Source: Chitinibacter tainanensis DSM 15459
GTDB taxonomy: Bacteria > Pseudomonadota > Gammaproteobacteria > Burkholderiales > Chitinibacteraceae
Reading direction: 5' to 3'
DNA: 64,000 bases
Assembly: GCF_000429785.1 (NCBI RefSeq)
Contig: NZ_KE386952.1
Location: 396,917 to 460,916 of the forward strand
Part shown: positions 1 through 64,000 of the stretch, in pieces
Numbering within the stretch: the first letter of the stretch is position 1
How the letters are laid out: each line of letters opens with the position of its first letter
Program-made: the position numbers and the translations under genes
Notes under the pieces: model-generated
Told to the model about the DNA's origin: nothing
What the model saw: the letters and a program-made list of their open reading frames with translations, nothing else
Database searches by the model: none

Positions 1-331
1 ACAAGCGTTTGATGTCTTCCGAGGCCACCGCCAGCGCCAGCTCATCGGCGGTCATACCCGATAACACCGCCAGCGCGATCTTGGCACCGATGCCGGTGAC
101 TTTAATCAGTGAGCGAAAGGCATTGCGCTCTTCGCGCGTCGCGAAGCCGTACAGCAGCTGCGCGTCTTCACGCACCACCAGATGGGTAAAGAGGGTTGTC
201 GCTTCGCCCAGATGCGGCAGCACATAAAACGTGCTCATCGGCACATCCACTTCATAGCCCACGCCGCCGACATCCAGTAGGATTTGCGGCGGCTGTTTTT
301 CCAGCAGTTTGCCCGTCAGGCGACCAATCAT
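1..331 (-). CDS. ruvA: Holliday junction helicase subunit RuvA (partial, N-terminal part)
   Basis: Reading the minus strand from 331, the protein begins [12 protein letters not shown] and continues with [12 protein letters not shown], the OB-fold start of RuvA. Further on, [17 protein letters not shown]-like residues (seen as [14 protein letters not shown]) form the first helix-hairpin-helix DNA-binding motif. RuvA tetramers hold the four-way junction and recruit the RuvB motor for branch migration. The gene runs off the left window edge, so about 110 residues are seen of roughly 200. It lies downstream of ruvC on the same strand with a 181-nt gap that holds a 49-bp repeat, the usual ruvC-ruvA order. 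The family call is safe; the C-terminal RuvB-binding domain is not visible. Confidence 0.95.
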
Positions 332-464
332 GATGAGACTCTGCGCCAAGCGCCAAGGTGAACGAACGTACAGTATACCGGCCACAAGGCAAAAACCAAA
401 CCGGTGCGGCGCGCGCTGCGGCATTCATGCGTAGCCAGCAGTGTTACCGGCCAAATTTACAGCA

Positions 465-513
465 GGGTATAGCGCCAAAAACCAATTAGGATAATGCCTA
501 CATGGCAATACCC
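465..513. repeat. 49-bp GGGTAT/ATACCC element, copy 1
   Basis: Exactly 49 bp from GGGTATAGCGCC to TGGCAATACCC, both end hexamers perfect. It lies between ruvC and ruvA and its last base is the G of the minus-strand TAG stop codon of ruvC. Its right part (AATGCCTACATGGCAATACCC region) closely matches copy 31591. Confidence 0.85.
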
Positions 514-1043
514 TAGGCCATGCGCCCACGCTTCATCGACATCCGATAAGCCGCCAGCTGCTTGGCCGCGCCCCCTTGATGCTGGGCATGGGTAAGGGCC
601 ACCCCGAGGGCATCGGCCGCATCCGCTTGTGGCACGCCGGACAGGCGCAGATGGCGTTGCACCATCAAGCCCACTTGCTCTTTATCGGCATGGCCATTGC
701 CGACCACCGCCTGCTTGACCTGCAAGGCGGTGTATTCCGCCACCGGCAAGCCCGCCAGCACCAGCGCGGCCACACAGGCGCCCCGCGCTTGCCCCAGCAT
801 CAGCGTGGCGGCCGGGTTTACATTGACAAACACTTGCTCGATGGCCGATTCGCTGGGCTGATAGGTGGCCACAATTTTCTCGATACCATCCAGAATAATG
901 CGGATACGGTCGGCCAGCGCGCCGCCTTGGGTTTTGATACAACCCGAGGCCACATAAATACGCTCTTGGCCCACCACATCAATCACCCCAAAGCCGGTGG
1001 TGCGCGAGCCGGGGTCAATGCCGAGGATGCGGGCGCGACTCAT
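513..1043 (-). CDS. ruvC: Crossover junction endodeoxyribonuclease RuvC
   Basis: A 176-residue protein, normal length for RuvC, the Holliday junction resolvase that nicks the two like strands after RuvAB branch migration. The RNase H-like catalytic acids are visible: D10 in [14 protein letters not shown]69 in [11 protein letters not shown], and D141/D144 in [31 protein letters not shown] is the typical conserved core. The start overlaps the stop of the upstream TonB-like gene by 4 nt (AATGA), indicating translational coupling. The TAG stop codon abuts a 49-bp repeat: its G is the first base of the element read on the minus strand. Confidence 0.97.
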
Positions 1044-1909
1044 TCGCTGGTGAGGGTTTGCCGCTCGAAAGTCCAGGTGCGGGTAATGACCAGCACTGTC
1101 GCCGGCTTGCCGCTGGCGTCGAGCATATCGGGTGGCAGGCGCGAGAAAGGTGCCGCCATTTTGAGAATACGCAGTGCAGCGGCATCCAGCTCGGCATTGC
1201 CTGAGGACTTATCAATCTGCGAGCTGAGCATTTGCCCATCCGCGCCGATCTCAACCGTCACGCGCAGCTGGCCGTAAATCTTGCGCCCGCTGGCATCCAC
1301 CGGATAGGCCATGGTGCCGATTTTTTCGATTTTTTGCCGCCAGCCATCCATATACATGGCCACGCTGGTTTGCTTGGCGCGGGCGCCAACAAAGGCTTTG
1401 CGCGGCTTGCTTTGATAATCGTGATTTTGCTTGGCGATCTGCGCAGCCAGCGCGGCGATTTCCTGCTGGCGGCGGGTTTGTTCTTTCAGGGTTTCCAGAT
1501 CCAGCGGCGCTTCCGGCGCGGCTTCGCTGTTTTTTTGCTGGCTGGGGGCGGCGGGCGCCGGTTTAAGTTGCGACATCAGCCGCACATTTTGTTCTTCCAG
1601 CTGCTTGAGCTTGGCTTCCACTTGCTCCAGCTCAGGGTCGCTGGGCTTGGTTTTGGCCGGCAGCGCCGATTTCACCCGATGATTGGCCGCATCGGTATTA
1701 CCGCCGCCATCCAGATCAACCTGGGCCTCTACTTCGGCATTGCTGGGCTTGGTGGTGGTTTTTTGATTCACCAGCACCACTTCCAGCGGATTTTGCGACA
1801 GCAATTGGCGTGGCGAGGGCAGCACAAATTTGATGCCGAAAATAGGAAAGGCGTGCAGCACCAGCGATATCAACATCGCGGTGACCATAAAACGTTGCCC
1901 CCGATCCAT
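1040..1909 (-). CDS. TonB-family energy-transducer-like protein
   Basis: A 289-residue protein with one N-terminal membrane segment (about residues 8-30), a charged, Pro/Gln/Glu-rich middle with a likely coiled coil (about 95-160, [21 protein letters not shown]), and a C-terminal TonB-like domain (about 195-285; [38 protein letters not shown]). TonB proteins carry proton-motive energy to outer-membrane receptors across the periplasm. No exbB or exbD is adjacent; instead it is coupled to ruvC by a 4-nt overlap, a layout I would expect to be conserved in related genomes but cannot check. GGAAGAG lies 5 nt before the ATG. The family is clear; which receptor it serves, or whether it acts as TolA-like stabiliser, is open. 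Confidence 0.85.
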
Positions 1910-2036
1910 TTAGCTCTTCCCGCATCCGATTTTGCACAATCGCGCGAGTGTAGCACAGCCATCCCCGCCGCCACTGTGGCGGGCGCAACTTGGCTAAAGC
2001 GGAGTAGAATGAAAGGAAGGAAAACGACACGGATTG

Positions 2037-2348
2037 ATGATTATGCGCAACACTTTGATGCTGATGCTGCTGTTAGCCTGTGGGCTAAGCCACGCCGCCG
2101 AGGATGGCGCAAAAGTAGCCGCTAAATATAACTGTCTGGGCTGTCATGCCGTGGATAAGAAAATCGTGGGCCCAGCCTATAAAGATGTCGCCAAACGGTA
2201 TAAAGGGCAGAAAGACGCCGAAGCCATGCTGATGGCCGAAGTGCGCAAAGGCCTGCCGGGCGGCAAGTGGGGGCAGATCCCGATGCCGGCCCAGCAAATC
2301 GAAGATAAAGATTTACGCACGATTATCCGTTGGGTTTTGGCACAGTAG
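2037..2348 (+). CDS. Small class I cytochrome c (c551/c552 type)
   Basis: About 103 residues: a signal peptide (MRNTLMLMLLLACGLSHA, cleavage before AEDG) and a mature domain of about 80 residues. The heme-attachment motif CLGCH and the distal Met ligand in IPMPAQQI are seen, along with VGPAYKDVAKRY, typical of c551/c552 electron carriers in the periplasm that feed terminal oxidases or nitrite reductase. ATG codons occur at 2037 and 2043 and a TTG at 2034; the purine-rich AAGGAAGG lies rather far upstream (2012-2019), so the exact start is uncertain. It is divergent from the TonB-like gene and stands alone. Confidence 0.93.
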   Translation: MIMRNTLMLMLLLACGLSHAAEDGAKVAAKYNCLGCHAVDKKIVGPAYKDVAKRYKGQKDAEAMLMAEVRKGLPGGKWGQIPMPAQQIEDKDLRTIIRWVLAQ

Positions 2349-2498
2349 CCCCCATATAGCGAAATCGGCAGGGTGTAGATTTAACGGGATTGTCATTCAG
2401 GCCGTATTGCCATCCCAACCCCAGTTAGATTAAGCTGCCCCTCCTATTGGGTTTGCTTAGTTTGTAAGCGGACAATTCAAAGAAAAGCGAGAAAAATC

Positions 2499-2915
2499 AT
2501 GGCAAAACTCACGGAACAAGACATCCGGAACTGGAATGGTCCCGAAGATGACTACATGAATGCGGCTCATCTCGAGTTCTTCCGCGAGCGTCTGTTGCAG
2601 ATGAAAGCCGAGCTGGTTGCCAATGCATCGCAAACGACCAACCACCTGCAAGAGCAGGAAGCGACGCCTGATCCGGCTGATCGCGCCACGCTGGAAGAAG
2701 AATATGCACTGGAATTGCGCACACGCGATCGCGAACGCAAACTGCTGCTGAAAATCGATTCGACGCTGCGCAAGATCGACGAAGACAACTACGGTTACTG
2801 TGAAGACACCGGCGAGCCAATCGGTTTGCTGCGTTTGCTGGCCCGCCCAACGGCTTCATTGTCGCTGGAAGCGCAAGAGCGTCGCGAGCGGCAGAAAAAG
2901 CAATACGCTGACTAA
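2499..2915 (+). CDS. dksA: RNA polymerase-binding transcription factor DksA (zinc-finger-less variant)
   Basis: A 138-residue DksA, the ppGpp co-factor that binds the RNA polymerase secondary channel to control rRNA and amino-acid promoters. The coiled-coil tip motif DPADRA is intact (DxxDxA). The C-terminal globular domain reads YCEDTGEPIGLLRLLARP followed by TASLSLEAQERRE: the four-cysteine zinc finger of E. coli is reduced to a single Cys, with T, S and A at the other positions. This form is familiar from Neisseria and other betaproteobacteria, so it is a functional subfamily and not decay. The Fur-family gene follows after 9 nt and is probably co-transcribed. Confidence 0.97.
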   Translation: MAKLTEQDIRNWNGPEDDYMNAAHLEFFRERLLQMKAELVANASQTTNHLQEQEATPDPADRATLEEEYALELRTRDRERKLLLKIDSTLRKIDEDNYGYCEDTGEPIGLLRLLARPTASLSLEAQERRERQKKQYAD

Positions 2916-2924
2916 GGCTGGCGC

Positions 2925-3341
2925 ATGAACGACGCCACGCTGGCGCAAGCCCGCGAGCTGCTTAGCAAAACCCGCGCCCGGCAAACCCCGGCGCGGGTTC
3001 ATATTTTAGCGACCTTGCTCGGCGCGCAGCGCCCGCTGTCGCACCAAGATGTGCAAGAGCTGCTAGAGCCGAGCCTCGATCGAGTCACCGTTTATCGGGT
3101 GCTCGACTGGCTTACCGCTGAAAACCTCGCCCACAAGCTAGCGGGCGATGACCGGGTCTGGCGCTTCTCCGCCGCCAAAGCCCCGCACCATCACGCGCAT
3201 TTTCACTGTCAACAGTGCGGTAAATTCTACTGCCTGGAAGACATTCGCACCGATTTGCCGATGGCCCTGCCCAAGCATTTCGTAGCCGACTCGGTGGAAA
3301 TCACCGTCAAAGGCCTGTGTGCCAGCTGCCAAACCAGCTAA
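2925..3341 (+). CDS. Fur-family metal-responsive regulator (Zur-like)
   Basis: A 138-residue Fur-superfamily repressor. The winged helix carries DRVTVYRVLDWL in the recognition-helix position. The dimerisation domain has HHHAHFHCQQCGKFYCLE, with a CxxC and the His cluster of the sensory site, and a second CxxC near the end (GLCASCQ), the structural zinc site. Two intact CxxC pairs favour a Zur or Fur-like zinc-containing protein over Mur/Nur, but the regulated metal cannot be told from sequence alone. It follows dksA by 9 nt, and a COG0523 metallochaperone gene of the kind often under Zur control lies 2 kb downstream on the other strand. Confidence 0.9.
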   Translation: MNDATLAQARELLSKTRARQTPARVHILATLLGAQRPLSHQDVQELLEPSLDRVTVYRVLDWLTAENLAHKLAGDDRVWRFSAAKAPHHHAHFHCQQCGKFYCLEDIRTDLPMALPKHFVADSVEITVKGLCASCQTS

Positions 3342-3545
3342 GCAGCGGCAGCCTGCGCCGCCGTTTGGCTTGCCGCCCGGCGCGTAAGACGCTAATCTGT
3401 TCCCTTTAAGAGATACAGGCAATCACCGATTGCATCTGACTGCTGACTGTTGATCTACTCAGCCACAGACGCGCCGCGATGACCACCGCGGCAGTCAACG
3501 ACACACCACCGTGATGTTGAGATCGCGCCCCAATATACCGTACCA

Positions 3546-3594
3546 GGGTATCTTGCTATAGACCAAGGGCGAGCAGCACTCTAAGACAATACTT
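3546..3594. repeat. 49-bp element, copy 2 (degenerate right end)
   Basis: Starts GGGTATCTTGC and ends CAATACTT exactly 49 bp later, in the 281-nt gap before the DAHP synthase gene. Only the right hexamer deviates (ATACTT for ATACCC). It lies 28 nt before the aroG start, so it is part of the leader or promoter. I see no other feature in this gap. Confidence 0.6.
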
Positions 3595-3622
3595 CGATTG
3601 CAATTTTGCCGCAGGGACGACC

Positions 3623-4693
3623 ATGCATTACCAAACCGACGACGTACGCATCCGCGAAATTAAAGAATTACTGCCCCCGGTGGCGGTGATTGAGAAATAT
3701 CCTGTTAACGAAACCGCGTCGACTGCCGTGTTTGAAACCCGGCAGGCGATTCACCGCATCCTGAACGACGAAGACGACCGCCTGCTGGTCATCATCGGCC
3801 CCTGTTCGATTCATGACACCAAATCAGCGCTGGAATATGGCGAGCGCCTGCTGAAACTGCGCGAAGTCTACAAAGACCAGCTGGAAGTCGTGATGCGCGT
3901 GTATTTCGAAAAACCGCGTACCACCGTGGGCTGGAAAGGCCTGATCAACGATCCGTTCCTCAATGGCAGCTTCAATATCAACGAAGGCCTGCGCATTGCG
4001 CGCAAATTGCTGGTAGATCTGAACAACACCGGCCTGCCAACCGCCGGCGAATTCCTCGACATGATCACCCCGCAATATGTGGCCGATCTGATGAGCTGGG
4101 GCGCGATTGGCGCGCGCACCACCGAATCACAAGTGCACCGCGAGCTGGCGTCTGGCCTGTCTTGCCCGGTAGGCTTTAAAAACGGCACCGATGGCAATCT
4201 GAAAATCGCCTTCGACGCGATCAAATCAGCCAGCCAGCCACACCATTTCCTGTCGGTGACTAAATACGGTCATTCTGCGATTGTGGCCACCGGCGGCAAC
4301 CCGGATTGCCACGTGATTCTGCGCGGCGGTAAAGAGCCTAACTACGACGAAAACCACGTGCGCGCCGCCACGGCCGATCTGGCTGCCGCCGGTCTGGCAC
4401 AGAAAATCATGGTCGATTTCAGCCACGCCAATAGCCGCAAAGACTATCGTCGCCAGATGGAAGTGTGTAACGACGTTTGCGCGCAAGTCAGCGGCGGCAA
4501 CGAGGCGATCTTTGGTGTAATGGTAGAAAGCCATCTGGTGGAAGGCCGCCAGGACGACAACAGCGGCAAAGAGCTGTGCTACGGCCAATCGATTACCGAT
4601 GCCTGCATCGGCTGGGCCGACACGGAAAAACTGCTGGCCGATCTGGCCAATGCCGTGGCCACCCGTCGCGCACTGAAAAAAGTGAACGTGTAA
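3623..4693 (+). CDS. aroG: 3-deoxy-7-phosphoheptulonate synthase (class I DAHP synthase)
   Basis: A 356-residue class I (AroF/G/H) enzyme that condenses phosphoenolpyruvate with erythrose 4-phosphate, the first step of the shikimate pathway. Diagnostic segments are all present: IIGPCSIHD, RVYFEKPRTTVGWKGLINDP, GARTTESQVHRELASGLSCP, GFKNGTDG, HVILRGGK and MVDFSHANSRKD, supplying the metal-binding Cys and His and the PEP-binding Arg/Lys residues. The start follows AGGGACGACC. Which aromatic amino acid inhibits it cannot be read with confidence, so the symbol aroG stands for the group. It stands alone; the inverted repeat just downstream probably ends its transcript. Confidence 0.96.
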   Translation: MHYQTDDVRIREIKELLPPVAVIEKYPVNETASTAVFETRQAIHRILNDEDDRLLVIIGPCSIHDTKSALEYGERLLKLREVYKDQLEVVMRVYFEKPRTTVGWKGLINDPFLNGSFNINEGLRIARKLLVDLNNTGLPTAGEFLDMITPQYVADLMSWGAIGARTTESQVHRELASGLSCPVGFKNGTDGNLKIAFDAIKSASQPHHFLSVTKYGHSAIVATGGNPDCHVILRGGKEPNYDENHVRAATADLAAAGLAQKIMVDFSHANSRKDYRRQMEVCNDVCAQVSGGNEAIFGVMVESHLVEGRQDDNSGKELCYGQSITDACIGWADTEKLLADLANAVATRRALKKVNV

Positions 4694-4718
4694 GCGCTCC
4701 GCGCCATTCGTTCATCAA

Positions 4719-4767
4719 GGGTATTGCCCGCCAAGCATTCATTTGCAAGGCGCACAGGGCAATACCC
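4719..4767. repeat. 49-bp element, copy 3, likely acting as terminator of aroG
   Basis: Both ends are perfect and the arms extend to 13 bp (AAGGGTATTGCCC at 4717-4729 and its complement at 4757-4769), with a 27-nt loop. The right arm runs into TTTATTTTTT, so on the plus strand it has the form of an intrinsic terminator for the DAHP synthase gene. Confidence 0.85.
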
Positions 4768-4837
4768 TTTTATTTTTTAGAACTTACCGCACCATCTTAC
4801 TGCGCAGAAAAAGCCAATCCGGGCTGGCCAATCCACG

Positions 4838-5464
4838 CTAGAAATAATCGATCCGTGGCTGCGTTTCGGCCGCCAGCAAACGCTCGGCCAGCGCTTTTTC
4901 GCGCGCCGCCAGCGCCTGCATATTGTCGCGCTGGCCCACGGCCAGCCGCTGGCAATACACATCGCCATGCCGTGGCTCCAAAATCACCTTGCGCGCCCAT
5001 GCGCCGCCCCAGTCACACGCCACCAGCGGAATCTCTTCCGCCGCCAGCCAGCGCTCGGCAAACAGCATATTTTTACGCCCCATACTGAATTGCAGCGAGA
5101 GATTGAGCAGATCACCACCGCCAAAGGCCTTGGCCTGCAGCCGCGTGCGCATGGCGCCAGCTTTGAGCATGGCATTGAGCAGCACTTCCATCGAGGTCAG
5201 CCCCGACAGATAGCCGGCTTCATCATCTTGGGAATGTTTCAGGGGCACCAGAAAATGATTCATCCCGATCAGATGCTGCTCGGGGTCGTGCAAACAGACG
5301 GCCACGCACGAGCCGAGCGTGGTCTTGATCGGGTGATGGCGGTGCACGGCCACTTCGCCGGCCAGCAGATTATGCGCCCGGATTTCCAGCTGGCGCAGAT
5401 CGCAAGCGCGCTGGTCGACCGTTTCACCGGGCGTATCGTAATGAACCCATTTCATTGGCGGCAT
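4838..5464 (-). CDS. cheD: Chemoreceptor glutamine deamidase CheD
   Basis: A 208-residue CheD, which deamidates glutamines in chemoreceptors and, in many species, binds CheC. The catalytic pair is visible as C53 in TTLGSCVAVCLHD and H70 in LIGMNHFLVP; AKAFGGGDLL is the conserved loop. It has an extended C-terminal tail (about residues 165-208, charged and helical) compared with short Bacillus-type CheD. It is an orphan here, with no other che genes next to it; a soluble chemoreceptor lies 39 kb away in the window. The start at 5464 has no strong ribosome-binding site; an ATG three codons later is an alternative. Confidence 0.93.
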   Translation of the reverse strand: MPPMKWVHYDTPGETVDQRACDLRQLEIRAHNLLAGEVAVHRHHPIKTTLGSCVAVCLHDPEQHLIGMNHFLVPLKHSQDDEAGYLSGLTSMEVLLNAMLKAGAMRTRLQAKAFGGGDLLNLSLQFSMGRKNMLFAERWLAAEEIPLVACDWGGAWARKVILEPRHGDVYCQRLAVGQRDNMQALAAREKALAERLLAAETQPRIDYF

Positions 5465-5512
5465 ACGGGTGGGAGAACCGCTTTACTATAGGCCAACCCA
5501 CCCAGCCTTGCC

Positions 5513-6733
5513 TTAGGCGAGCGCCGGCGCTGTCTCGGCGGTTGCGTCGCTCACCTCGCCCCAGCGCGGGAAGGGGTCGGGCAGGGCACGCCAGCTGCCG
5601 CTGCTCAGCTCCGCCGGGGTGAGCAGGCAAGCATCCAGTTGCTCACGCAGCGCGGCTTCATCCATACCACAGCCAATCAGCACCAGCTGCTGCCGGCGAT
5701 CGCCATACAGCGGGTCCCAGTTGGCGCGGATTTCGGCCTGGCTCTCTTCATCGCTGGGCCAGTATTCTTCTGGCGTGGCCGCCCACCAGTAGCCGCCGGC
5801 GCCATGCCGGCAAGCCCCGCCCGCCTGCGACCAGCTCCCGGCAAATTCAGGCCGGCTGGCGAGCCAGAAAAAGCCCTTCGAGCGAATCACGCCCGGCCAT
5901 TCGTGATTGATCAAGGCCCAGAAGCGCTGCGGGTGCAGTGGGGCGCGGGCGTTCCAGACAAAACTACTGATGCCGTATTCCTCGGTTTCTGGCAGATGTT
6001 CGCCGCGCAGCTCGGCCAGCCAGCCGGGGGCGTTTTCGGCTTCGGCAAAATCAAAGCGCCCGGTGCCCAAAATCGCCGGTAGCGGCACTTGCCCTTGCTC
6101 GGCCACAAGCTGCACCGCGCGCGGGTTCAGCGCCGCCAGAATGCCCTGCAGCTGGCCCAGCTGCTCGGCGCTGACCAAATCCGGCTTGCTGATCACCAGC
6201 ACATCGCAAAACTCCACCTGCTCGATCAGCAGATCAACCAGCGTACGGTCGTCGTCTTCGCCGGCGCTGCCGCCGCGTTCTGCCAACAGCTCGCTACTGG
6301 CGTAATCACGCAGAAAATTAAACGCATCCACCACGGTGACCATGGTATCGAGCTGGGCCAGATCGGCCAGCGATTGGCCTTGTTCGTCGCGGAAGGTGAA
6401 GGTTTCGGCAATCGGCAGCGGCTCGGCAATGCCGGTGGATTCGATCAGCAGATAATCAAAGCGGCCATCGCGCGCCAACTGGGCCACTTCTTGCAGCAAA
6501 TCTTCGCGCAACGTGCAGCAAATGCAGCCATTGCTCATTTCCACCAGCCGCTCTTCGCCACGGCGAAAGCCGCCCTGATGGATCAGCTCGCCATCGATAT
6601 TCACATTGGAGAGATCATTCACAATCACCGCCACCCGCAAACCTTCGCGGTTGCGCAGCACGTGATTGAGTAAAGTGGTTTTCCCGGCGCCCAGAAAGCC
6701 GGATAAAACGGTGACCGGAAGTTTTTGCGACAT
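5513..6733 (-). CDS. COG0523 (CobW/ZigA-type) GTP-dependent metallochaperone
   Basis: A 406-residue G3E GTPase. The P-loop GFLGAGKTT (12-20), the metal-binding CICC (C70, C72, C73 in [12 protein letters not shown]), the Walker B-like ESTG and the base-recognition SKPD are present, followed by a CobW C-terminal domain with Trp-rich segments ([22 protein letters not shown]). Members of this class (ZigA, YciC, ZNG1) insert zinc or cobalt into client proteins and are often induced by zinc shortage through Zur. The upstream gap (6734-6869) carries a GTTGCGCAAC palindrome at 6785-6794 inside a run of GTTGC repeats; it does not resemble the usual Zur box. The metal and client are not determinable here. 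Confidence 0.9.
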
Positions 6734-6869
6734 GGCGGTTTTCCTGTTGCACTGAAAACGGCCATCATAATTAAACGCAACTCAGTTGCGCAACTATGTT
6801 GCATATAGAGCAAAAAAAATGGCCGGTGGGCAACCGGCCAAAACAGGGAGGATTTTCGACAACAATCGA

Positions 6870-7463
6870 TTACAGGGCGCCGATTTGCTGGCGGGCTTGT
6901 GCCAGCGCGGGGTCACGCACATCCGGGCCCATCGCCAGGCCTTCGGCGGTGATGACGCGAATATCGGTGATGCCCAAAAAGCCCAGCAGCACGCGCAGAT
7001 AATCCACATGGGCAATCCCGGTAGGGGTGCCGGCATGCTGACCACCGGCGGTAGCCACGATCACGGCGCGTTTGCCACCGGCCAGGCCTTCCGGGCCATT
7101 GGCGCCGTATTTAAAGGTCACGCCGGCCACGCTGATCATATCGATCCAGGCTTTGAGCTGGCTGGGGATCGAGAAGTTGTACATCGGCGCGCCAATCACC
7201 AGGGTATCGGCCGCCAGAAACTCGGCCATGACCGCTTCGGCTTCACGCACTTGCGCGGCTTGCTCGGCGCTACGGCTTTCGGCCGGCGTACCTTTGGCCG
7301 CCAGCAGCGCGCCATCCAGTTGCAGCGCATGCTGAGCCAAATCGCGGTAAACCACATTCACGCTGCTTTCTGCCAAGCGAATGCTTTCTACGACTTCGCG
7401 AGTCAGTTGGCGCGAAACAGAATGGTCGGCCAGGATGCTGGAATCAAGATGCAGGATATTCAT
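6870..7463 (-). CDS. azoR: FMN-dependent NADH:quinone oxidoreductase / azoreductase AzoR
   Basis: About 197 residues from the ATG at 7463, chosen because AAAGGA precedes it by 8 nt; an upstream in-frame start lacks this. The flavodoxin-like fold is shown by NILHLDSSI with SVSRQLT (FMN phosphate loop), IGAPMYNFSIPSQLKAWID and VIVATAGGQHAG. AzoR enzymes reduce quinones and azo dyes by two-electron transfer and protect against thiol or electrophile stress. A LysR gene is divergent from it with a 104-nt intergenic region containing the palindrome GAATATATTC (7509-7518), so control by that regulator is likely but inferred. Confidence 0.95.
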   Translation of the reverse strand: MNILHLDSSILADHSVSRQLTREVVESIRLAESSVNVVYRDLAQHALQLDGALLAAKGTPAESRSAEQAAQVREAEAVMAEFLAADTLVIGAPMYNFSIPSQLKAWIDMISVAGVTFKYGANGPEGLAGGKRAVIVATAGGQHAGTPTGIAHVDYLRVLLGFLGITDIRVITAEGLAMGPDVRDPALAQARQQIGAL

Positions 7464-7567
7464 GGTGGTGTCCTTTGCGCGGGGCGCATTCAAGTTTTGA
7501 TGGACACAGAATATATTCGATGCAAAATTGGCACTAGTTAGTGAATTTGGGAAGGATTGTTCTATCT
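7464..7567. promoter_or_regulatory. Divergent azoR / LysR control region
   Basis: The 104 nt between the two divergent starts hold the perfect palindrome GAATATATTC (7509-7518) and an imperfect one, CACTAGTTAGTG, near 7532-7543. LysR regulators typically bind such dyads between themselves and the gene they control. The binding itself is inferred. Confidence 0.45.
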
Positions 7568-8467
7568 ATGCAACCAATCTGTGCCGACTTTAATGATTAT
7601 GTGTATTTCGCCCGCGTGGTGGATTGCGGCGGGTTTTCCGCTGCGGCACGCCACATTGGCATCCCCAAGTCGCGGTTATCGCGGCGCATTGCCGCACTGG
7701 AAAGCCGGCTTGGGGTGCGGCTGTTACAGCGCAGTACGCGCAAACTCACGCTCACCGATGTGGGGCAACAGTTTCTCAGCCATTGCCAAACCATCTTGCG
7801 CGAGGGCGAAGCCGCCGAGCGGGTGGCCGCCAGCTTGCTCGCCGAGCCCGCCGGACGGGTGCGGCTATCGGCGCCGGCCGAATTACTCAATCGCCTCACC
7901 GAAATGCTGCAGCGCTTTATTCTGCAACACCCCAAAGTGGTGCTCGAAACCGTGGCCACTGCGCGGCGGGTCGATCTTCTGGAAGAAGGCATCGATGTGG
8001 CGCTGCGGGTACGCACTACCGATGATGAAGACCCCCAATGGGCCACCCGACGCCTACGCCCGGCCTATGCGGTGCTGGTGGCCAGCCCCGCGCTGGTGCA
8101 GCAGCTGGGCGGCATACTCACCCCCGGCGCGCTGGCGATGGCGCCGGCTTTGGGCGTGGTGGGCGCGGATCAGCGCATTCACTGGCGGCTGATGAATGCC
8201 CAGGGCGAAGTGCGCGAATTCAGCCTGCCGCCCCGCCTAGTTACCGAGCATTTTGGCTTGCGCCGGCAGGCGGCGCTGGATGGCCTGGGCGTGACCATGA
8301 TGCCGCGGGAAAACGTTGCGGCCGAGCTGGCCGCCGGTACGCTGGTGGAAGTTTTACCCGACTGGCATTTCCCGCCCAGCTATTTGCAGGCGGTGTATGT
8401 CAGCCAGCGGGGCTTATCGCCCGCGGTGCGGGCCTTGCTCGATCTGCTGGTAGAAACGCTAGGCTAA
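7568..8467 (+). CDS. LysR-family transcriptional regulator (next to azoR)
   Basis: About 299 residues from the ATG at 7568 (GAAGGA upstream at 7551-7556; an earlier GTG at 7541 is less likely). N-terminal winged helix-turn-helix: FNDYVYFARVVDCGGFSAAARHIG, then PKSRLSRRIAALESRLGVRLLQRSTRKLTLTDVG. The C-terminal co-inducer domain starts near residue 88. It belongs to the CrgA/QhpR-like group that often regulates quinone- or electrophile-responsive oxidoreductases. Its position, divergent from azoR, suggests it controls azoR. It ends directly against the stop codon of the convergent TDT transporter gene, with no nucleotides between. Confidence 0.92.
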   Translation: MQPICADFNDYVYFARVVDCGGFSAAARHIGIPKSRLSRRIAALESRLGVRLLQRSTRKLTLTDVGQQFLSHCQTILREGEAAERVAASLLAEPAGRVRLSAPAELLNRLTEMLQRFILQHPKVVLETVATARRVDLLEEGIDVALRVRTTDDEDPQWATRRLRPAYAVLVASPALVQQLGGILTPGALAMAPALGVVGADQRIHWRLMNAQGEVREFSLPPRLVTEHFGLRRQAALDGLGVTMMPRENVAAELAAGTLVEVLPDWHFPPSYLQAVYVSQRGLSPAVRALLDLLVETLG

Positions 8468-9448
8468 TTACTGCGCGGCCCCGCGCAGCTTGGCCAGCCA
8501 AATGGCATAGCGTACCGCCACATAGCTAATCACCACGGTGGCAATCGCCAGCTCGATCCGCGCCAGCGTTTGCACTTGCAAGATAATATCGCCCGGCAGA
8601 GCCCAATCGATAAAAAAGGCCTGCACTTTAAACAGCGCGGTAGCGCCAATCGCCAGCGGGAAGGTCAGGGCGGCAAAGCCGGGGCTAAACGGCAGGCGCA
8701 ACAGGTGCAGCAGGGCCACATACACGATCAGCGTCATCGTCACCGCCACTCCCAGCAAGATCATCACCAGCAGCGGGCTAGGGTCGGTGGCAACGCGCAG
8801 ATAGGCCGCCAGGGTGAGGCTAGCTGGCGCGGCCAAGATGGCAATCGTGGGCTGCGCGCCTTCGGGAATCGTGGGGTGAAAAATCAGCCGGTAAAACATC
8901 CACGGCAGCATGATGGCATAGCAGGCCAGCGCAAACGCCATACAGCCCCAGGCCAGCAGATAGCTCCAGCTACCCACGGTGCCCGACCAGCTCACCGCCG
9001 CCACGGCAATGCCCACCGGCGGCACAAACCAGCTTGGCACCATATGATGCATGGCGAATTCCTGCCGGCGGTGGCGGATAAACTGCGCCAGAAACCAGCC
9101 ATGCAGCCCAATCGCCAGCACCCACACCGCCGTGCCTAGATCGGCATGCAGCAGGCTTAGGCCATGGCTCACCACCATCAGCGCCATCGCAAACGTGGGC
9201 ACCACGCTGCCCACCACCGGGTGGCGCAAATCATTGCCCAGCGACGGCAAATCCAGCGTAAAGCGCGTGGCGAGTGCCAGCAGCAGCAGTGCGGCCAGCG
9301 TCATCGTCACCAGCTCGAGCCGCCCATTGGCCTGCAGCACAAAATCCAGGCACATGCCCAAGCCGCTGATTCCCAGCGCCAGCCCGGCCAGTGGGGTAGG
9401 TAATTGCCGGCACCAGCCACCGGCTTGTTGCGAAAGTTGCAGCGCCAT
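8468..9448 (-). CDS. TDT/SLAC1-family membrane transporter (TehA-like)
   Basis: About 326 residues, with roughly ten hydrophobic helices in a SLAC1/TehA pattern (for example LAGLALGISGLGMCLDFVL, VVPTFAMALMVVSHGLSLL, IGATALFKVQAFFI). The family includes tellurite-resistance TehA, malic acid permease Mae1 and anion channels. The MVPSWFVPPVGIAVAA stretch is typical. The start at 9448 follows GGAG by 6 nt; in-frame TTG and ATG codons lie just upstream. The substrate cannot be inferred. It is convergent with the azoR-linked LysR gene, and a 49-bp element lies about 100 nt upstream. Confidence 0.88.
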   Translation of the reverse strand: MALQLSQQAGGWCRQLPTPLAGLALGISGLGMCLDFVLQANGRLELVTMTLAALLLLALATRFTLDLPSLGNDLRHPVVGSVVPTFAMALMVVSHGLSLLHADLGTAVWVLAIGLHGWFLAQFIRHRRQEFAMHHMVPSWFVPPVGIAVAAVSWSGTVGSWSYLLAWGCMAFALACYAIMLPWMFYRLIFHPTIPEGAQPTIAILAAPASLTLAAYLRVATDPSPLLVMILLGVAVTMTLIVYVALLHLLRLPFSPGFAALTFPLAIGATALFKVQAFFIDWALPGDIILQVQTLARIELAIATVVISYVAVRYAIWLAKLRGAAQ

Positions 9449-9546
9449 AATCATCTCCAAAACAGATTGATAATTTATTATCTATCTATTATGACAATAT
9501 ATCGATGCAACTATGCACAATTCGCCAGCAGCCAAAATACCGCCAA

Positions 9547-9595
9547 GGGTATAGCCAGCTAAGCACTATCAAATAATGATTAGTTGGCTATACCC
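9547..9595. repeat. 49-bp element, copy 4
   Basis: Perfect ends and long arms: GGGTATAGCCAGCTAA pairs with TTAGTTGGCTATACCC with only one G-T mismatch, giving a 16-17 bp stem. It sits between the divergent-from-nothing TDT gene start and the 3' end of the DUF2061 gene and could end the latter's transcript. Confidence 0.85.
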
Positions 9596-9617
9596 TCAGA
9601 AAAATCGCCACATCGCC

Positions 9618-9821
9618 TTAACCCAGGCGCAGGCTGCGGCCCACGCTTTGCGCCGCGCGGTACGCATCCCAGGCTTTTTCGTGGAAGAAATACGCCACGG
9701 TATTCACCATCGGCTCGATTAAGGCCAGCGCGCTCGCCACGCCCCAGCTGCCGGTCAGCAGATAGGCCACGGTGAAAGCCACACTGAAATGCACAATCGC
9801 GAAAGTAATGGTTTTAAGCAT
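9618..9821 (-). CDS. DUF2061 small membrane protein
   Basis: A 67-residue protein starting at the ATG at 9821, preceded by AAGGAG at good spacing; longer in-frame starts exist but read through non-conserved sequence. MLKTITFAIVHFSVAFTVAYLLTG, then VASALALIEPMVNTVAYFFHEKAWD, matches the DUF2061 family: two membrane helices and a conserved EP-N-YFFHEK motif. Function unknown. It lies between a 49-bp element and the divergent MgtC-like gene. Confidence 0.85.
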   Translation of the reverse strand: MLKTITFAIVHFSVAFTVAYLLTGSWGVASALALIEPMVNTVAYFFHEKAWDAYRAAQSVGRSLRLG

Positions 9822-10033
9822 GATGCGCTCCTTGCGGCCGCTCGGCCAATGTCTTGAGTTGAAGTAATGATAATGAGTCGCAAACAATAGATCTAATTGA
9901 TTGTTTTTCTGATCACGATAGCCATTGGCAATGCGCGGTAAAACTGCCGCGCCGCCACGCCCCACGCCCGCTACACTGACGGCCACGCACGCCAAGTCAT
10001 TGTTTTGCCATTTGTTACTGATAAGGTGAGGGT

Positions 10034-10759
10034 ATGCACAGCATTTTGAATCTGGATTGGGCATCGCTACTCGATAGCCTAATCAGCCTTGCCACCGCGT
10101 TTATTCTGGGCGGCCTTGTGGGGCTAGAGCGCCAAGTGCGCCAGCGCACGGCCGGCCTGCGCACCAATGTACTGGTCTGCGTGGGCGCCGCCATTTTTGT
10201 GGATATCGCCATGCGGTTTCACCAGCTGTATGGCGGCTCGCCCAGCCCGCTGCAGGTAATCGCCTACGTAGTATCTGGGGTGGGCTTTCTGGGTGCGGGC
10301 GCCATCATGCGCGAAGAAGGCAATGTACGCGGCATCAACACCGCCGCCACCCTGTGGGGCTCGGCCGCCATTGGCTGCGCCGCCGGTGCCGATCTGATCG
10401 CCGAAGCCATTCTGGCCACCGGCTTTGTGCTGGCCGCCAACACACTGCTGCGCCCGATGGTGAATCGCATCAACCGCCAGCCGCTCGATACCGAAGTGGA
10501 AGCCACCTACACCGTGCATGTCATCGGCCCGCGCCAACAGCGCAAAGAGCTACTAGCCCAAATCAAATACGCCTGCGCCGCCGCCCAGTTTCCACTGCAT
10601 GATGTGGATATCGCCCCCTTTGATGGCGACGAAATCGAAATCGAAGCCGTATTGCTCCCCACCTCACTGGATAGCCGCGAGCTGGATCAGCTGGTGGATA
10701 CCCTCAGGCTTGATCCGCAGGTGAAGCAAGCGTTCTGGAGCTTGAGTACGATTGATTAA
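10034..10759 (+). CDS. MgtC/SapB-family membrane protein
   Basis: A 241-residue protein with an N-terminal membrane domain (about 1-140) bearing the family signatures ILGGLVGLERQVRQRTAGLRTN, VGFLGAGAIMREEGNVRGINTAATLW and an ACT-like cytoplasmic C-terminal domain (about 150-240). MgtC proteins help growth at low magnesium and inhibit the F1Fo ATPase in intracellular pathogens; in free-living bacteria the role is less clear. AAGGTGAGGGT precedes the ATG. A 49-bp element follows the stop codon closely and may limit read-through into the convergent nitroreductase gene. Confidence 0.92.
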   Translation: MHSILNLDWASLLDSLISLATAFILGGLVGLERQVRQRTAGLRTNVLVCVGAAIFVDIAMRFHQLYGGSPSPLQVIAYVVSGVGFLGAGAIMREEGNVRGINTAATLWGSAAIGCAAGADLIAEAILATGFVLAANTLLRPMVNRINRQPLDTEVEATYTVHVIGPRQQRKELLAQIKYACAAAQFPLHDVDIAPFDGDEIEIEAVLLPTSLDSRELDQLVDTLRLDPQVKQAFWSLSTID

Positions 10760-10777
10760 ATAGACAATACCTACACC

Positions 10778-10826
10778 AGGTATTGCACCAAGCCGTCTTC
10801 AAATAAAAAGCTTCATGGCAATACCC
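10778..10826. repeat. 49-bp element, copy 5
   Basis: AGGTATTGCACC to TGGCAATACCC, 49 bp. Its last base is the G of the minus-strand TAG stop of the nitroreductase gene. A second small hairpin (CAATACCT/AGGTATTG, 10765-10785) overlaps the left end. It lies between convergent genes. Confidence 0.8.
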
Positions 10827-11434
10827 TAGACCATCAGTAGCACCTCAGCCACAGTCTTACGTGGTTTTCGCGGCCAATTGCCCGCGCCAGCGCGACCAAC
10901 CGGCAACAACATCACCGGCACTTCATGCTCCGCCAGACCGAATTCAGCACTTACCCCGGCCGCATCAAAACCGATCATCGGGCAGCTAGCCCAGCCATGG
11001 TGCTGCGCCGCCAGCATCAATGCCATCGCCGCCAACGAGGCTGAACGGATGGCTTCATCGCGCTGCAACTGCGGCTGTGCCTGATAGCCCTCGGTGGCAT
11101 AGTGCACCATCATCTGCTGCAGCTCGCTGCTCAAAATACCTGCCGCAACGGCGGGTTGCAGCGTGGTGGCCAGCTCGGTATGAAACCCCATTTGCCCGCA
11201 AATAATAAAGGTAACCGCCGCATCAGCCACTTTCTGCTGGCCGTAGGCTAGGGGCAGGAGCCGCGCCTTGGCCGCGGCGCTCTGCACAGCAATAAAGCGC
11301 CAGTTTTGTGCGTTGTAGGCACTGGGTGCCTGCGTAGCCAGCGCAATCAATGTCTGTAGCTGGACGGGGCTCAGTTCGAAATCCGGGTCAAAATAATTGC
11401 AGGAAATACGCTCTTGCAGCAGGGTGAGCAACAT
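10826..11434 (-). CDS. Nitroreductase-family FMN oxidoreductase
   Basis: A 202-residue nitroreductase-fold protein: FELSPVQLQTLIALATQAPSAYNAQNWRF is the N-terminal FMN-binding segment, and the C-terminal part has AALALMLAAQHHGWASCPMIGF-type residues followed by VPVMLLPVGRAG. Such enzymes reduce nitro compounds, quinones or flavins with NAD(P)H. GGAG lies 8 nt before the start. The upstream TIM-barrel gene ends 4 nt before it, so the two form an operon divergent from a LysR gene. The TAG stop overlaps a 49-bp element. Confidence 0.9.
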   Translation of the reverse strand: MLLTLLQERISCNYFDPDFELSPVQLQTLIALATQAPSAYNAQNWRFIAVQSAAAKARLLPLAYGQQKVADAAVTFIICGQMGFHTELATTLQPAVAAGILSSELQQMMVHYATEGYQAQPQLQRDEAIRSASLAAMALMLAAQHHGWASCPMIGFDAAGVSAEFGLAEHEVPVMLLPVGRAGAGNWPRKPRKTVAEVLLMV

Positions 11435-11438
11435 GGTT

Positions 11439-12254
11439 TTACTCCGTGATGGTGTGGGTGGATAAACACTGCCGTAACCAGTGCTGTACGGCGCGTGCTT
11501 GGGTGTGCAATTCAGCGGGGGCGCCAGGCGTTAGGCATTCCAGATACAGCCGGCCGCCATCAGCAAGTGCCTGCCATTGGGTTAGTAGCGCAGGAAAATC
11601 CACTATCCCGTGCCCCGGCTGCACCGCCACATCGGGGCCACGAGGGCCAAACTGACAGTCTTTCAGGATGAAGTGATCGATGGCCGGAGCCAGCTGCTGC
11701 AGATACGCTTGCAGCGGCACGTCCGCTCCGCCGTAATACAGCCAGTTGCCCGGATCAAAACTAAAGCGAAAGGCTATGCTGCCCAGTATGTCGCGGAAGC
11801 TCAATAGATCATTGACTGTCTGACTAATACCCCCGTGGGGCTTAATGGCAATCACAAGCCCAGCCGCTGCGGCCAGCGGCAACACGGACTGCATCAGCGC
11901 CAAATAGGCTGGCCGCAGCGCTGGCTCGCAACCCAAATCCAGCAGCGTGCTAACACCCAACGCAGCGGCATGCTCGATCAATCGGGCATAGCGCAGACTG
12001 GCGGCCGCCAGACCCAATTCCAGCCGCGTTTCAGCCAATAGCAGCGGCACTTGCAAGCCCGCATCAGCCAACAGCTGCTGCACCGCCCACCGCTCTCGCT
12101 CACTACTATCGCCATGCACCGGCACTTGCCAACCTTCAGCACTCGCCTGGTACATGAGGCCCACCTCAGTAAAACCGGCAGCGGCAATCGCCGTCAGCGC
12201 CGCAGGCAAGGGCAGACTCTGCCACGGTCGGGTGGTACAGGCCAAAGTAAACAT
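11439..12254 (-). CDS. Sugar phosphate isomerase/epimerase-like TIM-barrel protein (AP endonuclease 2 family)
   Basis: About 271 residues from the ATG at 12254 (MFTLACTTRPW); a TTG at 12293 would add 13 residues and I find no strong ribosome-binding site for either. The xylose isomerase-like barrel is shown by AAAGFTEVGLMY, then IAIKPHGG, RFSFDPGNW (metal ligand Asp), HFILKDCQ and GHGIVDFPALLTQW near the C-terminus. Members isomerise or epimerise sugars, inosose or hydroxypyruvate. The operon with a nitroreductase and a divergent LysR suggests a small catabolic or detoxifying module; the substrate is unknown. Confidence 0.85.
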   Translation of the reverse strand: MFTLACTTRPWQSLPLPAALTAIAAAGFTEVGLMYQASAEGWQVPVHGDSSERERWAVQQLLADAGLQVPLLLAETRLELGLAAASLRYARLIEHAAALGVSTLLDLGCEPALRPAYLALMQSVLPLAAAAGLVIAIKPHGGISQTVNDLLSFRDILGSIAFRFSFDPGNWLYYGGADVPLQAYLQQLAPAIDHFILKDCQFGPRGPDVAVQPGHGIVDFPALLTQWQALADGGRLYLECLTPGAPAELHTQARAVQHWLRQCLSTHTITE

Positions 12255-12316
12255 AACAGCACTCGTGGATGGAATGTGTGCAGTATTCTCCAAACAAAAA
12301 CCTGAATAAATATCGG

Positions 12317-12351
12317 TATAATTTGTTGATTACTTATTTTTGGTTAGTAAT
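12317..12351 (+). promoter_or_regulatory. -10 box and LysR-type dyad before the LysR gene
   Basis: TATAAT at 12317-12322 is a consensus -10; ATTACT (12329-12334) and AGTAAT (12346-12351) form an inverted repeat of the LysR T-N11-A type at the start codon, suggesting autorepression. Seen directly as sequence; function inferred. Confidence 0.4.
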
Positions 12352-12352
12352 T

Positions 12353-13255
12353 GTGGACAAATTGCGCGCAATGGCAGTGTTGGTTAGCGTGGCCGAAGCT
12401 GGCAATTTCACCCTGGCAGCTGAGCGGCTGGGTATCTCGGCGGTGATGGTAGGTAAACATATTCAGCAGCTAGAGCACGCACTGGGCGCAGTGTTGATCG
12501 AGCGCACTACCCGCAAACAGCGCCTCACTGCACAGGGGCAAAGCTATTACCAGCAGTGCAAGCTCGTGCTGGCGCAAGTGCAGCACGCCGACCAGCTACT
12601 GGCGGCACATCAAATCCAGCCCAGCGGCCGCCTGCGCATTAGCGCGCCACGTACACTGGGCAGCCTGTGGCTGGCGCCACGGATCATGGCGTTTATGGCG
12701 CAATATCCACAGCTCAGCCTTGATCTGCAGCTCAACAACCGACCGGTAGATTTACTGGAAGAAGATTTTGATTTGGCAGTGCGCATCGGCCCAGTGCACA
12801 ACAAGGCGCTCATTGCCCGCCGGCTGGGCGACTATCAATTGGTGCTAGCCGCCGCGCCCAGCTATCTAGCTCAACACGGTATGCCAAGCCATCCATCCGA
12901 GCTGAACCGCCACCAATTAATGCAACATCAAGTCTGGGATGAGCGACCGCACGATGTGCAAATTACCCTGCGCGATCACCAGCGCTGGCCGGTGCAATCC
13001 CGGCTCTGCAGCAACGACAGCCAGGCCCTGCGCACCGCAGCTCTGGCTGGGCTAGGGCTGATTTTTCAACCCGCACTACTCCTGAGCGACGTACTCGCCA
13101 GCGGCGAGCTGATCCCAGTCCTGCCCGAATATTGGCCGCAGCCATGGCCGATTCATCTGCTCTATCGAACCTCACAGCGAGGCAGCGTAAAAATCGAACG
13201 GCTGGTGAGCTGGTTGCAGCAAACAGATGCCAAGGCGGAAGTGCCAGAAAATTAA
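12353..13255 (+). CDS. LysR-family transcriptional regulator (next to the TIM-barrel/nitroreductase operon)
   Basis: About 300 residues from GTG at 12353 (VDKLRAMAVLVSVAEAGNFTLAAERLG), the usual beginning for this subgroup; ATG at 12371 would remove part of helix 1. HTH: ISAVMVGKHIQQLEHALGAVLIERTTRKQRLTAQG; effector domain from about residue 90 (SGRLRISAPRTLG). The promoter region shows TATAAT at 12317-12322 and a dyad ATTACT-N11-AGTAAT (12329-12351), a T-N11-A-type site. It is divergent from the isomerase-like gene, which it probably regulates. Confidence 0.92.
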   Translation: MDKLRAMAVLVSVAEAGNFTLAAERLGISAVMVGKHIQQLEHALGAVLIERTTRKQRLTAQGQSYYQQCKLVLAQVQHADQLLAAHQIQPSGRLRISAPRTLGSLWLAPRIMAFMAQYPQLSLDLQLNNRPVDLLEEDFDLAVRIGPVHNKALIARRLGDYQLVLAAAPSYLAQHGMPSHPSELNRHQLMQHQVWDERPHDVQITLRDHQRWPVQSRLCSNDSQALRTAALAGLGLIFQPALLLSDVLASGELIPVLPEYWPQPWPIHLLYRTSQRGSVKIERLVSWLQQTDAKAEVPEN

Positions 13256-13267
13256 TAAGCCTGCGAA

Positions 13268-13316
13268 GGGTATCTCGACTAAAACCAATTCAAGCTTGGC
13301 TTACAGAGCAATACAT
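13268..13316. repeat. 49-bp element, copy 6 (degenerate right end)
   Basis: GGGTATCTCG to GCAATACAT, 49 bp; right hexamer decayed (ATACAT). It follows the LysR stop codon by 12 nt, between convergent genes. The rest of the 13256-13451 gap shows nothing. Confidence 0.6.
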
Positions 13317-13451
13317 AGGCACGTATAGACAAACAGCTCCGGGCGGGGAAGAAGCGGCAATAGGCAAGCGGGCGCGATGTTGTTAAAGCCCGCCGCCTTT
13401 CCGATTGTCCGCAGCGATGTGCAACAAAGCCTCGGGGCATAAGAAATGCAC

Positions 13452-13838
13452 TTATTGCATTGAATGAAGGCCAATCATATTGCCTTCGGTATCGACCACC
13501 ATCGCAATAAAACCATGCTCACCAATCGACATTTTGTGCTTGAAGATTTCGCCGCCGTTGGCTGCTGCTCGTTCGGCCTCCACGGCACAATCCTCACACG
13601 CGAAATAAACCATCGTGCTGCCGCCAGATGGGCAGCCCGCCATTTTTACGAGTGCGCCAGCGGCACCAGAGTCTTCCATTGACATTGGAAATGCCCACAT
13701 TTCCATCTCAGGAAACCCTTCGGGATCAGGATTCTTCAATTCCTCCAATGGGCCTTGGAATACCGCTTCGTAAAATGCCTTGGCACGGCCCATGTCTTGA
13801 ACATAAATTTCAAACCAAGCAACTGGATTACTTTTCAT
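13452..13838 (-). CDS. VOC-family (glyoxalase/bleomycin-resistance fold) protein
   Basis: A 128-residue protein from the ATG at 13838 (AAAGGA upstream). NPVAWFEIYVQDMGRAKAFYEAVF is the classic first half of a vicinal-oxygen-chelate module; GGSTMVYFACEDC and FIAMVVDTEGNMIGLHS complete the second. The family includes glyoxalase I, dioxygenases and antibiotic-binding proteins; this short single-domain type (PhnB/YdhR-like glyoxalase-related) has no known substrate. It is monocistronic. The lower GC content of this gene compared with its neighbours hints at separate ancestry. Confidence 0.88.
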   Translation of the reverse strand: MKSNPVAWFEIYVQDMGRAKAFYEAVFQGPLEELKNPDPEGFPEMEMWAFPMSMEDSGAAGALVKMAGCPSGGSTMVYFACEDCAVEAERAAANGGEIFKHKMSIGEHGFIAMVVDTEGNMIGLHSMQ

Positions 13839-14018
13839 TCGATTTTTCCTTTTGAATACCAATAAAGCAGAGTCAGCGAACGGTAATTATGAGTGGGCGC
13901 ACATGTGAAAAACAAGGTTTGCCGTGCGATTTATCCCCACTGCTTAGCCTGACGCAAAAACCGCTCAATGCTCTCGCACTACAATCAAGGCCTCCACCTT
14001 TTGTTGGAAGTGAATAGC

Positions 14019-14906
14019 ATGCCCAATTTGATTACTGCGATCGAATCCGCCATCACCGCCACCACCGGCCAGCCGTTTCACGTGAAACAGCAGCGCAGCG
14101 TGGGTGGGGGCTGTATTAATCAGGCGCTAGTATTGAGCGATGGGGCTGTGGGTGGGCGGCAGTATTTTGTAAAGCTCAATCGCGCCGCGCTGCATGGCAT
14201 GTTTGTGGCCGAGGCGGCAGGGCTGGCGGCGCTCAGCGCGGGGATACGCGTGCCGCAACCCATTGCGCATGGCGTGTGTGATGGGCAGGCTTGGCTGGTG
14301 TTGGAATATTTGCCGCTCAGTGGCGCACCCGACCCCAACGCCATGGGGCAGGCGCTGGCCCAACTGCATCGCATTACCCCAACTGGCGCACCGAGCTTTG
14401 GTTGGGAGATGGATAACACCATCGGCAGTACTCCGCAAAGTAATCGCTGGCGCGAAAGCTGGGTGGATTTTTGGCGCGAGGAGCGCCTGCTGCCGCAGTT
14501 CAAATTAGCGCGGAAAAATGGCTGTGATTTTGGTGCGGCGGGCGCACAGCTGCTGGATAAACTCCCAGAGTTTTTTCGCGATTACACGCCGCAGCCGAGC
14601 TTGCTACATGGCGATTTGTGGGGCGGCAATGCGGCGGGGCTGGCGGATGGTACGCCAGTGATTTTCGACCCCGCATGTTACTTTGGCGACCGCGAATGCG
14701 ATTTGGCGATGACCGAGCTATTCGGTGGCTTCGGCCCACGCTTTCTCGCCGCCTATCACGCCGCATGGCCGATAGATGCCGGCTACGCGCAGCGCAAAAC
14801 GCTGTATAACCTGTACCACATCGTGAACCATGTGAATTTATTCGGCAGCGGCTACGCAGGGCAAGCGCGACAGATGATCGCTAGCTTGCTGCGGATGGCG
14901 GCATAA
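14019..14906 (+). CDS. Fructosamine kinase family protein
   Basis: About 295 residues from the ATG at 14019 (GGAAG upstream). The fold is that of aminoglycoside-type kinases: SVGGGCINQALVLSDG, FVKLNRAALHGMFVAEAAGLAAL, WLVLEYLPL, catalytic LLHGDLWGGNAA and metal-binding IFDPACYFGDRECDLAM. It matches the FN3K/YniA group, which phosphorylates fructosamines or ribulosamines on glycated proteins so that they fall apart (protein deglycation). A near-perfect parS site lies inside the coding region (14074-14089). It ends before a strong bidirectional terminator. Confidence 0.93.
   Translation: MPNLITAIESAITATTGQPFHVKQQRSVGGGCINQALVLSDGAVGGRQYFVKLNRAALHGMFVAEAAGLAALSAGIRVPQPIAHGVCDGQAWLVLEYLPLSGAPDPNAMGQALAQLHRITPTGAPSFGWEMDNTIGSTPQSNRWRESWVDFWREERLLPQFKLARKNGCDFGAAGAQLLDKLPEFFRDYTPQPSLLHGDLWGGNAAGLADGTPVIFDPACYFGDRECDLAMTELFGGFGPRFLAAYHAAWPIDAGYAQRKTLYNLYHIVNHVNLFGSGYAGQARQMIASLLRMAA
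14074..14089. other. parS-like centromere site A
   Basis: CGTTTCACGTGAAACA matches the ParB-binding consensus TGTTNCACGTGAAACA at every position except the first. It lies inside the fructosamine kinase gene. Three further sites occur at 24808, 33864 and 45965. Confidence 0.8.
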
Positions 14907-14921
14907 GCCGCGCAGTGCATA

Positions 14922-14949
14922 AAAAAACGGGGGCAATGCCCCCGTTTTG
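14922..14949. terminator. Bidirectional intrinsic terminator
   Basis: Stem ACGGGGGC-AAT-GCCCCCGT with an A run before and a T run after, between the convergent fructosamine kinase and NAD(P)-binding oxidoreductase genes; serves both strands. Confidence 0.9.
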
Positions 14950-14971
14950 CTTGATGACTAGCTTAGCCTGA

Positions 14972-15616
14972 TTAGACACTGGCCACAGTAAAACGCTGGC
15001 GGCTGTGTTTTGGTGATTCGATTTCATCCACAATCGCCACCGCGAGGTCGGCTACTGAAATGCCGGCAGGCTGCTCACCGGCGAACAAGACGTCATCGCC
15101 CCCCAAGCGGTATTGGCCGCTACGCTCGCCCGGAGCAAGGAATACGGGTGGCGATACAAAGCGCCAGTTCAGTGCGGTTTCTTCGCGCAGCAGGTTCAGT
15201 GCTGTGCGGGCACCCAACGCGCCTTCTTTCCATTCGGCCGGAAATTCGGGCGTATCAATCAGTTGCAGGCCTGGCGCGATATACAAGCTACCGGCGCCGC
15301 CCACTTCCAGAAAGCTTTGCACGCCGGCGACTTTAACACCCGCCACAATCGCATTGTGGCCTTGCACAAACAGCGCCTGAATATCGTCCTTGCCCCAACC
15401 TGGGTTAAAGGCCGAAATCACGGCATCGTGGCCGGCCACGGCGGCGGCAATGTCAGCCGCATCATAAGCGTTGCTTGCGCGGGCATTCACACCCGGCAGC
15501 GCTGGCACTTTGGCCACATTGCTCACCAGCGCGGTGACGGTATGCCCGCGTTGCGCCAGTTCTTGCAATACTGCCGAGCCAACAAAACCAGTTGCACCAA
15601 TCAAAGCGATTTTCAT
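14972..15616 (-). CDS. NAD(P)-binding oxidoreductase (NmrA/YwnB-like atypical SDR)
   Basis: A 214-residue protein from the ATG at 15616 (GGAG 9 nt upstream). MKIALIGATGFVGSAVLQEL carries the Rossmann GxTGxxG nucleotide-binding motif; VSNVAKVPALPGV and HDAVISAFNPGW follow the YwnB/BVR-B pattern, and FLEVGGAGSLY is the conserved active-site region. Enzymes of this atypical SDR group bind NAD(P)H, and many lack a clear catalytic tetrad, so the reaction is unknown. It is divergent from a LysR gene, which probably controls it. Confidence 0.9.
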   Translation of the reverse strand: MKIALIGATGFVGSAVLQELAQRGHTVTALVSNVAKVPALPGVNARASNAYDAADIAAAVAGHDAVISAFNPGWGKDDIQALFVQGHNAIVAGVKVAGVQSFLEVGGAGSLYIAPGLQLIDTPEFPAEWKEGALGARTALNLLREETALNWRFVSPPVFLAPGERSGQYRLGGDDVLFAGEQPAGISVADLAVAIVDEIESPKHSRQRFTVASV

Positions 15617-15729
15617 TGTGTTTCTCCAGATCAATTAAACAGTGCGCCCATCATATTCCCTTGCTAATCCGCTGATAATCCGTCAAAAATAGCATTCATT
15701 ATTTAGTTAATCTAAACAATAGGCCCAAT
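15617..15729. promoter_or_regulatory. Divergent oxidoreductase / LysR control region
   Basis: AT-rich 113-nt intergenic region with the perfect dyad TTTAG-TTAAT-CTAAA (15702-15716) just before the LysR start, a T-N11-A LysR-type box. Function inferred from position. Confidence 0.45.
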
Positions 15730-16611
15730 ATGGAAGCATTACGCCGCATGGCGATCTTTGCCCGCGTGGTTGAGCTAGGCTCGATGAATGCCGCCGCCAA
15801 GGCGCTGGGGATGACGCCCTCGGCGGTGAGCCAGCAGCTGAGCAAGCTCGAAGCGCAACACAATGTCACGCTCTTACATCGCACCACGCGCAAGCTCACC
15901 CTTACCGAAGCGGGCAGCGTGTTTTATCGGGGCTGCGCCGATATGCTGGCGGCAGCACAACTGGCCGAGCAGCGGATTAACGAGCTGCGCGATGCGCCGG
16001 TGGGGGAGCTGCGCCTGTCTGCGCCCACCGGTTTTGCCGGCCCATTAATCAGCCAGGCGCTGGCGCCGCTACTGAAATTGCACCCCAAACTATCGCTGCG
16101 GCTGTTTTTTCATGACGAGATGATTGATCTGGTGGCCAACCGCATTGATCTGGCGCTACGCGCGGGCGAGCTAAAAGACTCTAGCCTGATCGCCCGCCAT
16201 CTCACCGACTGGCCCAATGTGCTGGTGGCTGCGCCGCAATATCTGGCGCGCCAAGCGCCGATTCAGCATCCCGATCAGCTCAGTCAGCTCGATTGGATTG
16301 CGATTGAAGCCGGGCGGCATGATTTTGCGTTCTTTCACCCCGATGGGCGGGTAGTGCAGCCGACGCTCACGCCGCGCATTCGCAGCAATAACATCGTTTC
16401 GGCACGTGAATTTGTGCTGGCAGGCATGGGGATGGCGATTCAGCCTGAGCCCGAAGTGCGGGCGGCGATTCAGGCCGGGCGCCTGAGTGTAGTGCTGCCG
16501 GAATGGCGTTTACCCGCCATTGCCATCTATGCCGTTACGCCGCGACGCGAGGCGCAGCCGGCCAAAGTGCGCTACGCCATCGAGGCGCTGCAAGCGCAGT
16601 TGGCTCAGTAA
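15730..16611 (+). CDS. LysR-family transcriptional regulator (next to the SDR gene)
   Basis: A 293-residue LysR protein: MEALRRMAIFARVVELGSMNAAAKALG, then TPSAVSQQLSKLEAQHNVTLLHRTTRKLTLTEAG form the HTH; VGELRLSAPTGFAGPLI opens the effector domain. It is the CrgA-like subgroup, the same type as the two LysR regulators earlier in the window, each divergent from a small NAD(P)H- or FMN-linked enzyme. It is followed by a 900-nt gene-poor stretch. Confidence 0.92.
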   Translation: MEALRRMAIFARVVELGSMNAAAKALGMTPSAVSQQLSKLEAQHNVTLLHRTTRKLTLTEAGSVFYRGCADMLAAAQLAEQRINELRDAPVGELRLSAPTGFAGPLISQALAPLLKLHPKLSLRLFFHDEMIDLVANRIDLALRAGELKDSSLIARHLTDWPNVLVAAPQYLARQAPIQHPDQLSQLDWIAIEAGRHDFAFFHPDGRVVQPTLTPRIRSNNIVSAREFVLAGMGMAIQPEPEVRAAIQAGRLSVVLPEWRLPAIAIYAVTPRREAQPAKVRYAIEALQAQLAQ

Positions 16612-17002
16612 TGCGCTAAAGCCCTATATTGGCGAGACTTTTTATCCACAAAACTTATCCACAACCAGTGGAACTGGCAACAGCTAACTCGCTAAATGCA
16701 AAAAAACCAAATTCCACGCCAGCAAATTCGAGGCTTTTTTAGTCTAGGCCCACGATTTAGAGCCACGCGAATCACGGATTTGCTTGGCCGGCGGGCCAGA
16801 TCAGCCAAGGCAGGCGCTTAAACTCGTTCGCTTGCCCGCAGTTATAGACCGCTAATGGATTTTTGCCAGCCGCAAATGCGCAACGATCGGCGCATGGCAA
16901 AACTCGCTAAGGGTAGGGGTAAAGTTGCCCCACCCTTGCTATGGATAATTTTGTGGGCAAGCTATTAACAAGCTGTGCGCCTACTGTGGTTCTGCTGTGT
17001 AT
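16612..17002. other. Gene-poor stretch with two DnaA-box-like sites
   Basis: No convincing coding sequence. Two perfect TTATCCACA boxes lie in tandem at 16642-16650 and 16655-16663, 13 bp apart; a third, inverted, is at 17459-17467. TTATNCACA is the consensus DnaA-binding site. The region is also richer in A/T than its surroundings in parts. A replication-control or DnaA-titration role is only a hypothesis. Confidence 0.4.
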
Positions 17003-17392
17003 CTAACGGGGAAATCCGGTGAGTATCTCGGTATAAGGCGACTGCCCATACTCGATAAACCACTCAATCGCCCAAGGGCAGCGGGGTAAGGCTAAGCCAA
17101 ACCATCCGCCGCTCAAGCTGTGGAAAAACGGAAAGCCAAGCTGGGCATCTCGGCCAAATGCATCCGCAACCTGCAAGCAACAGCGATATACCCCAGCATG
17201 TATAGACTGCTGAAATAGATCAGGAATAAGCTTGCCGGCTATACCCCTGCCAAACCAGACCGAATCGACCCACGCCTCCGCCTGCTCGGCCCAGCGCACG
17301 GCATCGCCCACCACCCGGGCAGAAGCCGCTTGCGCCGGCCCAACTAAAGCGCCGCCGACCTGCGCGGCATGGTGCGCAGCGCGCCCACCCAA
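17003..17392 (-). CDS. Doubtful 129-residue open reading frame
   Basis: An open frame of 129 codons with no recognised motif. The C-terminal half (FPFFHSLSGGWFGLALPRCPW) looks protein-like, but the N-terminal half is Ala/Gly-rich as expected of chance frames in GC-rich DNA, and a degenerate 49-bp element (17198-17246) lies across its middle. It could be a remnant of a gene disrupted by that element. I give it low confidence and no function. Confidence 0.2.
   Translation of the reverse strand: MGGRAAHHAAQVGGALVGPAQAASARVVGDAVRWAEQAEAWVDSVWFGRGIAGKLIPDLFQQSIHAGVYRCCLQVADAFGRDAQLGFPFFHSLSGGWFGLALPRCPWAIEWFIEYGQSPYTEILTGFPR
17198..17246. repeat. 49-bp element, copy 7 (degenerate left end)
   Basis: ATGTATAGACTGC to GCCGGCTATACCC, 49 bp; left hexamer ATGTAT, right hexamer perfect with the GGCT inner arm. 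Located in the gene-poor stretch. Confidence 0.5.
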
Positions 17393-17513
17393 GGGATGAT
17401 GAATCTCAGCTAAGCAATAGTTAGTGGCTAACTATGTAGCGGTCGCCCGCCCATCCATTGTGGATAAGTAGCAAAAGCCGCGGATTTCAGGCCCGCAGGT
17501 AGAGGTGACAGCC

Positions 17514-17873
17514 TTATGCCGCGACCCGCCGCCAGATTTCGAATTCCAGCCGCTCGCCTTGCTCGCCAAAGCGCTCGTTCTGCCATTCACCCGTGGCGGT
17601 GAGCTGGGCGCGAAAGGCAAACTGGGTGCCCGCAGTGGCGCCCCAGCTGGCGAGCGCAATGGTTTCGACATAATGGCCATCTTGCAGCGTATAGCTGCCA
17701 CTGCCAGCGCTATAAAACTGCCCATCTTGCAGGGTGATAAAGGCAAAACCGGTGGCCGAGAGTACTTTGCGCGCGCTAAGGCGCTGCATATCGTAGGGCT
17801 GCGGCGCCTGACCGGGCTCGGCGATTTCGCCACGTACCAATTCCCAAGTACCTGCCAGTGAGATAGTTTGCAT
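17514..17873 (-). CDS. Hypothetical lipocalin-like beta-barrel protein
   Basis: A 119-residue protein from the ATG at 17873, which follows AAAGGAG; the longer in-frame start reads through a non-conserved leader. The pattern LAGTWELVRGEI near the N-terminus, then alternating beta strands (GFAFITLQDGQFYSAGSGSY, then TLQDGHYVETIAL, and LTATGEWQNERFG), resembles small lipocalin-like/DUF4488-type barrels. No signal peptide, so cytoplasmic. The ligand and role are unknown. It is downstream of the kinase-like gene but separated from it by a hairpin-rich 200-nt insert. Confidence 0.6.
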   Translation of the reverse strand: MQTISLAGTWELVRGEIAEPGQAPQPYDMQRLSARKVLSATGFAFITLQDGQFYSAGSGSYTLQDGHYVETIALASWGATAGTQFAFRAQLTATGEWQNERFGEQGERLEFEIWRRVAA

Positions 17874-17898
17874 GGGTTTACTCCTTTTGAGTAAAAAA

Positions 17899-18095
17899 CA
17901 GCGGATTAACCCGCCACAGATTGATGACAAACCCCACTCGCAAAGCGAGACTCCCCTCAAGGAGGGGACGGGAGGGGTGGGAATAAAACATAAAGGCTGC
18001 TAGTTTCACGCCCTTATTTCCTAGGCTCGGCTTTGCCGAGACTTGAAAATCGTGGTTTTCACTTTGTCAGCAGCCTGCAGCGGATTAACCCGCCA
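17899..18095. other. Hairpin-rich insert between 18-bp direct repeats
   Basis: An 18-bp sequence, CAGCGGATTAACCCGCCA, occurs at 17899-17916 and again at 18078-18095, the second copy containing the stop codon of the phosphotransferase gene. Between them lie four small hairpins: CTCGC/GCGAG (17937-17949), CCCCTC/GAGGGG (17953-17967), CTCGGC/GCCGAG (18026-18040) and GAAAA/TTTTC (18045-18060). An outer stem AGGCTGCT/AGCAGCCT (17994-18001 with 18069-18076) encloses the last two. It may be an inserted structured element or RNA; no known family was recognised. Confidence 0.5.
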
Positions 18096-19026
18096 GGGCG
18101 AGATCCGCGCAGGACTGCTCGTAGCGGGCCAGTTTGTCGGCAAACCACGCTTCGTCGTACCACTGCAGATTCTGGCTGTGCTTCACGTCATCCCACAGCG
18201 AGAAAAACCAGCGCCGCGCTTCAAAGCCGGCTGGCGGGGTGTATTGGGCTAAATACGCCTCCAATAAGCCCAGCTGCGGCGCCACATCGGCGAGGTGGAA
18301 AATATCTTGCTCACGATGTCGGTACGCCACATCGCACGGGTCTAACGCCGCCAGCAGCTCCCCGCTGGTGGGCGAGAACAGAAAATTCCCCGCATGCGGG
18401 TCATCGTGCACCAAGCTGGAGGGCATACCGGCCAGCGGCGCCAAGATGGCCGCGCGCTGCGCCCAAAGCGCCAGCAAGGCTTGCCGCTGCGCGGGGGTAA
18501 ACGGGGAATGTAGGTCGGCCACATAAGCAGCCAGCGGCGCGGTCCAGGCCTCGAAGGCCGGCAACAGCGCGGGATAAAACTCGCCAGCGGGGCCTTCAAA
18601 GCCGCGCGCATCGGTCTGGGCATGCCACGCCGCGAGTAAGGCGACCACCGCTGCAGCGGCGCGCTCAGGTTGCGGCCAGGGGCTAGGCACATCCCACGGG
18701 GCAACACCGGGCAGGCGGTTAAGCAGCAGGGCTTCGCATTCGCGCTCGCCCACCGCCAACACGCCATGCCATAGCGGCGTGGGCATCGCGACAGTTGCGT
18801 GGGGCGTCAGCCGCGCCAGCCCGCGCAGCTCTTTGGCCACCCGGCCGGGCTGCCAGCTGAATTTGAGCACCACTTCGCCAGCCGCACCGGCCAAGATCAC
18901 GGCACAACCATAAAAGCCCTGCACCGCATGCACTACCTGCGCCTCAGCACCATACAGCTGCTGGTAATGCGCCTGCGCAACGTGGGCATAGGCCGCCAAG
19001 GCGGCATCAAGCTCAGGAACTGACAT
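18085..19026 (-). CDS. APH-family phosphotransferase (aminoglycoside/choline kinase fold)
   Basis: About 313 residues from ATG at 19026, chosen because GAGG lies 8 nt upstream; two further in-frame ATGs lie within 24 nt. The kinase fold is shown by ILAGAAGEVVLKFSW (ATP-binding Lys), ALLLNRLPGV (hinge), catalytic SLVHDDPHAGNFLF (HxDxxxxN, with D replacing G in the usual HGD) and AALDPCDVAYRHREQD (metal-binding Asp). Enzymes with this fold phosphorylate choline, homoserine, fructosamine or antibiotics. The substrate cannot be named. It is divergent from the AraC gene of the lipid cluster but shares no clear link with it. Confidence 0.82.
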   Translation of the reverse strand: MSVPELDAALAAYAHVAQAHYQQLYGAEAQVVHAVQGFYGCAVILAGAAGEVVLKFSWQPGRVAKELRGLARLTPHATVAMPTPLWHGVLAVGERECEALLLNRLPGVAPWDVPSPWPQPERAAAAVVALLAAWHAQTDARGFEGPAGEFYPALLPAFEAWTAPLAAYVADLHSPFTPAQRQALLALWAQRAAILAPLAGMPSSLVHDDPHAGNFLFSPTSGELLAALDPCDVAYRHREQDIFHLADVAPQLGLLEAYLAQYTPPAGFEARRWFFSLWDDVKHSQNLQWYDEAWFADKLARYEQSCADLALAG

Positions 19027-19091
19027 CGGCATGACCTCGAACTGAATCAATCAATTTAAACAGCTTGCCAGCCCAGCGGGAATGCTCGAAG

Positions 19092-19123
19092 ATCACCTGC
19101 GATTTGTCCAAAAATCACCTGCG
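19092..19123 (+). promoter_or_regulatory. Direct repeat ahead of the AraC regulator (candidate operator)
   Basis: ATCACCTGCG occurs at 19092-19101 and again, identical, at 19114-19123: a 22-bp period, two helical turns, just upstream of the chosen AraC start at 19134. AraC-type proteins bind direct repeats with about this spacing, so this may be the autoregulatory site. Function inferred. Confidence 0.5.
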
Positions 19124-19133
19124 GGGCGTGGGG

Positions 19134-20024
19134 ATGGCATTGATTTACTACGAGCGGTTTGATTGTGACGACCAAGGCTGGAACCGCCTGGTGGGCGCGC
19201 ACGTGTTTCATCAGCCATCGCACCCGCCCATGCGCGAACGTGGGCTATTTATGTGCGGGATTTCCGAAGCGCGCGGCCATACCGAAATCGAGCGCATTGA
19301 TGCCAATTTTCATGTGCTGCTGTTTTGCCTTGGTGGCAGTGGCGAATTATTTGAAGGCGACCACACCTGGCCTTTTCAGGCTGGCGAGCTGGCAATGCAG
19401 CCCGCCCGCGGGCAGCGCGGTTTTCGCCGTACCGGCAGCGAGCCGATGCATCTGGTGTGGTTTCTGCTGCGCGATGAGCCGCGCTGGGCACATCTGAATG
19501 CCGCGCACTGCTACGTTAAACCCAACCCGCATGGCTGGGCGTTGCACGATGCTGTATCCATGTATCAGCGTGAAGCCCAATACAGCAATGACCGCCAGAG
19601 CTATACCCTGGTGATGCCAGCGCTAGAGTTGCTGTGCCAGCAGCTGGAACGTGCCGTGGGCCCGAGCGAAGCCAGCCCCGGCTGGCCGCAGCAGCTGCAA
19701 GCTTTATTCAACGCCGTAGCGCGCGAGCTGGCCCGCGATTGGCCGCTGGATACGCTAGCCAGCCAGCTGCACATCAGCCCGGCGCATTTGCACCGCCTGT
19801 GTCTGCAGCATCTGGGCATGCCGCCTGGGCAACAGGTGTTTGTGTTGCGCATGCAAAAAGCCCGTGAGCTACTCGCCAGCGGCCTGCCGGTGGGCAAGGT
19901 CGCCAGTCTGGTTGGCTATCAGGAAGTAGCCAGCTTTTCGCGGCGGTTTCGCCAGTATTTTGGCTATTCGCCCAGCCAGAGCCCGCAGCAGAAACCCAGC
20001 CGCGCCCCTACCGAAGGATCGTAA
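19134..20024 (+). CDS. AraC-family transcriptional regulator of the lipid cluster
   Basis: About 296 residues from ATG at 19134 (MALIYYERFDCDDQG); an upstream ATG at 19065 would add 23 residues and overlap the candidate operator. The N-terminal cupin-like sensor (about 20-140) is followed by a C-terminal double HTH: LDTLASQLHISPAHLHRLCLQ, and GKVASLVGYQEVASFSRRFRQ with the typical FGYSPSQ end. The downstream hydroxylase gene starts 8 nt after its stop, so it is probably the first gene and the pathway-specific regulator of the 19.1-24.4 kb operon. Confidence 0.9.
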   Translation: MALIYYERFDCDDQGWNRLVGAHVFHQPSHPPMRERGLFMCGISEARGHTEIERIDANFHVLLFCLGGSGELFEGDHTWPFQAGELAMQPARGQRGFRRTGSEPMHLVWFLLRDEPRWAHLNAAHCYVKPNPHGWALHDAVSMYQREAQYSNDRQSYTLVMPALELLCQQLERAVGPSEASPGWPQQLQALFNAVARELARDWPLDTLASQLHISPAHLHRLCLQHLGMPPGQQVFVLRMQKARELLASGLPVGKVASLVGYQEVASFSRRFRQYFGYSPSQSPQQKPSRAPTEGS

Positions 20025-20032
20025 TACCCGGC

Positions 20033-20812
20033 ATGACTGCGTTCTTTTATGACATTAGCTGGTACGGCATGATGGCCGTGGGGGTGCTGTTTTTTGCGGC
20101 ACTGTATTTGGGCTTTGGGGCGCTCAATCACGCCCTAAGCCAATGGCTGCTGCCTGCGCTGGGCTACGGCGGGCGGCTAGACCCGCGCCCAATTCCGGCC
20201 GGGCAAATCCGCCGTGAGCTGCGCCATTCGGCCCTGGTGGTGTTGCTGTTTGGGGTGGGGATGGTGTTTCCGTGGGGACTGCTGCAGCTGGGCTGGGCCC
20301 GGCTGGCGCCACAGGCCAGCGCCGGGCAGATTGCGCTGGAAATGCTGGCGCTGATTATCTGGAACGAAATCCATTTTTACCTCAACCACCGGCTGCTGCA
20401 CACCCGCTGGCTGCAGCACTTTCACTTACCACATCATCGCTCGGTGGTGACCACGCCGTGGGCCACCTACAGCCTGCATCCGCTGGAGGCCATGATGCTG
20501 GGCAATGTGATTTTGCTGCCGATGGTGGTGCATGATTTCAGTGTGTATTCGCTGATGATGGTGCCGGTATTCAGCATTTTTTTTAATAACATCGGCCATT
20601 CCAATTACGATTTTCTGCCCGATTACCAGCATGACCGCTGGTGGCTCAATGGCGCCCGCCGCCATCATCTGCACCACGCCTGCTACCACGGCAATTACGG
20701 CTTTATGTTTCCGTTTATGGATCGCTGGCTCGGCACCGATTTGCCGCCCGATGCTGCTGCCGAGAAAATCCGCCGTGCGCTGGCCAAAGCAGAGCAGGGC
20801 GATGCTGCTTAA
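20033..20812 (+). CDS. Sterol desaturase/fatty acid hydroxylase superfamily protein
   Basis: A 259-residue integral membrane non-heme diiron oxygenase. Hydrophobic helices (about 10-45, 65-90, 100-115, 150-190) surround the three histidine clusters: HRLLH (119-123), HLPHH (131-135) and HHLHH (211-215), plus CYHGNYG. Such enzymes hydroxylate or desaturate sterols, fatty acyl chains, carotenoids or other hydrophobic substrates using O2. It is the second gene of a tightly packed operon, overlapping the next gene by 11 nt, and likely modifies the acyl chain that the KAS III fusion uses or makes. The substrate is inferred, not known. Confidence 0.88.
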   Translation: MTAFFYDISWYGMMAVGVLFFAALYLGFGALNHALSQWLLPALGYGGRLDPRPIPAGQIRRELRHSALVVLLFGVGMVFPWGLLQLGWARLAPQASAGQIALEMLALIIWNEIHFYLNHRLLHTRWLQHFHLPHHRSVVTTPWATYSLHPLEAMMLGNVILLPMVVHDFSVYSLMMVPVFSIFFNNIGHSNYDFLPDYQHDRWWLNGARRHHLHHACYHGNYGFMFPFMDRWLGTDLPPDAAAEKIRRALAKAEQGDAA

Positions 20813-21683
20813 TCGGCGCGATTCGCAGTCTGTGGCCTATCTGCTCGCCCAGCCGCTGCTGGTAGCACTGCTGTGGCGTGTGCCCATGCACTGGGCGCTC
20901 ACGGCGGTGGTCTATGGGCTGGTGCTGTTTCTCACTCTCGGGGTGGGGGTGATTCACCATAATCACACCCACCGCAAAATGTGGCGCAGCAAGCGCCTAA
21001 ACCGTCTGACCGATCTGTGGATAACCGCCCTGCAGGGCCACCCGACCTTTGTGTTTTACCCGGCGCATATCGCCAACCACCACCGCTACCATCATGGCCC
21101 GCAAGACGTCGCCCGCACCTATCGTTTTGGCGGTGATACCAATCATTTACTGGGCTATTTGCTGCATCCGCTACAGGCGGGCTGGGTGTTGTACCCCTTG
21201 TTTATCCGCTGGCTGCGCCAGCTGCAGCAGCGCCATGCCGGCGCATTTCGCTATTGCCTGCTGCAATACGCCATTGTGCTGCTGCTGTGGGGCACGCTGG
21301 CGCTGATCGATGCGCAAAAAATGTTCTGGCTGGTGGTGCTGCCGCAACTGCATGGCCTGCACTGGTTACTGGCCACCAATTACCTGCAACACGCGCATGC
21401 CGATGGGCATTCAGCGCTGAATTTCGCCCGCAATTTCGAGGGCTGGGTGAACCCGCTGCTGTTTAATATCGGCCTGCACACCGCCCATCATCGCCACCCG
21501 CGCGCGCATTGGTCGAGCCTGCCGCAGCTGCATGCCCAATATCGCCATCACATTCACCCTGCGCTCAATGCCGGCCCTTTGCTGGCCTATATGGGGCGCA
21601 CTTATCTACTTAGCTTGCTGCACCCCCGCTGGCGCAGCCGCAGTCTGATGACCACAGGAACACCGCATGCCGATTCAGTTTGA
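20802..21683 (+). CDS. Membrane fatty acid desaturase (PF00487 type)
   Basis: About 293 residues from ATG at 20802, inside the end of the hydroxylase gene (translational coupling); longer frames upstream are shadows. Histidine clusters typical of acyl-lipid or acyl-CoA desaturases are present: IHHNHTH (51-57), AHIANHHRYHH (88-98), NYLQHAHADGH and HTAHHRHP, the last giving the HxxHH box. Four or more membrane helices are visible (VVYGLVLFLTLGVGV, CLLQYAIVLLLWGTLAL). It introduces a double bond in an acyl chain or similar. It overlaps the KAS III fusion gene by 17 nt, so all are made together. Confidence 0.88.
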   Translation: MLLNRRDSQSVAYLLAQPLLVALLWRVPMHWALTAVVYGLVLFLTLGVGVIHHNHTHRKMWRSKRLNRLTDLWITALQGHPTFVFYPAHIANHHRYHHGPQDVARTYRFGGDTNHLLGYLLHPLQAGWVLYPLFIRWLRQLQQRHAGAFRYCLLQYAIVLLLWGTLALIDAQKMFWLVVLPQLHGLHWLLATNYLQHAHADGHSALNFARNFEGWVNPLLFNIGLHTAHHRHPRAHWSSLPQLHAQYRHHIHPALNAGPLLAYMGRTYLLSLLHPRWRSRSLMTTGTPHADSV

Positions 21684-23568
21684 CCACGTTTATCTGGCCG
21701 CCGCCAGCCATTTTCTGCCGGGTGAGCCGGTGGATAACCAGGCGATGGATGCCTATATCGCCCCACTAAACCGCATTTCGGGGCGAATCAAGCAGCGTAT
21801 TTTGGCCGAAAACGGCATTCAAACCCGGCACTACGCCATTGATGCCAACGGCCACACCCGCTTTAGCCACGCCCAGCTGGCCGCACAAGCGGTGCAGGCT
21901 TGCCTCGCCCAGTCGAACACCCCCTTAAGCGAGATTGGCTTGCTCACGATGGGCTCATCGGGCGGCGATGCGCTGATGCCGGGCTTTGCCAATATGCTGC
22001 AGGGTGAGCTGGGCGCGCCACCGATGCAAACACTTTCCAGCCAGGGCGTATGCGCCGCGGGGGTGAGCGCGATCGAATTTGCCGCGCAGCAAATCGAGCT
22101 GGGCGCGCAGCAACATGCGCTGGCGGTCGCGGCCGAAATGCCGTCGCGGATGTTCAAACGCTCGCGCTTTGCTCCGCGCGGCTATCAAAGCGATTTTGAT
22201 GCACATTTTTTGCGTTGGATGCTCTCAGACGGCGCCGGCGCGCTGCAGCTCTCCCGCCAGCCCTTTGTGCATCAGGGCAATTTGCGCATCAAGCTGAAAT
22301 GGATCCACCAAAAGAGTTTTGCCGGTGATTACCCAGTGTGTATGCAGCTGGGGCTGACCGAAGATCGCAGTAGGTCGTTTCTGGATTTTCCATCGTCATC
22401 CGAGGCCGAAGCCGCGGGGGCGCTGGCTTTGCGCCAGGATATCCGCCTGCTGCCGCATCTATTTGATGTTTGCATTCATGAATACGTCAAGCTGGTTGAC
22501 CAGGGCTGGATCCACTCGACGCAGGTCGATCATTTCCTGTGTCATTATTCCTCGGCCAAATTTATGCCGGTGGTGGAAGAGCTGCTGGCCAAGGCGGGCC
22601 TCACCATCCCAGCCGAGCGCTGGTATAGCAATCTGAGCAGCCGTGGCAACACCGGGGCGGCCTCGATCTTTATTATGCTGGCCGAGTTTTTGCAGCAAAA
22701 AACCCTGCGCGCTGGTGAGAAGATTTTCTGCTTTATCCCCGAATCGGGCCGCATTACCGCCGCGTTTATGCTGTTTGAAGTCGAAGACGCCGGCAGCGAC
22801 ACCAATACCCATCCCAAGTATCAATCTACAGCCAATATATTAGAATCATCCCAGCCATATACCCCAAACATCCAGGCGCCACACAATCCGAGCGAGGCGC
22901 CCGAGCCCTTGCAGCCATTACTCGGCCGGCTGGCTAGTTTGTGGCAGGACTATCGCTCATCAGTGTGGCGCACACCGGTGATTCATCAACTGGTGAGCGG
23001 GCGCTTTGATGTGGCGGCCTATCGCAACTGGACTGCGCAATGGGTACCGCAAGTGCGGGAGGGCAGCCTCTGGATGCGCGAAGCAGTGGCCTCGCTTGAC
23101 GGTGATTTTGCCGCGTTGGGCGCGCTGATTGATCTGCACGCCAGCGACGAGCAAAATGATTTCCAGATTCTGTATCAGGATTATCAAGCCGCTGGCGGTA
23201 CTCAGCCATTAGATGCGCTGCGGCGTAATCCCGGCGGCGAGGCGCTCAATAGCTATTTGCACGCGCTAGCTGCCACGCCCAATCCAGTTGGGCTACTGGG
23301 GGCGATTTATATCATCGAAGGCACCGGCCAGCGTATTGTGCCGGCGCTATTGCCGCTGTTGCGCCAGCAAGTGGCGCTACCGCCGCAAGCCTTTCGCTTT
23401 TTGGAATATCACGGCGCCAATGACGAGCACCACTTGGCACGCTGGCTGGCCGCGGTGGAGATCACCCTGGCCTTAGCCCCCGAGGCCGCTGACGCCATCT
23501 ACGCCACGGCGCGCCGCACCGCGCAGCTGTATTTAATGCAATTTGACCATATTCAGGAGCCGGTATGA
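21667..23568 (+). CDS. Fusion protein: KAS III-type thiolase plus heme-oxygenase-like diiron oxidase
   Basis: A 633-residue protein with two domains. Residues 1-375 are a 3-oxoacyl-ACP synthase III-like condensing enzyme: nucleophile C129 in SSQGVCAAGVSA, H293 in FLCHYSSAKF and N328 in SNLSSRGNTGAAS, with the ESGRITAAFMLFE end. Residues about 415-633 are an all-helical heme-oxygenase-like (TenA/PF14518 type) domain with probable metal ligands H491 in DLHASDE, E551 in IIEGTGQ, and an H582-x3-D586-x2-H589 motif in YHGANDEHH as in diiron oxidases such as SznF and UndA. The linker (about 376-414) is Pro/Ser/Asn-rich, of lower GC, and contains a 49-bp dispersed repeat (22816-22864). Likely role: condensation of an acyl group followed by oxidative cleavage or N/C-oxidation. 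Starts overlap both neighbours (17 and 4 nt). Confidence 0.85.
   Translation: MPIQFDHVYLAAASHFLPGEPVDNQAMDAYIAPLNRISGRIKQRILAENGIQTRHYAIDANGHTRFSHAQLAAQAVQACLAQSNTPLSEIGLLTMGSSGGDALMPGFANMLQGELGAPPMQTLSSQGVCAAGVSAIEFAAQQIELGAQQHALAVAAEMPSRMFKRSRFAPRGYQSDFDAHFLRWMLSDGAGALQLSRQPFVHQGNLRIKLKWIHQKSFAGDYPVCMQLGLTEDRSRSFLDFPSSSEAEAAGALALRQDIRLLPHLFDVCIHEYVKLVDQGWIHSTQVDHFLCHYSSAKFMPVVEELLAKAGLTIPAERWYSNLSSRGNTGAASIFIMLAEFLQQKTLRAGEKIFCFIPESGRITAAFMLFEVEDAGSDTNTHPKYQSTANILESSQPYTPNIQAPHNPSEAPEPLQPLLGRLASLWQDYRSSVWRTPVIHQLVSGRFDVAAYRNWTAQWVPQVREGSLWMREAVASLDGDFAALGALIDLHASDEQNDFQILYQDYQAAGGTQPLDALRRNPGGEALNSYLHALAATPNPVGLLGAIYIIEGTGQRIVPALLPLLRQQVALPPQAFRFLEYHGANDEHHLARWLAAVEITLALAPEAADAIYATARRTAQLYLMQFDHIQEPV
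22816..22864. repeat. 49-bp element, copy 8, inside the KAS III/oxidase linker
   Basis: AAGTATCAATC to AGCCATATACCC, 49 bp; the left hexamer is AAGTAT, the right perfect. It shares GTATC-N7-AGCCAATAT with copy 60842. It is translated as part of the interdomain linker. Confidence 0.6.
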
Positions 23569-24449
23569 GCCATTTTCTGGATGCACCGCACGACCCCCGC
23601 GACCCTAACCCCTGGCAGGCCTTGTATCTCGACCAGAGCACCCCGTTGCCCGAGCCGGTTAAGCGCGCCTGGCTGACGGATTCGGCCTCGCCCTCGCGGC
23701 AATATCTACTGCCACTGGTGCGGCCATTGGCACGGCTGCTGATCATTGTGATTCAGCTGTGCAAAATTGTACTGCCGAAAAAATGGGCCGCCTCCAAGCT
23801 CTTGCACCGCATTCTGGTGTGGGGGCTGAAGGGTTTTGTTTCACCCGAGGCCAACTGGCTGATCTTGCGCCATTTTCACCTTGGCGCGCAGATCATCGAG
23901 TTTGTGGCCCGCAATGCGCCGGTGGAAGTGCCCCTATCGCCACTCAAGCCCGCTGACATCGATGCGCTGGAAGATGAGCTGTTTCTCAAGCACGACCTGA
24001 ACCTATTCAATTTTGTGATTCGCTTAAATCAGGCGCTGCAAGCCAGCGGCCAAACGCTGGCGCCAGTAAATCCGGTGGATTTCAGCATGATTAGCGAGCC
24101 GCCGCTGGCGCTGGCCGATATGCCGCAGGGGCGGCTGAATGGGATTGATCTACAAACGGCTATCGAGATTTTCACCCCGGTGTATCAGCTCTTTCTGACT
24201 GACAATGATTTCTGGCGCGCGGCCAATTCGCTGCAGCTGGATGAAACCATGGGCGTGTATGCCGCCACGATTCTCAATACCCCCCAACACCTGCTGCTAT
24301 TGAATAACAAGCATCCGCTGGTGCCGCTATCCACCCTGCGCGCCGGCCACCGGCTGGTGCTGCATGGCTTATCCACCGAAATGTTACACTGCCTGCTCAG
24401 CCGGCTACGGGCGGAGCAAGAGCTGGCGCAGGCGGGCGAGCAGGGCTAA
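23565..24449 (+). CDS. Unrecognised protein encoded with the KAS III-oxidase fusion
   Basis: A 294-residue protein that starts in the stop codon of the fusion gene (ATGA overlap), so it is co-translated. It begins with SHFLDAPHDPRDPNPW and a Pro/Asp-rich stretch, then a hydrophobic amphipathic region (about 45-75; PLARLLIIVIQLCKIVLP), the motif SPEANWLILRHFHLGAQIIEF, and a helical C-terminal half. I do not recognise the family. The acidic, conserved-looking E/N/H residues in the middle could bind metal, but this is a guess. Its tight coupling argues for a partner or next enzyme in the same pathway. Its last 45 bp overlap the end of the opposite-strand lipoyl-like gene. Confidence 0.75.
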   Translation: MSHFLDAPHDPRDPNPWQALYLDQSTPLPEPVKRAWLTDSASPSRQYLLPLVRPLARLLIIVIQLCKIVLPKKWAASKLLHRILVWGLKGFVSPEANWLILRHFHLGAQIIEFVARNAPVEVPLSPLKPADIDALEDELFLKHDLNLFNFVIRLNQALQASGQTLAPVNPVDFSMISEPPLALADMPQGRLNGIDLQTAIEIFTPVYQLFLTDNDFWRAANSLQLDETMGVYAATILNTPQHLLLLNNKHPLVPLSTLRAGHRLVLHGLSTEMLHCLLSRLRAEQELAQAGEQG

Positions 24450-24890
24450 TTCCTGCCGCGCAAAGGCATATACCGCAGCTTCATCAATCACGGCCACGCC
24501 TTGCAGCTGGCTCAAATCCAGCCCCAGCTTGGCCGCCAAGGTGGCCGCAGCGGGGCTGACCGCCAATAGCGGGGGGCTGGCGGGCGCGGCGCTTTGCGCT
24601 GCATCAGGTTCATCGGCGGGCAGGAGTAAATCGCCGGTAGGCAATTCGGCGATTTCCATCATCAGCAATAAATCATTGCTGTTCACGAAATCGCCATACT
24701 CGACCATCAAACTGCTGACTTGTCCGGCCTCGGGCGCCAGCACCGGCCATTCCTGATCGGCAGCCAGCAAGGTGATCAGGCAGGTATCCGCAGCCACTTG
24801 CTGGCCCGGTTTCACGTGAAACACGGCCACTTCGGCGGCTTCGGGTAATTCTGGGGCACAAATCAGATGCGTGGTGTAGCGCATTGTCAT
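24405..24890 (-). CDS. Lipoyl/biotinyl-like domain protein with E3-binding-like region, lacking the modified lysine
   Basis: A 161-residue protein. Residues about 8-80 fit a biotinyl/lipoyl beta-barrel (EVAVFHVKPGQQVAADTCLI, then LAPEAGQVSSLMVEYGDFV and LLLMMEI). The hairpin that normally reads ESDKA is here LAADQEWP, with no lysine, and the whole protein has only two lysines, both elsewhere. After an Ala/Pro linker, residues about 108-145 (VSPAAATLAAKLGLDLSQLQG, then DEAAVYAF) resemble the peripheral subunit-binding domain of E2 acyltransferases. It may be a scaffold or small-molecule/acyl-carrier binder. It is convergent with and overlaps the lipid cluster; a parS site lies inside (24808-24823). 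Confidence 0.75.
   Translation of the reverse strand: MTMRYTTHLICAPELPEAAEVAVFHVKPGQQVAADTCLITLLAADQEWPVLAPEAGQVSSLMVEYGDFVNSNDLLLMMEIAELPTGDLLLPADEPDAAQSAAPASPPLLAVSPAAATLAAKLGLDLSQLQGVAVIDEAAVYAFARQELALLARLRQLLLRP
24808..24823. other. parS-like centromere site B
   Basis: GGTTTCACGTGAAACA matches the ParB-binding consensus at 15 of 16 positions; it lies inside the lipoyl-like gene. Confidence 0.8.
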
Positions 24891-24927
24891 TATTTACTAT
24901 CCAAGGCTTGATATTCGCCAATACGAT

Positions 24928-24964
24928 GTCGGCCTTTGCCGACTAGACTATGCTGCACATAGTC
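24928..24964 (+). promoter_or_regulatory. Two tandem hairpins ahead of ackA
   Basis: GTCGGC-CTTT-GCCGAC (24928-24943) is followed at once by GACTATG-CTGCA-CATAGTC (24946-24964), between the divergent lipoyl-like and ackA genes. They could be part of an ackA leader or a transcription barrier; no known riboswitch was recognised. Confidence 0.35.
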
Positions 24965-25049
24965 GTCAGGCAGTATTCATTAAACAATCCTGCGCCGGCA
25001 AGGGCCAACCTGCGCCGACGTCGTTTTTCCGCCTTTGAGGAGTTCGTTC

Positions 25050-26237
25050 ATGAGCGATTTGGTCTTGGTGATTAATGCCGGTTCGTCGAGCATTAAGTTT
25101 TCACTGTTTGAAACGACGGCGGCTGATCCACAAGTGCTGTACAAAGGCCAGATGGAAGGCCTGTATGTTGAGCCCAAATTCAGCGCCAAAGATGCCAACG
25201 ACGAGAAAGTCGCCAACGAAACACTGCCTGCCGATGTGCCTAAAAACCATGATTACGCACTGCGCCATATGCTGGCTTGGCTACAGCAACGTTTGGGCGG
25301 CCGCCAGATCAAAGTCATTGGCCATCGCGTGGTGCACGGCGGTACGCAGTATTCTAAACCAGAGCGGGTTACGCCTGAGCTGCTGGCTGGCCTTGAAGCG
25401 CTGATTCCACTGGCGCCATTGCACGAGCCGCACAACATCGCGCCGATCAAGATTCTGCAAGACTTGCTGCCCGATGCACCACAAGTCACCTGCTTCGATA
25501 CCGCATTCCACACCACCCAGCCTGAACTGAACCAGATGTTTGCGCTGCCGCTGGATTTTGCCCAGAAAGAAGGCATCCGCCGCTACGGTTTCCACGGTTT
25601 GTCGTATGAATATATCGCCAGTGTCCTGCCACAGATCGATACCCGCGCCGCTGAAGGCCGCACTGTAGTTGCGCACTTGGGCAATGGCTCATCGATGGCC
25701 GGCCTGCTGGGTGGCGCCTGCCAAGCCACCACCATGGGCTTTACCGCACTGGAAGGTCTGCCAATGGGTACCCGCTGCGGTAGCATCGATGGCGGCGTGT
25801 TGCTGCATCTGATGAACCATCTGAAGATGGATGCCAAACAGATCGAAACCCTGCTGTATAAAGAATCTGGCCTCTTGGGTCTGTCAGGGATTTCTAGCGA
25901 TATGCGCGATCTGCACGCCTCGAGCGATCCACGCGCTAAATTTGCCACCGACTACTTCGCCCGTCGCGTAGCACGCGAAACTGCTTCACTGGCCGCGGCC
26001 ATTGGTGGCCTGGATTGCCTGGTATTCACCGCCGGGATTGGCGAAAACGACGACATTACCCGCGCAAATGTATGTCACCAGCTGCGCTGGCTGGGTGTTG
26101 AGCTGGATGAAGCCGCCAACGCGGTGCGCTCTGGCGAACCACGCCGCATCTCGCTGGCCGACAGCAAAGTAGCGGTATATGTAATCCCGACGAACGAAGA
26201 GCTGATGATTGCCCGTCAGGCACTGGCCGCGCTGTAA
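25050..26237 (+). CDS. ackA: Acetate kinase
   Basis: A 395-residue acetate kinase from ATG at 25050 (GAGGAG 8 nt upstream; an ATG 15 nt earlier is inside the ribosome-binding region). It interconverts acetate and acetyl phosphate with ATP. Family signatures: LVINAGSSSIKFSLFE, GHRVVHGGTQYS, RRYGFHGLSYEYI, AHLGNGSSMAGL, GLPMGTRCG and FTAGIGENDD. No phosphotransacetylase gene is adjacent. The codon use here is notably biased toward CTG/GGC-type common codons, as in highly expressed genes. A strong terminator follows. Confidence 0.97.
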   Translation: MSDLVLVINAGSSSIKFSLFETTAADPQVLYKGQMEGLYVEPKFSAKDANDEKVANETLPADVPKNHDYALRHMLAWLQQRLGGRQIKVIGHRVVHGGTQYSKPERVTPELLAGLEALIPLAPLHEPHNIAPIKILQDLLPDAPQVTCFDTAFHTTQPELNQMFALPLDFAQKEGIRRYGFHGLSYEYIASVLPQIDTRAAEGRTVVAHLGNGSSMAGLLGGACQATTMGFTALEGLPMGTRCGSIDGGVLLHLMNHLKMDAKQIETLLYKESGLLGLSGISSDMRDLHASSDPRAKFATDYFARRVARETASLAAAIGGLDCLVFTAGIGENDDITRANVCHQLRWLGVELDEAANAVRSGEPRRISLADSKVAVYVIPTNEELMIARQALAAL

Positions 26238-26259
26238 TTCGCGTCCAAGCTCAACCCTC

Positions 26260-26288
26260 AAAACCGCGCGGCAAGGCGCGGTTTTTTC
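26260..26288 (+). terminator. Intrinsic terminator of ackA
   Basis: Stem AAACCGCGC / GCGCGGTTT around a GGCAAG loop followed by TTTTTT, 23 nt after the ackA stop codon. Confidence 0.9.
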
Positions 26289-26441
26289 ATGCCCGGAACC
26301 GGGTGCGGGGATTTAAGTCTGAGTTAATATTCCCACGCTAAGCTGCGATCCTGTCATGGCGCTGTCATCATGCCGATGAAAAATAGCCGACACTGGGCCT
26401 TGCTGCTAGCATTAGCGTCAATCAAGACTATTGGATGTGAA

Positions 26442-27257
26442 ATGCACGATCAGAATGTGATCATTGATCTGGCCCTTGAGCCACGCAAACGACCGCTCGC
26501 GGCCGGCTGGGCTTGGCTGCAGCGCTCGTATCAGCTTTACCGGCAGGCCCCAGTGCCATGGTTAAAAATTAGCACGCTGTTTTTTGGGCTGATGCTGCTG
26601 ACCGGCTTGCTGCCTGTGCTCGGCTTTGTTGTAAGTGTGATCATCGCGCCGATTTTCCTTGGCGGCATTGCGGTGGCAGCCCAGCGTACGGTAGCTGGGC
26701 AATTACCGCCGGTGGAAGATCTATTCCTCGGCTTTAAAACCAAGGCCAGTGAGCTAGCGAAAGTGGGCGGGTTTTATATCCTCGGCGGCTTTGCGGTAGT
26801 CGTGGCAGTATCGATGCTCACGGGCATCCTGCACAGTATCGGCCTCATTGGCGCCTTGCCCGAAAAGCTGGAAAGCCTGCAACAAATCCGGCATTTGTGG
26901 CCAATTGGCGTACTGCTGCTGATGGGTTTGCTGGGGGTATACAGCGCCTATTTTTATGCGCCGATCTTGGTGATGCTGGATCAGCTATCCGCTGGTGAAG
27001 CGATGAAAATGTCTTGGGTCGGCTTCTGGCGTAATTGGCTGCCGCTGATGATGATGTCTTTGCTACTGGCCGTAATCCTGTTTGCTGCGCTGATGTTAGG
27101 TACCCAGCTAAATCAATTGTTGAGCGGCATTCCCTTGCTGGCCGATTTGCCGATGTTTGTGGTTTGGTGTTTATGCATGCCGCTGGTGCTGATTAGTAGT
27201 TATGTGTGTTATGCCGATGTGTTTGTCTCTACAACCCCCACTGGAGATCATTTGTGA
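26442..27257 (+). CDS. BPSS1780-family polytopic membrane protein
   Basis: About 271 residues from ATG at 26442 (MHDQNVIIDLALEPRKRP); ATG codons at 26370 and 26376 would add an apparently unrelated leader without a ribosome-binding site. RPLAAGWAWLQRSYQLYRQAP is the typical N-terminal motif, followed by about five membrane helices (FFGLMLLTGLLPVLGFVV, VGGFYILGGFAVVVAVSML, LMMMSLLLAVILFAALML) and FYAPILVMLDQLSAGEAMKMSW. This betaproteobacterial family has no assigned function. It overlaps dgkA by 4 nt, so the two form an operon. Confidence 0.85.
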   Translation: MHDQNVIIDLALEPRKRPLAAGWAWLQRSYQLYRQAPVPWLKISTLFFGLMLLTGLLPVLGFVVSVIIAPIFLGGIAVAAQRTVAGQLPPVEDLFLGFKTKASELAKVGGFYILGGFAVVVAVSMLTGILHSIGLIGALPEKLESLQQIRHLWPIGVLLLMGLLGVYSAYFYAPILVMLDQLSAGEAMKMSWVGFWRNWLPLMMMSLLLAVILFAALMLGTQLNQLLSGIPLLADLPMFVVWCLCMPLVLISSYVCYADVFVSTTPTGDHL

Positions 27258-27625
27258 GCGAAAGTCCATTTAAAGGTAAGACTGGGATCAAGCGCGTATT
27301 CAACGCCTTGGGCTACTCGCTAGATGGCCTCGCGGCCGGCTGGAAAAATGAAGCGGCATTTCGCCAAGTTACCCTGCTGGCTTTGGTCGGGATTCCGATC
27401 GCGCTGTTTTTACCGGTGCCGGTCTGGGGTAAAGCCTTGCTGGTCGGCAGCCACCTCGCTTGCGTGATTGTCGAGCTGCTCAATTCAGCGGTGGAAGCCG
27501 CGGTTGACCATACATCGTTGGAAAAACACATTCTGGCCAAACGCGCGAAAGACTTAGGCAGTGCCGCACAGTTGGTAGGCTTACTGAACCTCAGCGCCAT
27601 GTGGGCGCTGGTGTTGCTGGCCTAA
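27254..27625 (+). CDS. dgkA: Diacylglycerol kinase DgkA
   Basis: A 123-residue three-helix membrane kinase that phosphorylates diacylglycerol left from membrane-derived glucan synthesis, returning it to phospholipid synthesis. The start is GTG at 27254, overlapping the previous stop, with GGAG 7 nt upstream; the longer ATG frame is a shadow. FNALGYSLDGLAAGWKNEAAFRQV and the catalytic VELLNSAVEAAVD (Glu and Asn) are intact, followed by AKDLGSAAQLVGLLNL. A strong terminator follows. Confidence 0.95.
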   Translation: MSESPFKGKTGIKRVFNALGYSLDGLAAGWKNEAAFRQVTLLALVGIPIALFLPVPVWGKALLVGSHLACVIVELLNSAVEAAVDHTSLEKHILAKRAKDLGSAAQLVGLLNLSAMWALVLLA

Positions 27626-27643
27626 AGCACACACCACAGACGC

Positions 27644-27671
27644 AAAAAAACGGGCCTCGGCCCGTTTTTTA
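27644..27671. terminator. Bidirectional terminator after dgkA
   Basis: A-rich run, stem ACGGGCC-TC-GGCCCGT, then TTTTTT, between the convergent dgkA and DUF2721 genes. Confidence 0.9.
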
Positions 27672-27687
27672 TTGCCCACATTGCTGC

Positions 27688-28104
27688 TTACGACTGATGT
27701 TGGCGAATATCGTCTTCCAGATCCGACATCAGAATTTTCAGCGCGGCATCTGACACCATCACTTCCATCAGACACAACAGCAAAGAGCCCACCATCATCA
27801 AGAGGCTGGCAAAAAACAAGCCTTGCGCCCAGGCATTGTGTTCAAGCGAAACCAGCACCATCGAGATAATGCACATCAGCAGGCTGCTTACCCCAAACGC
27901 CTGCATATAGCGGATCAACCAAACCCGCATTTTCAGGTTTTTTAATTGCCGCAAAATATTAACGTGGGGGGTGGCGCGGTGGTGTTCGTACAGCTGGCGG
28001 ATGATGCTGGACAGGGCCAGAAAGCGATTGGTGTAGGCCAGCATCAACAGGGAAATAGCGGGGAAGAGCAGTGAAGGGGTATTGATACTAAAGTTATCCA
28101 TCAT
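27688..28104 (-). CDS. DUF2721-family membrane protein
   Basis: A 138-residue protein with three membrane helices. SLLFPAISLLMLAYTNRFLALSSIIR is the hallmark of DUF2721, with a charged cytoplasmic loop (QLYEHHRATPH, NLKMRVWLIRY) and a C-terminal acidic tail. No function is known. AAAGGTC precedes the double ATG start. It overlaps the end of the LytTR response regulator gene by 11 nt and so is the third gene of that operon, perhaps a membrane accessory to the two-component system. Confidence 0.85.
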   Translation of the reverse strand: MMDNFSINTPSLLFPAISLLMLAYTNRFLALSSIIRQLYEHHRATPHVNILRQLKNLKMRVWLIRYMQAFGVSSLLMCIISMVLVSLEHNAWAQGLFFASLLMMVGSLLLCLMEVMVSDAALKILMSDLEDDIRQHQS

Positions 28105-28867
28105 GACCTTTCTTGAATTCTTTGATCACGTGCTGTTGCCGACGGCTGACCGCCAATCGCTCGGGCACATCACGCAATACCACCACCCAGTGCGCCTCGC
28201 CGCCATTCACTGCGGCGCGCTCGAATCCGGCAATACTATCGCGCGCCACCAAGCAATTGCGGTGAATTCGCACAAACTTTGATCCAAATTCATCTTCCAG
28301 TTTGGTGAGGGAGTCTTCCAGTAAATATTCACGGTCATGCGTGCGCAGGGTAATGTATTTCTGCTCAGCTTTCAGAAAGCGCGCCTCAGACACCGGGATC
28401 AAGTGCACACGGCCACGCTCTGAGACACTGAAATGGGTGCGGGCGCCTTCATTAGCCGGCGTCACTTGAATAGGCTCGCCAGCGTGCTGACGCAGTTCCA
28501 GCGCGCGGCGCAGTGCCGCCAGCAGGCGCTCGGTGCGAATCGGTTTGAGCAGGTAATCCACGGCGCGGACATCAAAAGCCGCCACACCGTAGTCTTCAAA
28601 GGCAGTAGCAAAAATCACGGCTGGTGGTTTGGCCAGCTGCAGCAGTTTGCGTGCCACTTCAATCCCGCTCATTTGCGGCATCTGGATATCCAGAATCACC
28701 AAATCAATGTCGTGTTCAGCGATTTGCGGCAGCGCCGCAATCCCATTGGTGGCGGTGCCCACCACGGTATGCGGACACTCGCTGGCGCAATCGGCCAGCA
28801 GATCTTGCAAGCGGGCAAGAGCCGGTAATTCATCATCGACTAAAAACAGACGCAGCGGTTTGCTCAT
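28094..28867 (-). CDS. LytTR-type response regulator (AlgR-like)
   Basis: A 257-residue response regulator. The receiver domain (1-120) has the acidic pocket LVDDE, the phospho-acceptor D60 in LVILDIQMP and the switch Lys in LKPIR. The LytTR DNA-binding domain (about 145-250) reads VHLIPVSEARFLKAEQKYITLRT, with FVRIHRNCLV and VVLRDVPERLAVSRRQ. This is the AlgR/VirR arrangement. It overlaps its histidine kinase gene by 35 nt, a strong sign of a cognate pair. Such pairs control type IV pili, motility or exopolysaccharide in related bacteria; the target here is unknown. Confidence 0.92.
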   Translation of the reverse strand: MSKPLRLFLVDDELPALARLQDLLADCASECPHTVVGTATNGIAALPQIAEHDIDLVILDIQMPQMSGIEVARKLLQLAKPPAVIFATAFEDYGVAAFDVRAVDYLLKPIRTERLLAALRRALELRQHAGEPIQVTPANEGARTHFSVSERGRVHLIPVSEARFLKAEQKYITLRTHDREYLLEDSLTKLEDEFGSKFVRIHRNCLVARDSIAGFERAAVNGGEAHWVVVLRDVPERLAVSRRQQHVIKEFKKGHDG

Positions 28868-29864
28868 GCTTCAGCTCCCGAAAAGGCAGCACGATATGTA
28901 TTTGATAATAGTCATTTCCACGCTGAATGCTCAGATTTGCCTCAGCATCAAAGTACAGCAGCAATCTTTCTCGCACATTATCCTGGGCCATGCCATTACC
29001 GATTCTCTGTACGGCACTGGGCACCAAGGGATTGCGGATATCAATGTGGACCTCGTTGCGGACCCGAAAAGCGTTGATATGGATCGTGCCGGTTTCGATA
29101 CTGGGTTCGATCCCGTGGTAGACCGCATTCTCAAGCAACGGCTGCAAAATCAGTGGCGGAATCAATGCCTTTTTCGGCATTTGCTCGATGTGCCATTGCA
29201 CATCCAGTCGCTCACCCAAGCGGGCTTTTTCGATTTCCAGATAGCCGCGAGCGAGTTCGATCTCCCGCTCCAGCGTTGATAGGCCCTGTTGCGTCCCCAT
29301 CGCCACCCGGAATAATTCGGACAGATTTTGCAGTAGCTGCTCCGCTAATTTGGGCTGGCTACGAATCAAAGATAGCACTGCATTCAAACTATTGAAGAAA
29401 AAATGTGGGCGAATCCGTGCCTGCAACGCCACCAGCCGTGCTTCAGCCAGCCGAGGCGAGAGGGTTTTCAGCCACAATTGGTAATGCCACAACAGCAAAG
29501 TGGTCGATAAAGCGGCCAACAGCAACATTTGCCACGGATCAGGCTGGGGCAATTCCAGCAGCAAGCCCCCCAACAGTTGCTGCAATAGCCACGTCCAGCC
29601 CAGCACCACGCCATACACCACCGCCACGGCTCGGCGGTAGGGCCAGCGGGATAGCCAAGGAGCCAGTGCTCCTAGGCAGGCCAGTGCCCCCAGCAAAACC
29701 GGCTCGACCCAGAAAGCGGCATCCGTCAATCGGCTTGACCATTCATTCCAATGGGTCAAGCTACTTAACACATACATCAATAGCCCCACATGGGCGAGCA
29801 ACAGTGCGCGGAAAACCACGCCAAAATTCCGAAAGTCGGGCATTACAGGTGCTGCGTCGTGCAT
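28833..29864 (-). CDS. LytS/AlgZ-type sensor histidine kinase
   Basis: A 343-residue kinase with four hydrophobic N-terminal helices (about 17-150) and a 5TM-like or FimS-type membrane sensor, then a His_kinase domain: RIRPHFFFNSLNAVLSLIRSQ holds the phospho-acceptor His, LQPLLENAVYHGIEP is the N-box, and IGNGMAQDNVRERLLLYF corresponds to the G-box region, though the usual glycines are partly replaced (GNGMAQDN). It faces comM divergently. The long 35-nt overlap with the response regulator gene marks the pair. Confidence 0.9.
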   Translation of the reverse strand: MHDAAPVMPDFRNFGVVFRALLLAHVGLLMYVLSSLTHWNEWSSRLTDAAFWVEPVLLGALACLGALAPWLSRWPYRRAVAVVYGVVLGWTWLLQQLLGGLLLELPQPDPWQMLLLAALSTTLLLWHYQLWLKTLSPRLAEARLVALQARIRPHFFFNSLNAVLSLIRSQPKLAEQLLQNLSELFRVAMGTQQGLSTLEREIELARGYLEIEKARLGERLDVQWHIEQMPKKALIPPLILQPLLENAVYHGIEPSIETGTIHINAFRVRNEVHIDIRNPLVPSAVQRIGNGMAQDNVRERLLLYFDAEANLSIQRGNDYYQIHIVLPFRELKHEQTAASVFSR

Positions 29865-29933
29865 GGGTTTGCCAAATCCTGAATCTGTCTTCTTAAATGG
29901 TGAAGATCAGCATAGCATCGACTCGGGTCCACC

Positions 29934-31427
29934 ATGGGATTGGCAGTACTGTATTCGCGCGCTTTAGACGGCATGCACGCCACCCCGGTGACGGTGGAAG
30001 TCCATTTGTCCAATGGCTTGCCGGCCTTCAGCCTCGTGGGCCTCGCCGACACTGAGGTGCGCGAAGCCCGCGAACGCGTGCGCGCGGCCATCTTGGTAGC
30101 CGGCTTTGAATTTCCGATGCAGCGCATAACCGTTAACCTCGCGCCGGCCGATTTACCGAAGGGGGCAGGGCATTTTGATTTGGCGATTGCGCTGGGCATA
30201 CTGGCCGCAAGCGGGCAAATTCCTGCCGAGCGCCTGGCCGAGTACGAATTTGCGGGCGAGCTCGGCCTGACCGGTGAATTGCGTGCGGTGCGTGGCGCAC
30301 TGGCGCTGGCGGTAGCGGCGAAGCAGGCTGGGCGGCAGCTGATAGTGAGCGCTGCCAGTGCCGCAGAAGCTGCTTTGATTGCTGAGGCGCTGGTCTTGAG
30401 CGCCGAGCATTTACTGGCGGTATGTCGCCATTTGCATCAACAAGGCGACCTATTGCCCGCCAAGCCAACCGCCACAAGCGCTGGCGAGATATACCCCGAT
30501 ATGCAGGATGTAAAGGGCCAACATGCGGCGCGGCGTGCTCTAGAAATCGCCGCCGCCGGCGGGCATTCATTACTACTGATCGGGCCACCGGGCACCGGCA
30601 AATCGATGCTGGCCCAGCGCCTACCCGGCATCCTGCCCCCGCTCACACCGCAAGAAGCCCTCGAAGCCGCCACCATTCAATCCTTAGGGCAGCAGGGGCT
30701 AGATGCGCGCCGATTTGGTCAACGTGCTTACCGTAGTCCACACCACACCGCCAGCAGCGTGGCACTGGTAGGCGGTGGCAGCACGCCGCAGCCGGGCGAA
30801 ATCTCGCTGGCGCATCATGGCGTGTTGTTTCTCGATGAATTACCCGAATTTGATCGCAAAGTGCTGGAAGTGCTGCGCGAGCCACTGGAAAACGGCCGCA
30901 TTCATATCTCGCGCGCCGCTCGACAAGCCGAGTTTCCAGCCCGTTTTCAGCTGATTGCCGCGATGAATCCCTGCCCTTGTGGGTATCTGGGGCATCCGCA
31001 TAAATCCTGCCGCTGCACCCCAGAGCAAATCGCCCGTTATCGCGGCAAGATTTCTGGCCCATTGCTCGATCGGCTGGATTTGGTGGTGGAAGTCGGAGCG
31101 CTAAGCGAGAGCGTATTAACCAGCGCGCAAACCGGCGAGCCCAGCGCCGCCATTCGCCCACGGGTGCTGCGGGCGCGAGAAACCCAAACCAGCCGCCAAG
31201 GCCACGCCAATGCGACGCTTAGCGGCCCCGCCTTAGATCAGTGTTGCCAGCCGGATGCTGCAGGCCTTGCCCTGCTGCAAAAGGCGATTCAGCAGTGGCA
31301 ATGGTCTGCGCGCGCCTATCACCGCGTATTACGCGTAGCTCGCACCATCGCCGATTTAGCGGCGTGTACCGATATTCAGCCCCAGCATGTGGCCGAGGCG
31401 ATCCAGCTACGCCGCACGCTAGAGTAA
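29934..31427 (+). CDS. comM: ComM/YifB-family MCM-like AAA+ ATPase
   Basis: A 497-residue ComM, the hexameric helicase that extends strand invasion (branch migration) during natural transformation. The N-terminal Lon-like domain (YSRALDGMHATPVTVEVHLSNGLPAFSLVGL read in parts) is followed by an AAA+ core: LLLIGPPGTGKSMLAQRLPG (Walker A), GVLFLDELPEFDRKVLEVL (Walker B), a zinc-type MNPCPCGYLGHPHKSCRC motif and the Mg-chelatase-type C-terminal region. The interdomain linker (about residues 172-188) is encoded by a 49-bp dispersed repeat (30448-30496). Its presence suggests competence for DNA uptake, though other com genes are not in view. Confidence 0.95.
   Translation: MGLAVLYSRALDGMHATPVTVEVHLSNGLPAFSLVGLADTEVREARERVRAAILVAGFEFPMQRITVNLAPADLPKGAGHFDLAIALGILAASGQIPAERLAEYEFAGELGLTGELRAVRGALALAVAAKQAGRQLIVSAASAAEAALIAEALVLSAEHLLAVCRHLHQQGDLLPAKPTATSAGEIYPDMQDVKGQHAARRALEIAAAGGHSLLLIGPPGTGKSMLAQRLPGILPPLTPQEALEAATIQSLGQQGLDARRFGQRAYRSPHHTASSVALVGGGSTPQPGEISLAHHGVLFLDELPEFDRKVLEVLREPLENGRIHISRAARQAEFPARFQLIAAMNPCPCGYLGHPHKSCRCTPEQIARYRGKISGPLLDRLDLVVEVGALSESVLTSAQTGEPSAAIRPRVLRARETQTSRQGHANATLSGPALDQCCQPDAAGLALLQKAIQQWQWSARAYHRVLRVARTIADLAACTDIQPQHVAEAIQLRRTLE
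30448..30496. repeat. 49-bp element, copy 9, inside comM
   Basis: ACCTATTGCCCGCC to GAGATATACCC, 49 bp. TATTGCCCGCCAAGC is shared with copy 4719. It is translated in the linker between the Lon-like and AAA+ domains of ComM. Confidence 0.55.
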
Positions 31428-31510
31428 AAAACTATGGACAACGTAGCAACAATCAATTTCAGCAATCAAGCACCGCCCATTAGACTGAAGCAAACCTAAG
31501 GAGAAGCGCC

Positions 31511-31582
31511 ATGACCCCACTCAACGAAATCTGGCAAATCCTGCTTGAAGTTAGCGCCGATTTTGCCGCCAGCCACGCCTAA
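31511..31582 (+). CDS. Possible 23-residue small protein after comM
   Basis: A short frame, MTPLNEIWQILLEV then SADFAASHA, preceded by a strong AAGGAG at ideal spacing (8 nt). It is amphipathic with a Trp near the N-terminus, as in small membrane-associated peptides. No family was recognised. It might instead be the start of a gene truncated by the 49-bp element that begins 9 nt after its stop codon. The good ribosome-binding site is the main evidence. Confidence 0.4.
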   Translation: MTPLNEIWQILLEVSADFAASHA

Positions 31583-31590
31583 TCTGCAGG

Positions 31591-31639
31591 GGGTATAGCC
31601 TGCCAAGCAAGCTCCATAAATGCGTACAAGGCAATACCC
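31591..31639. repeat. 49-bp element, copy 10
   Basis: Perfect ends, GGGTATAGCCTGCC to AAGGCAATACCC; about three quarters identical to copy 4719 and sharing its right part with copy 465. It lies between comM and parE. Confidence 0.85.
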
Positions 31640-31742
31640 ATTGTCTTTTATTTAGTCAACATCGCTGACGCTTCACAAAAAGACCTGCCTAGCAATGAAT
31701 AATTGCAGGCGAATCGTGCAAGCGCCGACGGGATAGAGCACG

Positions 31743-31771
31743 GCATCGTTACCGCACAGCGGCAACGATGC
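31743..31771. other. Long hairpin in the comM-parE gap
   Basis: GCATCGTTACCG pairs with CGGCAACGATGC (one mismatch) around a CACAG loop. It has no T run and is not a terminator of the usual kind. Apart from this, two 49-bp elements, a short frame and a terminator, the 31428-31889 gap shows nothing. Confidence 0.5.
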
Positions 31772-31796
31772 GCAGCTAAAGCTCACATCGCAAGCA

Positions 31797-31831
31797 TAAA
31801 AAAGGCGGCCCAGATATTGGCCGCCCTTTTA
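31797..31831. terminator. Bidirectional terminator between comM and parE
   Basis: AAAAAAGGCGGCC-CAGATATT-GGCCGCCCTTTT: a 7-bp GC stem flanked by A and T runs, suited to both convergent transcripts. Confidence 0.85.
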
Positions 31832-31841
31832 TTACCCGGGA

Positions 31842-31890
31842 GGGTATAAGCTGAAACGCGATGACCAGCAAAGCCTAGACAACAATACCC
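31842..31890. repeat. 49-bp element, copy 11
   Basis: Perfect ends, GGGTATAAGC to AACAATACCC; its last base is the G of the minus-strand TAG stop of parE, just as at ruvC and the nitroreductase gene. Confidence 0.8.
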
Positions 31891-33863
31891 TACAGATCTG
31901 CCTCGACCTCATTGCCGCGCGCTTCCAACCATGCGCGTCGTGAGCTCGCTTCGCCTTTGCCCATCAGCATGTTCATCACATCCTGCGTATTGCGCTGCAC
32001 ATCATCCGGCACCGCCACTTTCAGCACCCGGCGCGTGTCCGGATTCATGGTGGTTTCAAATAACTGCTCGGCGTTCATCTCGCCCAGACCTTTGAAGCGG
32101 GAAATACTCCAGGCCCCTTCACGGATTTTTTCTGCCCGTAGCTTATCAAGGATGGCGGTTAGCTCGCCGTCATCCAGCGCGTAGAATTTACGGGGTGGTT
32201 TGCCCTTGCCACTGCCGGACACATCCACACGGAACAGCGGCGGTTGCGCCACATACACATGGCCATGGCGGATCAACTGCGGAAAATGCCGGTAGAAGAG
32301 GGTAAGCAGCAGCACCTGAATATGCGAGCCATCCACGTCGGCATCCGACATGATGATGATCTTGCCGTAACGTAGGCCCGAGAGATCAACTTCGGCATTC
32401 AGTGGATGTGGGTCCACCCCGATGGCCACCGCAATATCGTGCACTTCGTTATTGGCAAAAATCTGGTCTTTATCGACTTCCCAGGTATTCAACACCTTAC
32501 CGCGCAGCGGCAAAATGGCTTGGAAATCTTTATCACGCCCCAGCTTGGCCGAGCCGCCGGCCGAATCCCCCTCGACGAGGAAAAGCTCGCAGCGCTCGTA
32601 TTCATCTGAGGCACAATCGGTGAGCTTACCTGGCAAGACCGCAACGCCCGATGATTTTTTCTTTTCGACCTTTTGGGCGTTTTTTTGCCGAGATTGCGCG
32701 GCTTTAATCGCTAATTCGGCGAGTTTCTTGCCAAACTCCACATGCTCGTTCAACCATAATTCGAATGGTGAGCGCACCATGGTTGAGACCAATTTCAGGC
32801 CATCACGACTGGTGAGTTTGTCTTTGGTTTGCCCCTGAAACTGTGGATCAAGCACTTTCGCCGACAGCACAAACGAGCATCGGCTGAATAAGTCTTCCGG
32901 CAGCAGCTTCACGCCTTTGGGCAATAAATTGTGAAAATCGATAAAGGTTTTCACCACCTGAAACACGCCATCGCGCAGGCCGGATTCATGTGTGCCGCCC
33001 GCTGGTGTTGGAATCAGATTCACATACGATTCGCGATTAACCAGGCCATCTTCGGTCCAGGTCAGCGCCCAGGCGCAACCCTCGCCACGGCTAAAGGTAT
33101 CGTCTTCGCCATCGATGTATTTTTCGCCGCGGAAAATCGGCACGATTTGGGTATAGCCGGCCACTTGCTCAGCCAGATAGCCAGTCAGGCCATCGGGATA
33201 GCACCAGCGTTTTTCCTGCAGCTCGCCATTGGCTTGCTCCACCCACAAAATCACCACCAAGCCGGGCAAGAGCACGGCTTTGGATTTGAGCAAATGCTCC
33301 AGCTCGGTTTGCGGGATCGTAGGGCTATCGAAATATTGCGGATCGGGCTGCACAAACACCCGGGTACCGGTGTCTTTCTTGGCGCAAGTGCCGATCACAC
33401 TCAGCGGCTCGAGCAAATCACCGCCGGCAAAAGCCAGCTGATTGATCTGGCCATCACGCCGTACTTCCACTTCCAACCGAGTAGCGAGGGCATTGGTAAC
33501 AGATACCCCCACACCATGCAGACCGCCAGAAAACGCGTAGGCGCCACCGTCTTTCTTATCGAATTTACCGCCGGCATGCAGCTGGGTAAACACCACCTGC
33601 ACGGTAGGCACGCCTTCTTCGGGGTGCAGACCGACGGGAATCCCGCGGCCGTTATCCACCACCCGCAGCGATTGATTGCGATACAGCGTCACCTCAATCT
33701 GCGTGGCATGACCGCCCAGCGCCTCATCGGCGGCATTGTCGATCACCTCTTGGCAGATATGCAGCGGATTATCCGTGCGCGTGTACATGCCCGGCCGGTG
33801 GCGGACAGGATCAAGACCTTTTAAGACCTTGACCGACGATTCGTCATATTTGGGAGCTGCCAT
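31890..33863 (-). CDS. parE: DNA topoisomerase IV subunit B
   Basis: A 657-residue GHKL ATPase subunit of topoisomerase IV, which decatenates sister chromosomes with ParC. The ATP site is visible in EVIDNAADEALGG, VVDNGRGIPVG and GGLHGVGVSVTNAL, and the TOPRIM metal site in LFLVEGDSAGGSAK and IIMSDADVDGSHI. YTRTDNPLHI near the N-terminus is typical of the betaproteobacterial ParE. I chose ATG at 33863 (MAAPKYDESS) by analogy; a TTG 18 nt upstream would start translation inside a parS site that lies immediately before the ATG. The TAG stop overlaps a 49-bp element. Confidence 0.96.
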   Translation of the reverse strand: MAAPKYDESSVKVLKGLDPVRHRPGMYTRTDNPLHICQEVIDNAADEALGGHATQIEVTLYRNQSLRVVDNGRGIPVGLHPEEGVPTVQVVFTQLHAGGKFDKKDGGAYAFSGGLHGVGVSVTNALATRLEVEVRRDGQINQLAFAGGDLLEPLSVIGTCAKKDTGTRVFVQPDPQYFDSPTIPQTELEHLLKSKAVLLPGLVVILWVEQANGELQEKRWCYPDGLTGYLAEQVAGYTQIVPIFRGEKYIDGEDDTFSRGEGCAWALTWTEDGLVNRESYVNLIPTPAGGTHESGLRDGVFQVVKTFIDFHNLLPKGVKLLPEDLFSRCSFVLSAKVLDPQFQGQTKDKLTSRDGLKLVSTMVRSPFELWLNEHVEFGKKLAELAIKAAQSRQKNAQKVEKKKSSGVAVLPGKLTDCASDEYERCELFLVEGDSAGGSAKLGRDKDFQAILPLRGKVLNTWEVDKDQIFANNEVHDIAVAIGVDPHPLNAEVDLSGLRYGKIIIMSDADVDGSHIQVLLLTLFYRHFPQLIRHGHVYVAQPPLFRVDVSGSGKGKPPRKFYALDDGELTAILDKLRAEKIREGAWSISRFKGLGEMNAEQLFETTMNPDTRRVLKVAVPDDVQRNTQDVMNMLMGKGEASSRRAWLEARGNEVEADL

Positions 33864-33879
33864 TGTTTCACGTGAAACC
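33864..33879. other. parS-like centromere site C, adjoining the parE start
   Basis: TGTTTCACGTGAAACC, 15 of 16 positions of the parS consensus, immediately upstream of the parE ATG (one base away). ParB bound and spread here could cover the parE promoter and ribosome-binding region. Confidence 0.8.
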
Positions 33880-33953
33880 AAAAAATGAATTTGCGGCTAA
33901 GTCTAGCAGATGCCGCCGCAATAATGAAAAAGCCCGCACGCACGCGGCGGGTT

Positions 33954-35294
33954 TTAAGGAAAATGCAAAGTAATCGCCAAACCGGGCTCACCGCGTTGCA
34001 ATTGCAAATGCCCGCCGTGTAATTCGGCAATCGCCTTCACCAGAGCCAAGCCCAAGCCATGGCCGCCTTGTTCGCTGGTATCTTGTCGGCTGGCTTCGGT
34101 TTTGTAGAACGGCTCGCACAGGCGAGCTAATTCAGCCTCGCTCACGCCGGGGCCAAAATCGCGCACGCAAATCCAGCGCTCGCCGACATGCAATTCGATA
34201 TCGCTTTGCGCATAGCGCAACGCATTCTCGATCAGATTGCTCAACGCAGCAAACACCAGCTCACGATCTACCGCCACCTGCACCGGCTGTGGCAGCACCA
34301 AACTAATGGTTAAGCCAGCGTCTTCGAGCAAAGGTTGATAGAGTTCCACCACATCGCCTGCCAGCACGGCCAGATCGCTTAGCTCCGCATGGAGCGCTTG
34401 TGCGCCCGACTCAATCCGCCCTAAGCGCAAAATGGCCGAAAACAGCGCCTGAATCTGCTCGAGTTGCGCAAGCGCCGCGTCTTTGATCGCCAGATCCGCC
34501 GGTTGGGCCTCGCTTAACTCTAATAATTTGCCGCGCAACAAAGACAATGGCTGGCGTAAATCATGGGCAATTGCGGCCGAGGTTTGCCGCGAATAGGCGA
34601 GTAATTTTTCTTGCTGATCAAGCAGGGCGTTTAGTTCTTTAATCACCCCCTCCAGCTCATCATCGCTACCAGAGAGGGGAATCCGCGAGCCTTGCTGGCC
34701 AATGCGGATGGCTTGCGCGGTTTGCCGTATGGTCGCCAAGCGGCGGCGAATCAGGCGGGACAGCGTCAGCCCTGCAATGATGGAGGCGGCAAACATTAGC
34801 ACCCCCAACCATAAATAATTCAAAATCAGATGATTGCCGACCTGCTCATAAATCGCCCGCCGCCCCACAAGGAGCCGGTAGTCGCCATACAGCAGAAACA
34901 CCTCTGCCGCGATGGTTTCACCGCTAGCAGGGTCCTCAAACACCGCCGAGCTTTCATCCTTCACCAACACATGCCGTGGCCAGTGATGCAAATTGCCGGC
35001 CACGTATTGGCCTTGTGCCGTGGTGAGCAAATACACCCGTTGCGAGCCACGCTGACTGGCGCGCAAATTGATGGCAGTTTGCAGCGCTTTAAAGCCCTGC
35101 TCGCGGTAGATCAGCTCCAATACCGTGACTTCTTCCCGCAGCGCCGTGTGAAACTCACCCAATAGCGCCTGTTGTGTCTCGCGAAAAGCCAAGGCACCAA
35201 AGCCGGTAATGACCACACTCATTACCAGGGGCAGGGCAATTGCCCAGCGCGTAAATGGATTACGCAGCGCCCGCGGCCAGCGCGCAGGGCTCAT
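33954..35294 (-). CDS. OmpR-class sensor histidine kinase
   Basis: A 446-residue kinase with a periplasmic sensor between two membrane helices (about 18-38 and 160-182), a HAMP domain (RRRLATIRQTAQAIRIGQQG), an H-box AAIAHDLRQPLSLLRGKLLEL (Gln in place of the usual Thr after the DLR), an N-box AALSNLIENALRYA and G-boxes VRDFGPGVSEAE and GGHGLGLALVKAI. It overlaps the response regulator gene by 4 nt and is its partner. Architecture resembles QseC/PhoQ-like sensors, but the signal is not identifiable. Confidence 0.92.
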   Translation of the reverse strand: MSPARWPRALRNPFTRWAIALPLVMSVVITGFGALAFRETQQALLGEFHTALREEVTVLELIYREQGFKALQTAINLRASQRGSQRVYLLTTAQGQYVAGNLHHWPRHVLVKDESSAVFEDPASGETIAAEVFLLYGDYRLLVGRRAIYEQVGNHLILNYLWLGVLMFAASIIAGLTLSRLIRRRLATIRQTAQAIRIGQQGSRIPLSGSDDELEGVIKELNALLDQQEKLLAYSRQTSAAIAHDLRQPLSLLRGKLLELSEAQPADLAIKDAALAQLEQIQALFSAILRLGRIESGAQALHAELSDLAVLAGDVVELYQPLLEDAGLTISLVLPQPVQVAVDRELVFAALSNLIENALRYAQSDIELHVGERWICVRDFGPGVSEAELARLCEPFYKTEASRQDTSEQGGHGLGLALVKAIAELHGGHLQLQRGEPGLAITLHFP

Positions 35295-35971
35295 TGCTCG
35301 GCCAAGCGGTAGCCCGCCCCACGCACGGTATGCAGTAAAGGCTTGAGAAACTCACCATCGATCTTACCGCGCAATTTACTAATATGCACATCGATCACAT
35401 TGGTGTTCGGGTCAAAATGGTAATGCCAGACGGCTTCGAGCAGCATGGTGCGCGTCACGACCTGACCCGCATGGCGCATCAGATATTCCAGCAGCTGATA
35501 TTCGCGCGGCTGCAGATCGATGCTGCGCCCAGCCCGAGTCACGGTGCGTGAGAGCCGATCCAGCTCTAAATCGGCCAGCACCAGTTTATTACTATCAGCC
35601 GTATTATTTTGCTGCACGCGGCGGGTAATCACTTCAAGCCGCGCCAGAAGCTCAGCACTGTGAAACGGTTTGGCCAGATAATCATCGGCCCCCGCCCGCA
35701 AACCATCTACTCGCTCATCGGGCTCACCCATCGCCGACAGCAACAACACCGGTGTTTGTATTTTGGAAGCGCGCAGCGTGCGTAAAATGGTCAAGCCATC
35801 CACATGCGGCAACATGCGATCAAGCACAATGGCGTCGTAGCTTTCGGTGGTGGCTTGGAACATCCCTTCACGCCCATCGGCCGCATGTGTGACGGTGTGG
35901 CCGCCTTCCTGCAAAGCTTTTTGGGTGTATTGCGCCTGCTGCAGCTGATCTTCGACCAAAAGAATACGCAT
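35291..35971 (-). CDS. OmpR/PhoB-family response regulator
   Basis: About 226 residues from ATG at 35971 (MRILLVEDQ); earlier in-frame starts lack a conserved N-terminus. The receiver has VED, D51 in AIVLDRMLP and AKPF (switch Lys); the winged-helix DNA-binding domain shows LDRLSRTVTRAGRSIDLQPRE read in pieces, LEYLMRHAGQVVTRTMLLEAVW and IDVHISKLRGKID. It sits between a small exported protein gene and the cognate kinase gene, all one operon on the minus strand. The regulon is unknown. Confidence 0.93.
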   Translation of the reverse strand: MRILLVEDQLQQAQYTQKALQEGGHTVTHAADGREGMFQATTESYDAIVLDRMLPHVDGLTILRTLRASKIQTPVLLLSAMGEPDERVDGLRAGADDYLAKPFHSAELLARLEVITRRVQQNNTADSNKLVLADLELDRLSRTVTRAGRSIDLQPREYQLLEYLMRHAGQVVTRTMLLEAVWHYHFDPNTNVIDVHISKLRGKIDGEFLKPLLHTVRGAGYRLAEQ

Positions 35972-35995
35972 GGCTTTCACCGACATTGTCATAGG

Positions 35996-36370
35996 TTAGC
36001 GCTTATTGTTACTGCGGCCGTGGCCAGATTCAAGCCCACGCGCAGGCAAGCTGGGTAATTGCCGGTTGGCATTGGCAGGAATCGGGCGGATATCGCGAAT
36101 GATGCAACTATTCTTTAGCCCCACTAATAAGGGCTGATGGGCCTGAATATGCCCTTGCACCAGTTGCACTTGCAGCTCTTTATTCGGCCAGGCTGGGCAA
36201 TCGTTCGACATGGTTAAACGCCACGCTTCTTCAGTGCCAAGCCATAAATCAATCTGCTGTGCACTGATCACCCGCCAATACATTTTTTCCGCGGGGCGTA
36301 GCTGCTCACGCGGGGGCGGTACTGGGCTACTGCTACCCAGCGCCAACCAGAAGAGGGTGCTAATCATCAT
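35996..36370 (-). CDS. Hypothetical exported protein upstream of the two-component system
   Basis: A 124-residue protein with a short hydrophobic N-terminus (MMISTLFWLALGSSS) that looks like a signal peptide. Two cysteines (NDCPAW and NSCIIRDI) could form a disulfide. The C-terminal 25 residues are Arg/Asn/Ser-rich and probably disordered. No family was recognised. It ends 4-25 nt before the response regulator start, so it is probably co-transcribed with it and could be a periplasmic modulator of the kinase; that is inference from position. Confidence 0.6.
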   Translation of the reverse strand: MMISTLFWLALGSSSPVPPPREQLRPAEKMYWRVISAQQIDLWLGTEEAWRLTMSNDCPAWPNKELQVQLVQGHIQAHQPLLVGLKNSCIIRDIRPIPANANRQLPSLPARGLESGHGRSNNKR

Positions 36371-36383
36371 GGGAAACCCCCAG

Positions 36384-36417
36384 ATAAAAAAAGCCTTGCT
36401 GCGCTAGCAGCAAGGCA
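36384..36417 (-). terminator. Terminator of the repeat-protein gene
   Basis: On the minus strand: GCCTTGCTGC-TAGC-GCAGCAAGGC followed by TTTTTTT, 31 nt after the end of the repeat gene. A 10-bp perfect stem. Confidence 0.9.
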
Positions 36418-36447
36418 AGTTTCGGGGAGGAAGACACTCGGGCCGAA

Positions 36448-37034
36448 TTACTTCACTGCAGAAGCTTTAGAAGCTACATGTGATGCTTTTTTAGCTTGCG
36501 CTTTTTGTGCAGCTGAAGCTTTAGAAGCGTGCGATGCTTTCTTAGCTTGAGCTTGTTGCGCTACTGAAGCTTTAGAGGCGTGGTGTGCTTTTTTAGCTTG
36601 GGCTTTTTGCGCAGCTGAAGCTTTAGAAGCATGTGATGCTTTCTTAGCTTGAGCTTGTTGCGCTACTGAAGCTTTAGAAGCGTGATGTGCTTTTTTAGCC
36701 TGGGCTTTCTGTGCTGCTGAAGCTTTAGAAGCATGTGATGCTTTTTTAGCTTGGGCTTTTTGCGCAGCTGAAGCTTAGACGCATGTGATGCTTTCTTAGC
36801 TTGAGCTTGTTGTGCTACTGAAGCTTTAGAAGCGTGATGTGCTTTTTTAGCTTGAGCTTTTTGTGCTGTTGAAGCTTTAGAAGCGTGTGATGCTTTCTTA
36901 GCTTGTGCTTGCTGCACTACTGATGCTTTAGAAGCATGATGCGCTTTGTGTTTTGCTGGGGCAGATGCAGCAAATGCAGCCGTGCCAAAGCCCGCCAGGG
37001 CCACAGCCAGAACCAAATGTTTCAGTGCTTTCAT
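36448..37034 (-). pseudogene. Frameshifted exported Ala/Lys/His/Ser repeat protein
   Basis: It starts MKALKHLVLAVALAGFG, a signal peptide (cleavage after AFA), then ASAPAKHKAHHASKAS and about nine copies of a 17-residue (51-bp) repeat of the form AQQAQAKKASHASKAS or AQKAQAKKAHHASKAS. Around 36774 one T is missing relative to every other unit (AAGCTTAG for AAGCTTTAG), so the frame breaks; read past it, the original frame continues through further repeats to TAA at 36448. The total length, 587 nt, is one base short of a whole number of codons. It may be a real pseudogene, a slippage variant or a sequencing error. The basic, His-rich protein could bind metals, nucleic acid or envelope polymers. 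Confidence 0.75.
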
Positions 37035-37261
37035 GATGAGCTCCAATTTAATTCAGTAAAGTGTGTTGCATGTCCAAGTTAGCTACCCGAGCGTTATCGA
37101 GTAGATGGCTGCATTATGCGCACCCTGAGATTGCAAGGAGCTGAAGCGGGGATTAAGGATAATTTAGCTAACGCAACAAATCAGCAAGAATGGATGAGCT
37201 AAATTTGCGGCTTTATTGGCGGAAAGAACTACATTAGATCACCACAAAAGGTTGTTACAAC

Positions 37262-37651
37262 ATGCATTTTCGTAAACGCATCACCTTAGCTGCCATGCTG
37301 CTTTTGGTCGGAGTAACCATACTACTCATGGGCTACTTCATCATGCCAACGATGGCTTATTCACACATTGGCAGTAGCACCTCGCCCAACGGCAAATTCA
37401 CCGCTCACCTTTTCCGCTCTAATCAGGATGGTTTTGGTCATGCGCCATATGGGCAAGTTTTGGCCCTTTCTGAACATGCCCAGTTACGCAGCCCAGATGA
37501 TGGCTATGTCATTTTTGCCGGCTACTGCAAAAATGCACTCTCATTCGAATGGGAGCACAACGAAACTATCAAGGTACGCTGCATTAATCCAAACATCCGC
37601 ACCTTAGCCACAATCGCTTACGGCCTTAATGTGGTACATAGATGGGAATAA
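37262..37651 (+). CDS. Hypothetical membrane-anchored protein
   Basis: A 129-residue protein with one N-terminal membrane helix (about 8-30, TLAAMLLLVGVTILLMGYFI) and a periplasmic domain with SPNGKFTAHLFRSNQDGFGHAPYGQ and two cysteines (GYCKN, VRCIN). The SPNG(K/R)-x-A pattern occurs in small proteins of unknown function from varied proteobacteria. AAAAGG lies upstream. The gene has lower GC than its surroundings, and its 3' end overlaps the convergent DUF3291 gene by 26 bp. Confidence 0.7.
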   Translation: MHFRKRITLAAMLLLVGVTILLMGYFIMPTMAYSHIGSSTSPNGKFTAHLFRSNQDGFGHAPYGQVLALSEHAQLRSPDDGYVIFAGYCKNALSFEWEHNETIKVRCINPNIRTLATIAYGLNVVHRWE

Positions 37652-38108
37652 GTTTGTCACTTTCTCGTGGTGCAGCTTGTGGCTGGGCAAATGTAAACGC
37701 ATGCGCTGTTGGGCCATTGAGCGCCAAGAGTGCGAGTGCCGCTTTGGCCTCAGTCAAGCTCGGCCGATGGCCCGCCGGCACCCACCATAACACCTGATTA
37801 GGGCCGGGCCGGTGGCTGAACCATTGTTTGCGCTGGCGCAGCATCTGCAAATGTTCGCCGGCATACACATAGGAGCGCAAATCTTCGACCGAACGCCAGA
37901 CGGATAAATTGGCGATCAGCAAAGGATCATCATCAAACGGCACATCGGTGGCATTACCACTCTCACTTTGCAAGCGCCAGACAAAGCCCGGGCTTTGCTC
38001 GGCCAATTGGTTAATGTGATCCAGCATGCTGGTAAAGCCGTGCAGGGCAGGGCTATCGAGCGGGGCAACCACGCGGCCGATATTCAGTTGTGCTAATTCC
38101 CAGGCCAT
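37626..38108 (-). CDS. DUF3291-family protein
   Basis: About 160 residues from ATG at 38108 (MAWELAQLNIGRV), the normal start for DUF3291; upstream ATG and GTG codons lie within 12 nt. Typical residues are AQLNIGR, FTSMLDHINQLAEQSPGFVWRLQ, LIANLSVWRSVEDLRSYVY, and WWVPAGHRPSLTEAKAAL. The fold is a dimeric alpha-beta barrel-like (antibiotic biosynthesis monooxygenase type), with no known reaction. It starts next to the stop of the GST gene, so it belongs to the GST operon. Confidence 0.88.
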   Translation of the reverse strand: MAWELAQLNIGRVVAPLDSPALHGFTSMLDHINQLAEQSPGFVWRLQSESGNATDVPFDDDPLLIANLSVWRSVEDLRSYVYAGEHLQMLRQRKQWFSHRPGPNQVLWWVPAGHRPSLTEAKAALALLALNGPTAHAFTFAQPQAAPRESDKLIPIYVPH

Positions 38109-38112
38109 CATG

Positions 38113-38754
38113 TCACTCACCGAGAGGCTGTGGACGATCTAGATTCAGCCATGCTTGCACTGCCGGTCGTGACCATTGGCGCTCAATGTAATCGATCAAA
38201 TGCGCCGGTAAAGGATCGCCATTTCGATGCAAACGATTCAACATCAAAGACAAATCGATATCCACGATCGACCAAGCGCTAAAAATGTGCGCTTGCCCGG
38301 GTTGCAACAGCTCACAGGCAATCGCAAGCAATTTATCAGCCGCCTGCTGTGCCGCCGCAGACAAAGGCGCCGGATTAGGCGCAAAGTAAATGACCTCGGT
38401 CGAACGCTCGATGCGCAGCGGCAACAAATCGCTACGTAACCACGCCTGGATCTGCCGCGCTTTAGCTTTCTGCTCCAGCGATTGCGGATATAAAGCCGGG
38501 CTGGGCCATTGTTCGTCGAGTAACTCGGTAATGGCGCTAGACTCCGACAAGCTAAAATCAGCCCAAGCCAATGTGGGTACTCGTCGAGTCAGCGAGCAGC
38601 GACTGAATTCAAATCCGCACTGCTCATTCGCCGCCAAATTTAATGTATGCAATTGAAATGGCAGCTGCTTTTCCATCAAAGCCACAAAGACCGACAACGC
38701 ATAGGGGCTGGCATATTCACGATCAACATACAGAGTAGGGATACCGCTTAACAT
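38113..38754 (-). CDS. yfcF: Glutathione S-transferase, YfcF-like
   Basis: A 213-residue GST close to E. coli YfcF along its length: SPYALSVFVALMEKQLPF, TRRVPTLAWADFSLSESSAI (glutathione-binding SES), ARQIQAWLRSDLLPLRIERSTEV and DIDLSLMLNRLHRNGDPLP. YfcF has glutathione peroxidase-like activity against organic hydroperoxides. It lies between a second GST gene upstream and the DUF3291 gene downstream. Confidence 0.92.
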   Translation of the reverse strand: MLSGIPTLYVDREYASPYALSVFVALMEKQLPFQLHTLNLAANEQCGFEFSRCSLTRRVPTLAWADFSLSESSAITELLDEQWPSPALYPQSLEQKAKARQIQAWLRSDLLPLRIERSTEVIYFAPNPAPLSAAAQQAADKLLAIACELLQPGQAHIFSAWSIVDIDLSLMLNRLHRNGDPLPAHLIDYIERQWSRPAVQAWLNLDRPQPLGE

Positions 38755-38780
38755 TCAAAGCTCCAAAAAGTGGCTAAGGC

Positions 38781-39458
38781 TCAGCGGGCCCCGCCAAACT
38801 GAGCGATTAACGCGTCATACGCCGGCAGTTGAATACTTTCGGCGGCAGCGGCCGCCGCCCATTCTTGCATGGCAGGGTGCTGCAGCATGGCGGTGAAGTA
38901 GGGCTGTAGATCATCGGGAATGGCGATATTGTAGCCATGCAGCCGCCAGATCACCGGGGCATACATCGCATCGGCAATCGAGAAAGCGCCAAACAAAAAT
39001 TCACCGCCACAGCCATGCTCGGCCGCGAGCTGCCGGGCATCACGCCAGATCGCAAACACCCGCGCCAGATCTGCGCTCACTTCTGGGCTGGGTGGTACGC
39101 CCTGGGCGCGTAGCCGCACATTCATCGGTAATTGGCTCCGCAAAGCGCCAAAGCCGCTGTGCATTTCGGCGCTGATACTGCGTGCGCGGGCGCGCAGCTG
39201 GCGCTCTGCCGGCCACATCTGGGGGTTTAGCTCTGCAAGGTATTCACAGATTGCCATAGAGTCCCATACCCTGAAGTCACCGTCGTGCAAGCAAGGCACC
39301 AGGCCATTATCCGAATAGCCACGATGGCTGGCATTGGCGCCTTTGCCACTGACATGCACCACGGTTTGGGTAAAAGGCAACTGAAAATGCTTGAGCAAAA
39401 CCCACGGCCGCAGCGACCAGGAAGAATAATTCTGATGTCCGATATACAGCTGATACAT
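38781..39458 (-). CDS. Glutathione S-transferase
   Basis: A 225-residue GST from ATG at 39458 (AAGGAG 9 nt upstream). YQLYIGHQNYSSWSLRPWVLLKHF is the thioredoxin-fold start with the SSWS catalytic serine region, SDNGLVPCLHDGDFRVWDSMAICEYLAEL provides the glutathione-binding P-C and DS motifs, and FLFGAFSIADAMYAPVIWRL is the C-terminal helical domain signature. Related proteins include YfcG/GstA-like and tetrachloro-p-hydroquinone types. The substrate is unknown. Part of a run of GST, GST and DUF3291 genes on one strand. Confidence 0.92.
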   Translation of the reverse strand: MYQLYIGHQNYSSWSLRPWVLLKHFQLPFTQTVVHVSGKGANASHRGYSDNGLVPCLHDGDFRVWDSMAICEYLAELNPQMWPAERQLRARARSISAEMHSGFGALRSQLPMNVRLRAQGVPPSPEVSADLARVFAIWRDARQLAAEHGCGGEFLFGAFSIADAMYAPVIWRLHGYNIAIPDDLQPYFTAMLQHPAMQEWAAAAAAESIQLPAYDALIAQFGGAR

Positions 39459-39468
39459 CACGTACTCC

Positions 39469-39723
39469 TTAGTTATTGGGGCCGGCCGGGCGGCAATAAG
39501 GCTGAACATGCAAAGGCGAGCCACTCAGGCGCAATTGCCCTGCGCCTTCCAGCAAGCATTGGCCAGCGGTCAGCTGCAAACGCTCGCCGGCCTGCACAAT
39601 CCGATCTTGCCCGTTTTGGCTGAGCCAAAGTGAACCTGATTCACACAACAAATCGGCTTGAGCACCCAGGCGGGCCACCAGCAATTCGTTTGCTTGGACG
39701 GTAAGTCGCAGATAGGTCAGCAT
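39469..39723 (-). CDS. DUF2917-family small protein
   Basis: An 84-residue protein: LTVQANELLVARLGAQADLLCESGSLWLSQ, a GQDRIVQAGERLQLTAGQCLLEGAG repeat of beta turns, typical of DUF2917 (cupin-like small barrel). These genes regularly lie divergent from a GcvA-like LysR regulator, as here. Function unknown. It precedes the GST gene by 10 nt. Confidence 0.85.
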   Translation of the reverse strand: MLTYLRLTVQANELLVARLGAQADLLCESGSLWLSQNGQDRIVQAGERLQLTAGQCLLEGAGQLRLSGSPLHVQPYCRPAGPNN

Positions 39724-39818
39724 CTTTAGCCTCGCCTCATGTCATTTGCATTCACTATATCGAAAATCTACACTGCGATAACTGATGATTTCTAACCCGA
39801 TTTGTGAGTTTTATTCAC

Positions 39819-40733
39819 ATGGATTCACTTCCCCCCCTGGCCGCGCTGCGCGCATTCGAGGCGGTCAGCCGCTTGGGTAGCGTGGTGAAAGCTGCCGATG
39901 CGCTGTCGGTGACGCACAGCGCGATTAGCCACCAACTGCGCACCCTGGAAGACTATCTGGGCCTGCCCCTCTTTGAGCGGCAAGGGCGCAAACTGAACTT
40001 AACCGAAGATGGCCGCCACTATGCGCTGCAGATTCGCGTGGCGCTCAATGACGTGGCCGAAGCCACCCGCGCCACCCGCGCACGCCCCAAGCCAAACGAG
40101 CTCACGATCGCGACTTTGCCGTCCTTCAGTTTGTCTTGGTTAATGCCGCGTTTGCCGGGTTTTCAACAAATCTATCCACAGTATCGGGTGAACCTGCGCG
40201 CCAGCCTGCAATTCGAAGATTTACAGACCGCGCCAGTGGATTTGGCGATCCGCATGGGCAGTGGCGAATGGGATGGCGTAAAAGCTCGCGCCCTGCTGAG
40301 CGACTATCTGGTTGTGGTGGCGGCTAGCGATGATCCGCAGCAGCCACGCGCGATTGCCGAGGTACCACAGGCCCGCATTATCGGCTCGATGGAGAAGTGG
40401 AGCAGCTGGTCGCTGGCCGCAGGGCTTGGTGACTGGACACCGTCTTTTTCCTTGTTTTGTAACGATAATAATATCGTACTCGATGCCATCCGCCGCCATC
40501 AGGGGGTTGGCCTGATGCGGCTAACGATGGTACTGGATGAACTGCGCAGCGGACGGCTGAATCTGGTGGGCAATGTGGTGGTTCCCCACCCCAGCCGCTT
40601 CTGGCTCGCGTGGATGCCACGGATGGATGGCAGCGCCAAATTGCACCATTTCAGTGAATGGATTTTGGCCGCAGCGGCACAGAGCGAACAAGCCATGAGC
40701 GAGTACTGCCAGCAGGTATTAGCCGCCCGCTAG
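39819..40733 (+). CDS. GcvA-like LysR-family regulator
   Basis: About 304 residues from ATG at 39819 (MDSLPPLAALRAFEAVSRLGS), the usual GcvA-type N-terminus. HTH: SVVKAADALSVTHSAISHQLRTLEDYLGLPLFERQGRKLNLTEDG. The effector domain begins near 95 (ELTIATLPSFSLSWLMPRL). It is divergent from the DUF2917-GST-GST-DUF3291 operon and probably controls it. The last codons (QVLAAR and TAG) lie inside a 49-bp element (40714-40762), so the C-terminal residues are element-derived. Confidence 0.92.
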   Translation: MDSLPPLAALRAFEAVSRLGSVVKAADALSVTHSAISHQLRTLEDYLGLPLFERQGRKLNLTEDGRHYALQIRVALNDVAEATRATRARPKPNELTIATLPSFSLSWLMPRLPGFQQIYPQYRVNLRASLQFEDLQTAPVDLAIRMGSGEWDGVKARALLSDYLVVVAASDDPQQPRAIAEVPQARIIGSMEKWSSWSLAAGLGDWTPSFSLFCNDNNIVLDAIRRHQGVGLMRLTMVLDELRSGRLNLVGNVVVPHPSRFWLAWMPRMDGSAKLHHFSEWILAAAAQSEQAMSEYCQQVLAAR

Positions 40734-40762
40734 CCGCTACTTATCCACAGCGAGGCATACCC
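40714..40762. repeat. 49-bp element, copy 12, over the 3' end of the LysR gene
   Basis: AGGTATTAGCC to GAGGCATACCC, 49 bp. It encodes the last six residues and the stop codon of the LysR gene and contains a TTATCCACA box (40741-40749). Confidence 0.65.
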
Positions 40763-40872
40763 CGTGCGGCGTGGTGTTTTAGCCCCATTTTGGGGCAAGG
40801 CCGCGCCCACAAACTTGCTGCTGACCGCACAAAGGGCTAGGGTGAAATCTCCGGCCCAACCCTACTCGCATC

Positions 40873-41793
40873 ATGGATTTTTTGCTGCTTACCCCACTGT
40901 GGAATTCCGAGCAAAGCTGGCGCGGTGTCCTGGCGCTGGGCCCCACGCATCAGCTGCAAAGCCTAGCGGCGGCGCTCAGCCAACAGCCATTGCCAGCCCA
41001 TTTGCCCTGCTTTCTGCCGCCACAGCAGCCGCTATTGGCAGCCGGGGGAATGCTTGCCGCGCCCAGCGCACTACAGGGCGGCCTAATCCGTGCCAGCCAG
41101 TTGCCAGCATTGCCACCGGGGACTTTGGCGCACGGCCCCTGGTATAGCCACGGGCAGGGCGCGAGCGGCCAGCCAGCTAAACCTGCGTTATTGGAGTTAA
41201 TCGGCCTGATTAGCGCCGATGCAGATACCCCTAAGCTGGAAAAAGTATTTGCCCATGCGCCGGAGCTGACTTTCCGGCTACTACGCTTGGTCAATTCCGT
41301 AGGGCTGCGGGCGCGGGTCGAGATCCAGAGTATTCGCCACGCCATCACCGTATTGGGGCGCACACAGCTTGAGCGCTGGGTGCAAACCTTGCTCTACGCC
41401 GAGCACAGCGCCGATGGGCAAGGGATGTCGCCTTTGCTGATCGCCGCTTTGCTGCGCGCCAGGCGCTTGGCCAACTGGGCCGAACATCGCTGGCTCGATT
41501 GCCCTCCCGATAGCGCGTTTTTACTCGGTATGCTGTCGCTGCTGGATCAATTATTAGCGCAGCCGATGGCCGAATTACTCGAGCCACTGCCACTGAGCCC
41601 GAAATTGCGCGCCGCGCTGCTCGACGGGCAAGGCGAGCTCGGGCTCGCGCTGCAACAAGTGCGGGTGATGGAAAACGCCCAAGCCGAGCAGCTCTGGGCG
41701 ATTCATCCACACGATCAGGCCGAACTGTGGGTGCGCGCCGAGCTGGATGCGCTGCGCGGCGTTGCCGATCTGGCCGCACAGTGGCAAGCCTAA
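40873..41793 (+). CDS. HDOD-domain signalling protein with degenerate EAL-like N-terminus
   Basis: A 306-residue protein. The C-terminal part (about 105-300) is an HDOD domain: LELIGLISADADTPKLEKVFAHAPELTFRLLRLVN, then IQSIRHAITVLGRTQLERWVQTLLYA (in pieces), and FLLGMLSLLDQLLAQPM. The N-terminal 100 residues hold no EAL motifs but match the place of the EAL domain in YuxH-type proteins, so this is a shortened relative. HDOD proteins lack phosphodiesterase residues and act through protein contacts in motility, biofilm or competence regulation. Monocistronic with a gap of 76 nt to the NfeD gene. Confidence 0.8.
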   Translation: MDFLLLTPLWNSEQSWRGVLALGPTHQLQSLAAALSQQPLPAHLPCFLPPQQPLLAAGGMLAAPSALQGGLIRASQLPALPPGTLAHGPWYSHGQGASGQPAKPALLELIGLISADADTPKLEKVFAHAPELTFRLLRLVNSVGLRARVEIQSIRHAITVLGRTQLERWVQTLLYAEHSADGQGMSPLLIAALLRARRLANWAEHRWLDCPPDSAFLLGMLSLLDQLLAQPMAELLEPLPLSPKLRAALLDGQGELGLALQQVRVMENAQAEQLWAIHPHDQAELWVRAELDALRGVADLAAQWQA

Positions 41794-41869
41794 GCAGCAC
41801 CGCTGCCGCTAGCTTGCCGCGCTACCGGCTTTGCCATATCCTGAATTTTTCCTTGCAAGGGCTGTTGTA

Positions 41870-42286
41870 ATGTCTGCCTTTACCTTATGGATCGTGGCCA
41901 CGATCGCGCTGGCGATTGGCGAGCTATTCACCACTACCTTTTACTTGCTGGCGATCGCTGCCGGCACCGCCGTGGGCGCTTTATTGGCTCACTTCGGGCT
42001 GGCGCTGGAATGGCAATTTTTCGCCGCCGCCGGCAGCGCCTTGCTCAGCGTCTGGCTGCTACAAAGCTGGAAAAGCCGGCAACCCGTTATTCCCGCCAGC
42101 GAGCAGGATGATGATGTTGGCCAAACCGTCACCATCGCCGAGTGGCAGGGCGAGCAGCGCGCCCGCGTGCAATACCGCGGCACACAATGGGATGCCGAGC
42201 TCGCGCCGGGGCAAAGCCGCCACGACGATGCGCTGTGGATTATCGTGGCCAAACAAGGCAGCCGGCTGATCATCAGTCAAGTGTAA
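41870..42286 (+). CDS. NfeD-family membrane protein
   Basis: A 138-residue protein from ATG at 41870. Two or three membrane helices (FTLWIVATIALAIGELFTTTFYLLAI and ALEWQFFAAAGSALLSVWLL) are followed by a C-terminal OB-fold domain (about 80-138; GQTVTIAEWQGEQRARVQYRGTQWDAE). NfeD proteins pair with SPFH/stomatin proteins, and the adjacent downstream gene is just that. Together they organise membrane domains and quality control. The 72-nt gap before the next gene holds a 49-bp element. Confidence 0.93.
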   Translation: MSAFTLWIVATIALAIGELFTTTFYLLAIAAGTAVGALLAHFGLALEWQFFAAAGSALLSVWLLQSWKSRQPVIPASEQDDDVGQTVTIAEWQGEQRARVQYRGTQWDAELAPGQSRHDDALWIIVAKQGSRLIISQV

Positions 42287-42295
42287 TACCCCAGT

Positions 42296-42344
42296 AGGTA
42301 TCTAGCTGTAGATGATCATTGATATTGCATTCGAACCTATACCC
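42296..42344. repeat. 49-bp element, copy 13
   Basis: AGGTATCTAGC to CCTATACCC, 49 bp, between the NfeD and SPFH genes, ending one base before the AGGAGG ribosome-binding site of the latter. Confidence 0.65.
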
Positions 42345-42358
42345 CAGGAGGGTTTACG

Positions 42359-43297
42359 ATGGAATTTGCATTTGCTTTTCTGATCTTGGCGATTGTCTTT
42401 ATCGCCAAAACATTCAAAATCGTACCGCAGCAACATGCGTGGATTATCGAGCGCCTAGGCAAATTTCACGCAGTGCTCAGCCCTGGGCTGAATTTTGTGA
42501 TTCCCTTTATCGATCGTGTGGCCTACAAGCACAGCCTGAAGGAAATCCCGCTCGATGTCCCAAGCCAGGTGTGTATTACCCGCGATAACACCCAGCTGCA
42601 GGTGGATGGCATTTTGTATTTTCAGGTGCTTGATCCACGGCTGGCCTCGTATGGCACGTCAGATTATTTGCTGGCCATTAGCCAGCTGGCGCAAACCACA
42701 CTGCGCTCGGTGATCGGTAAGCTGGAGCTGGATAAAACCTTTGAAGAGCGCGATGAAATCAACCGCGCCGTAGTCAATGCGCTGGACGAAGCCGCCACCA
42801 ACTGGGGGGTAAAAGTGCTGCGCTATGAAATCAAAGACCTGACCCCACCGCAATCGATTCTGCATTCGATGCAGCAGCAAATCACTGCCGAGCGCGAAAA
42901 ACGCGCGCTGATCGCCAAATCGGAAGGGGTGAAACAAGAGCAGATCAATCTCGCTACCGGTCAGCGCGAAGCCGATATTCAGCGCTCGCAAGGTGAAATG
43001 CAGGCGGCAATTAATGAATCAGAGGGTGAGCGCCAGGCACAGATCAATCGCGCCGAAGGTGAGGCAGAGGCCATCCGGCTGGTAGCCCGTGCCAATGCCG
43101 AAGCGATTGCCATTATTGCGCAAGCCATCGAGCGGCAGGGCGGCCCGGAGGCTGTGAACCTGAAAGTGGCCGAGCAATATATTGGCGCCTTTGCCAATCT
43201 CGCCAAAACCGGCAATACCATGCTGCTACCGGCCAATGCGGCCGATGTCGCTGGCATGGTGGCCACGGCGATGAATGTGGTGCAAAAAACCAAATAA
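42359..43297 (+). CDS. SPFH/band 7 stomatin-like protein (paraslipin/QmcA type)
   Basis: A 312-residue protein: one N-terminal membrane helix (FAFAFLILAIVFIAKTF), an SPFH domain (about 25-190; QQHAWIIERLGKFHAVLSPGLNFVIPFIDRV, CITRDNTQLQVDGILYFQVLDP read in parts), a coiled-coil region with repeated EGERQAQINRAEGEAEA, and a C-terminal ANAAD tail. Paraslipins form membrane ring assemblies together with NfeD partners. Strong AGGAGG site. A terminator follows. Confidence 0.94.
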   Translation: MEFAFAFLILAIVFIAKTFKIVPQQHAWIIERLGKFHAVLSPGLNFVIPFIDRVAYKHSLKEIPLDVPSQVCITRDNTQLQVDGILYFQVLDPRLASYGTSDYLLAISQLAQTTLRSVIGKLELDKTFEERDEINRAVVNALDEAATNWGVKVLRYEIKDLTPPQSILHSMQQQITAEREKRALIAKSEGVKQEQINLATGQREADIQRSQGEMQAAINESEGERQAQINRAEGEAEAIRLVARANAEAIAIIAQAIERQGGPEAVNLKVAEQYIGAFANLAKTGNTMLLPANAADVAGMVATAMNVVQKTK

Positions 43298-43312
43298 GCC
43301 AAACCTTTGCCA

Positions 43313-43343
43313 CAAAAAAACCCGCCAACGGCGGGTTTTTTAT
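43313..43343. terminator. Bidirectional terminator
   Basis: AAAAAAACCCGCC-AAC-GGCGGGTTTTTT between the convergent SPFH and chemoreceptor genes. Confidence 0.92.
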
Positions 43344-43357
43344 TGCGTGCAGCGCGC

Positions 43358-44440
43358 TTAGCCACGTACGCGATCCAGTACCGAAAACAATTTACTGCTG
43401 CTGTTTTCCATGCGCTTGAGGGCTTCGAGCACCTGATTTTTCTGCCCGGCTTGCCAGGCTTGCCACGCCGCATTGCCAGCCTGATGCACTTCATTGTGTG
43501 GGGTTTCAATTTCGCGATAGGCCGCATTTTTGCCGGCTTGTTTTTGCCCTTCACCATCGTAGTACCAACGGCCAAAGCGGCAATCGCGCGCATCGCTATG
43601 AATGCCGTGATGGCCAGTTTGCTCACCCGTCACCGACATATACACATTGAATTTAAACACCAGATGATCCAGCTTGCTGCTTTCGATCTGGCTAAACAGC
43701 ATATTGCCGCCCACCAGCTCTTCCATTTCGCCCGACACCGTCATCAGTAATTCCATATCGCCCACCGCATCACGGCCCATTTCGCTAAAGCGGGCAGTTT
43801 GCTCGGCCATGGTGCTCATGGTGTTTTTGACTTGTTTGGTTTCTTCGCGAATCTCGCCCACCAGCTGGGTGATTTCCTTGGTGGCCGAGGCGGTCCGTTC
43901 GGCCAGCTTGCGCACTTCATCGGCCACCACGGCAAAACCACGACCTTGCTCGCCGGCGCGGGCCGCTTCAATCGCCGCATTCAGGGCCAAGAGGTTAGTT
44001 TGGTCGGCAATCTCTTTAATCAGCTGCACAATGCCGCTAATTTGGTCAGATTGATGATCCAGCTTGTCGACTTCCGACACCGACTGCGCCGCCGTATTCG
44101 ATAGCGTGGTCAGATTGTCGGAAATACTGGTAATGGCCTGACAGTTATCCGAAGACACCCGGGAGAGGGCACTGGCGCAGCGTAGCTCTTCTTTCATGCG
44201 CTCGCTCATTGCTACCAGGCTCTCGGCCGAATTATTCAGGCTATCGCCGAAAGGCTGCAGTGCTTGCAGCAGCGAAGTGAGATAACCCCCGTCGCCACTA
44301 TCCTGTTTTTGCAGCACCCCGATAAAATCGTAATCGCGGTGCAGCTTTTCGTTTTCTTTTTTTAAGCTCTGGTTTTCTTGTTCCAGCTGGTGGATGCGGT
44401 CATTCAGACTGGCAATCACCTGTTTTTGGCCAAAAAACAT
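43358..44440 (-). CDS. Cytoplasmic methyl-accepting chemotaxis-like protein with CZB zinc-binding domain
   Basis: A 360-residue protein from ATG at 44440 (GGAGG 6 nt upstream); the longer frame is a shadow. There is no membrane segment. An N-terminal coiled coil (8-45) leads to a short MCP signalling domain with the invariant tip region [35 protein letters not shown] (in pieces). The C-terminal CZB domain shows [34 protein letters not shown] and [11 protein letters not shown]: the three-His, one-Cys zinc site. CZB receptors respond to zinc or hypochlorite and often serve non-flagellar or cyclic-di-GMP pathways. It lies alone. Confidence 0.93.
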
Positions 44441-44525
44441 CGGAGCCTCCTGCGCTTTCTTTTGATTGGGAAAGTATAGTTGACTCAGAACAGCCCCGCC
44501 TTGACGGAAAGACAATAGGTGCAAA

Positions 44526-45029
44526 ATGCAGACGATTTACTTAGCCGGGCCCGGTGTATTTCGCCCCGATGCCACCGCGTGGGGACAAGCCTTGCAGGCA
44601 GCCTGCGCAGAGCAGGGCTTGTGTGGGCTGTATCCGCTGGATCAGGCTTGCCCAGCCGATTTACATGGCCCAGCCGCGGCGGCGTGGATTTTTCAGCAAA
44701 ACTGCGCGCTGATTCAGCAGGCAGATGCGGTGCTCGCTGATGTGCGGGCGTTTCGCAGCCAGAGCGAGCCCGACAGCGGCACCGCATTTGAGATTGGCTA
44801 TGCCCATGCGCTGGGCAAGCCGATTTATCTGTAGCTACCTGATTTACCGGCCGGGATAGATATGCAAACCCGCCTCGCGAGCACCACCGATACGCAGGGC
44901 TGGCACATCGAAAATTTTGCTGCACCGCTGAATCTGATGCTCTGGCAAGCCGCCACGGCTGTGATTTACGCCACAGACCCACAATCAGCGGTCGAAATCC
45001 TCGCTGAACGGTGCGCGTATCAGAGATAA
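44526..45029 (+). pseudogene. Nucleoside 2-deoxyribosyltransferase interrupted by an in-frame TAG
   Basis: The frame reads [16 protein letters not shown], then the catalytic and substrate motifs EPDSGTAFEIGYAHALGKP, followed by IYL and TAG (44832-44834). The same frame goes on without a shift for 65 codons, LPDLPAGIDMQTRL to IENFAAPLNLMLWQAATAVIY, which is the normal C-terminal part of the family (the PLNLM motif that builds the neighbour's active site), ending at TAA 45027-45029. The full frame of 168 codons is the expected length. The enzyme transfers deoxyribose between bases. The upstream 102-residue product would lack a needed region, so it is probably a recent nonsense mutation, unless the TAG is read through or is a sequencing error. 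Confidence 0.85.
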
Positions 45030-45087
45030 CCCCAATATGGGTACTTACAAATTCACGTAGCATCTTTTTTATTTGTAAGTACGCATC

Positions 45088-45939
45088 ATGAAGAAATTGT
45101 TTGGCGCCTTGGTGCTCCTGGCCGCAGGCTCAGCGGGCACTTGGTTTTATCTCGCGGGCAAAAACCCGGCCGCAGTGAGTGCCGCCTCAACACCTGCAGC
45201 CAGTGCGGTGGCGCAAGCCCAATCTGGCCCACTGGTGCGCATTGCCCTCGAAGGCAAATACCCACCATTTGAATATCTGGATCAAAGCAATCAGCTCACC
45301 GGCTTTAACGTTGATCTGGCCAATGCCCTGTGTAAAGAGATGCAAGTGCGTTGCGAAATCTCGCGCTTTGATTTCGACCAACTGATCCCGGCGCTAAACG
45401 ACAATAAAGCCGATGCGATTGTGGCCTCGTTGTCGATCACAGAAGAGCGCGAAAAGCTGGTGAACTTCAGTGAAGTTTATTCCCGCGTACCCGGCATCTA
45501 CGTCGCTACCAAAAAAGCCAAGCTGATTTGGCCAGTGATTACCGCCGAACGCATCAAGGGCAGTACCGTCGGCGTAGTGGCGAAAACCACTTTTGATGAT
45601 TATCTGACCCATGAACTGGATAGCAGCAAAGTCACCATCAAACGCTTCGGCAGTGCCGATGAAATGATGGCCGCGCTGGCGAATAACCAGATTCAACTGG
45701 TGTTTGATGACAGCGCGGTACTGGGTTATTTCCTGAAAGACCCAAAAAATGCCGAGCAGTTTGAGATGGTGGGCAACCGCATCGACTCAGCACAATGGCT
45801 GGGCCGTGGCGAAGCCATCGCCCTGCGTAAAGGCGACGATGCGCTGCGTGAAAAATTCAACGTAGCCTTGCGCAAGCTGATTGATAGCGGTGAACACCAG
45901 CAGCTGGGCTATAAGTACTTCACGCTGCGTATTCTGTAA
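45088..45939 (+). CDS. Periplasmic amino-acid-binding protein (ABC transporter type)
   Basis: A 283-residue solute-binding protein: an N-terminal hydrophobic helix (MKKLFGALVLLAAGSAGTWFYL) without a lipobox, an Ala/Ser linker, and an SBP_bac_3 domain (about 47-280; VRIALEGKYPPFEYLD, NQLTGFNVDLANALCKEM, DAIVASLSITEEREKLVNFSE, and DSAVLGYFL). It resembles the lysine/arginine/ornithine or histidine binders. No permease or ATPase gene is next to it, so it may serve a distant transporter or act as a signal sensor. A 26-bp palindrome containing parS follows the stop codon. Confidence 0.92.
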   Translation: MKKLFGALVLLAAGSAGTWFYLAGKNPAAVSAASTPAASAVAQAQSGPLVRIALEGKYPPFEYLDQSNQLTGFNVDLANALCKEMQVRCEISRFDFDQLIPALNDNKADAIVASLSITEEREKLVNFSEVYSRVPGIYVATKKAKLIWPVITAERIKGSTVGVVAKTTFDDYLTHELDSSKVTIKRFGSADEMMAALANNQIQLVFDDSAVLGYFLKDPKNAEQFEMVGNRIDSAQWLGRGEAIALRKGDDALREKFNVALRKLIDSGEHQQLGYKYFTLRIL

Positions 45940-45959
45940 TCTTCCGGCGTTTTCCCCTC

Positions 45960-45985
45960 AGGCCTGTTTCACGTGAAACAGGCCT
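45960..45985. other. parS site D (perfect), inside a 26-bp palindrome
   Basis: TGTTTCACGTGAAACA at 45965-45980 is a perfect parS consensus. It is extended on both sides by AGGCC/GGCCT to a 26-bp perfect palindrome and followed by TTTTGTTTTG, so it can also act as the terminator of the binding-protein gene. It lies between that gene and parC. Confidence 0.9.
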
Positions 45986-46060
45986 TTTGTTTTGTATTTG
46001 CCGGCAACAAGGGTTTACCCGCTAAAATAGCCGCAATCCTGAATCTAGAAGCGCAACAAC

Positions 46061-48436
46061 ATGTCGGATACGATTGATCTCGTCGAAGCAGAAACACCAC
46101 CGCCTACCCCGGAAACCTCCAGTGGCGGCCAAGGTGGCCGCTATATTGCCGCCCAAGTCTCTACCCAGCTGGATGATGCCGAAGCCGTTCAGCTGGGCCT
46201 GTATGCGGAAAAAAGCTATCTCGAATACGCGATGAGCGTGGTGAAAAGCCGGGCACTGCCGCAGGTAGAAGATGGCCAAAAGCCGGTGCAGCGCCGCATT
46301 TTGTACGCCATGCATGAGCTAGGCCTCACGGCCACCGCCAAGCCGATGAAATCGGCGCGGATTGTCGGCGATGTGCTGGGTAAGTATCACCCTCACGGCG
46401 ATCAATCTGCTTATGACGCCTTGGTGCGGATTGCGCAAGATTTTTCGGTGCGCTACCCATTGATCGACGGGCATGGCAATTTTGGCTCACGGGATGGCGA
46501 TGGTGCGGCGGCTTATCGTTATACCGAGGCGCGCCTCACGCCCGTGGCCGAGCTGCTGCTGGGTGAGCTTGATCAGGGCACGACCGATTTTATCCCCAAC
46601 TACGATGGCGCGTTCAAAGAGCCTGTACTGCTGCCAGCACGGCTGCCAATGTTGCTATTGAATGGCGCCTCAGGCATTGCAGTGGGTATGGCCACCGAAA
46701 TGCCATCGCATAATCTGGGCGAAGTGGCCGATGCCAGTGTGGCCTTGATCCGCAACCCAAAACTCAGCGCAGCCGAGCTGATGGCCTATATTCAGGGCCC
46801 AGATTTGCCCGGTGGCGGCCAGATTATTTCTTCCAGCCGCGATATCGCCACCGCCTATGAAAATGGCCGTGGCAGCCTGAAAGTTCGCGCGCGCTGGGAA
46901 AAAGAAGAGCTTGCCCGTGGCCAGTGGCAATTGGTGATCACCGAGCTGCCGCATGGCGCTTCGAGCCAGAAAGTATTGGAAGAAATTGAAGATCTCACCA
47001 ACCCGAAAGTGAAAAAGGGCAAAAAAGCCCTGACGCAAGAGCAAATCCAGACCAAACAGCTGATTCTTAGCATGCTGGATCGAGTGCGCGATGAGTCGGG
47101 TCGCGATTGCGATGTTCGTTTGGTATTCGAGCCCAAATCCTCGCGGCAAAATCCCGATGAGCTGATGAATGTGCTAATGGCCCACACCAGCCTGGAAACC
47201 AGCTTATCGATCAATATGGTAACCATCGGCCGTGATGGCCGCCCTGCGCAGAAAAACCTGCGCGACATCATCGCCGAGTGGATCGATTTCCGCTTTGTGA
47301 CCGTCACACGCCGCTGCGAACACCGCCTAGGCCAAGTGAACGATCGCATCCATATTCTGGAAGGCCGCCTGCTGGTCTTGCTGAATATTGATGAAGTCAT
47401 CCGCATTATCCGCAATGCCGAAGAGCCCAAAACCGAGCTGATGGCGGCGTTTAATCTGAGCGAACGGCAAGCGGAAGACATCCTGGAAATCCGCCTGCGC
47501 CAATTGGCACGGCTGGAAGGCATCAAGATCGAGCAAGAGCTGGCCAATCTGCGCAATGAAAAGGCCGAGCTGGAAAACCTGCTGTCCAACCCGCAGGCCA
47601 TGCAGCGCCAAATCATCAAAGAAATCGAGCAGGATAAGAAAAAATACGCCGATCCACGCCGCACGCTAATCGAAGAAGCCGAACGCGCTTCGCTGGAAGT
47701 GGCCGTGGTGGATGAGCCATGCACGATTATCCTGTCGGAAAAAGGCTGGCTGCGCGCCCGCCAAGGCCATGGGCTGGATATCCAAAATCTCAGCTTTAAA
47801 GACGGTGATAGCCTGCTGGCCGCGATCGAATGCCGGACAGTTGATCAGCTGGCACTGTTTGGCAGTGATGGCCGCGTGTATACCGTGCAAGCCTCCGTCA
47901 TTCCGGGCGGCCGCGGTGATGGGGTGCCGGTAACGACCCTGGTCGAGCTAGTGGCCAAAACCAAAATTACCCAATTGATTGTTGCCCGGCCAGGTGAATG
48001 GCTGGTGATTGCCAATTCGGCCGGTTATGGTTTTGCTTGCCAAGGCGAAAATCTGCTCAGCCGCCAAAAAGCCGGCAAGAGCTTTATCACGCTCGAAGGC
48101 GGCGAAACCTTGCTGCGCGTGATGCCATTTACCCCAAGTGCGAACGCCATCGTGGCGTGTTTGTCCAAAGCCGGCAAACTGCATTTGTTTGCCTACAGCG
48201 AATTCAAACAGCTGGCGGGTGGCGGCCGCGGGGTAATTACCATGGCACTGGATGATAAAGACGAGCTGGCCGCGATTACGGTTTGTGATGGTGAAACATT
48301 GAAACTATCCGGCACCGGACGGGGTGGGGCGCTGAAAGAAATCGTACTCGATGCCAATGAAATGGCACCGTACATCGGCAAGCGTGCCCGCAAAGGTAAA
48401 CCGATCAATTCAGGTCTGAAATTTCCGGGCTTTTAA
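46061..48436 (+). CDS. parC: DNA topoisomerase IV subunit A
   Basis: A 791-residue ParC, partner of ParE in decatenation. The breakage-reunion domain is recognised by [21 protein letters not shown] (in pieces), [47 protein letters not shown] with the catalytic Tyr, and [17 protein letters not shown]. The C-terminal domain (about 540-791) has the looser beta-pinwheel repeats of ParC rather than the GyrA box. The QRDR has Q where Neisseria has S87; this is common in the class. ParE is 12 kb upstream, on the other strand. The next gene starts 3 nt after the stop. Confidence 0.96.
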
Positions 48437-48439
48437 ACC

Positions 48440-48949
48440 ATGCTGCTGCGCGTCCTACTACTGATTGCGATTGTCTTGGCTATTTACCGCTACTGGCAAT
48501 CTGTGGGGCGCCGCCGCCAGCAATATTTTTTGTATGACTATCGCTTTCCGGAAGCCGTCGCACGTAGCCTCAGCGCCCGTTATCCACAGCTGAGCGGCGA
48601 AGATTGGGCGCTGGTAGCGCAAGGCTTGCGGCAATACTTCCGGATGCAACAGCGCAGGGCTGGGCAGGCATTACTGCTGCCTTCGCGCGTGGTGGCCGAT
48701 TACTGGCAAGCCTTGGCCGAGCATCCGCAGGCTTATCACGAATATTGCCAACACACGCTTGGGGCCTACCGCCCGCCACAAGCAGCAGAGCTAGCCCAGC
48801 CGACCAATGCTTATCTGGCCACCTGGCAAGCGGCGTGTGCCGACGAAGGCCTGCGCGCAGCGCAGCAGCTGCCCTTGCTGTTTACGCTGGATCAGCGCTT
48901 GGGCCTGCCGGGTGCGCGCGTCTTTCAGCCGCAAGATTTTCTGGCCTAA
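48440..48949 (+). CDS. Hypothetical membrane-anchored protein (GRDP-like segment)
   Basis: A 169-residue protein with an N-terminal hydrophobic helix (LLRVLLLIAIVLAIY) and a helical cytoplasmic domain. The stretch LLLPSRVVADYWQALAEHPQAYHEYC followed by GAYRPP resembles the glycine-rich-domain-like family, in which a similar helix pair has an HxxW motif; here the His/Trp is VADYW. No clear function. It follows parC by 3 nt and overlaps nothing; the carboxypeptidase gene begins 14 nt later, so the three may be co-transcribed. Confidence 0.65.
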   Translation: MLLRVLLLIAIVLAIYRYWQSVGRRRQQYFLYDYRFPEAVARSLSARYPQLSGEDWALVAQGLRQYFRMQQRRAGQALLLPSRVVADYWQALAEHPQAYHEYCQHTLGAYRPPQAAELAQPTNAYLATWQAACADEGLRAAQQLPLLFTLDQRLGLPGARVFQPQDFLA

Positions 48950-48963
48950 TTCGAGGTGTCTCG

Positions 48964-49503
48964 ATGTCATCCAGCCTCACTCCCGCTTTAGCGCAACTGT
49001 GGCAACAACTGGGCATCGCCCCAGCGGTATTGCAAGAAAAATCCCTCTGCATTTTTGCGGAAGCCAGCGAGCTGGTGGACGTGGAAACCGCCACCGATGG
49101 GCGCGTGTGGCAACTAACCCCAGCCGCCGCAGCAGCCTGGCTGGCCATGCAGGCGGCAGCGGCGAATGCTGGTATTGAGTTGCGGATAGCCTCGGCCTAT
49201 CGCGCAAGCAGCCGGCAGGTAGAGCTGATCGAGCGCAAATTAGCGCTTGGGCAAAGTATTGAAGACATCCTGCAAGTCTTGGCGCCCCCCGGCTGCAGCG
49301 AACACCACACCGGGCGGGCCATCGATATCTACAGCCCCGGCGGGCCGGTAGTGGAAGAAGCCTTTGAAGACACGGCCGCATTTGCCTGGCTGCAAGCGCA
49401 TGCTGGCGAATTTGGCTTTACGCTCTCATTCCCGCGCGCCAATCCCTACGGCTATGTGTATGAGCCTTGGCACTGGTGCTATCAGTCAGCCGCCGCAGGC
49501 TAG
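48964..49503 (+). CDS. M15-family D-alanyl-D-alanine carboxypeptidase (VanY-like)
   Basis: A 179-residue protein from ATG at 48964 (GAGGTG upstream). The peptidase domain (about 60-175) carries the zinc motifs: RIASAYRASSRQVELI, CSEHHTGRAIDI (SxHxxGxAxD, first His and Asp ligands) and YGYVYEPWHWCYQ (second His). AWLQAHAGEFGFTLSFPR is typical. Such enzymes trim the terminal D-Ala from peptidoglycan stem peptides. There is no signal peptide, which is odd for a cell-wall enzyme; it may act on recycled muropeptides in the cytoplasm or leave by another path. Confidence 0.9.
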   Translation: MSSSLTPALAQLWQQLGIAPAVLQEKSLCIFAEASELVDVETATDGRVWQLTPAAAAAWLAMQAAAANAGIELRIASAYRASSRQVELIERKLALGQSIEDILQVLAPPGCSEHHTGRAIDIYSPGGPVVEEAFEDTAAFAWLQAHAGEFGFTLSFPRANPYGYVYEPWHWCYQSAAAG

Positions 49504-49577
49504 GGGATAAACGGTACTTCAGTTCGGCTCGCACACCACGATATTGCAGGTATACACCACGCTTTAGGGTGAATATC

Positions 49578-49748
49578 ATGCGCTACGCCATCCATCCCAT
49601 CTGGACCACCACCCAGCGGCCACAAACCTTGCGCTATGGCTTATACCAACTAAGCCCGCAGGGTGAAATCGAAATTGCCCGCGCGATTCGGCTAGAAAGT
49701 ATCGAAACCTTACGACAGCAGCTGATCAGCCATTGTAAAAATAAGTGA
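49578..49748 (+). CDS. Hypothetical 56-residue protein
   Basis: Starts at ATG 49578 (MRYAIHPIWTTTQRPQTLRYG) with GGTGA upstream; the longer frame from 49467 is a shadow of the carboxypeptidase gene. It continues LYQLSPQGEIEIARAIRLESIETLRQQLI, a pattern of two beta strands and a helix, with a basic tail. No family recognised. It stands alone before a 385-nt noncoding stretch. Confidence 0.55.
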   Translation: MRYAIHPIWTTTQRPQTLRYGLYQLSPQGEIEIARAIRLESIETLRQQLISHCKNK

Positions 49749-50133
49749 TTTTTTGTAATTCAAACCTCACCACCTACACCAGCAGACCGTTGCACCAATA
49801 GGATGACCATCACCATCCCACTGATTATTCAGTGTTATTTCGGCCACAGCGCGGACGAGTCTTTTTCTCACCCTGCAGTATGGCTGCACAGCTCATCTTG
49901 GCCTTGGCATGAATCACAGTCAGCACGTTCGCGGCCAGATCAGGGTTTTTACTTATAAAACAGCCCATTTCAAGCTTATTTTTACAGAAAATACACATTA
50001 ATTTAACTTAAGCTTTCTAAATAAATTTACAGTAGTAAGTTAAATTTGAGTACACCCGCCTTCCATTAGAAAATGCTGAGACAAAAAATGACAAAAAAAG
50101 TCAGCTCTAGTCAATCTAATCAGGAAGGTATGT
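49749..50133 (+). promoter_or_regulatory. AT-rich leader before the metalloprotease gene
   Basis: No gene seen. Most of it is A/T-rich. Two 11-bp arms, AATTTAACTTA (50000-50010) and TAAGTTAAATT (50036-50046), form an inverted repeat 88 nt before the metalloprotease start and could be an operator for a regulator of the secreted enzyme. Function inferred. Confidence 0.35.
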
Positions 50134-52656
50134 ATGAACGCTCTCACAGTCCGGGCGCTGCTTGTGCTTGGTGGCTCGCTGTTTTCCAGCTGGGCCGCCG
50201 CGGCACCTTGCGCCGCCGCGTGGCAAGCCAGCAGCACTTATCTGGCCGGCCAGAATGTTAGTTATCAGGGTAAAAACTATCAGGCTAAATGGTGGACGCT
50301 GGGCGAGATCCCCGCTAGCAACAGCAACACCGGCCAAGTCTGGCAAGCCTTAGGGAGCTGCGACAGCACCATACCTACCCCAAGTACTACGCCACAAAGC
50401 ACACCAAACAATACCCCTAGCCCAATACCTGCAACACCAACGCCAGTAGCTACGGCAACGCCGACTCCGAAACCGGCCACCCCAACCCCCTCGGCCAGCC
50501 CAAAGCCGAGCGTGACACCAAGCCCAAGCCCAAGCACCACGCCAACGCCAACGCCAACGCCAACGCCAACGCCAACGCCAACGCCAACGCCAACGCCAAC
50601 GCCAAGCAGCGTACCGCCGGCCAGCAATGACTGCCAGCCGGCCTGGAATAGCAGCAGCGCCTATTTTGCTGGCAGTAAAGTCAGCGAGCAGGGCGTGAAT
50701 TACCAGGCTAAATGGTGGTCGCAGGGCAATAAGCCGAGCAGCAATAATGGCGATGGCCAGCCTTGGACTAAACTGGGCACCTGCGGCAATAGCAGCCCAA
50801 GCCCCGCGCCGACCGCGAGCGTGACGCCAACTGCGACACCAACGCCGGCTCCAACGGTAACCCCAACAGTCACCCCGACGACCACGCCATCAAGCAGCCC
50901 GACCCCGAGCAACACGCCAGTGGTAACCGCGAGCCCAAGCCCAACACCGAATAGCGGCACCCCGAATGATCTGCTGATCAGCGAAGTGGCAAGCGATCCG
51001 TACAGCAGCGGTAGCTGGCTGGAAATCTACAACCCAACCAACCGCGACATCACCCTGAACGACATCAGCCTGCGCACGATGAGCAAACCGGGTGGCTGGG
51101 TGAAAACCTGGCCGCTCAGTGGCGTCTTGGCAGCGAAATCGCATATGGTGATCGTGGGCAACAACGATAACTTCACGCCCAAGAAAACCAGCCAGTCGCA
51201 ATACATCGGCACTTATCAGGATTTCCCGGTATGGAGTAATAGCGATGGCGCGCTGGAATTAGTGCGCAATAACCAAACCGTCGATTTTGTGCGCTTTGGC
51301 AGCAATACGCTGGCGCCACTCACCGCCGGCCAGTGGCAGGGTGCCAATGCCCCAGTCATCAATAGTATAGGGGGGTATACGCTGGTACGCTATTACACAC
51401 AAACCACTGACAGCAATACCTCTGCAGACTGGCGCCTGGTGCCGTTTGGTACCCCGGGTGGCCGTAATGATGTCGATAGCAATGCCAGCGACGATGATCA
51501 TGATGGCATCCCTAGCAGCGCCAAACGCCCGGGCGGCACTTATGCCGGGCTGGATTTGTATGCCATGGGCGCGCGCGCTGGCCGACCGACGATTCTGCTG
51601 CATATCGACTGGATGACCCCGGGCACCGATGAAGGCATCAAACCGCGCAAAGAAGCCCTGCAAATGGTGCAGGCAGCCTTTGCCCGCCGCGGGATAGATC
51701 TGCTGATGGATGTGGGCCAGCTGTATAGCGTGGGCTTTAATCCGGCCGATTTTAATCTGGGCAATGGTAAGGAAGTACCATTTGCCCGCTGCGTCACGCT
51801 GTATCGCAATAATGATTGCGCTGATGTAATGGCCTATAAAAACGACAGCATGGATGTACGCCGCCGGCTGATTTTCCATTACCTGCTGATGGGCAGCACC
51901 CAAAACACCAATGGTTACGGTGGCTCATCGGGCTTGGCCGAAATCGGCGGCAATGATTTGCTCGTGACCTTAGGTTATTGGGGTCTCACCAGCAGCAGCG
52001 CGCAAAATCTGTACCGGCTGATCAATTATCAGGCTGGCACCATCATGCACGAGCTGGGCCACAATCTGGGCCTGACCCACGGTGGTAATGAAGACCTGAA
52101 CAACAAGCCCAACTACCTCAGCGTGATGAATTACGCCTTCCAGCTGGATGGGGTGCCGAGTGATCCAAGCGGCAACAGCACCAGCGAGCGCGTGTATTTC
52201 CGCCTGAATAATCAGGGCAAAGCCACGCCGGGCAAAGCGCCCTATAGCTACAATGTGTGCGATCTGGTCGATGGCCCTTGCGGTAACCGCTTTGTGATCG
52301 ATTATTCCGACGGCAGCAGCAAGCCGCTGAATGAAACCGCGCTGGACGAAGGCCAGATGATCGGCCGGGGCAGTACCGGGGGCGCGTATGCCGACTGGAA
52401 TGCCAACTTCAGCCGCGACACCGCCACGGTTAGTTTTGATAGCAATGGCGATGGCACTCTGCAAACTACTTTGAATGACTATGACGACTGGGGCCATATC
52501 CAGCTGGCGTTTGGCAATGTTGGTTATGGTTTATTCCGCAGTGCCAATAGTGCCAGCACCAGCACACCAGCGCCGGTGGCCGAGCGTCAGCTGATCGACC
52601 AGCAGCTGCCTGTGGCACAAGAAAGCCCACCACCAGCCTACCTGCTGCCGCGTTAA
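50134..52656 (+). CDS. Secreted zinc metalloprotease with two chitin-binding modules and a lamin-tail domain
   Basis: An 840-residue exported protein. Signal peptide 1-24 ([17 protein letters not shown]). Two CBM5/12-type chitin-binding modules, residues 26-76 and 167-217, share YLAGQ/YFAGS, NYQAKWW and W-x-LG(S/T)C. They are joined by Thr-Pro/Ser-Pro linkers (79-165 and 220-275). A lamin-tail domain follows (about 278-440; [22 protein letters not shown]). The peptidase core holds the metzincin motif [11 protein letters not shown] (H639, E640, H643, H649) and a Met-turn VMNYAF. It would bind chitin and cut associated protein. A 49-bp element is translated inside the lamin-tail part (51373-51421). 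It points to a chitin-using lifestyle. Confidence 0.88.
50541..50604 (+). repeat. Hexanucleotide tandem repeat coding Thr-Pro linker
   Basis: GCCAAC repeated ten times plus four bases, coding (Thr-Pro)n in the linker before the second chitin-binding module. The 6-bp unit keeps the frame, so copy-number change alters linker length only. Confidence 0.9.
51373..51421. repeat. 49-bp element, copy 14, inside the metalloprotease gene
   Basis: GGGTATACGC to AGCAATACCT, 49 bp; the right end has one change (ATACCT). It codes for part of the lamin-tail domain around [11 protein letters not shown]. Confidence 0.55.
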
Positions 52657-52686
52657 GCGGGCAGCAACACGCTGCAGTCATCCCAC

Positions 52687-52716
52687 AACCGCATGGCTTA
52701 GCCCATGCGGTTTTTC
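52687..52716 (+). terminator. Intrinsic terminator of the metalloprotease gene
   Basis: AACCGCATGG-CTTAGC-CCATGCGGTT followed by TTTT, 31 nt after the stop codon. Confidence 0.9.
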
Positions 52717-52796
52717 TTTGCCGGTGGGAAAGACCGCAGTTGTTGCGGCTGGCGAAGCTGCGCATAATCAGTGCACCTTGTGGCGCAGGAGCGCAT

Positions 52797-53600
52797 ATGG
52801 CAGCCCCCCGAATTCACCTGCTGATCATCGACCCCCAGCACGACTTTTGCGATCTGCCGGGCGCCAGCCTGCCTGTCGCCGGCGCCAGTGCCGATCTGGA
52901 GCGCCTCAGTAGCCTGATCAGCCAGCGCGGCGCCGATCTGGCCGGGATCCATGTCACGCTGGATAGCCATCAGGTCATCGACATCGCCCATCCCGGCTGG
53001 TGGCAAGATGCGGCCGGCCAAGCGCCCGCCCCATTTACTGTGATTAGCAGTGCCGAGGTGGCCGAGGGCCGCTGGCGGGCGCGTGATCCCGCCCAACAAG
53101 CGCACAGCAGCGCCTATGTGCAAGCGCTGGAACAGCGTCAGCGCTATCAGCTGGTGATCTGGCCCGAGCATTGCCTGCTGGGCAGCTGGGGGCATAGTGT
53201 GTATCAACCCTTGCAAACTACGCTACAAGACTGGGCCCGCCAATTTCAGCAGCCCGTACATTACCAACTCAAAGGCCTGAACCCCGGCACCGAGCATTAT
53301 TCGGCGCTACAGGCCGAAGTGCCCGATCCGCGCGACCCGCATACTCAGGCGCCCAGCGCCTGGCTGGCCCAGCTCAGCTGCGCCGATGAAATCTGGATCG
53401 CCGGTGAGGCGCTCTCGCATTGCGTGGCCAGCACCGTGCGCGATCTGGTGGCCCTATGCGGCCCGGCCATCGCCACCAAACTGGTACTGCTACGCGATTG
53501 CACCAGCCCCGTTGCCAGCTTTGCCGCGCTGGGTGATGAATTTATCACCACGCTCACCCAACAGGGTATGCGTCTAAAATCAAGCACTGATCTGATCTAA
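52797..53600 (+). CDS. Nicotinamidase-like cysteine hydrolase (isochorismatase fold)
   Basis: A 267-residue isochorismatase-fold enzyme from ATG at 52797 (AGGAG 6 nt upstream). IHLLIIDPQHDFCDLPG has the catalytic Asp; LVIWPEHCLLGSWGHSVY is the metal-binding nicotinamidase segment; YQLKGLNPGTEHYSAL has the catalytic Lys; and EALSHCVASTVRDL the nucleophilic Cys. Adjacent to pncB it would convert nicotinamide to nicotinate for the Preiss-Handler pathway. The family is sure; the nicotinamidase call relies on context. Its last 12 codons lie in a 49-bp element. Confidence 0.88.
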   Translation: MAAPRIHLLIIDPQHDFCDLPGASLPVAGASADLERLSSLISQRGADLAGIHVTLDSHQVIDIAHPGWWQDAAGQAPAPFTVISSAEVAEGRWRARDPAQQAHSSAYVQALEQRQRYQLVIWPEHCLLGSWGHSVYQPLQTTLQDWARQFQQPVHYQLKGLNPGTEHYSALQAEVPDPRDPHTQAPSAWLAQLSCADEIWIAGEALSHCVASTVRDLVALCGPAIATKLVLLRDCTSPVASFAALGDEFITTLTQQGMRLKSSTDLI

Positions 53601-53612
53601 ACTAGCATACCC
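53564..53612. repeat. 49-bp element, copy 15, over the 3' end of the nicotinamidase-like gene
   Basis: Perfect ends, GGGTATGCGTC to CTAGCATACCC, 49 bp. It encodes the C-terminal residues (GMRLKSSTDLI) and stop codon of the hydrolase, and ends in the gap before pncB. Confidence 0.75.
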
Positions 53613-53637
53613 AGCTAGGTATATTTGAAGGAATGGC

Positions 53638-54837
53638 ATGCCGCCTGTGATTGAATCGCTACTCGATACCGATCTGTATAAATTCACCATGATGCAGGAG
53701 ATCTTGCATCATCAGCCGCAAGCGCAGGCCGAATACGCCTTTAAATGCCGCAATCAGCCCACCTTGCCCCTGGCGGCGTGTCAGGCCGAGATCGAGGCGC
53801 AGCTGGATCACCTATGCACACTGCGCTTTCAGGAAGACGAGCTGGCCTATCTGAGCGGGCTGCGTTTTATCAAATCGGATTTTGTCGATTTTCTGCGGCT
53901 TTTTCAGTTACAGCGGCGCTTTATCACGGTGAGCGCCACGGCCAGCGGCGAGCTGGAGATCCGTGTAGCGGGCCCCATGCTGCACTGTATGTTGTTCGAG
54001 ATTTATGTGCTGGCGATTGTGAATGAGGTGTATTTCCGCCAGTTTCCTGCCGCACCAGCGCTAGCGCTTGGCCGGGAAAAACTCGCCGCCAAAATCAGCG
54101 CCCTGCAGACCTTTAGCGCCGCACCGGCCTTGCAGCATCCGTTTGTGTTTTTCGATTTTGGCACTCGGCGGCGCTTTTCGCGCCAATGGCATCGCGAAGT
54201 GGTGCAAACCCTGGCCAGCCAAGCCGGCAGCGCCTTTCGCGGGACCAGCAATGTACTGCTCGCCAAAGAATTCGGCCTGACCCCAATCGGCACCATGGCG
54301 CACGAATACCTGCAGGCCTTCCAGAGCTTTGGCTCGCGGCTGCGCGATTTCCAGAAAAATGCGCTAGAGCATTGGGTGCGCGAATACCGCGGTGATCTGG
54401 GCATTGCGCTCACCGATGTGGTAGGCACTGATGCGTTTTTGCGCGATTTTGATCTGTATTTCTGCAAGCTCTTTGATGGCGTGCGCCATGATTCGGGCGA
54501 TCCATTTGTCTGGGGCGAGAAAATCCTCGCCCACTACCAGCAGATGAAGATCAACCCGCATACCAAACAGCTGGTGTTTAGCGATGGCCTGAATCTGGCC
54601 AAAGCCTTTGCGCTGTATGCGCATTTTGCTGGCCGTGCCAAAGTGGGCTTTGGCATCGGCACCGATTTATCCAATGATTGCGGCCATGAGCCACTGCAGA
54701 TTGTGATGAAGCTGGTGTTTTGTAATGGCCAGCCCGTCGCCAAAGTGAGCGACACCCCCGGCAAGGGCATGTGTGAGGATGTGAATTTCCTGAACTATCT
54801 GCGCGATGTGTTTGCGATCGACCCACAGGCCCGCTAA
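53638..54837 (+). CDS. pncB: Nicotinate phosphoribosyltransferase
   Basis: A 399-residue enzyme that joins nicotinate to PRPP, forming NaMN in NAD salvage. Family motifs: [14 protein letters not shown] at the start, [40 protein letters not shown] (with the His that is phosphorylated in the family), [28 protein letters not shown] and [11 protein letters not shown]. It lies 37 nt after the nicotinamidase-like gene, an operon for the two-step Preiss-Handler entry. It is convergent with the HD-GYP gene, only 6 nt away. Confidence 0.96.
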
Positions 54838-54843
54838 ACCCCG

Positions 54844-55986
54844 CTAGCGCACACCCGCCAGCGCAATATCGGCAAGCGGTGGGTCTTCCGGATCGCAATA
54901 TTGCTCGGCAATGGCCTGAAACTCGGTCGCCACCCGCAAAAAGCCATCAACCAGATCCGGGTCGAAATGGGTGCCACGGCCGTCGTGGATGATCTTCACC
55001 GCCATCTCGTGGCTAAACGGCGGCTTATACACACGGCGGCTGATCAGGGCATCATACACATCGGCCAGCGCCATCAGCCGGGCCGAGAGCGGAATCGCCT
55101 CGCCCGCTAGCCCCTGTGGATAACCGGTGCCATCCCATTTTTCCTGATGCCCGTAGGCAATTTCACGCGCAAAGCGCAGAAAATCGCTTTCTTCGCCAAC
55201 AATGCGTTCTACTTCCAGAATAATGTCGCGCCCCAGGGTCGGGTGGCGCTGCATCACGGCGAATTCTTCCACGGTCAGGCGGGCGGGTTTATGCAAGATA
55301 GCGTCCGGAATCCCCACCTTGCCGATATCGTGCAGCGGTGCCGATTTGGCCATCCATTCTATCTGCCGCGGCCCCAGCTCGGCAGCAAAGCGCGGATGGC
55401 CTGCCACCTGCTGCGCCAGCAAGCGCACATACTCTTGCGTGCGCTTAAGGTGCATACCGGTTTCTTCATCGCGTAGCTCGGCCATCACCCCCATCGCCAT
55501 AATGGTGGCATCCTGCATTTTCACGAGCTCTTGAGTGCGCTGCTGTACCCGCTCTTCCAGCAGCTGATTATGCATTTTCAGCGCCCGCCGCATGGCCTGT
55601 AGCTCAAGCTGGCTACGCACCCGAGCTTCCACGATCGCCGGACTTAAAGGCTTGTGAATATAATCCACCGCCCCGGCCGCCAGGCCGTTAATCTCATCGG
55701 CTTCCTGTGTTTTACCGGTTAGAAAAATCACCGGTATCTCGGCCGTTAGCGCCATTTGTTTCAGCTGGCGACATACGCTGAGGCCATCGATTTCCGGCAT
55801 CATCACATCGAGCAAAATCAGGTCGGGCAGTGGCTGCTGTTGCGCCAGCTGCAAGGCTAACTGGCCACCATTGGCAATGCGCAGCCGGTAATCATGCTTG
55901 AGCATGCCATGCAGCAAGGCCAGATTAGCCGGGGTATCATCGACCAGCAATAACAGTGGGCGGCTCTCTGGTGCCGGGGTACTCAT
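54844..55986 (-). CDS. Response regulator with HD-GYP cyclic-di-GMP phosphodiesterase output
   Basis: A 380-residue protein: receiver (10-130; LLVDD, phospho-acceptor D60 in LILLDVMMP, HKPLS), a short coiled coil (LLEERVQQRTQELVKMQDA) and an HD-GYP domain (about 165-365). The latter shows MHLKRTQEYVRLLA, APLHDIGKVGIPDAILHKPARL (HD metal site), MQRHPTLGRDI, YGHQEKWDGTGYPQGL (HxxxxDGxGYP) and ALADVYDALISRRVYK, so it should degrade c-di-GMP. It overlaps the hybrid kinase gene by 4 nt; the phosphorelay through that kinase probably controls it. Confidence 0.95.
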   Translation of the reverse strand: MSTPAPESRPLLLLVDDTPANLALLHGMLKHDYRLRIANGGQLALQLAQQQPLPDLILLDVMMPEIDGLSVCRQLKQMALTAEIPVIFLTGKTQEADEINGLAAGAVDYIHKPLSPAIVEARVRSQLELQAMRRALKMHNQLLEERVQQRTQELVKMQDATIMAMGVMAELRDEETGMHLKRTQEYVRLLAQQVAGHPRFAAELGPRQIEWMAKSAPLHDIGKVGIPDAILHKPARLTVEEFAVMQRHPTLGRDIILEVERIVGEESDFLRFAREIAYGHQEKWDGTGYPQGLAGEAIPLSARLMALADVYDALISRRVYKPPFSHEMAVKIIHDGRGTHFDPDLVDGFLRVATEFQAIAEQYCDPEDPPLADIALAGVR

Positions 55987-58964
55987 ACATTTTCTCCGGC
56001 AAATTGGGCATTCAGTAGCGCCAGCTGCTGGCTAGCGGCGGGCAGATCAAAATCACCAAATGCGCGCTCCAGCCGCTGGCAACTGGCGGGATCAAGCCAG
56101 CGCGGCAGCACCGCCTGCAGCTGGCGAAATTGATCAATCGCTTCGCCATCGCAGGCTTCGGTTAAGAGCTGCAACTGCGCAAACTGAGCGGCAAAATCCA
56201 CCGGCAAATCGGTCACCGGCCCGGGCGCTGGGGCCGCAGCCGGATACGCCGCCCGCACCGCTTGCAAGATGGTGGCAAGCTCGGTGGCCAAAGGCTCTGA
56301 CCATTCGCCCGGGTTGCCCGGTTGCGCTCGTAGCTGTTTTTCCATTTTGGCCGCTACATCGGCCAGCGCCGTCATTCCCAAGGTGCCGGCCACCCCTTTC
56401 AGCGAATGACTTAAACGCTCGGCCGCCACCGGATCGCTGCGCAGCAGGGCGCAAAACTGGCTGTAGGCATCCTGATAATCATCGAGAAATTGCCGAAACA
56501 GGCTGTCGAATAAATCCGGGTCGCCCATCACCCGAGTCAGCACCCCCTGGGTATCAACCCCGGCGATATGCGGCACAATGCTGCTATCGTAATACTGGGC
56601 ATGGGTATCTAGGTCTTCAACCGCGTTGATCTTGTCGCCCGCCCAGCGGGCAATGGTGCTAAACAGCACATCAGGCTGAATTGGCTTGGTCAGGTAATCG
56701 TTCATGCCGGCATCCAGACAGCGCTGGCGTTCATCCGACATCGCATGTGCCGTCATGGCAATGACCGGGATTTGCTGCAAGCGGGGCTCGGTGCGCAAGA
56801 GGCGGGTGGTGTCATGACCATCTAGCACCGGCATTTGCAGATCCATCAAGATCAGATCACAAGGCAGCGGCATAATCGACAACCAGCCCAGCGCTTCGCC
56901 GCCATGCTGGGCCACAATCACACTGGCGCCTACCCCGCGTAATAGCTCGGAAGCCACCTGCTGATTGAGTGGATTGTCTTCCACCAACAGCACCCGCACC
57001 CCAGACAGATATTGCCCCCGCGTGGCCACGGTTTGCGGCGTGGGTAGGGCGCTGGTGCTGCTTTTTTCCAGCATGAGGGTGAAATGGAACAAGCTGCCGC
57101 GTTGCTCGGGGCTGCTTTCGACCCAGATATCGCCGCCCATCAGCTCGACCAGCCGTTTACAGATCGACAACCCTAGCCCGGTACCACCGTATTGCCGAGT
57201 GGTGGAGCTATCGGCCTGCACAAAGGGCTTAAACAGCCGGGCAATCTGCTCGGGCCGCAAGCCAATCCCACTGTCTTGCACCTGCACATGCAGCCGCACC
57301 TGGCTGCCGATTTCGGCCACCCGCTCGATCCGTACGGTCACACCGCCGTGGCGGGTAAATTTGATCGCATTGCTAACCAAATTACCCAGAATCTGCCCGA
57401 TGCGCAGCGCATCGCCTTCCAGCACTGCCGGGCAATCGGGGGCCAACACCACTTGCAGCTGCAAACCTTTTTCTTCGGCCCGCACCTGATACAGCGAAAT
57501 CACTTGCTCGGCCAGTGCGCTAAGCCGGAAAGGGCTGCTTTCGATATGCAGCTTATTAGCTTCGATTTTGGAAAAATCGAGAATGTCATTGAGAATATGC
57601 AGCAGCGATTCGGCAGCCACGCTGGTTTTTTGCAGATAATCGCGCTGCTGAGCATTGAGCTCGGTTTTCAGCGTGAGGTGGGTCATGCCCAGAATGGCAT
57701 TCATCGGCGTGCGGATTTCATGGCTCATATTGGCCAGAAAATCGCTTTTGAGCCGATTGGCCTGATCGGCCGCTTCTTTGGCCGCCAGCAGCTGGGCTTC
57801 GGCGTTTTTGCGCAGATCAATGTCTTCGAACACCACCACAAAATGCTGACCACCTTGCAACTGATCGCTAATCGGCGAAATCGACACCGACATCCACACG
57901 GTATGGCCATCTTGATGCTGATACAGCAAATCATGGTGCCATTGCGCCTGTGGGCCGCCGTTATCCCATAGCGCGGTAAAGCTCAACCGATCGGTGGGCA
58001 GTGCCACGAATTGCGCCAGCGGCTGGCCGGCAATCTCGGCCAGCGGATAGCCCAAGAGCGATTCAAATTTGGGGTTCACATAATCCAGACAGCCTTTGGC
58101 ATCGGTCAGCGCCATCGGGCTGGGGCTGGCTTCGATGGCGGCAGAGAGCTGCGAAAGGCGTTCGCTGGCTTTTTTCTGCGCGGTTACATCAAAAATAATG
58201 CCATCCAGATATTGCACCACGCCCTGCGCATCGCGCACCACCTGGCCTTGCTCAAACACCCAGCGACGCTGGCCATCACCATTGCGCAAGCGATATTCGA
58301 TGCTATAGCGGCCATCCCCGGCCTGCGCCTCGGCAATCGCAGCTTCGACCAGCAGTAAATCGGTGGGCTCAATCAGCGAGCCATAGCTAATCACCGGCTC
58401 ATCACCCAGAAACACCTCGGGCGTATAGCCGGTGAGGTCTTGTACTTGCTGGTTGATAAACAGCATACCCCAGGGGTAATTTAATTCGCAGCGAAACACC
58501 ACTCCGGGTACATTGGCCACCAGCGTACTGAATTGTGCTTCCTGATGGCGCATCCGCGCCTCGGCCTGCAGCTTATCCTGCACCAGCTCATGCATCAGAT
58601 CACTGAGCAACTCGAGATTAGTCTGGCTGCGCTCCAGCAAGGGCCGCTGCAGCCCTTCGAGCAAAACATTGGCGGTATCCCACAGCGAATCAATCACCCG
58701 CTGGCGGGCGGCAGCTTCCAGGCGTAATTCATTATTAGCCTGAGTGAGCTCGGCCGAGCTTAATTCCAGACTGCGCGCGCGCAGCGCTAGATCGCGCTCA
58801 TCTTGCGCATAAGCTTCGCTGATGTGCTGTAGCAAAGTGGGTAATTTGGCCAGCAGTGGGTCGTAGCTCTGTGCCAACTCAGCCAGCGCCGCATCCACCG
58901 CAGCCGCATCGCTCCAGCCCAGCTGGCGCTTGAGCTGGCGTAGCAGTAATTTATGCCAGGTCAT
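55983..58964 (-). CDS. Hybrid histidine kinase with two PAS domains, receiver and Hpt
   Basis: A 993-residue soluble kinase with no membrane segment. In order: helical N-terminal region with coiled coil (1-135), PAS (about 145-265; FRCELNYPWGMLFINQQVQDLTGY), PAS (about 275-395), HisKA/HATPase (about 400-640; LANMSHEIRTPMNAILGM, GTGLGLSICKRLVELMGG), receiver (about 665-785; LLVEDNPLNQQVA, LILMDLQMPVLDG) and Hpt (about 830-925; HSLKGVAGTLGMTALAD with the phospho-His). It is flanked by FIST and HD-GYP genes with overlaps of 14 and 4 nt. The arrangement matches NosP-associated kinases such as NahK, so a c-di-GMP/NO pathway is plausible. Confidence 0.93.
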   Translation of the reverse strand: MTWHKLLLRQLKRQLGWSDAAAVDAALAELAQSYDPLLAKLPTLLQHISEAYAQDERDLALRARSLELSSAELTQANNELRLEAAARQRVIDSLWDTANVLLEGLQRPLLERSQTNLELLSDLMHELVQDKLQAEARMRHQEAQFSTLVANVPGVVFRCELNYPWGMLFINQQVQDLTGYTPEVFLGDEPVISYGSLIEPTDLLLVEAAIAEAQAGDGRYSIEYRLRNGDGQRRWVFEQGQVVRDAQGVVQYLDGIIFDVTAQKKASERLSQLSAAIEASPSPMALTDAKGCLDYVNPKFESLLGYPLAEIAGQPLAQFVALPTDRLSFTALWDNGGPQAQWHHDLLYQHQDGHTVWMSVSISPISDQLQGGQHFVVVFEDIDLRKNAEAQLLAAKEAADQANRLKSDFLANMSHEIRTPMNAILGMTHLTLKTELNAQQRDYLQKTSVAAESLLHILNDILDFSKIEANKLHIESSPFRLSALAEQVISLYQVRAEEKGLQLQVVLAPDCPAVLEGDALRIGQILGNLVSNAIKFTRHGGVTVRIERVAEIGSQVRLHVQVQDSGIGLRPEQIARLFKPFVQADSSTTRQYGGTGLGLSICKRLVELMGGDIWVESSPEQRGSLFHFTLMLEKSSTSALPTPQTVATRGQYLSGVRVLLVEDNPLNQQVASELLRGVGASVIVAQHGGEALGWLSIMPLPCDLILMDLQMPVLDGHDTTRLLRTEPRLQQIPVIAMTAHAMSDERQRCLDAGMNDYLTKPIQPDVLFSTIARWAGDKINAVEDLDTHAQYYDSSIVPHIAGVDTQGVLTRVMGDPDLFDSLFRQFLDDYQDAYSQFCALLRSDPVAAERLSHSLKGVAGTLGMTALADVAAKMEKQLRAQPGNPGEWSEPLATELATILQAVRAAYPAAAPAPGPVTDLPVDFAAQFAQLQLLTEACDGEAIDQFRQLQAVLPRWLDPASCQRLERAFGDFDLPAASQQLALLNAQFAGENV

Positions 58965-60090
58965 CGGCCAGCACCGATAAGGTCATGGTTTGATTATGCA
59001 ACTTACAGGTCAGCACTTCACCCAGCGGGCTGATCTCGCCATAAGAATAAAACCCGCTTAGCACTGCTTGCGAGCCCAGCACTTCGCCCACGGCTTCGAC
59101 TTCTTCATCCACCCGGCCACCCAGCACTAGCTTGCGCCCCACGCAGCTGACCAAAATGGCCAGTACCGGCTCGTCCCCCAAGCGCTGCAAAGCTACACCA
59201 GCCGCCTGCTCGGCGCCTTCGATCAAGGCATCATGGCTGGCATGCATCAGCCGCAAATAACCATCCGGCACCAGATCACCAGCCAGTATCAGCGAGCCAG
59301 CAGCTTCATCCACCCCCAAAATCGTGCGCACCAAGCCGCTTTGGCTGTGATCCGGCCCGAGTTTTTCCAGCGGAAACAGCAAACCCGAGGCCGGTAATTG
59401 CTCGGCGTATTCACCCAGATAGCGCTTGTACATACTCAGTGCGGGTTCGCCATCAAGCTCATACAAAATATTGCCCGCGCAGCGGGTGACTTTGCGCGCC
59501 GGGCCAAAAGGCTGCCAGCCGCCAAATGAGCCATGCCCAAGCCGGATTCCAGCCGGAATCGCCATCGCCACCACTTGTTGAGCGCTACAGCCATGCTGGC
59601 TGAGCACGCTGGTGCTGGCAAACGCGCCATTATCGCCCGCCAGCCCACCAATAATCGGCACCGGCTGCGGCAGCGCTTCGGCCACGCCTTGCACCAAGGC
59701 GCTGCCATTCACTTGCACCCCGGGGCTCAGCACCAGCACACCGGCCAATGCTACGCCGGCTAATTGCTGCCCCAGCCGCAGGCCGGCGGCATGACTATCT
59801 TCCATATCGGCTAACTGCGTGGTGGCCAATTTGGGCCGGCCCGCCGCCCACTGCACCGCGGTAATCACGAGGCTATGCTCATGCACCCCAGCCTGATTGA
59901 TTTCACCCGCGGTCGAACACCCCACCAATGTAGCCTCAGCACAGCCCGCCTGCAGGGCAGCCAGACAATATGGATCGGCAATCAGCTCGGGGCTGCCCAA
60001 AATCAGTACCCAATCGGGCGAAAAGGTGATCGTTTGCAGCGCAGCGGGGAGTTGGGCGAGGTCGGTGACGGTCAGTTGTTTAATCTGCAT
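58951..60090 (-). CDS. FIST-domain sensory protein (NosP-like candidate)
   Basis: A 379-residue FIST protein (N- and C-terminal FIST domains) from ATG at 60090 (AGGA 8 nt upstream); the longer frame is a shadow. LILGSPELIADPYCLAALQAGC, GCSTAGEI, LSPGVQVNGSALVQGV, IIGGLAGDNGAF and the C-terminal FYSYGEISPLGEVLTCKLHNQTMTLSVL follow the family closely. FIST domains bind small ligands; the NosP subgroup binds heme and senses nitric oxide, and is typically co-encoded with a hybrid kinase, as here. Whether this protein binds heme cannot be told without comparing the proximal His. It overlaps the kinase gene by 14 nt. Confidence 0.9.
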   Translation of the reverse strand: MQIKQLTVTDLAQLPAALQTITFSPDWVLILGSPELIADPYCLAALQAGCAEATLVGCSTAGEINQAGVHEHSLVITAVQWAAGRPKLATTQLADMEDSHAAGLRLGQQLAGVALAGVLVLSPGVQVNGSALVQGVAEALPQPVPIIGGLAGDNGAFASTSVLSQHGCSAQQVVAMAIPAGIRLGHGSFGGWQPFGPARKVTRCAGNILYELDGEPALSMYKRYLGEYAEQLPASGLLFPLEKLGPDHSQSGLVRTILGVDEAAGSLILAGDLVPDGYLRLMHASHDALIEGAEQAAGVALQRLGDEPVLAILVSCVGRKLVLGGRVDEEVEAVGEVLGSQAVLSGFYSYGEISPLGEVLTCKLHNQTMTLSVLADDLA

Positions 60091-60271
60091 GGGGTGCATC
60101 CTGCCTAGAAGCCTGTTTGCAGTGTAGACAAGGCTGGCGCTTTCTACCGTGCAGATCGCAGCTGATCTCGCACACGATACGCCACCGGGCTGGTAGTAAT
60201 CACGCCGCGTAGGCCTGCGGCGGGGCGGCAAAATCTGCTAGATTGCCCACCAGTCAACACAGGAGTTCGCG

Positions 60272-60841
60272 ATGTCACGCGTGGTGGTTTTCCTTGCCGG
60301 CTGTTTGGCCAGCACCAGCTTATGGGCGGCCCAGCCCAGTTTTTCTTGCAGCCAGACGCAACATGCGATGGAAAAACTGATCTGCCAAGATGCCGAATTA
60401 GCCCAGCTCGATACTGAATTGGCGCAGGCCTATCTGATCGCCCGCCAGAAACTCAGCCCGCAAGCGGCCAAAGCCTTGCCCGCGGCTCAGCGCCGTTGGC
60501 TGCAAAAGCGCAATCGTTGTGCGCAGGCAAGCGAACCGAAAGCCTGTGCCACTCGCCTGTATCAGCGCCGTATTACCGAGCTAAAACTGCACAGCCAGCA
60601 GCTGCCCGAGCCGGCAACCGTGACCTATGATTGCGGCCAGGCGCCAACTATTTACGCGCGTTTTTACAATGATCTGGATAGCGCGGTGGCGCTAGAGCGA
60701 GAGCAGGAAAAAGTACTGCTGTGGAGCCAGCCCGCCGCCAGCGGGGCGCGCTATGGCAATGCCTCGATCGAATTTTGGGAGCATCATGGCGAGGCGCTGG
60801 TGAATTGGCATCGGCAAAGCTTTACCTGCAAACCGCGCTAG
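60272..60841 (+). CDS. Exported double lysozyme inhibitor, LprI-MliC fusion
   Basis: A 189-residue exported protein (signal peptide 1-19, LAGCLASTSLWA; AGGAG 6 nt before the ATG). Residues about 20-105 are an LprI/DUF1311 domain: SCSQTQHAMEKLICQDAELAQLDTELAQAY (in pieces), LPAAQRRWLQKRNRC. Residues about 110-189 match MliC, a c-type lysozyme inhibitor: VTYDCGQAPTIYARFYN, SGARYGNASIEFWEHHGEA and a final SFTCK. Two distinct lysozyme-inhibitor modules in one chain suggest protection against muramidases of animals, predators or rivals. The TAG stop directly adjoins a 49-bp element. Confidence 0.85.
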   Translation: MSRVVVFLAGCLASTSLWAAQPSFSCSQTQHAMEKLICQDAELAQLDTELAQAYLIARQKLSPQAAKALPAAQRRWLQKRNRCAQASEPKACATRLYQRRITELKLHSQQLPEPATVTYDCGQAPTIYARFYNDLDSAVALEREQEKVLLWSQPAASGARYGNASIEFWEHHGEALVNWHRQSFTCKPR

Positions 60842-60890
60842 GGGTATCGGGTTGTAGCCAATATTTCGCATAGCCTACATAGCTATACCA
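60842..60890. repeat. 49-bp element, copy 16 (right end ATACCA)
   Basis: GGGTATCGGG to AGCTATACCA, 49 bp, immediately after the TAG of the LprI-MliC gene. It shares GTATC-N7-AGCCAATAT with the copy in the KAS III linker. Confidence 0.65.
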
Positions 60891-60915
60891 AGGCAGGTAT
60901 ATCGACTGCAGACGC

Positions 60916-60948
60916 AAAAAAGCCGCTCGATCACGAGCGGCTTTTGCT
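60916..60948. terminator. Bidirectional terminator
   Basis: AAAAGCCGCTCG-ATCA-CGAGCGGCTTTT, 12-bp perfect stem with A and T tracts, between the convergent LprI-MliC and DUF1993 genes. Confidence 0.92.
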
Positions 60949-60958
60949 TGTTTGGCAC

Positions 60959-61456
60959 TTAAACCGGGCCGAGGAAATCGGCCTTGCCCACATTCACGCC
61001 ATTACTGCGCAACAAAGCGTAGGCCGTGGTGAGGTGGAAATACAGATTCGGCGCCACAAATTGCTGCACATACACCGGGGCACTCATCGGGTTGGGCAAA
61101 AAGGAAAGCTGAATGGTTTTTTCCGCCGCTGCCGCGAACGCGCTTTCTGGCACGCTGGCGATAAATTCTCGCGTGGCGGCAATGCGCTGCTTGAGCTCGG
61201 CAAAGGTTTTTTCCTGATCTTCATGCTTGGGCGCAGTGGTACCCGAGAGGCGTGCTACCGCAAATTTGGTGGTGTCACACACGATCTGGATTTGCTTCAC
61301 AAAGGGCAGCATATCGGGTGCCAGACGCAAACCCAGCATGGTTTCGTCACTCACTTGCTTAAGTGCGGCATATTCCACCGCTTTATCCAGCAAATGATCC
61401 AGCTGCTGCAACGCACGTTCATACACGGGTACGGTGATCTGATAGTAACTAAACAT
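60959..61456 (-). CDS. DUF1993-family protein
   Basis: A 165-residue protein from ATG at 61456 (GGGAGG 5 nt upstream); the longer frame is not needed. FSYYQITVPVYERALQQLDHLLDKAVEYA, then LGLRLAPDMLPFVKQIQIVCDTTKFAVARL, and FVAPNLYFHLTTAYALLRSNGVNVGKADFLG are the three conserved blocks of DUF1993, a DinB-like four-helix bundle with unknown function. Some members are near thiol-dependent enzymes. Co-directional with the kinase-like gene 63 nt upstream. Confidence 0.9.
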   Translation of the reverse strand: MFSYYQITVPVYERALQQLDHLLDKAVEYAALKQVSDETMLGLRLAPDMLPFVKQIQIVCDTTKFAVARLSGTTAPKHEDQEKTFAELKQRIAATREFIASVPESAFAAAAEKTIQLSFLPNPMSAPVYVQQFVAPNLYFHLTTAYALLRSNGVNVGKADFLGPV

Positions 61457-61519
61457 CCAAGCCTCCCAGCCAATCAAGCCACCCGCACCATGCGGGCGTA
61501 CTGCCAACAGCATTGTGGC

Positions 61520-62098
61520 TTAAGCGCCCAGATTCAAGTTTTCTAGCGTATTGATGGCGCCATGCCACATACCCCCAGCTTGTATTGCCTGTAGGATTAT
61601 TTCAGCTGCTGCCTGCGGGCTAATACCCGTGGTATCAATCGTGAGGTCATAATGCATCTGCTGATGCACGCGCGGATATTCCCACGCGGCCTGGCCTGCC
61701 GCCCGATCGCCGCGCGCGGTTTCGCGCCGCACCAGCTCATCCAGCGCACAATCCACGCCCACCAACAGCACCGGATAACCGGCCAGCTCAGTCAAGAGCT
61801 CGGCTTTTTCATCGCTGTCGCACCAGGCATTGTCCAGCAGCAAACGGCAGCCCGCTTGCAAGAGGCCCGGTAGCGCATAGTGATAAGCGCGCACCAGCTG
61901 GGCAAAATCATAGCCGCTGCGCGTAATCACCCGGCCGCTTTGCAAGGCGGCCAGATCGCTCTTCGGCAAGCCATCGAGCAGGCTATCAATGCTGAAATTC
62001 AGGTATTGCACCGGCAATAGCTCTTGCAGCGCGCGGGCCAGCGCCGTTTTACCGCTGCTGCTACAGCCATTTAAAACAATCACTTGTGGGTAATTCAT
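61520..62098 (-). CDS. Chloramphenicol phosphotransferase-like P-loop protein
   Basis: A 192-residue nucleoside-kinase-fold protein: Walker A NGCSSSGKTALARAL, then FSIDSLLDGLPKSD with the catalytic Asp region, LLLDNAWCDSD, and VGVDCALDELVRRETARGDRAAG (lid with Arg). The WEYPRVHQQMHYDLTIDTT segment is typical of the CPT family (PF07931), whose best-known member phosphorylates chloramphenicol. Most homologues have unknown substrates, so resistance should not be assumed. A degenerate 49-bp element lies within the coding region (61580-61628). Confidence 0.85.
   Translation of the reverse strand: MNYPQVIVLNGCSSSGKTALARALQELLPVQYLNFSIDSLLDGLPKSDLAALQSGRVITRSGYDFAQLVRAYHYALPGLLQAGCRLLLDNAWCDSDEKAELLTELAGYPVLLVGVDCALDELVRRETARGDRAAGQAAWEYPRVHQQMHYDLTIDTTGISPQAAAEIILQAIQAGGMWHGAINTLENLNLGA
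61580..61628. repeat. 49-bp element, copy 17, inside the kinase-like gene
   Basis: TTGTATTGCCTG to GGGCTAATACCC, 49 bp; left hexamer TTGTAT, right perfect, inner TGCC present. It encodes part of the C-terminal helix (SPQAAAEIILQAIQAG). Confidence 0.45.
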
Positions 62099-62112
62099 TG
62101 TCGCTACTCAAG

Positions 62113-62136
62113 CAAAACCCGCCAGCGGCGGGTTAG
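62113..62136 (-). terminator. Terminator of thiD (minus strand)
   Basis: On the minus strand AACCCGCC-GCT-GGCGGGTT followed by TTGC: an 8-bp stem with a short T run, between thiD and the kinase-like gene, which starts 14 nt later. Confidence 0.65.
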
Positions 62137-62176
62137 GGGAAGACAAAGGCGATGGAAATCGTGCTGAGGAACCCGA

Positions 62177-63046
62177 TTACTGCAGGCTTTTGGGCGCCTG
62201 CTCATCAAATTCAATCACCGTGGTGGGGTTTTCCTCAGCTGGCGGGCGCGCCCAGAACAGGCGATCCGGAATCAAAAAGCCCATCCCGGGGCGGAAGGCC
62301 TGGCTCAGAGCCTGGAAGGTGTATTCCTGCGCTTCCTGCACCGCCACCAGCATTTCAGCGCCATTGGCCATCGCACCGGCAATGGCCGACGCCAGCGTCG
62401 CACCCGCACCATGAAAACTGCCCGGCAAACGCTCGCGGCTATCCGAATGCACCCGCCCCAGTCGGCTAAACAGGGTATTGATCACTTTGGCGGTTTTTTC
62501 GTGCGAACCGGTGATCAGCACATATTCGCCACCGTATTGCAGCATGCGCTGGGCCGCGGCATCCAGCGGCAGATCTTCTTGCTCTTCCGGGTCTTCCGAG
62601 CCGAGCTTGCGCGCATCATCGCTATTGCACACGACCAAATAAGTGTGCGGCAGCATCAGCTCGCGCATCGCGCTGGCCAGGTCTTCCGGCGCCAGCTCTT
62701 CGCCGCGACCCATACTGAATACCGGCTCTAAAATCAGCGGAATATCCGGGTAATCTGAGGCAATTTCGGCGATCACCGCCAAATTCTCGATACTGCCCAC
62801 CATGCCCACTTTGATGGCATCAATTTTGATGTCTTCGAGGATAAAGCGGGCTTGTTCATCCACCAGCTCGCTATCCACGGCCTGAAACGATTGCACGCCG
62901 GCGGTATCTTGGACAGTCATGGCGGTAATGACCGGCAAACTGTGGCAGCCCAGCGAAGCCAGCGCGAGCAAATCGGCCATCAGGCCAGCGCCTCCGGAAG
63001 GATCATTGGCAGCAAAGACCAGCACGGTCGGTGGGGTAGGCATCAT
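62177..63046 (-). CDS. thiD: Hydroxymethylpyrimidine phosphate kinase ThiD (variant active site)
   Basis: A 289-residue ribokinase-fold protein with VFAANDPSGGAGLMADLLALASLG, MTVQDTAGVQSFQAVDSELVDEQ, IKIDAIKVGMVGS and an ending helix. ThiD phosphorylates HMP-P to HMP-PP in thiamine synthesis. Here the anion-hole/catalytic loop reads HGAGATLASAIAGAM; the canonical HGTGC(T/S)LSSA Cys is Ala. The usual DPVMVAKSG segment is replaced by LEPVFSMGRGEELAP. The C-terminal 35 residues (FRPGMGFLIPDRLFWARP and after) exceed the typical length. It may be a variant ThiD or a paralogue with another substrate. No other thi genes are near. Confidence 0.85.
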   Translation of the reverse strand: MMPTPPTVLVFAANDPSGGAGLMADLLALASLGCHSLPVITAMTVQDTAGVQSFQAVDSELVDEQARFILEDIKIDAIKVGMVGSIENLAVIAEIASDYPDIPLILEPVFSMGRGEELAPEDLASAMRELMLPHTYLVVCNSDDARKLGSEDPEEQEDLPLDAAAQRMLQYGGEYVLITGSHEKTAKVINTLFSRLGRVHSDSRERLPGSFHGAGATLASAIAGAMANGAEMLVAVQEAQEYTFQALSQAFRPGMGFLIPDRLFWARPPAEENPTTVIEFDEQAPKSLQ

Positions 63047-63203
63047 AAGCGCTCAAAAAGCCAGCAAAAAGAGTTTAAAATCGAACGACACTGCGCCAGA
63101 TTGGCCAGCAATAAAGTGGCCTGTTGCCCCGGTTAGAAGGCTTGAAAAAGCAGCCGGCAGCAGGAATCTGGAATTCTAAACTACTTAAGCCCGGTTGACG
63201 CTG

Positions 63204-63368
63204 ATGAAAAAATATATGTGCCTGATTTGTGCCTTTATCTACGACGAGGCCGCTGGCCGTCCGGAAGACAATATTGCTCCGGGCACCAAATGGGAAGACG
63301 TGCCGATGAACTGGACCTGTCCGGATTGCGGCGCACGCAAAGATGATTTCGAGATGGTGGAAATTTGA
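63204..63368 (+). CDS. Rubredoxin
   Basis: A 54-residue protein starting at ATG 63204 (no strong ribosome-binding site). Four iron-binding cysteines are in place: C6 and C9 in YMCLICAF and C39 and C42 in [10 protein letters not shown], with IYDEAAG and PGTKWEDVP as the conserved core. It is a one-electron carrier, in betaproteobacteria often partner of alkane hydroxylase, rubredoxin reductase or superoxide reductase. It is divergent from thiD and lies 8 nt before the M48 peptidase gene, so they are probably co-transcribed. Confidence 0.95.
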
Positions 63369-63376
63369 GGTTCCCC

Positions 63377-64000
63377 ATGCGTAAAACTGTCGTCGCCCTG
63401 CTCACCGCGGCCTTGTTGGCCGGCTGCCAGCAGGTCAACACCACCCAAGGTGGCGCTGTGGGCGCCACACGTACGCAAAAAATGAGCAAATTGCTCTCCA
63501 GCGAGCAGGTTGATCAAATGGCGGCCGCGGCATATAGCGAAACCCTGGGCAAAGCGCGGCAAAAAGGCGTGTTGCTGCCCGCCAGTGACCCCACTGTGCA
63601 GCGGGTGAAAGCCATTGCCAACCGGCTGATTCCACAAACCGCGGTATTTCGCCCCGACGCGCCGCAATGGCGCTGGGAAGTGAATGTCGAGCGCAATCCG
63701 CAGCTCAATGCCTATTGCATGGCCGGTGGCAAAATCATGTTTTTCACCGGCATTATCGAGCGTTTGCAGCTCAGCGACGATGAAATCGCCCAGATCATGG
63801 GCCATGAAATCAGTCACGCACTGCGCGAGCACAGCCGCGAGCGGATGAGCGAGGAATACAACAAACAGCTCGGCCTGCGCGGAATTTCGATTGCGGCCTC
63901 TTTGCTCGGTGGCGGTAAATACGATGACGTAACCAATGCGGCTTTAGGCATTGGCAGTCAGGCTTATGATGTGGCACTGGCTTTGCCCAATAGCCGCACG
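63377..64000 (+). CDS. M48-family metallopeptidase lipoprotein (partial)
   Basis: A reading frame open to the right window edge (208 residues seen). It begins MRKTVVALLTAALLAGCQQ, a lipoprotein signal with lipobox LAGC. The peptidase core has NPQLNAYCMAGGKIMFFTGII, IMGHEISHALREHSRERMS (HEISH zinc motif). It resembles outer-membrane M48 proteases LoiP/YcaL and YggG that degrade damaged outer-membrane proteins. The third metal ligand lies beyond the window. It follows rubredoxin by 8 nt. Confidence 0.9.
   Translation, partial: MRKTVVALLTAALLAGCQQVNTTQGGAVGATRTQKMSKLLSSEQVDQMAAAAYSETLGKARQKGVLLPASDPTVQRVKAIANRLIPQTAVFRPDAPQWRWEVNVERNPQLNAYCMAGGKIMFFTGIIERLQLSDDEIAQIMGHEISHALREHSRERMSEEYNKQLGLRGISIAASLLGGGKYDDVTNAALGIGSQAYDVALALPNSRT

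Follow-up and report, generated by a model that had tools for sequence, protein, structure and literature searches.

The region at positions 19134–24890 of the window (the 64,000-nt stretch of Chitinibacter tainanensis DNA that was analyzed) raises the question of which of its genes work together and what they make. The original prediction described six genes here, five on one strand and a lipoyl-like gene converging on them, and we found all of these reading frames and assigned each to a Pfam family. An AraC-family regulator (19134–20024, + strand; HTH_18, 1.1e-21) is a resident neighbor that lies directly upstream of the genes we call the cassette, 8 nt before its first gene, a membrane FA_hydroxylase of the sterol-desaturase type (20033–20812, +; PF04116, 1.3e-20). 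This gene overlaps the second, a membrane FA_desaturase (20802–21683, +; PF00487, 3.7e-27), by 11 nt when the latter begins at ATG 20802; this start was our choice, there is no start codon at frame position 20796, and the Pfam score was computed on 20796–21683. The third gene (21667–23568, +; Haem_oxygenas_2, 1.5e-11, and ACP_syn_III_C, 3.5e-8) overlaps the desaturase by 17 nt and encodes a fusion of a ketosynthase (KS) domain with a heme-oxygenase-like oxidase (HDO) domain. The fourth, DUF6999 (23565–24449, +; PF22523, 1.4e-129), overlaps the fusion by 4 nt and is itself overlapped by 45 nt by the converging gene, which encodes a lipoyl/biotinyl-like protein and is also a resident neighbor (24405–24890, – strand; Biotin_lipoyl, 3.4e-8).

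The conserved unit is four genes: FA_hydroxylase, FA_desaturase, the KS-HDO fusion and DUF6999. Of the 80 public loci that match best, 76 contain all four in the same order; taken singly, FA_hydroxylase is found in 79 of the 80, the fusion in 78 and FA_desaturase in 76. Because the four genes keep their order so widely, the arrangement is more than chance. Two of the 80 loci have FA_hydroxylase and DUF6999 without the desaturase or the fusion, and the scheme we propose below leaves these unexplained. Joint conservation of the neighbors had been set beforehand as a test, and the four-gene core passes it, which upholds the view of a compact acyl-modifying cluster built around a fusion of condensing enzyme and HDO, accompanied by a membrane hydroxylase and a desaturase. 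The same is not true of the two outer genes. Neither the AraC regulator of the window (cut-off 1e-6) nor its lipoyl-like gene has a match in any of the 80 best-matching loci, and in two cassette-less congeners these genes adjoin each other, separated by 96 and 120 bp of gene-free DNA. We therefore rejected both as cluster members, and the six-gene cluster first proposed is reduced to its core. The lipoyl-like gene was matched in all 13 searched genomes of the family, nine of them without a DUF6999 match. Apart from the cassette genes themselves, no gene family recurs in most of the 80 loci. The gene before FA_hydroxylase in one locus (L099) is a PLD-domain gene.

The cassette is present or absent as a block and its occurrence is patchy. 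DUF6999 is found in 17 of 399 genomes of the order, with KS and HDO alongside in all 17. We also found a split version, with neighboring but unfused genes for KS, HDO and DUF6999, on a Pseudoalteromonas plasmid and in G547 and G412; KS and HDO are thus linked independently of their fusion. DUF6999 is kept in these split gamma and alpha versions as well, and the HDO of the Pseudoalteromonas version has no PF14518 match. In G412, an MFS/acyltransferase/AMP-ligase fusion follows DUF6999. The DUF6999 family also has a match in Caulobacter vibrioides. Among the plasmids searched, this Pseudoalteromonas plasmid gave the sole DUF6999 match, and the viral contigs searched gave no relative. The four-gene cassette probably spread by horizontal transfer, the direction of which we infer. 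AckA, used as a transfer yardstick, was matched in 9 of 12 genomes; because it had no match in G007, G068 and G093, it gave no clean transfer comparison. At the cassette junctions we found short imperfect repeats and nothing convincing as an insertion mechanism, the 64-kb window contains no tRNA, and an uninformative promoter scan of the region gave 0 sigma-70-like sites as compared to 3.0 in shuffles.

To the condensing domain (fusion residues 1–372; 21667–22782, +) the label KAS III had been given, and it should read StlD/DarB-like ketosynthase. By NCBIfam, PDB profile and predicted structure, this domain is nearest to the StlD/DarB ketosynthases and not to FabH. Its best PDB match is StlD both by profile (1.2e-134) and by model (Z 39.9, rmsd 3.1, 337 aligned), with 33–36% identity in structural alignments, and OleA is the next structural group (best Z 33.7). 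Against the NCBIfam StlD/DarB model NF005293, the KS scores 331.5 bits (E 6.5e-99), below the cut-off of 450, and against a second StlD/DarB model it scores 263.2 bits, below the cut-off of 550; for comparison, the KS of locus L043 scores 593.3 against NF005293. Because the domain is under both cut-offs, its substrate and product may differ from those of DarB. It also falls short of the FabH models (TIGR00747, 56.4 versus 292.1 bits; NF006829, 79.2 versus 249). The triad Cys129-His293-Asn328 is conserved in the fusion alignment. A variable linker (residues 373–405; 22783–22881, +) follows, which is gappy in the alignment and has pLDDT <50 at 378–405.

The second half of the fusion (22882–23568, +) bears out the prediction of a heme-oxygenase-like oxidase fused to a condensing enzyme, with a PF14518 match (1.5e-11) and the HDO ligand frame (E495-x2-D498, E551, H582-x3-D586-x2-H589). 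Judged by sequence, since the fold matches listed for the fusion model come from the KS domain, this half belongs to the HDO superfamily. Its best PDB profile match is 3dde (2.6e-16), followed by 4wwj (0.023) and UndA (6p5q, 0.035), and the matches include distant TenA-annotated structures. All 79 fusion rows (78 loci and the window) agree at E495, D498, E551, H582, D586 and H589, and also at E465 and H491; in a further fusion, at locus L036, E465 is Gln. The usual metal-ligand His of the first HDO pair is Asp498 in every one of these 79 rows, and with Asp in this place the sequence departs from the 3H/3C ligand set (E/D-x2-H, E, HX3(D/E)X2H). When we aligned other HDOs as a control (27 of 30 rows used), position 498 was His in 25 of the 27 PF14518 proteins, Asp in one and Asn in one, the last two being doubtfully aligned. 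The replacement of His by Asp498 could change or abolish the O2 chemistry.

DarA-like genes adjoin the KS in four compared loci, and darA, called a DAR-aromatase, adjoins darB (PMC3949708). We name these comparison genes DarA from their position alone; no Pfam or NCBIfam model names them. Three DarA-like queries gave no match in the 80 cassette loci. A DarA-like profile, to which two of the three control genomes contributed rows so that G143 and G558 are its only independent positives, has no match in the genome of the window and none in 18 of 19 cassette genomes; G558 has both the cassette and a DarA-like gene, the latter on another contig. Carriers may lack DarA simply because they make no aromatic ring. 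A search for a carrier protein beside the cassette, a weak test with one Streptomyces ACP as the query, found none.

The membrane enzymes keep their His residues. FA_hydroxylase has TM-like segments, and of its 18 His positions, 13 keep His in 76 or more of the 80 rows aligned (the window plus 79 loci); the FA_desaturase His boxes HHNHTH, HIANHH and LHTAHH are kept in 72–77 of 77 aligned rows. By phmmer, neither enzyme has a PDB relative at E 0.01. DUF6999 scores 431.4 bits, above the family cut-off of 27, and its model is all-helical (pLDDT 87.5) with a hydrophobic stretch at 47–72 and no known fold match (Foldseek best E 0.55; VIA best Z 3.3, 677 chains aligned). Judged from its model and from a motif, DUF6999 has no support as a DarA relative: its model is all-helical and the DarA-like rows have, by our reading, a flavodoxin-like N-terminal motif.

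DarB and StlD turn two acyl thioesters into 1,3-cyclohexanediones (PMC4578411, PMC5515871). A condensing domain of the StlD/DarB-like type makes a cyclic dione or resorcinol-type product more probable than a linear oxidized acyl compound. The cassette probably serves one small oxidized acyl metabolite, an oxidized ring compound from two fatty chains. We tentatively favor, with something short of even confidence, a scheme in which the fusion makes a dialkylcyclohexanedione, which its HDO half then oxidizes or aromatizes with O2. Each chemical step of this scheme is one that we infer. The KS would join a beta-ketoacyl thioester and an alpha,beta-unsaturated acyl thioester to give a (carboxy-)2,5-dialkylcyclohexane-1,3-dione; since no carrier protein was found beside the cassette, these thioesters would be drawn from ordinary fatty-acid metabolism. 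The fused HDO would take the KS product and oxidize it with O2, most simply by desaturating or aromatizing it, the role given to DarA in dar pathways, or else by hydroxylating the ring or by oxidative decarboxylation. The two membrane enzymes, FA_desaturase and FA_hydroxylase, would prepare or decorate the chains. DUF6999, at a guess, would handle a lipophilic intermediate at the membrane, or it may be an unrecognized enzyme.

A bolder form of this scheme, to which we give a modest chance, is a self-contained enzyme in which the DarB-like KS passes a dialkylcyclohexanedione to its own HDO half, where a remodeled metal site (two His and four carboxylates, possibly with Glu465 or a relocated His491) would aromatize or hydroxylate carbon with O2 in place of DarA, with DUF6999 as a new, near-constant lipid-handling partner. 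If this were true, the products would be a new family of signals or antibiotics, transferred through beta-, gamma- and alphaproteobacteria.

We consider it unlikely that the fusion acts as an OleA/UndA-like pair, the KS joining fatty acyl thioesters head-to-head to a beta-keto acid that the HDO cleaves oxidatively to an alkene, dienone or ketone. UndA, an HDO that acts on fatty acids (PMC13108848), is among the profile matches of the HDO half, and OleA comes next to StlD in structure (Z about 33); however, by both PDB profile and model the KS is nearer to StlD. PpyS has a catalytic Glu 24 residues before its active Cys (E105/C129; PMC4578411), and in OleA the spacing is 26 residues (E117 given in the same paper; C143 from PDB structure titles), and residues 103–105 of the window KS, where such spacing alone would place it, contain no Glu. 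With no family beyond the cassette shared by most loci, there is no evident OleBCD-like partner.

That the cassette modifies membrane acyl chains or guards against oxidative stress, with the HDO as an O2/H2O2-handling domain, strikes us as rather improbable. The hydroxylase and desaturase are membrane families, the HDO-like DtpC protects Acinetobacter from drying (PMC13232832), and the fusion after DUF6999 in G412 and the PLD-domain gene in L099 would fit a role in lipids. In contrast, the conserved Cys-His-Asn triad of its condensing enzyme argues that the cassette synthesizes a new compound, and occurrence in so few genomes of the order suits accessory metabolism better than housekeeping lipids. 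We see little chance that the HDO is dead or only regulatory, which would leave a plain KS-plus-desaturase pathway; the invariant Asp in place of the usual His agrees with this, but there would be little reason for a dead domain to keep H491 and the other ligand positions, which are just as invariant. An ordinary FabH and TenA thiaminase fused by happenstance, the refuting case named with the original prediction, has next to no probability: despite a generic KAS III Pfam match and the distant TenA-annotated structures, we rejected it on NCBIfam, PDB profile and structure for the KS and on PDB profile for the HDO, the best matches of both domains lying elsewhere and the oxidase half having PF14518 and the HDO ligand frame.

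Bacteria use dialkylresorcinols and cyclohexanediones as signals (PMC4414361), and 2-hexyl-5-propylresorcinol acts against fungi (PMC6403133). Under the scheme we favor, a widespread cassette that makes a probable further oxidized relative, with an HDO for the usual aromatase, would add a metabolite class and an HDO reaction, the latter to a superfamily in which about a dozen members have been validated (PMC13108848). DUF6999 is an unexplored partner protein. The cassette is compact enough for whole expression, and the cassette-less congeners are natural controls. In the literature searched, we found no description of a KS-HDO fusion or, as had been predicted, of a pathway with this set of genes.

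Among known systems, a Vibrio-type operon (L027) combines a PF14518 protein with an AMP-ligase and an SDR; in its HDO, position 498 is His and position 491 is Tyr, and neither a KS nor DUF6999 is annotated beside it. The HDO superfamily (UndA, SznF, AetD) shares the PF14518-type domain and the E-x2-x, E, HX3DX2H frame, and AetD has D76 and H79 at the first ligand pair. In contrast, the cassette HDO has Asp498 for His, its His491 and Glu465 are typical of the cassette group, and it is fused to a KS. StlD from Photorhabdus (PDB 5gk0, 5gk2) is the closest solved relative of the KS domain by sequence and model; it is a stand-alone protein that works with partners in the stilbene pathway, whereas the cassette KS is fused to an HDO. 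The DarA/DarB dialkylresorcinol pathway (Photorhabdus, Pseudomonas chlororaphis darABC, flexirubin and arcuflavin clusters) belongs to the same KS superfamily branch and has the Cys-His-Asn triad. The cassette differs in that its KS lies below the StlD/DarB cut-offs and is HDO-fused, with no DarA-like gene or ACP found beside it, and in that it adds a hydroxylase, a desaturase and DUF6999. We take the cassette to be a new variation on systems of the DarAB kind.

In the window, we found that five genes lie close together on the plus strand (19134 to 24449), with one gap of 8 nt followed by overlaps of 11, 17 and 4 nt, and that a lipoyl-like gene on the minus strand overlaps the fifth (DUF6999) by 45 nt; these coordinates bear out the close packing and the opposing lipoyl gene of the original prediction. 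In gene order, the Pfam matches are an AraC-type HTH, FA_hydroxylase, FA_desaturase, a KAS III-like–Haem_oxygenas_2 fusion, DUF6999 and Biotin_lipoyl. The fusion consists of a ketosynthase (KS, residues 1–372), a linker and an HDO oxidase domain (PF14518). It is the only full-length copy in its genome, where the other match covers residues 44–163 at 30% identity, and its HDO domain is the sole PF14518 match.

When we scanned named genomes with a DUF6999 alignment, we found at least 558 relatives among at least 595 pattern matches, and we compared the loci of the best 80, a set that is hence biased towards the window. In these best-matching loci, hydroxylase is present in 79/80, desaturase in 76/80, and KS and HDO in a single open frame in 78/80; the order hydroxylase, desaturase, KS-HDO, DUF6999 is kept in 76/80. 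Thus, conserved synteny, the check that the original prediction set for six genes, holds for these four core genes but not for AraC and the lipoyl gene: the window's AraC, lipoyl, AckA and APH genes have matches in none of the 80 loci at E 1e-6. The commonest neighbour family beyond the four genes occurs in 32/80 loci, as counted with a crude gene caller that missed some core genes and ignored proteins of <80 residues, and the examples of such wider families come mostly from Variovorax or Achromobacter. Carrier genera include Deefgea, Iodobacter, Collimonas, Variovorax, Achromobacter, Alcaligenes, Azoarcus, Chitinimonas and Cellvibrio. Two Variovorax loci (L099, 7548–10837, and L101) have hydroxylase and DUF6999 only, without desaturase or fusion; they may have arisen by deletion or may put DUF6999 to a second use. 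The gene immediately upstream in L099 encodes a PLD domain. The other exceptions are L096, without a desaturase match, and L075, a short contig.

Among 399 genomes drawn from the window's order, a sample less biased than the 80 loci, 17 carry DUF6999. In all 17 (window included), KS and HDO share one frame next to it, with stop-free KS-HDO frames demonstrated for 12; hydroxylase is matched in 16 and desaturase in 15, with weak or absent matches in G101, G144 and G169. In 200 genomes of the order, the full fusion is present in 11 and a KS match alone in three others. In a phylum sample of 398 genomes, DUF6999 occurs in nine. Two of these, G547 and G412, do not belong to the window's order, and no further carriers were found in their own orders (1/148 and 1/118 genomes, respectively). 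Caulobacter vibrioides, a control genome, has matches to both DUF6999 and PF14518.

Of three genomes drawn from the window's genus, one has the cassette. In two congeners without it (G004 and G694), APH, AraC, the lipoyl gene and AckA stand in the same order as in the window, DNA similarity to the window breaks off at 19978 and 19980 and restarts at 24511 and 24448, and the stop codons of AraC and the lipoyl gene are 96 and 120 bp apart. These junctions indicate that the four genes were gained in the window, or lost in the congeners, as one block. AraC and the lipoyl gene, neighbours even without the cassette and unmatched in the 80 loci, are thus no longer counted as cluster members, as they had been originally; AraC, now 8 nt upstream, may drive the block. 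In a quick tree of 24 fusions, in which some forks are weak, Collimonas groups with Chitinibacteraceae and a Janthinobacterium MAG falls among Iodobacter, a pattern that fits transfer between families.

The original prediction of a KAS III/oxidase fusion is right as to a fusion in a single frame, but the condensing half is nearest to StlD/DarB. The top NCBIfam model for KS is the StlD/DarB family (E 6.5e-99; 331.5 bits, below the cut-off of 450), and the top PDB match is StlD, the Photorhabdus ketosynthase (1.2e-134). The predicted fusion model aligns to StlD with Z 39.9 (rmsd 3.1, 337 aligned), compared to Z 33.7 for the best OleA. As to the triad Cys129-His293-Asn328, 79/79 aligned rows have the His and the Asn, and the Cys is present in the 78/78 with a letter at that position. 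In a KS tree whose FabH outgroup is too distant for rooting, a long branch (support 100/100) separates 12 fused KS from nine split, Streptomyces and DarB-type KS. According to two papers (PMC4578411; PMC5515871), the StlD/DarB class joins an alpha,beta-unsaturated acyl thioester to a beta-ketoacyl thioester, yielding 2,5-dialkylcyclohexane-1,3-diones. On two Bacteroidales plasmids (L127 and L128), a TetR regulator is followed directly by a StlD/DarB-type ketosynthase, with no DarA annotated within the stretch.

For the HDO half, a profile search found 3dde (2.6e-16), next 4wwj (0.023) and UndA (0.035). The AetD ligands are given in PMC11611611 as D76, H79, E140 and an HX3EX2H motif; at the ligand-frame positions the fusion has E495, D498, E551, H582, D586 and H589 as putative ligands. 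These six, H491 and E465 are identical in 79/79 rows; one further fusion (L036), in a smaller alignment, has Gln at 465. In that alignment, Asp498 is present in 15/16 rows, including the unfused HDOs of L025, L039 and L040, the remaining row being a Vibrio protein with His. Another 27 PF14518 proteins, mostly from one family of genomes and so not independent (3/30 loci lacked a clean frame and were left out), have His at 498 in 25 cases, Tyr at 491 in 26 and His at 465 in 24. The fusion's residue pattern, as read from the alignments, is none of the 3H/3C, 3H/4C and mononuclear types named in a review (PMC13108848). A Vibrio parahaemolyticus plasmid (L027, 5934–10085) carries, in a row, a gene annotated as thermostable hemolysin, an AMP-ligase, an HDO with the canonical His, an SDR and a TPR protein; within the phylum sample, PF14518 proteins like this one are common in a single family.

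In a Pseudoalteromonas plasmid and in G547, KS, HDO and DUF6999 are separate adjoining genes, and the examined stretches have no hydroxylase or desaturase matches. The Pseudoalteromonas HDO, annotated as an iron-containing redox enzyme, has a 35% match to the window's HDO but no PF14518 hit. Upstream of each split set lies a His-rich, membrane-like protein of 188 residues (L025, 11427–11993; L040, 11441–12007); the two are 64% identical, have no Pfam match and are possibly an unrecognised membrane oxygenase. In G412 (locus L039), KS, HDO and DUF6999 are followed directly by an MFS/acyltransferase/AMP-ligase fusion (4697–8098), and a TetR gene (11093–11713) is divergent from KS. These split versions suggest that KS, HDO and DUF6999 may be the core, accompanied by membrane proteins that can be exchanged. 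The predicted DUF6999 model (pLDDT 87.5) consists of helices only and found no fold match in structure searches, and the name is absent from the literature searched. His103, His143, Asp144, Asp226, His267 and Glu272 are among the residues invariant in 23 aligned sequences, and a hydrophobic stretch (47–72) suggests that the protein may be membrane-bound.

A DarA-like gene adjoins KS in three DarB-type KS loci and one Streptomyces plasmid. We use this name because of the gene's position and the darA-darB order reported in PMC3949708; no Pfam or NCBIfam model names the gene. The DarA-like profile matches 3/3 control genomes, two of which supplied profile rows, and 1/19 cassette genomes (G558, on a different contig); three DarA-like queries have matches in 0/80 cassette loci. 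A single Streptomyces ACP query, a weak test for an ACP beside the cassette, likewise matched in 0/80. Because a DarA-like gene is missing from most cassette genomes and unmatched in the 80 loci, we tentatively assign DarA's role to the HDO half, which would fill it in the fusion.

As originally supposed, no described pathway with this gene set was found, and neither the KS-HDO fusion nor the cassette appears in titles or abstract openings among the matches listed, in literature that lacks most subscription papers. We infer a DarB-like pathway with HDO in DarA's place, the product and every chemical step being predicted from sequence. Pathways of this kind are already known; compared to them, what would be new, if this reading is true, is an HDO where DarA would stand.
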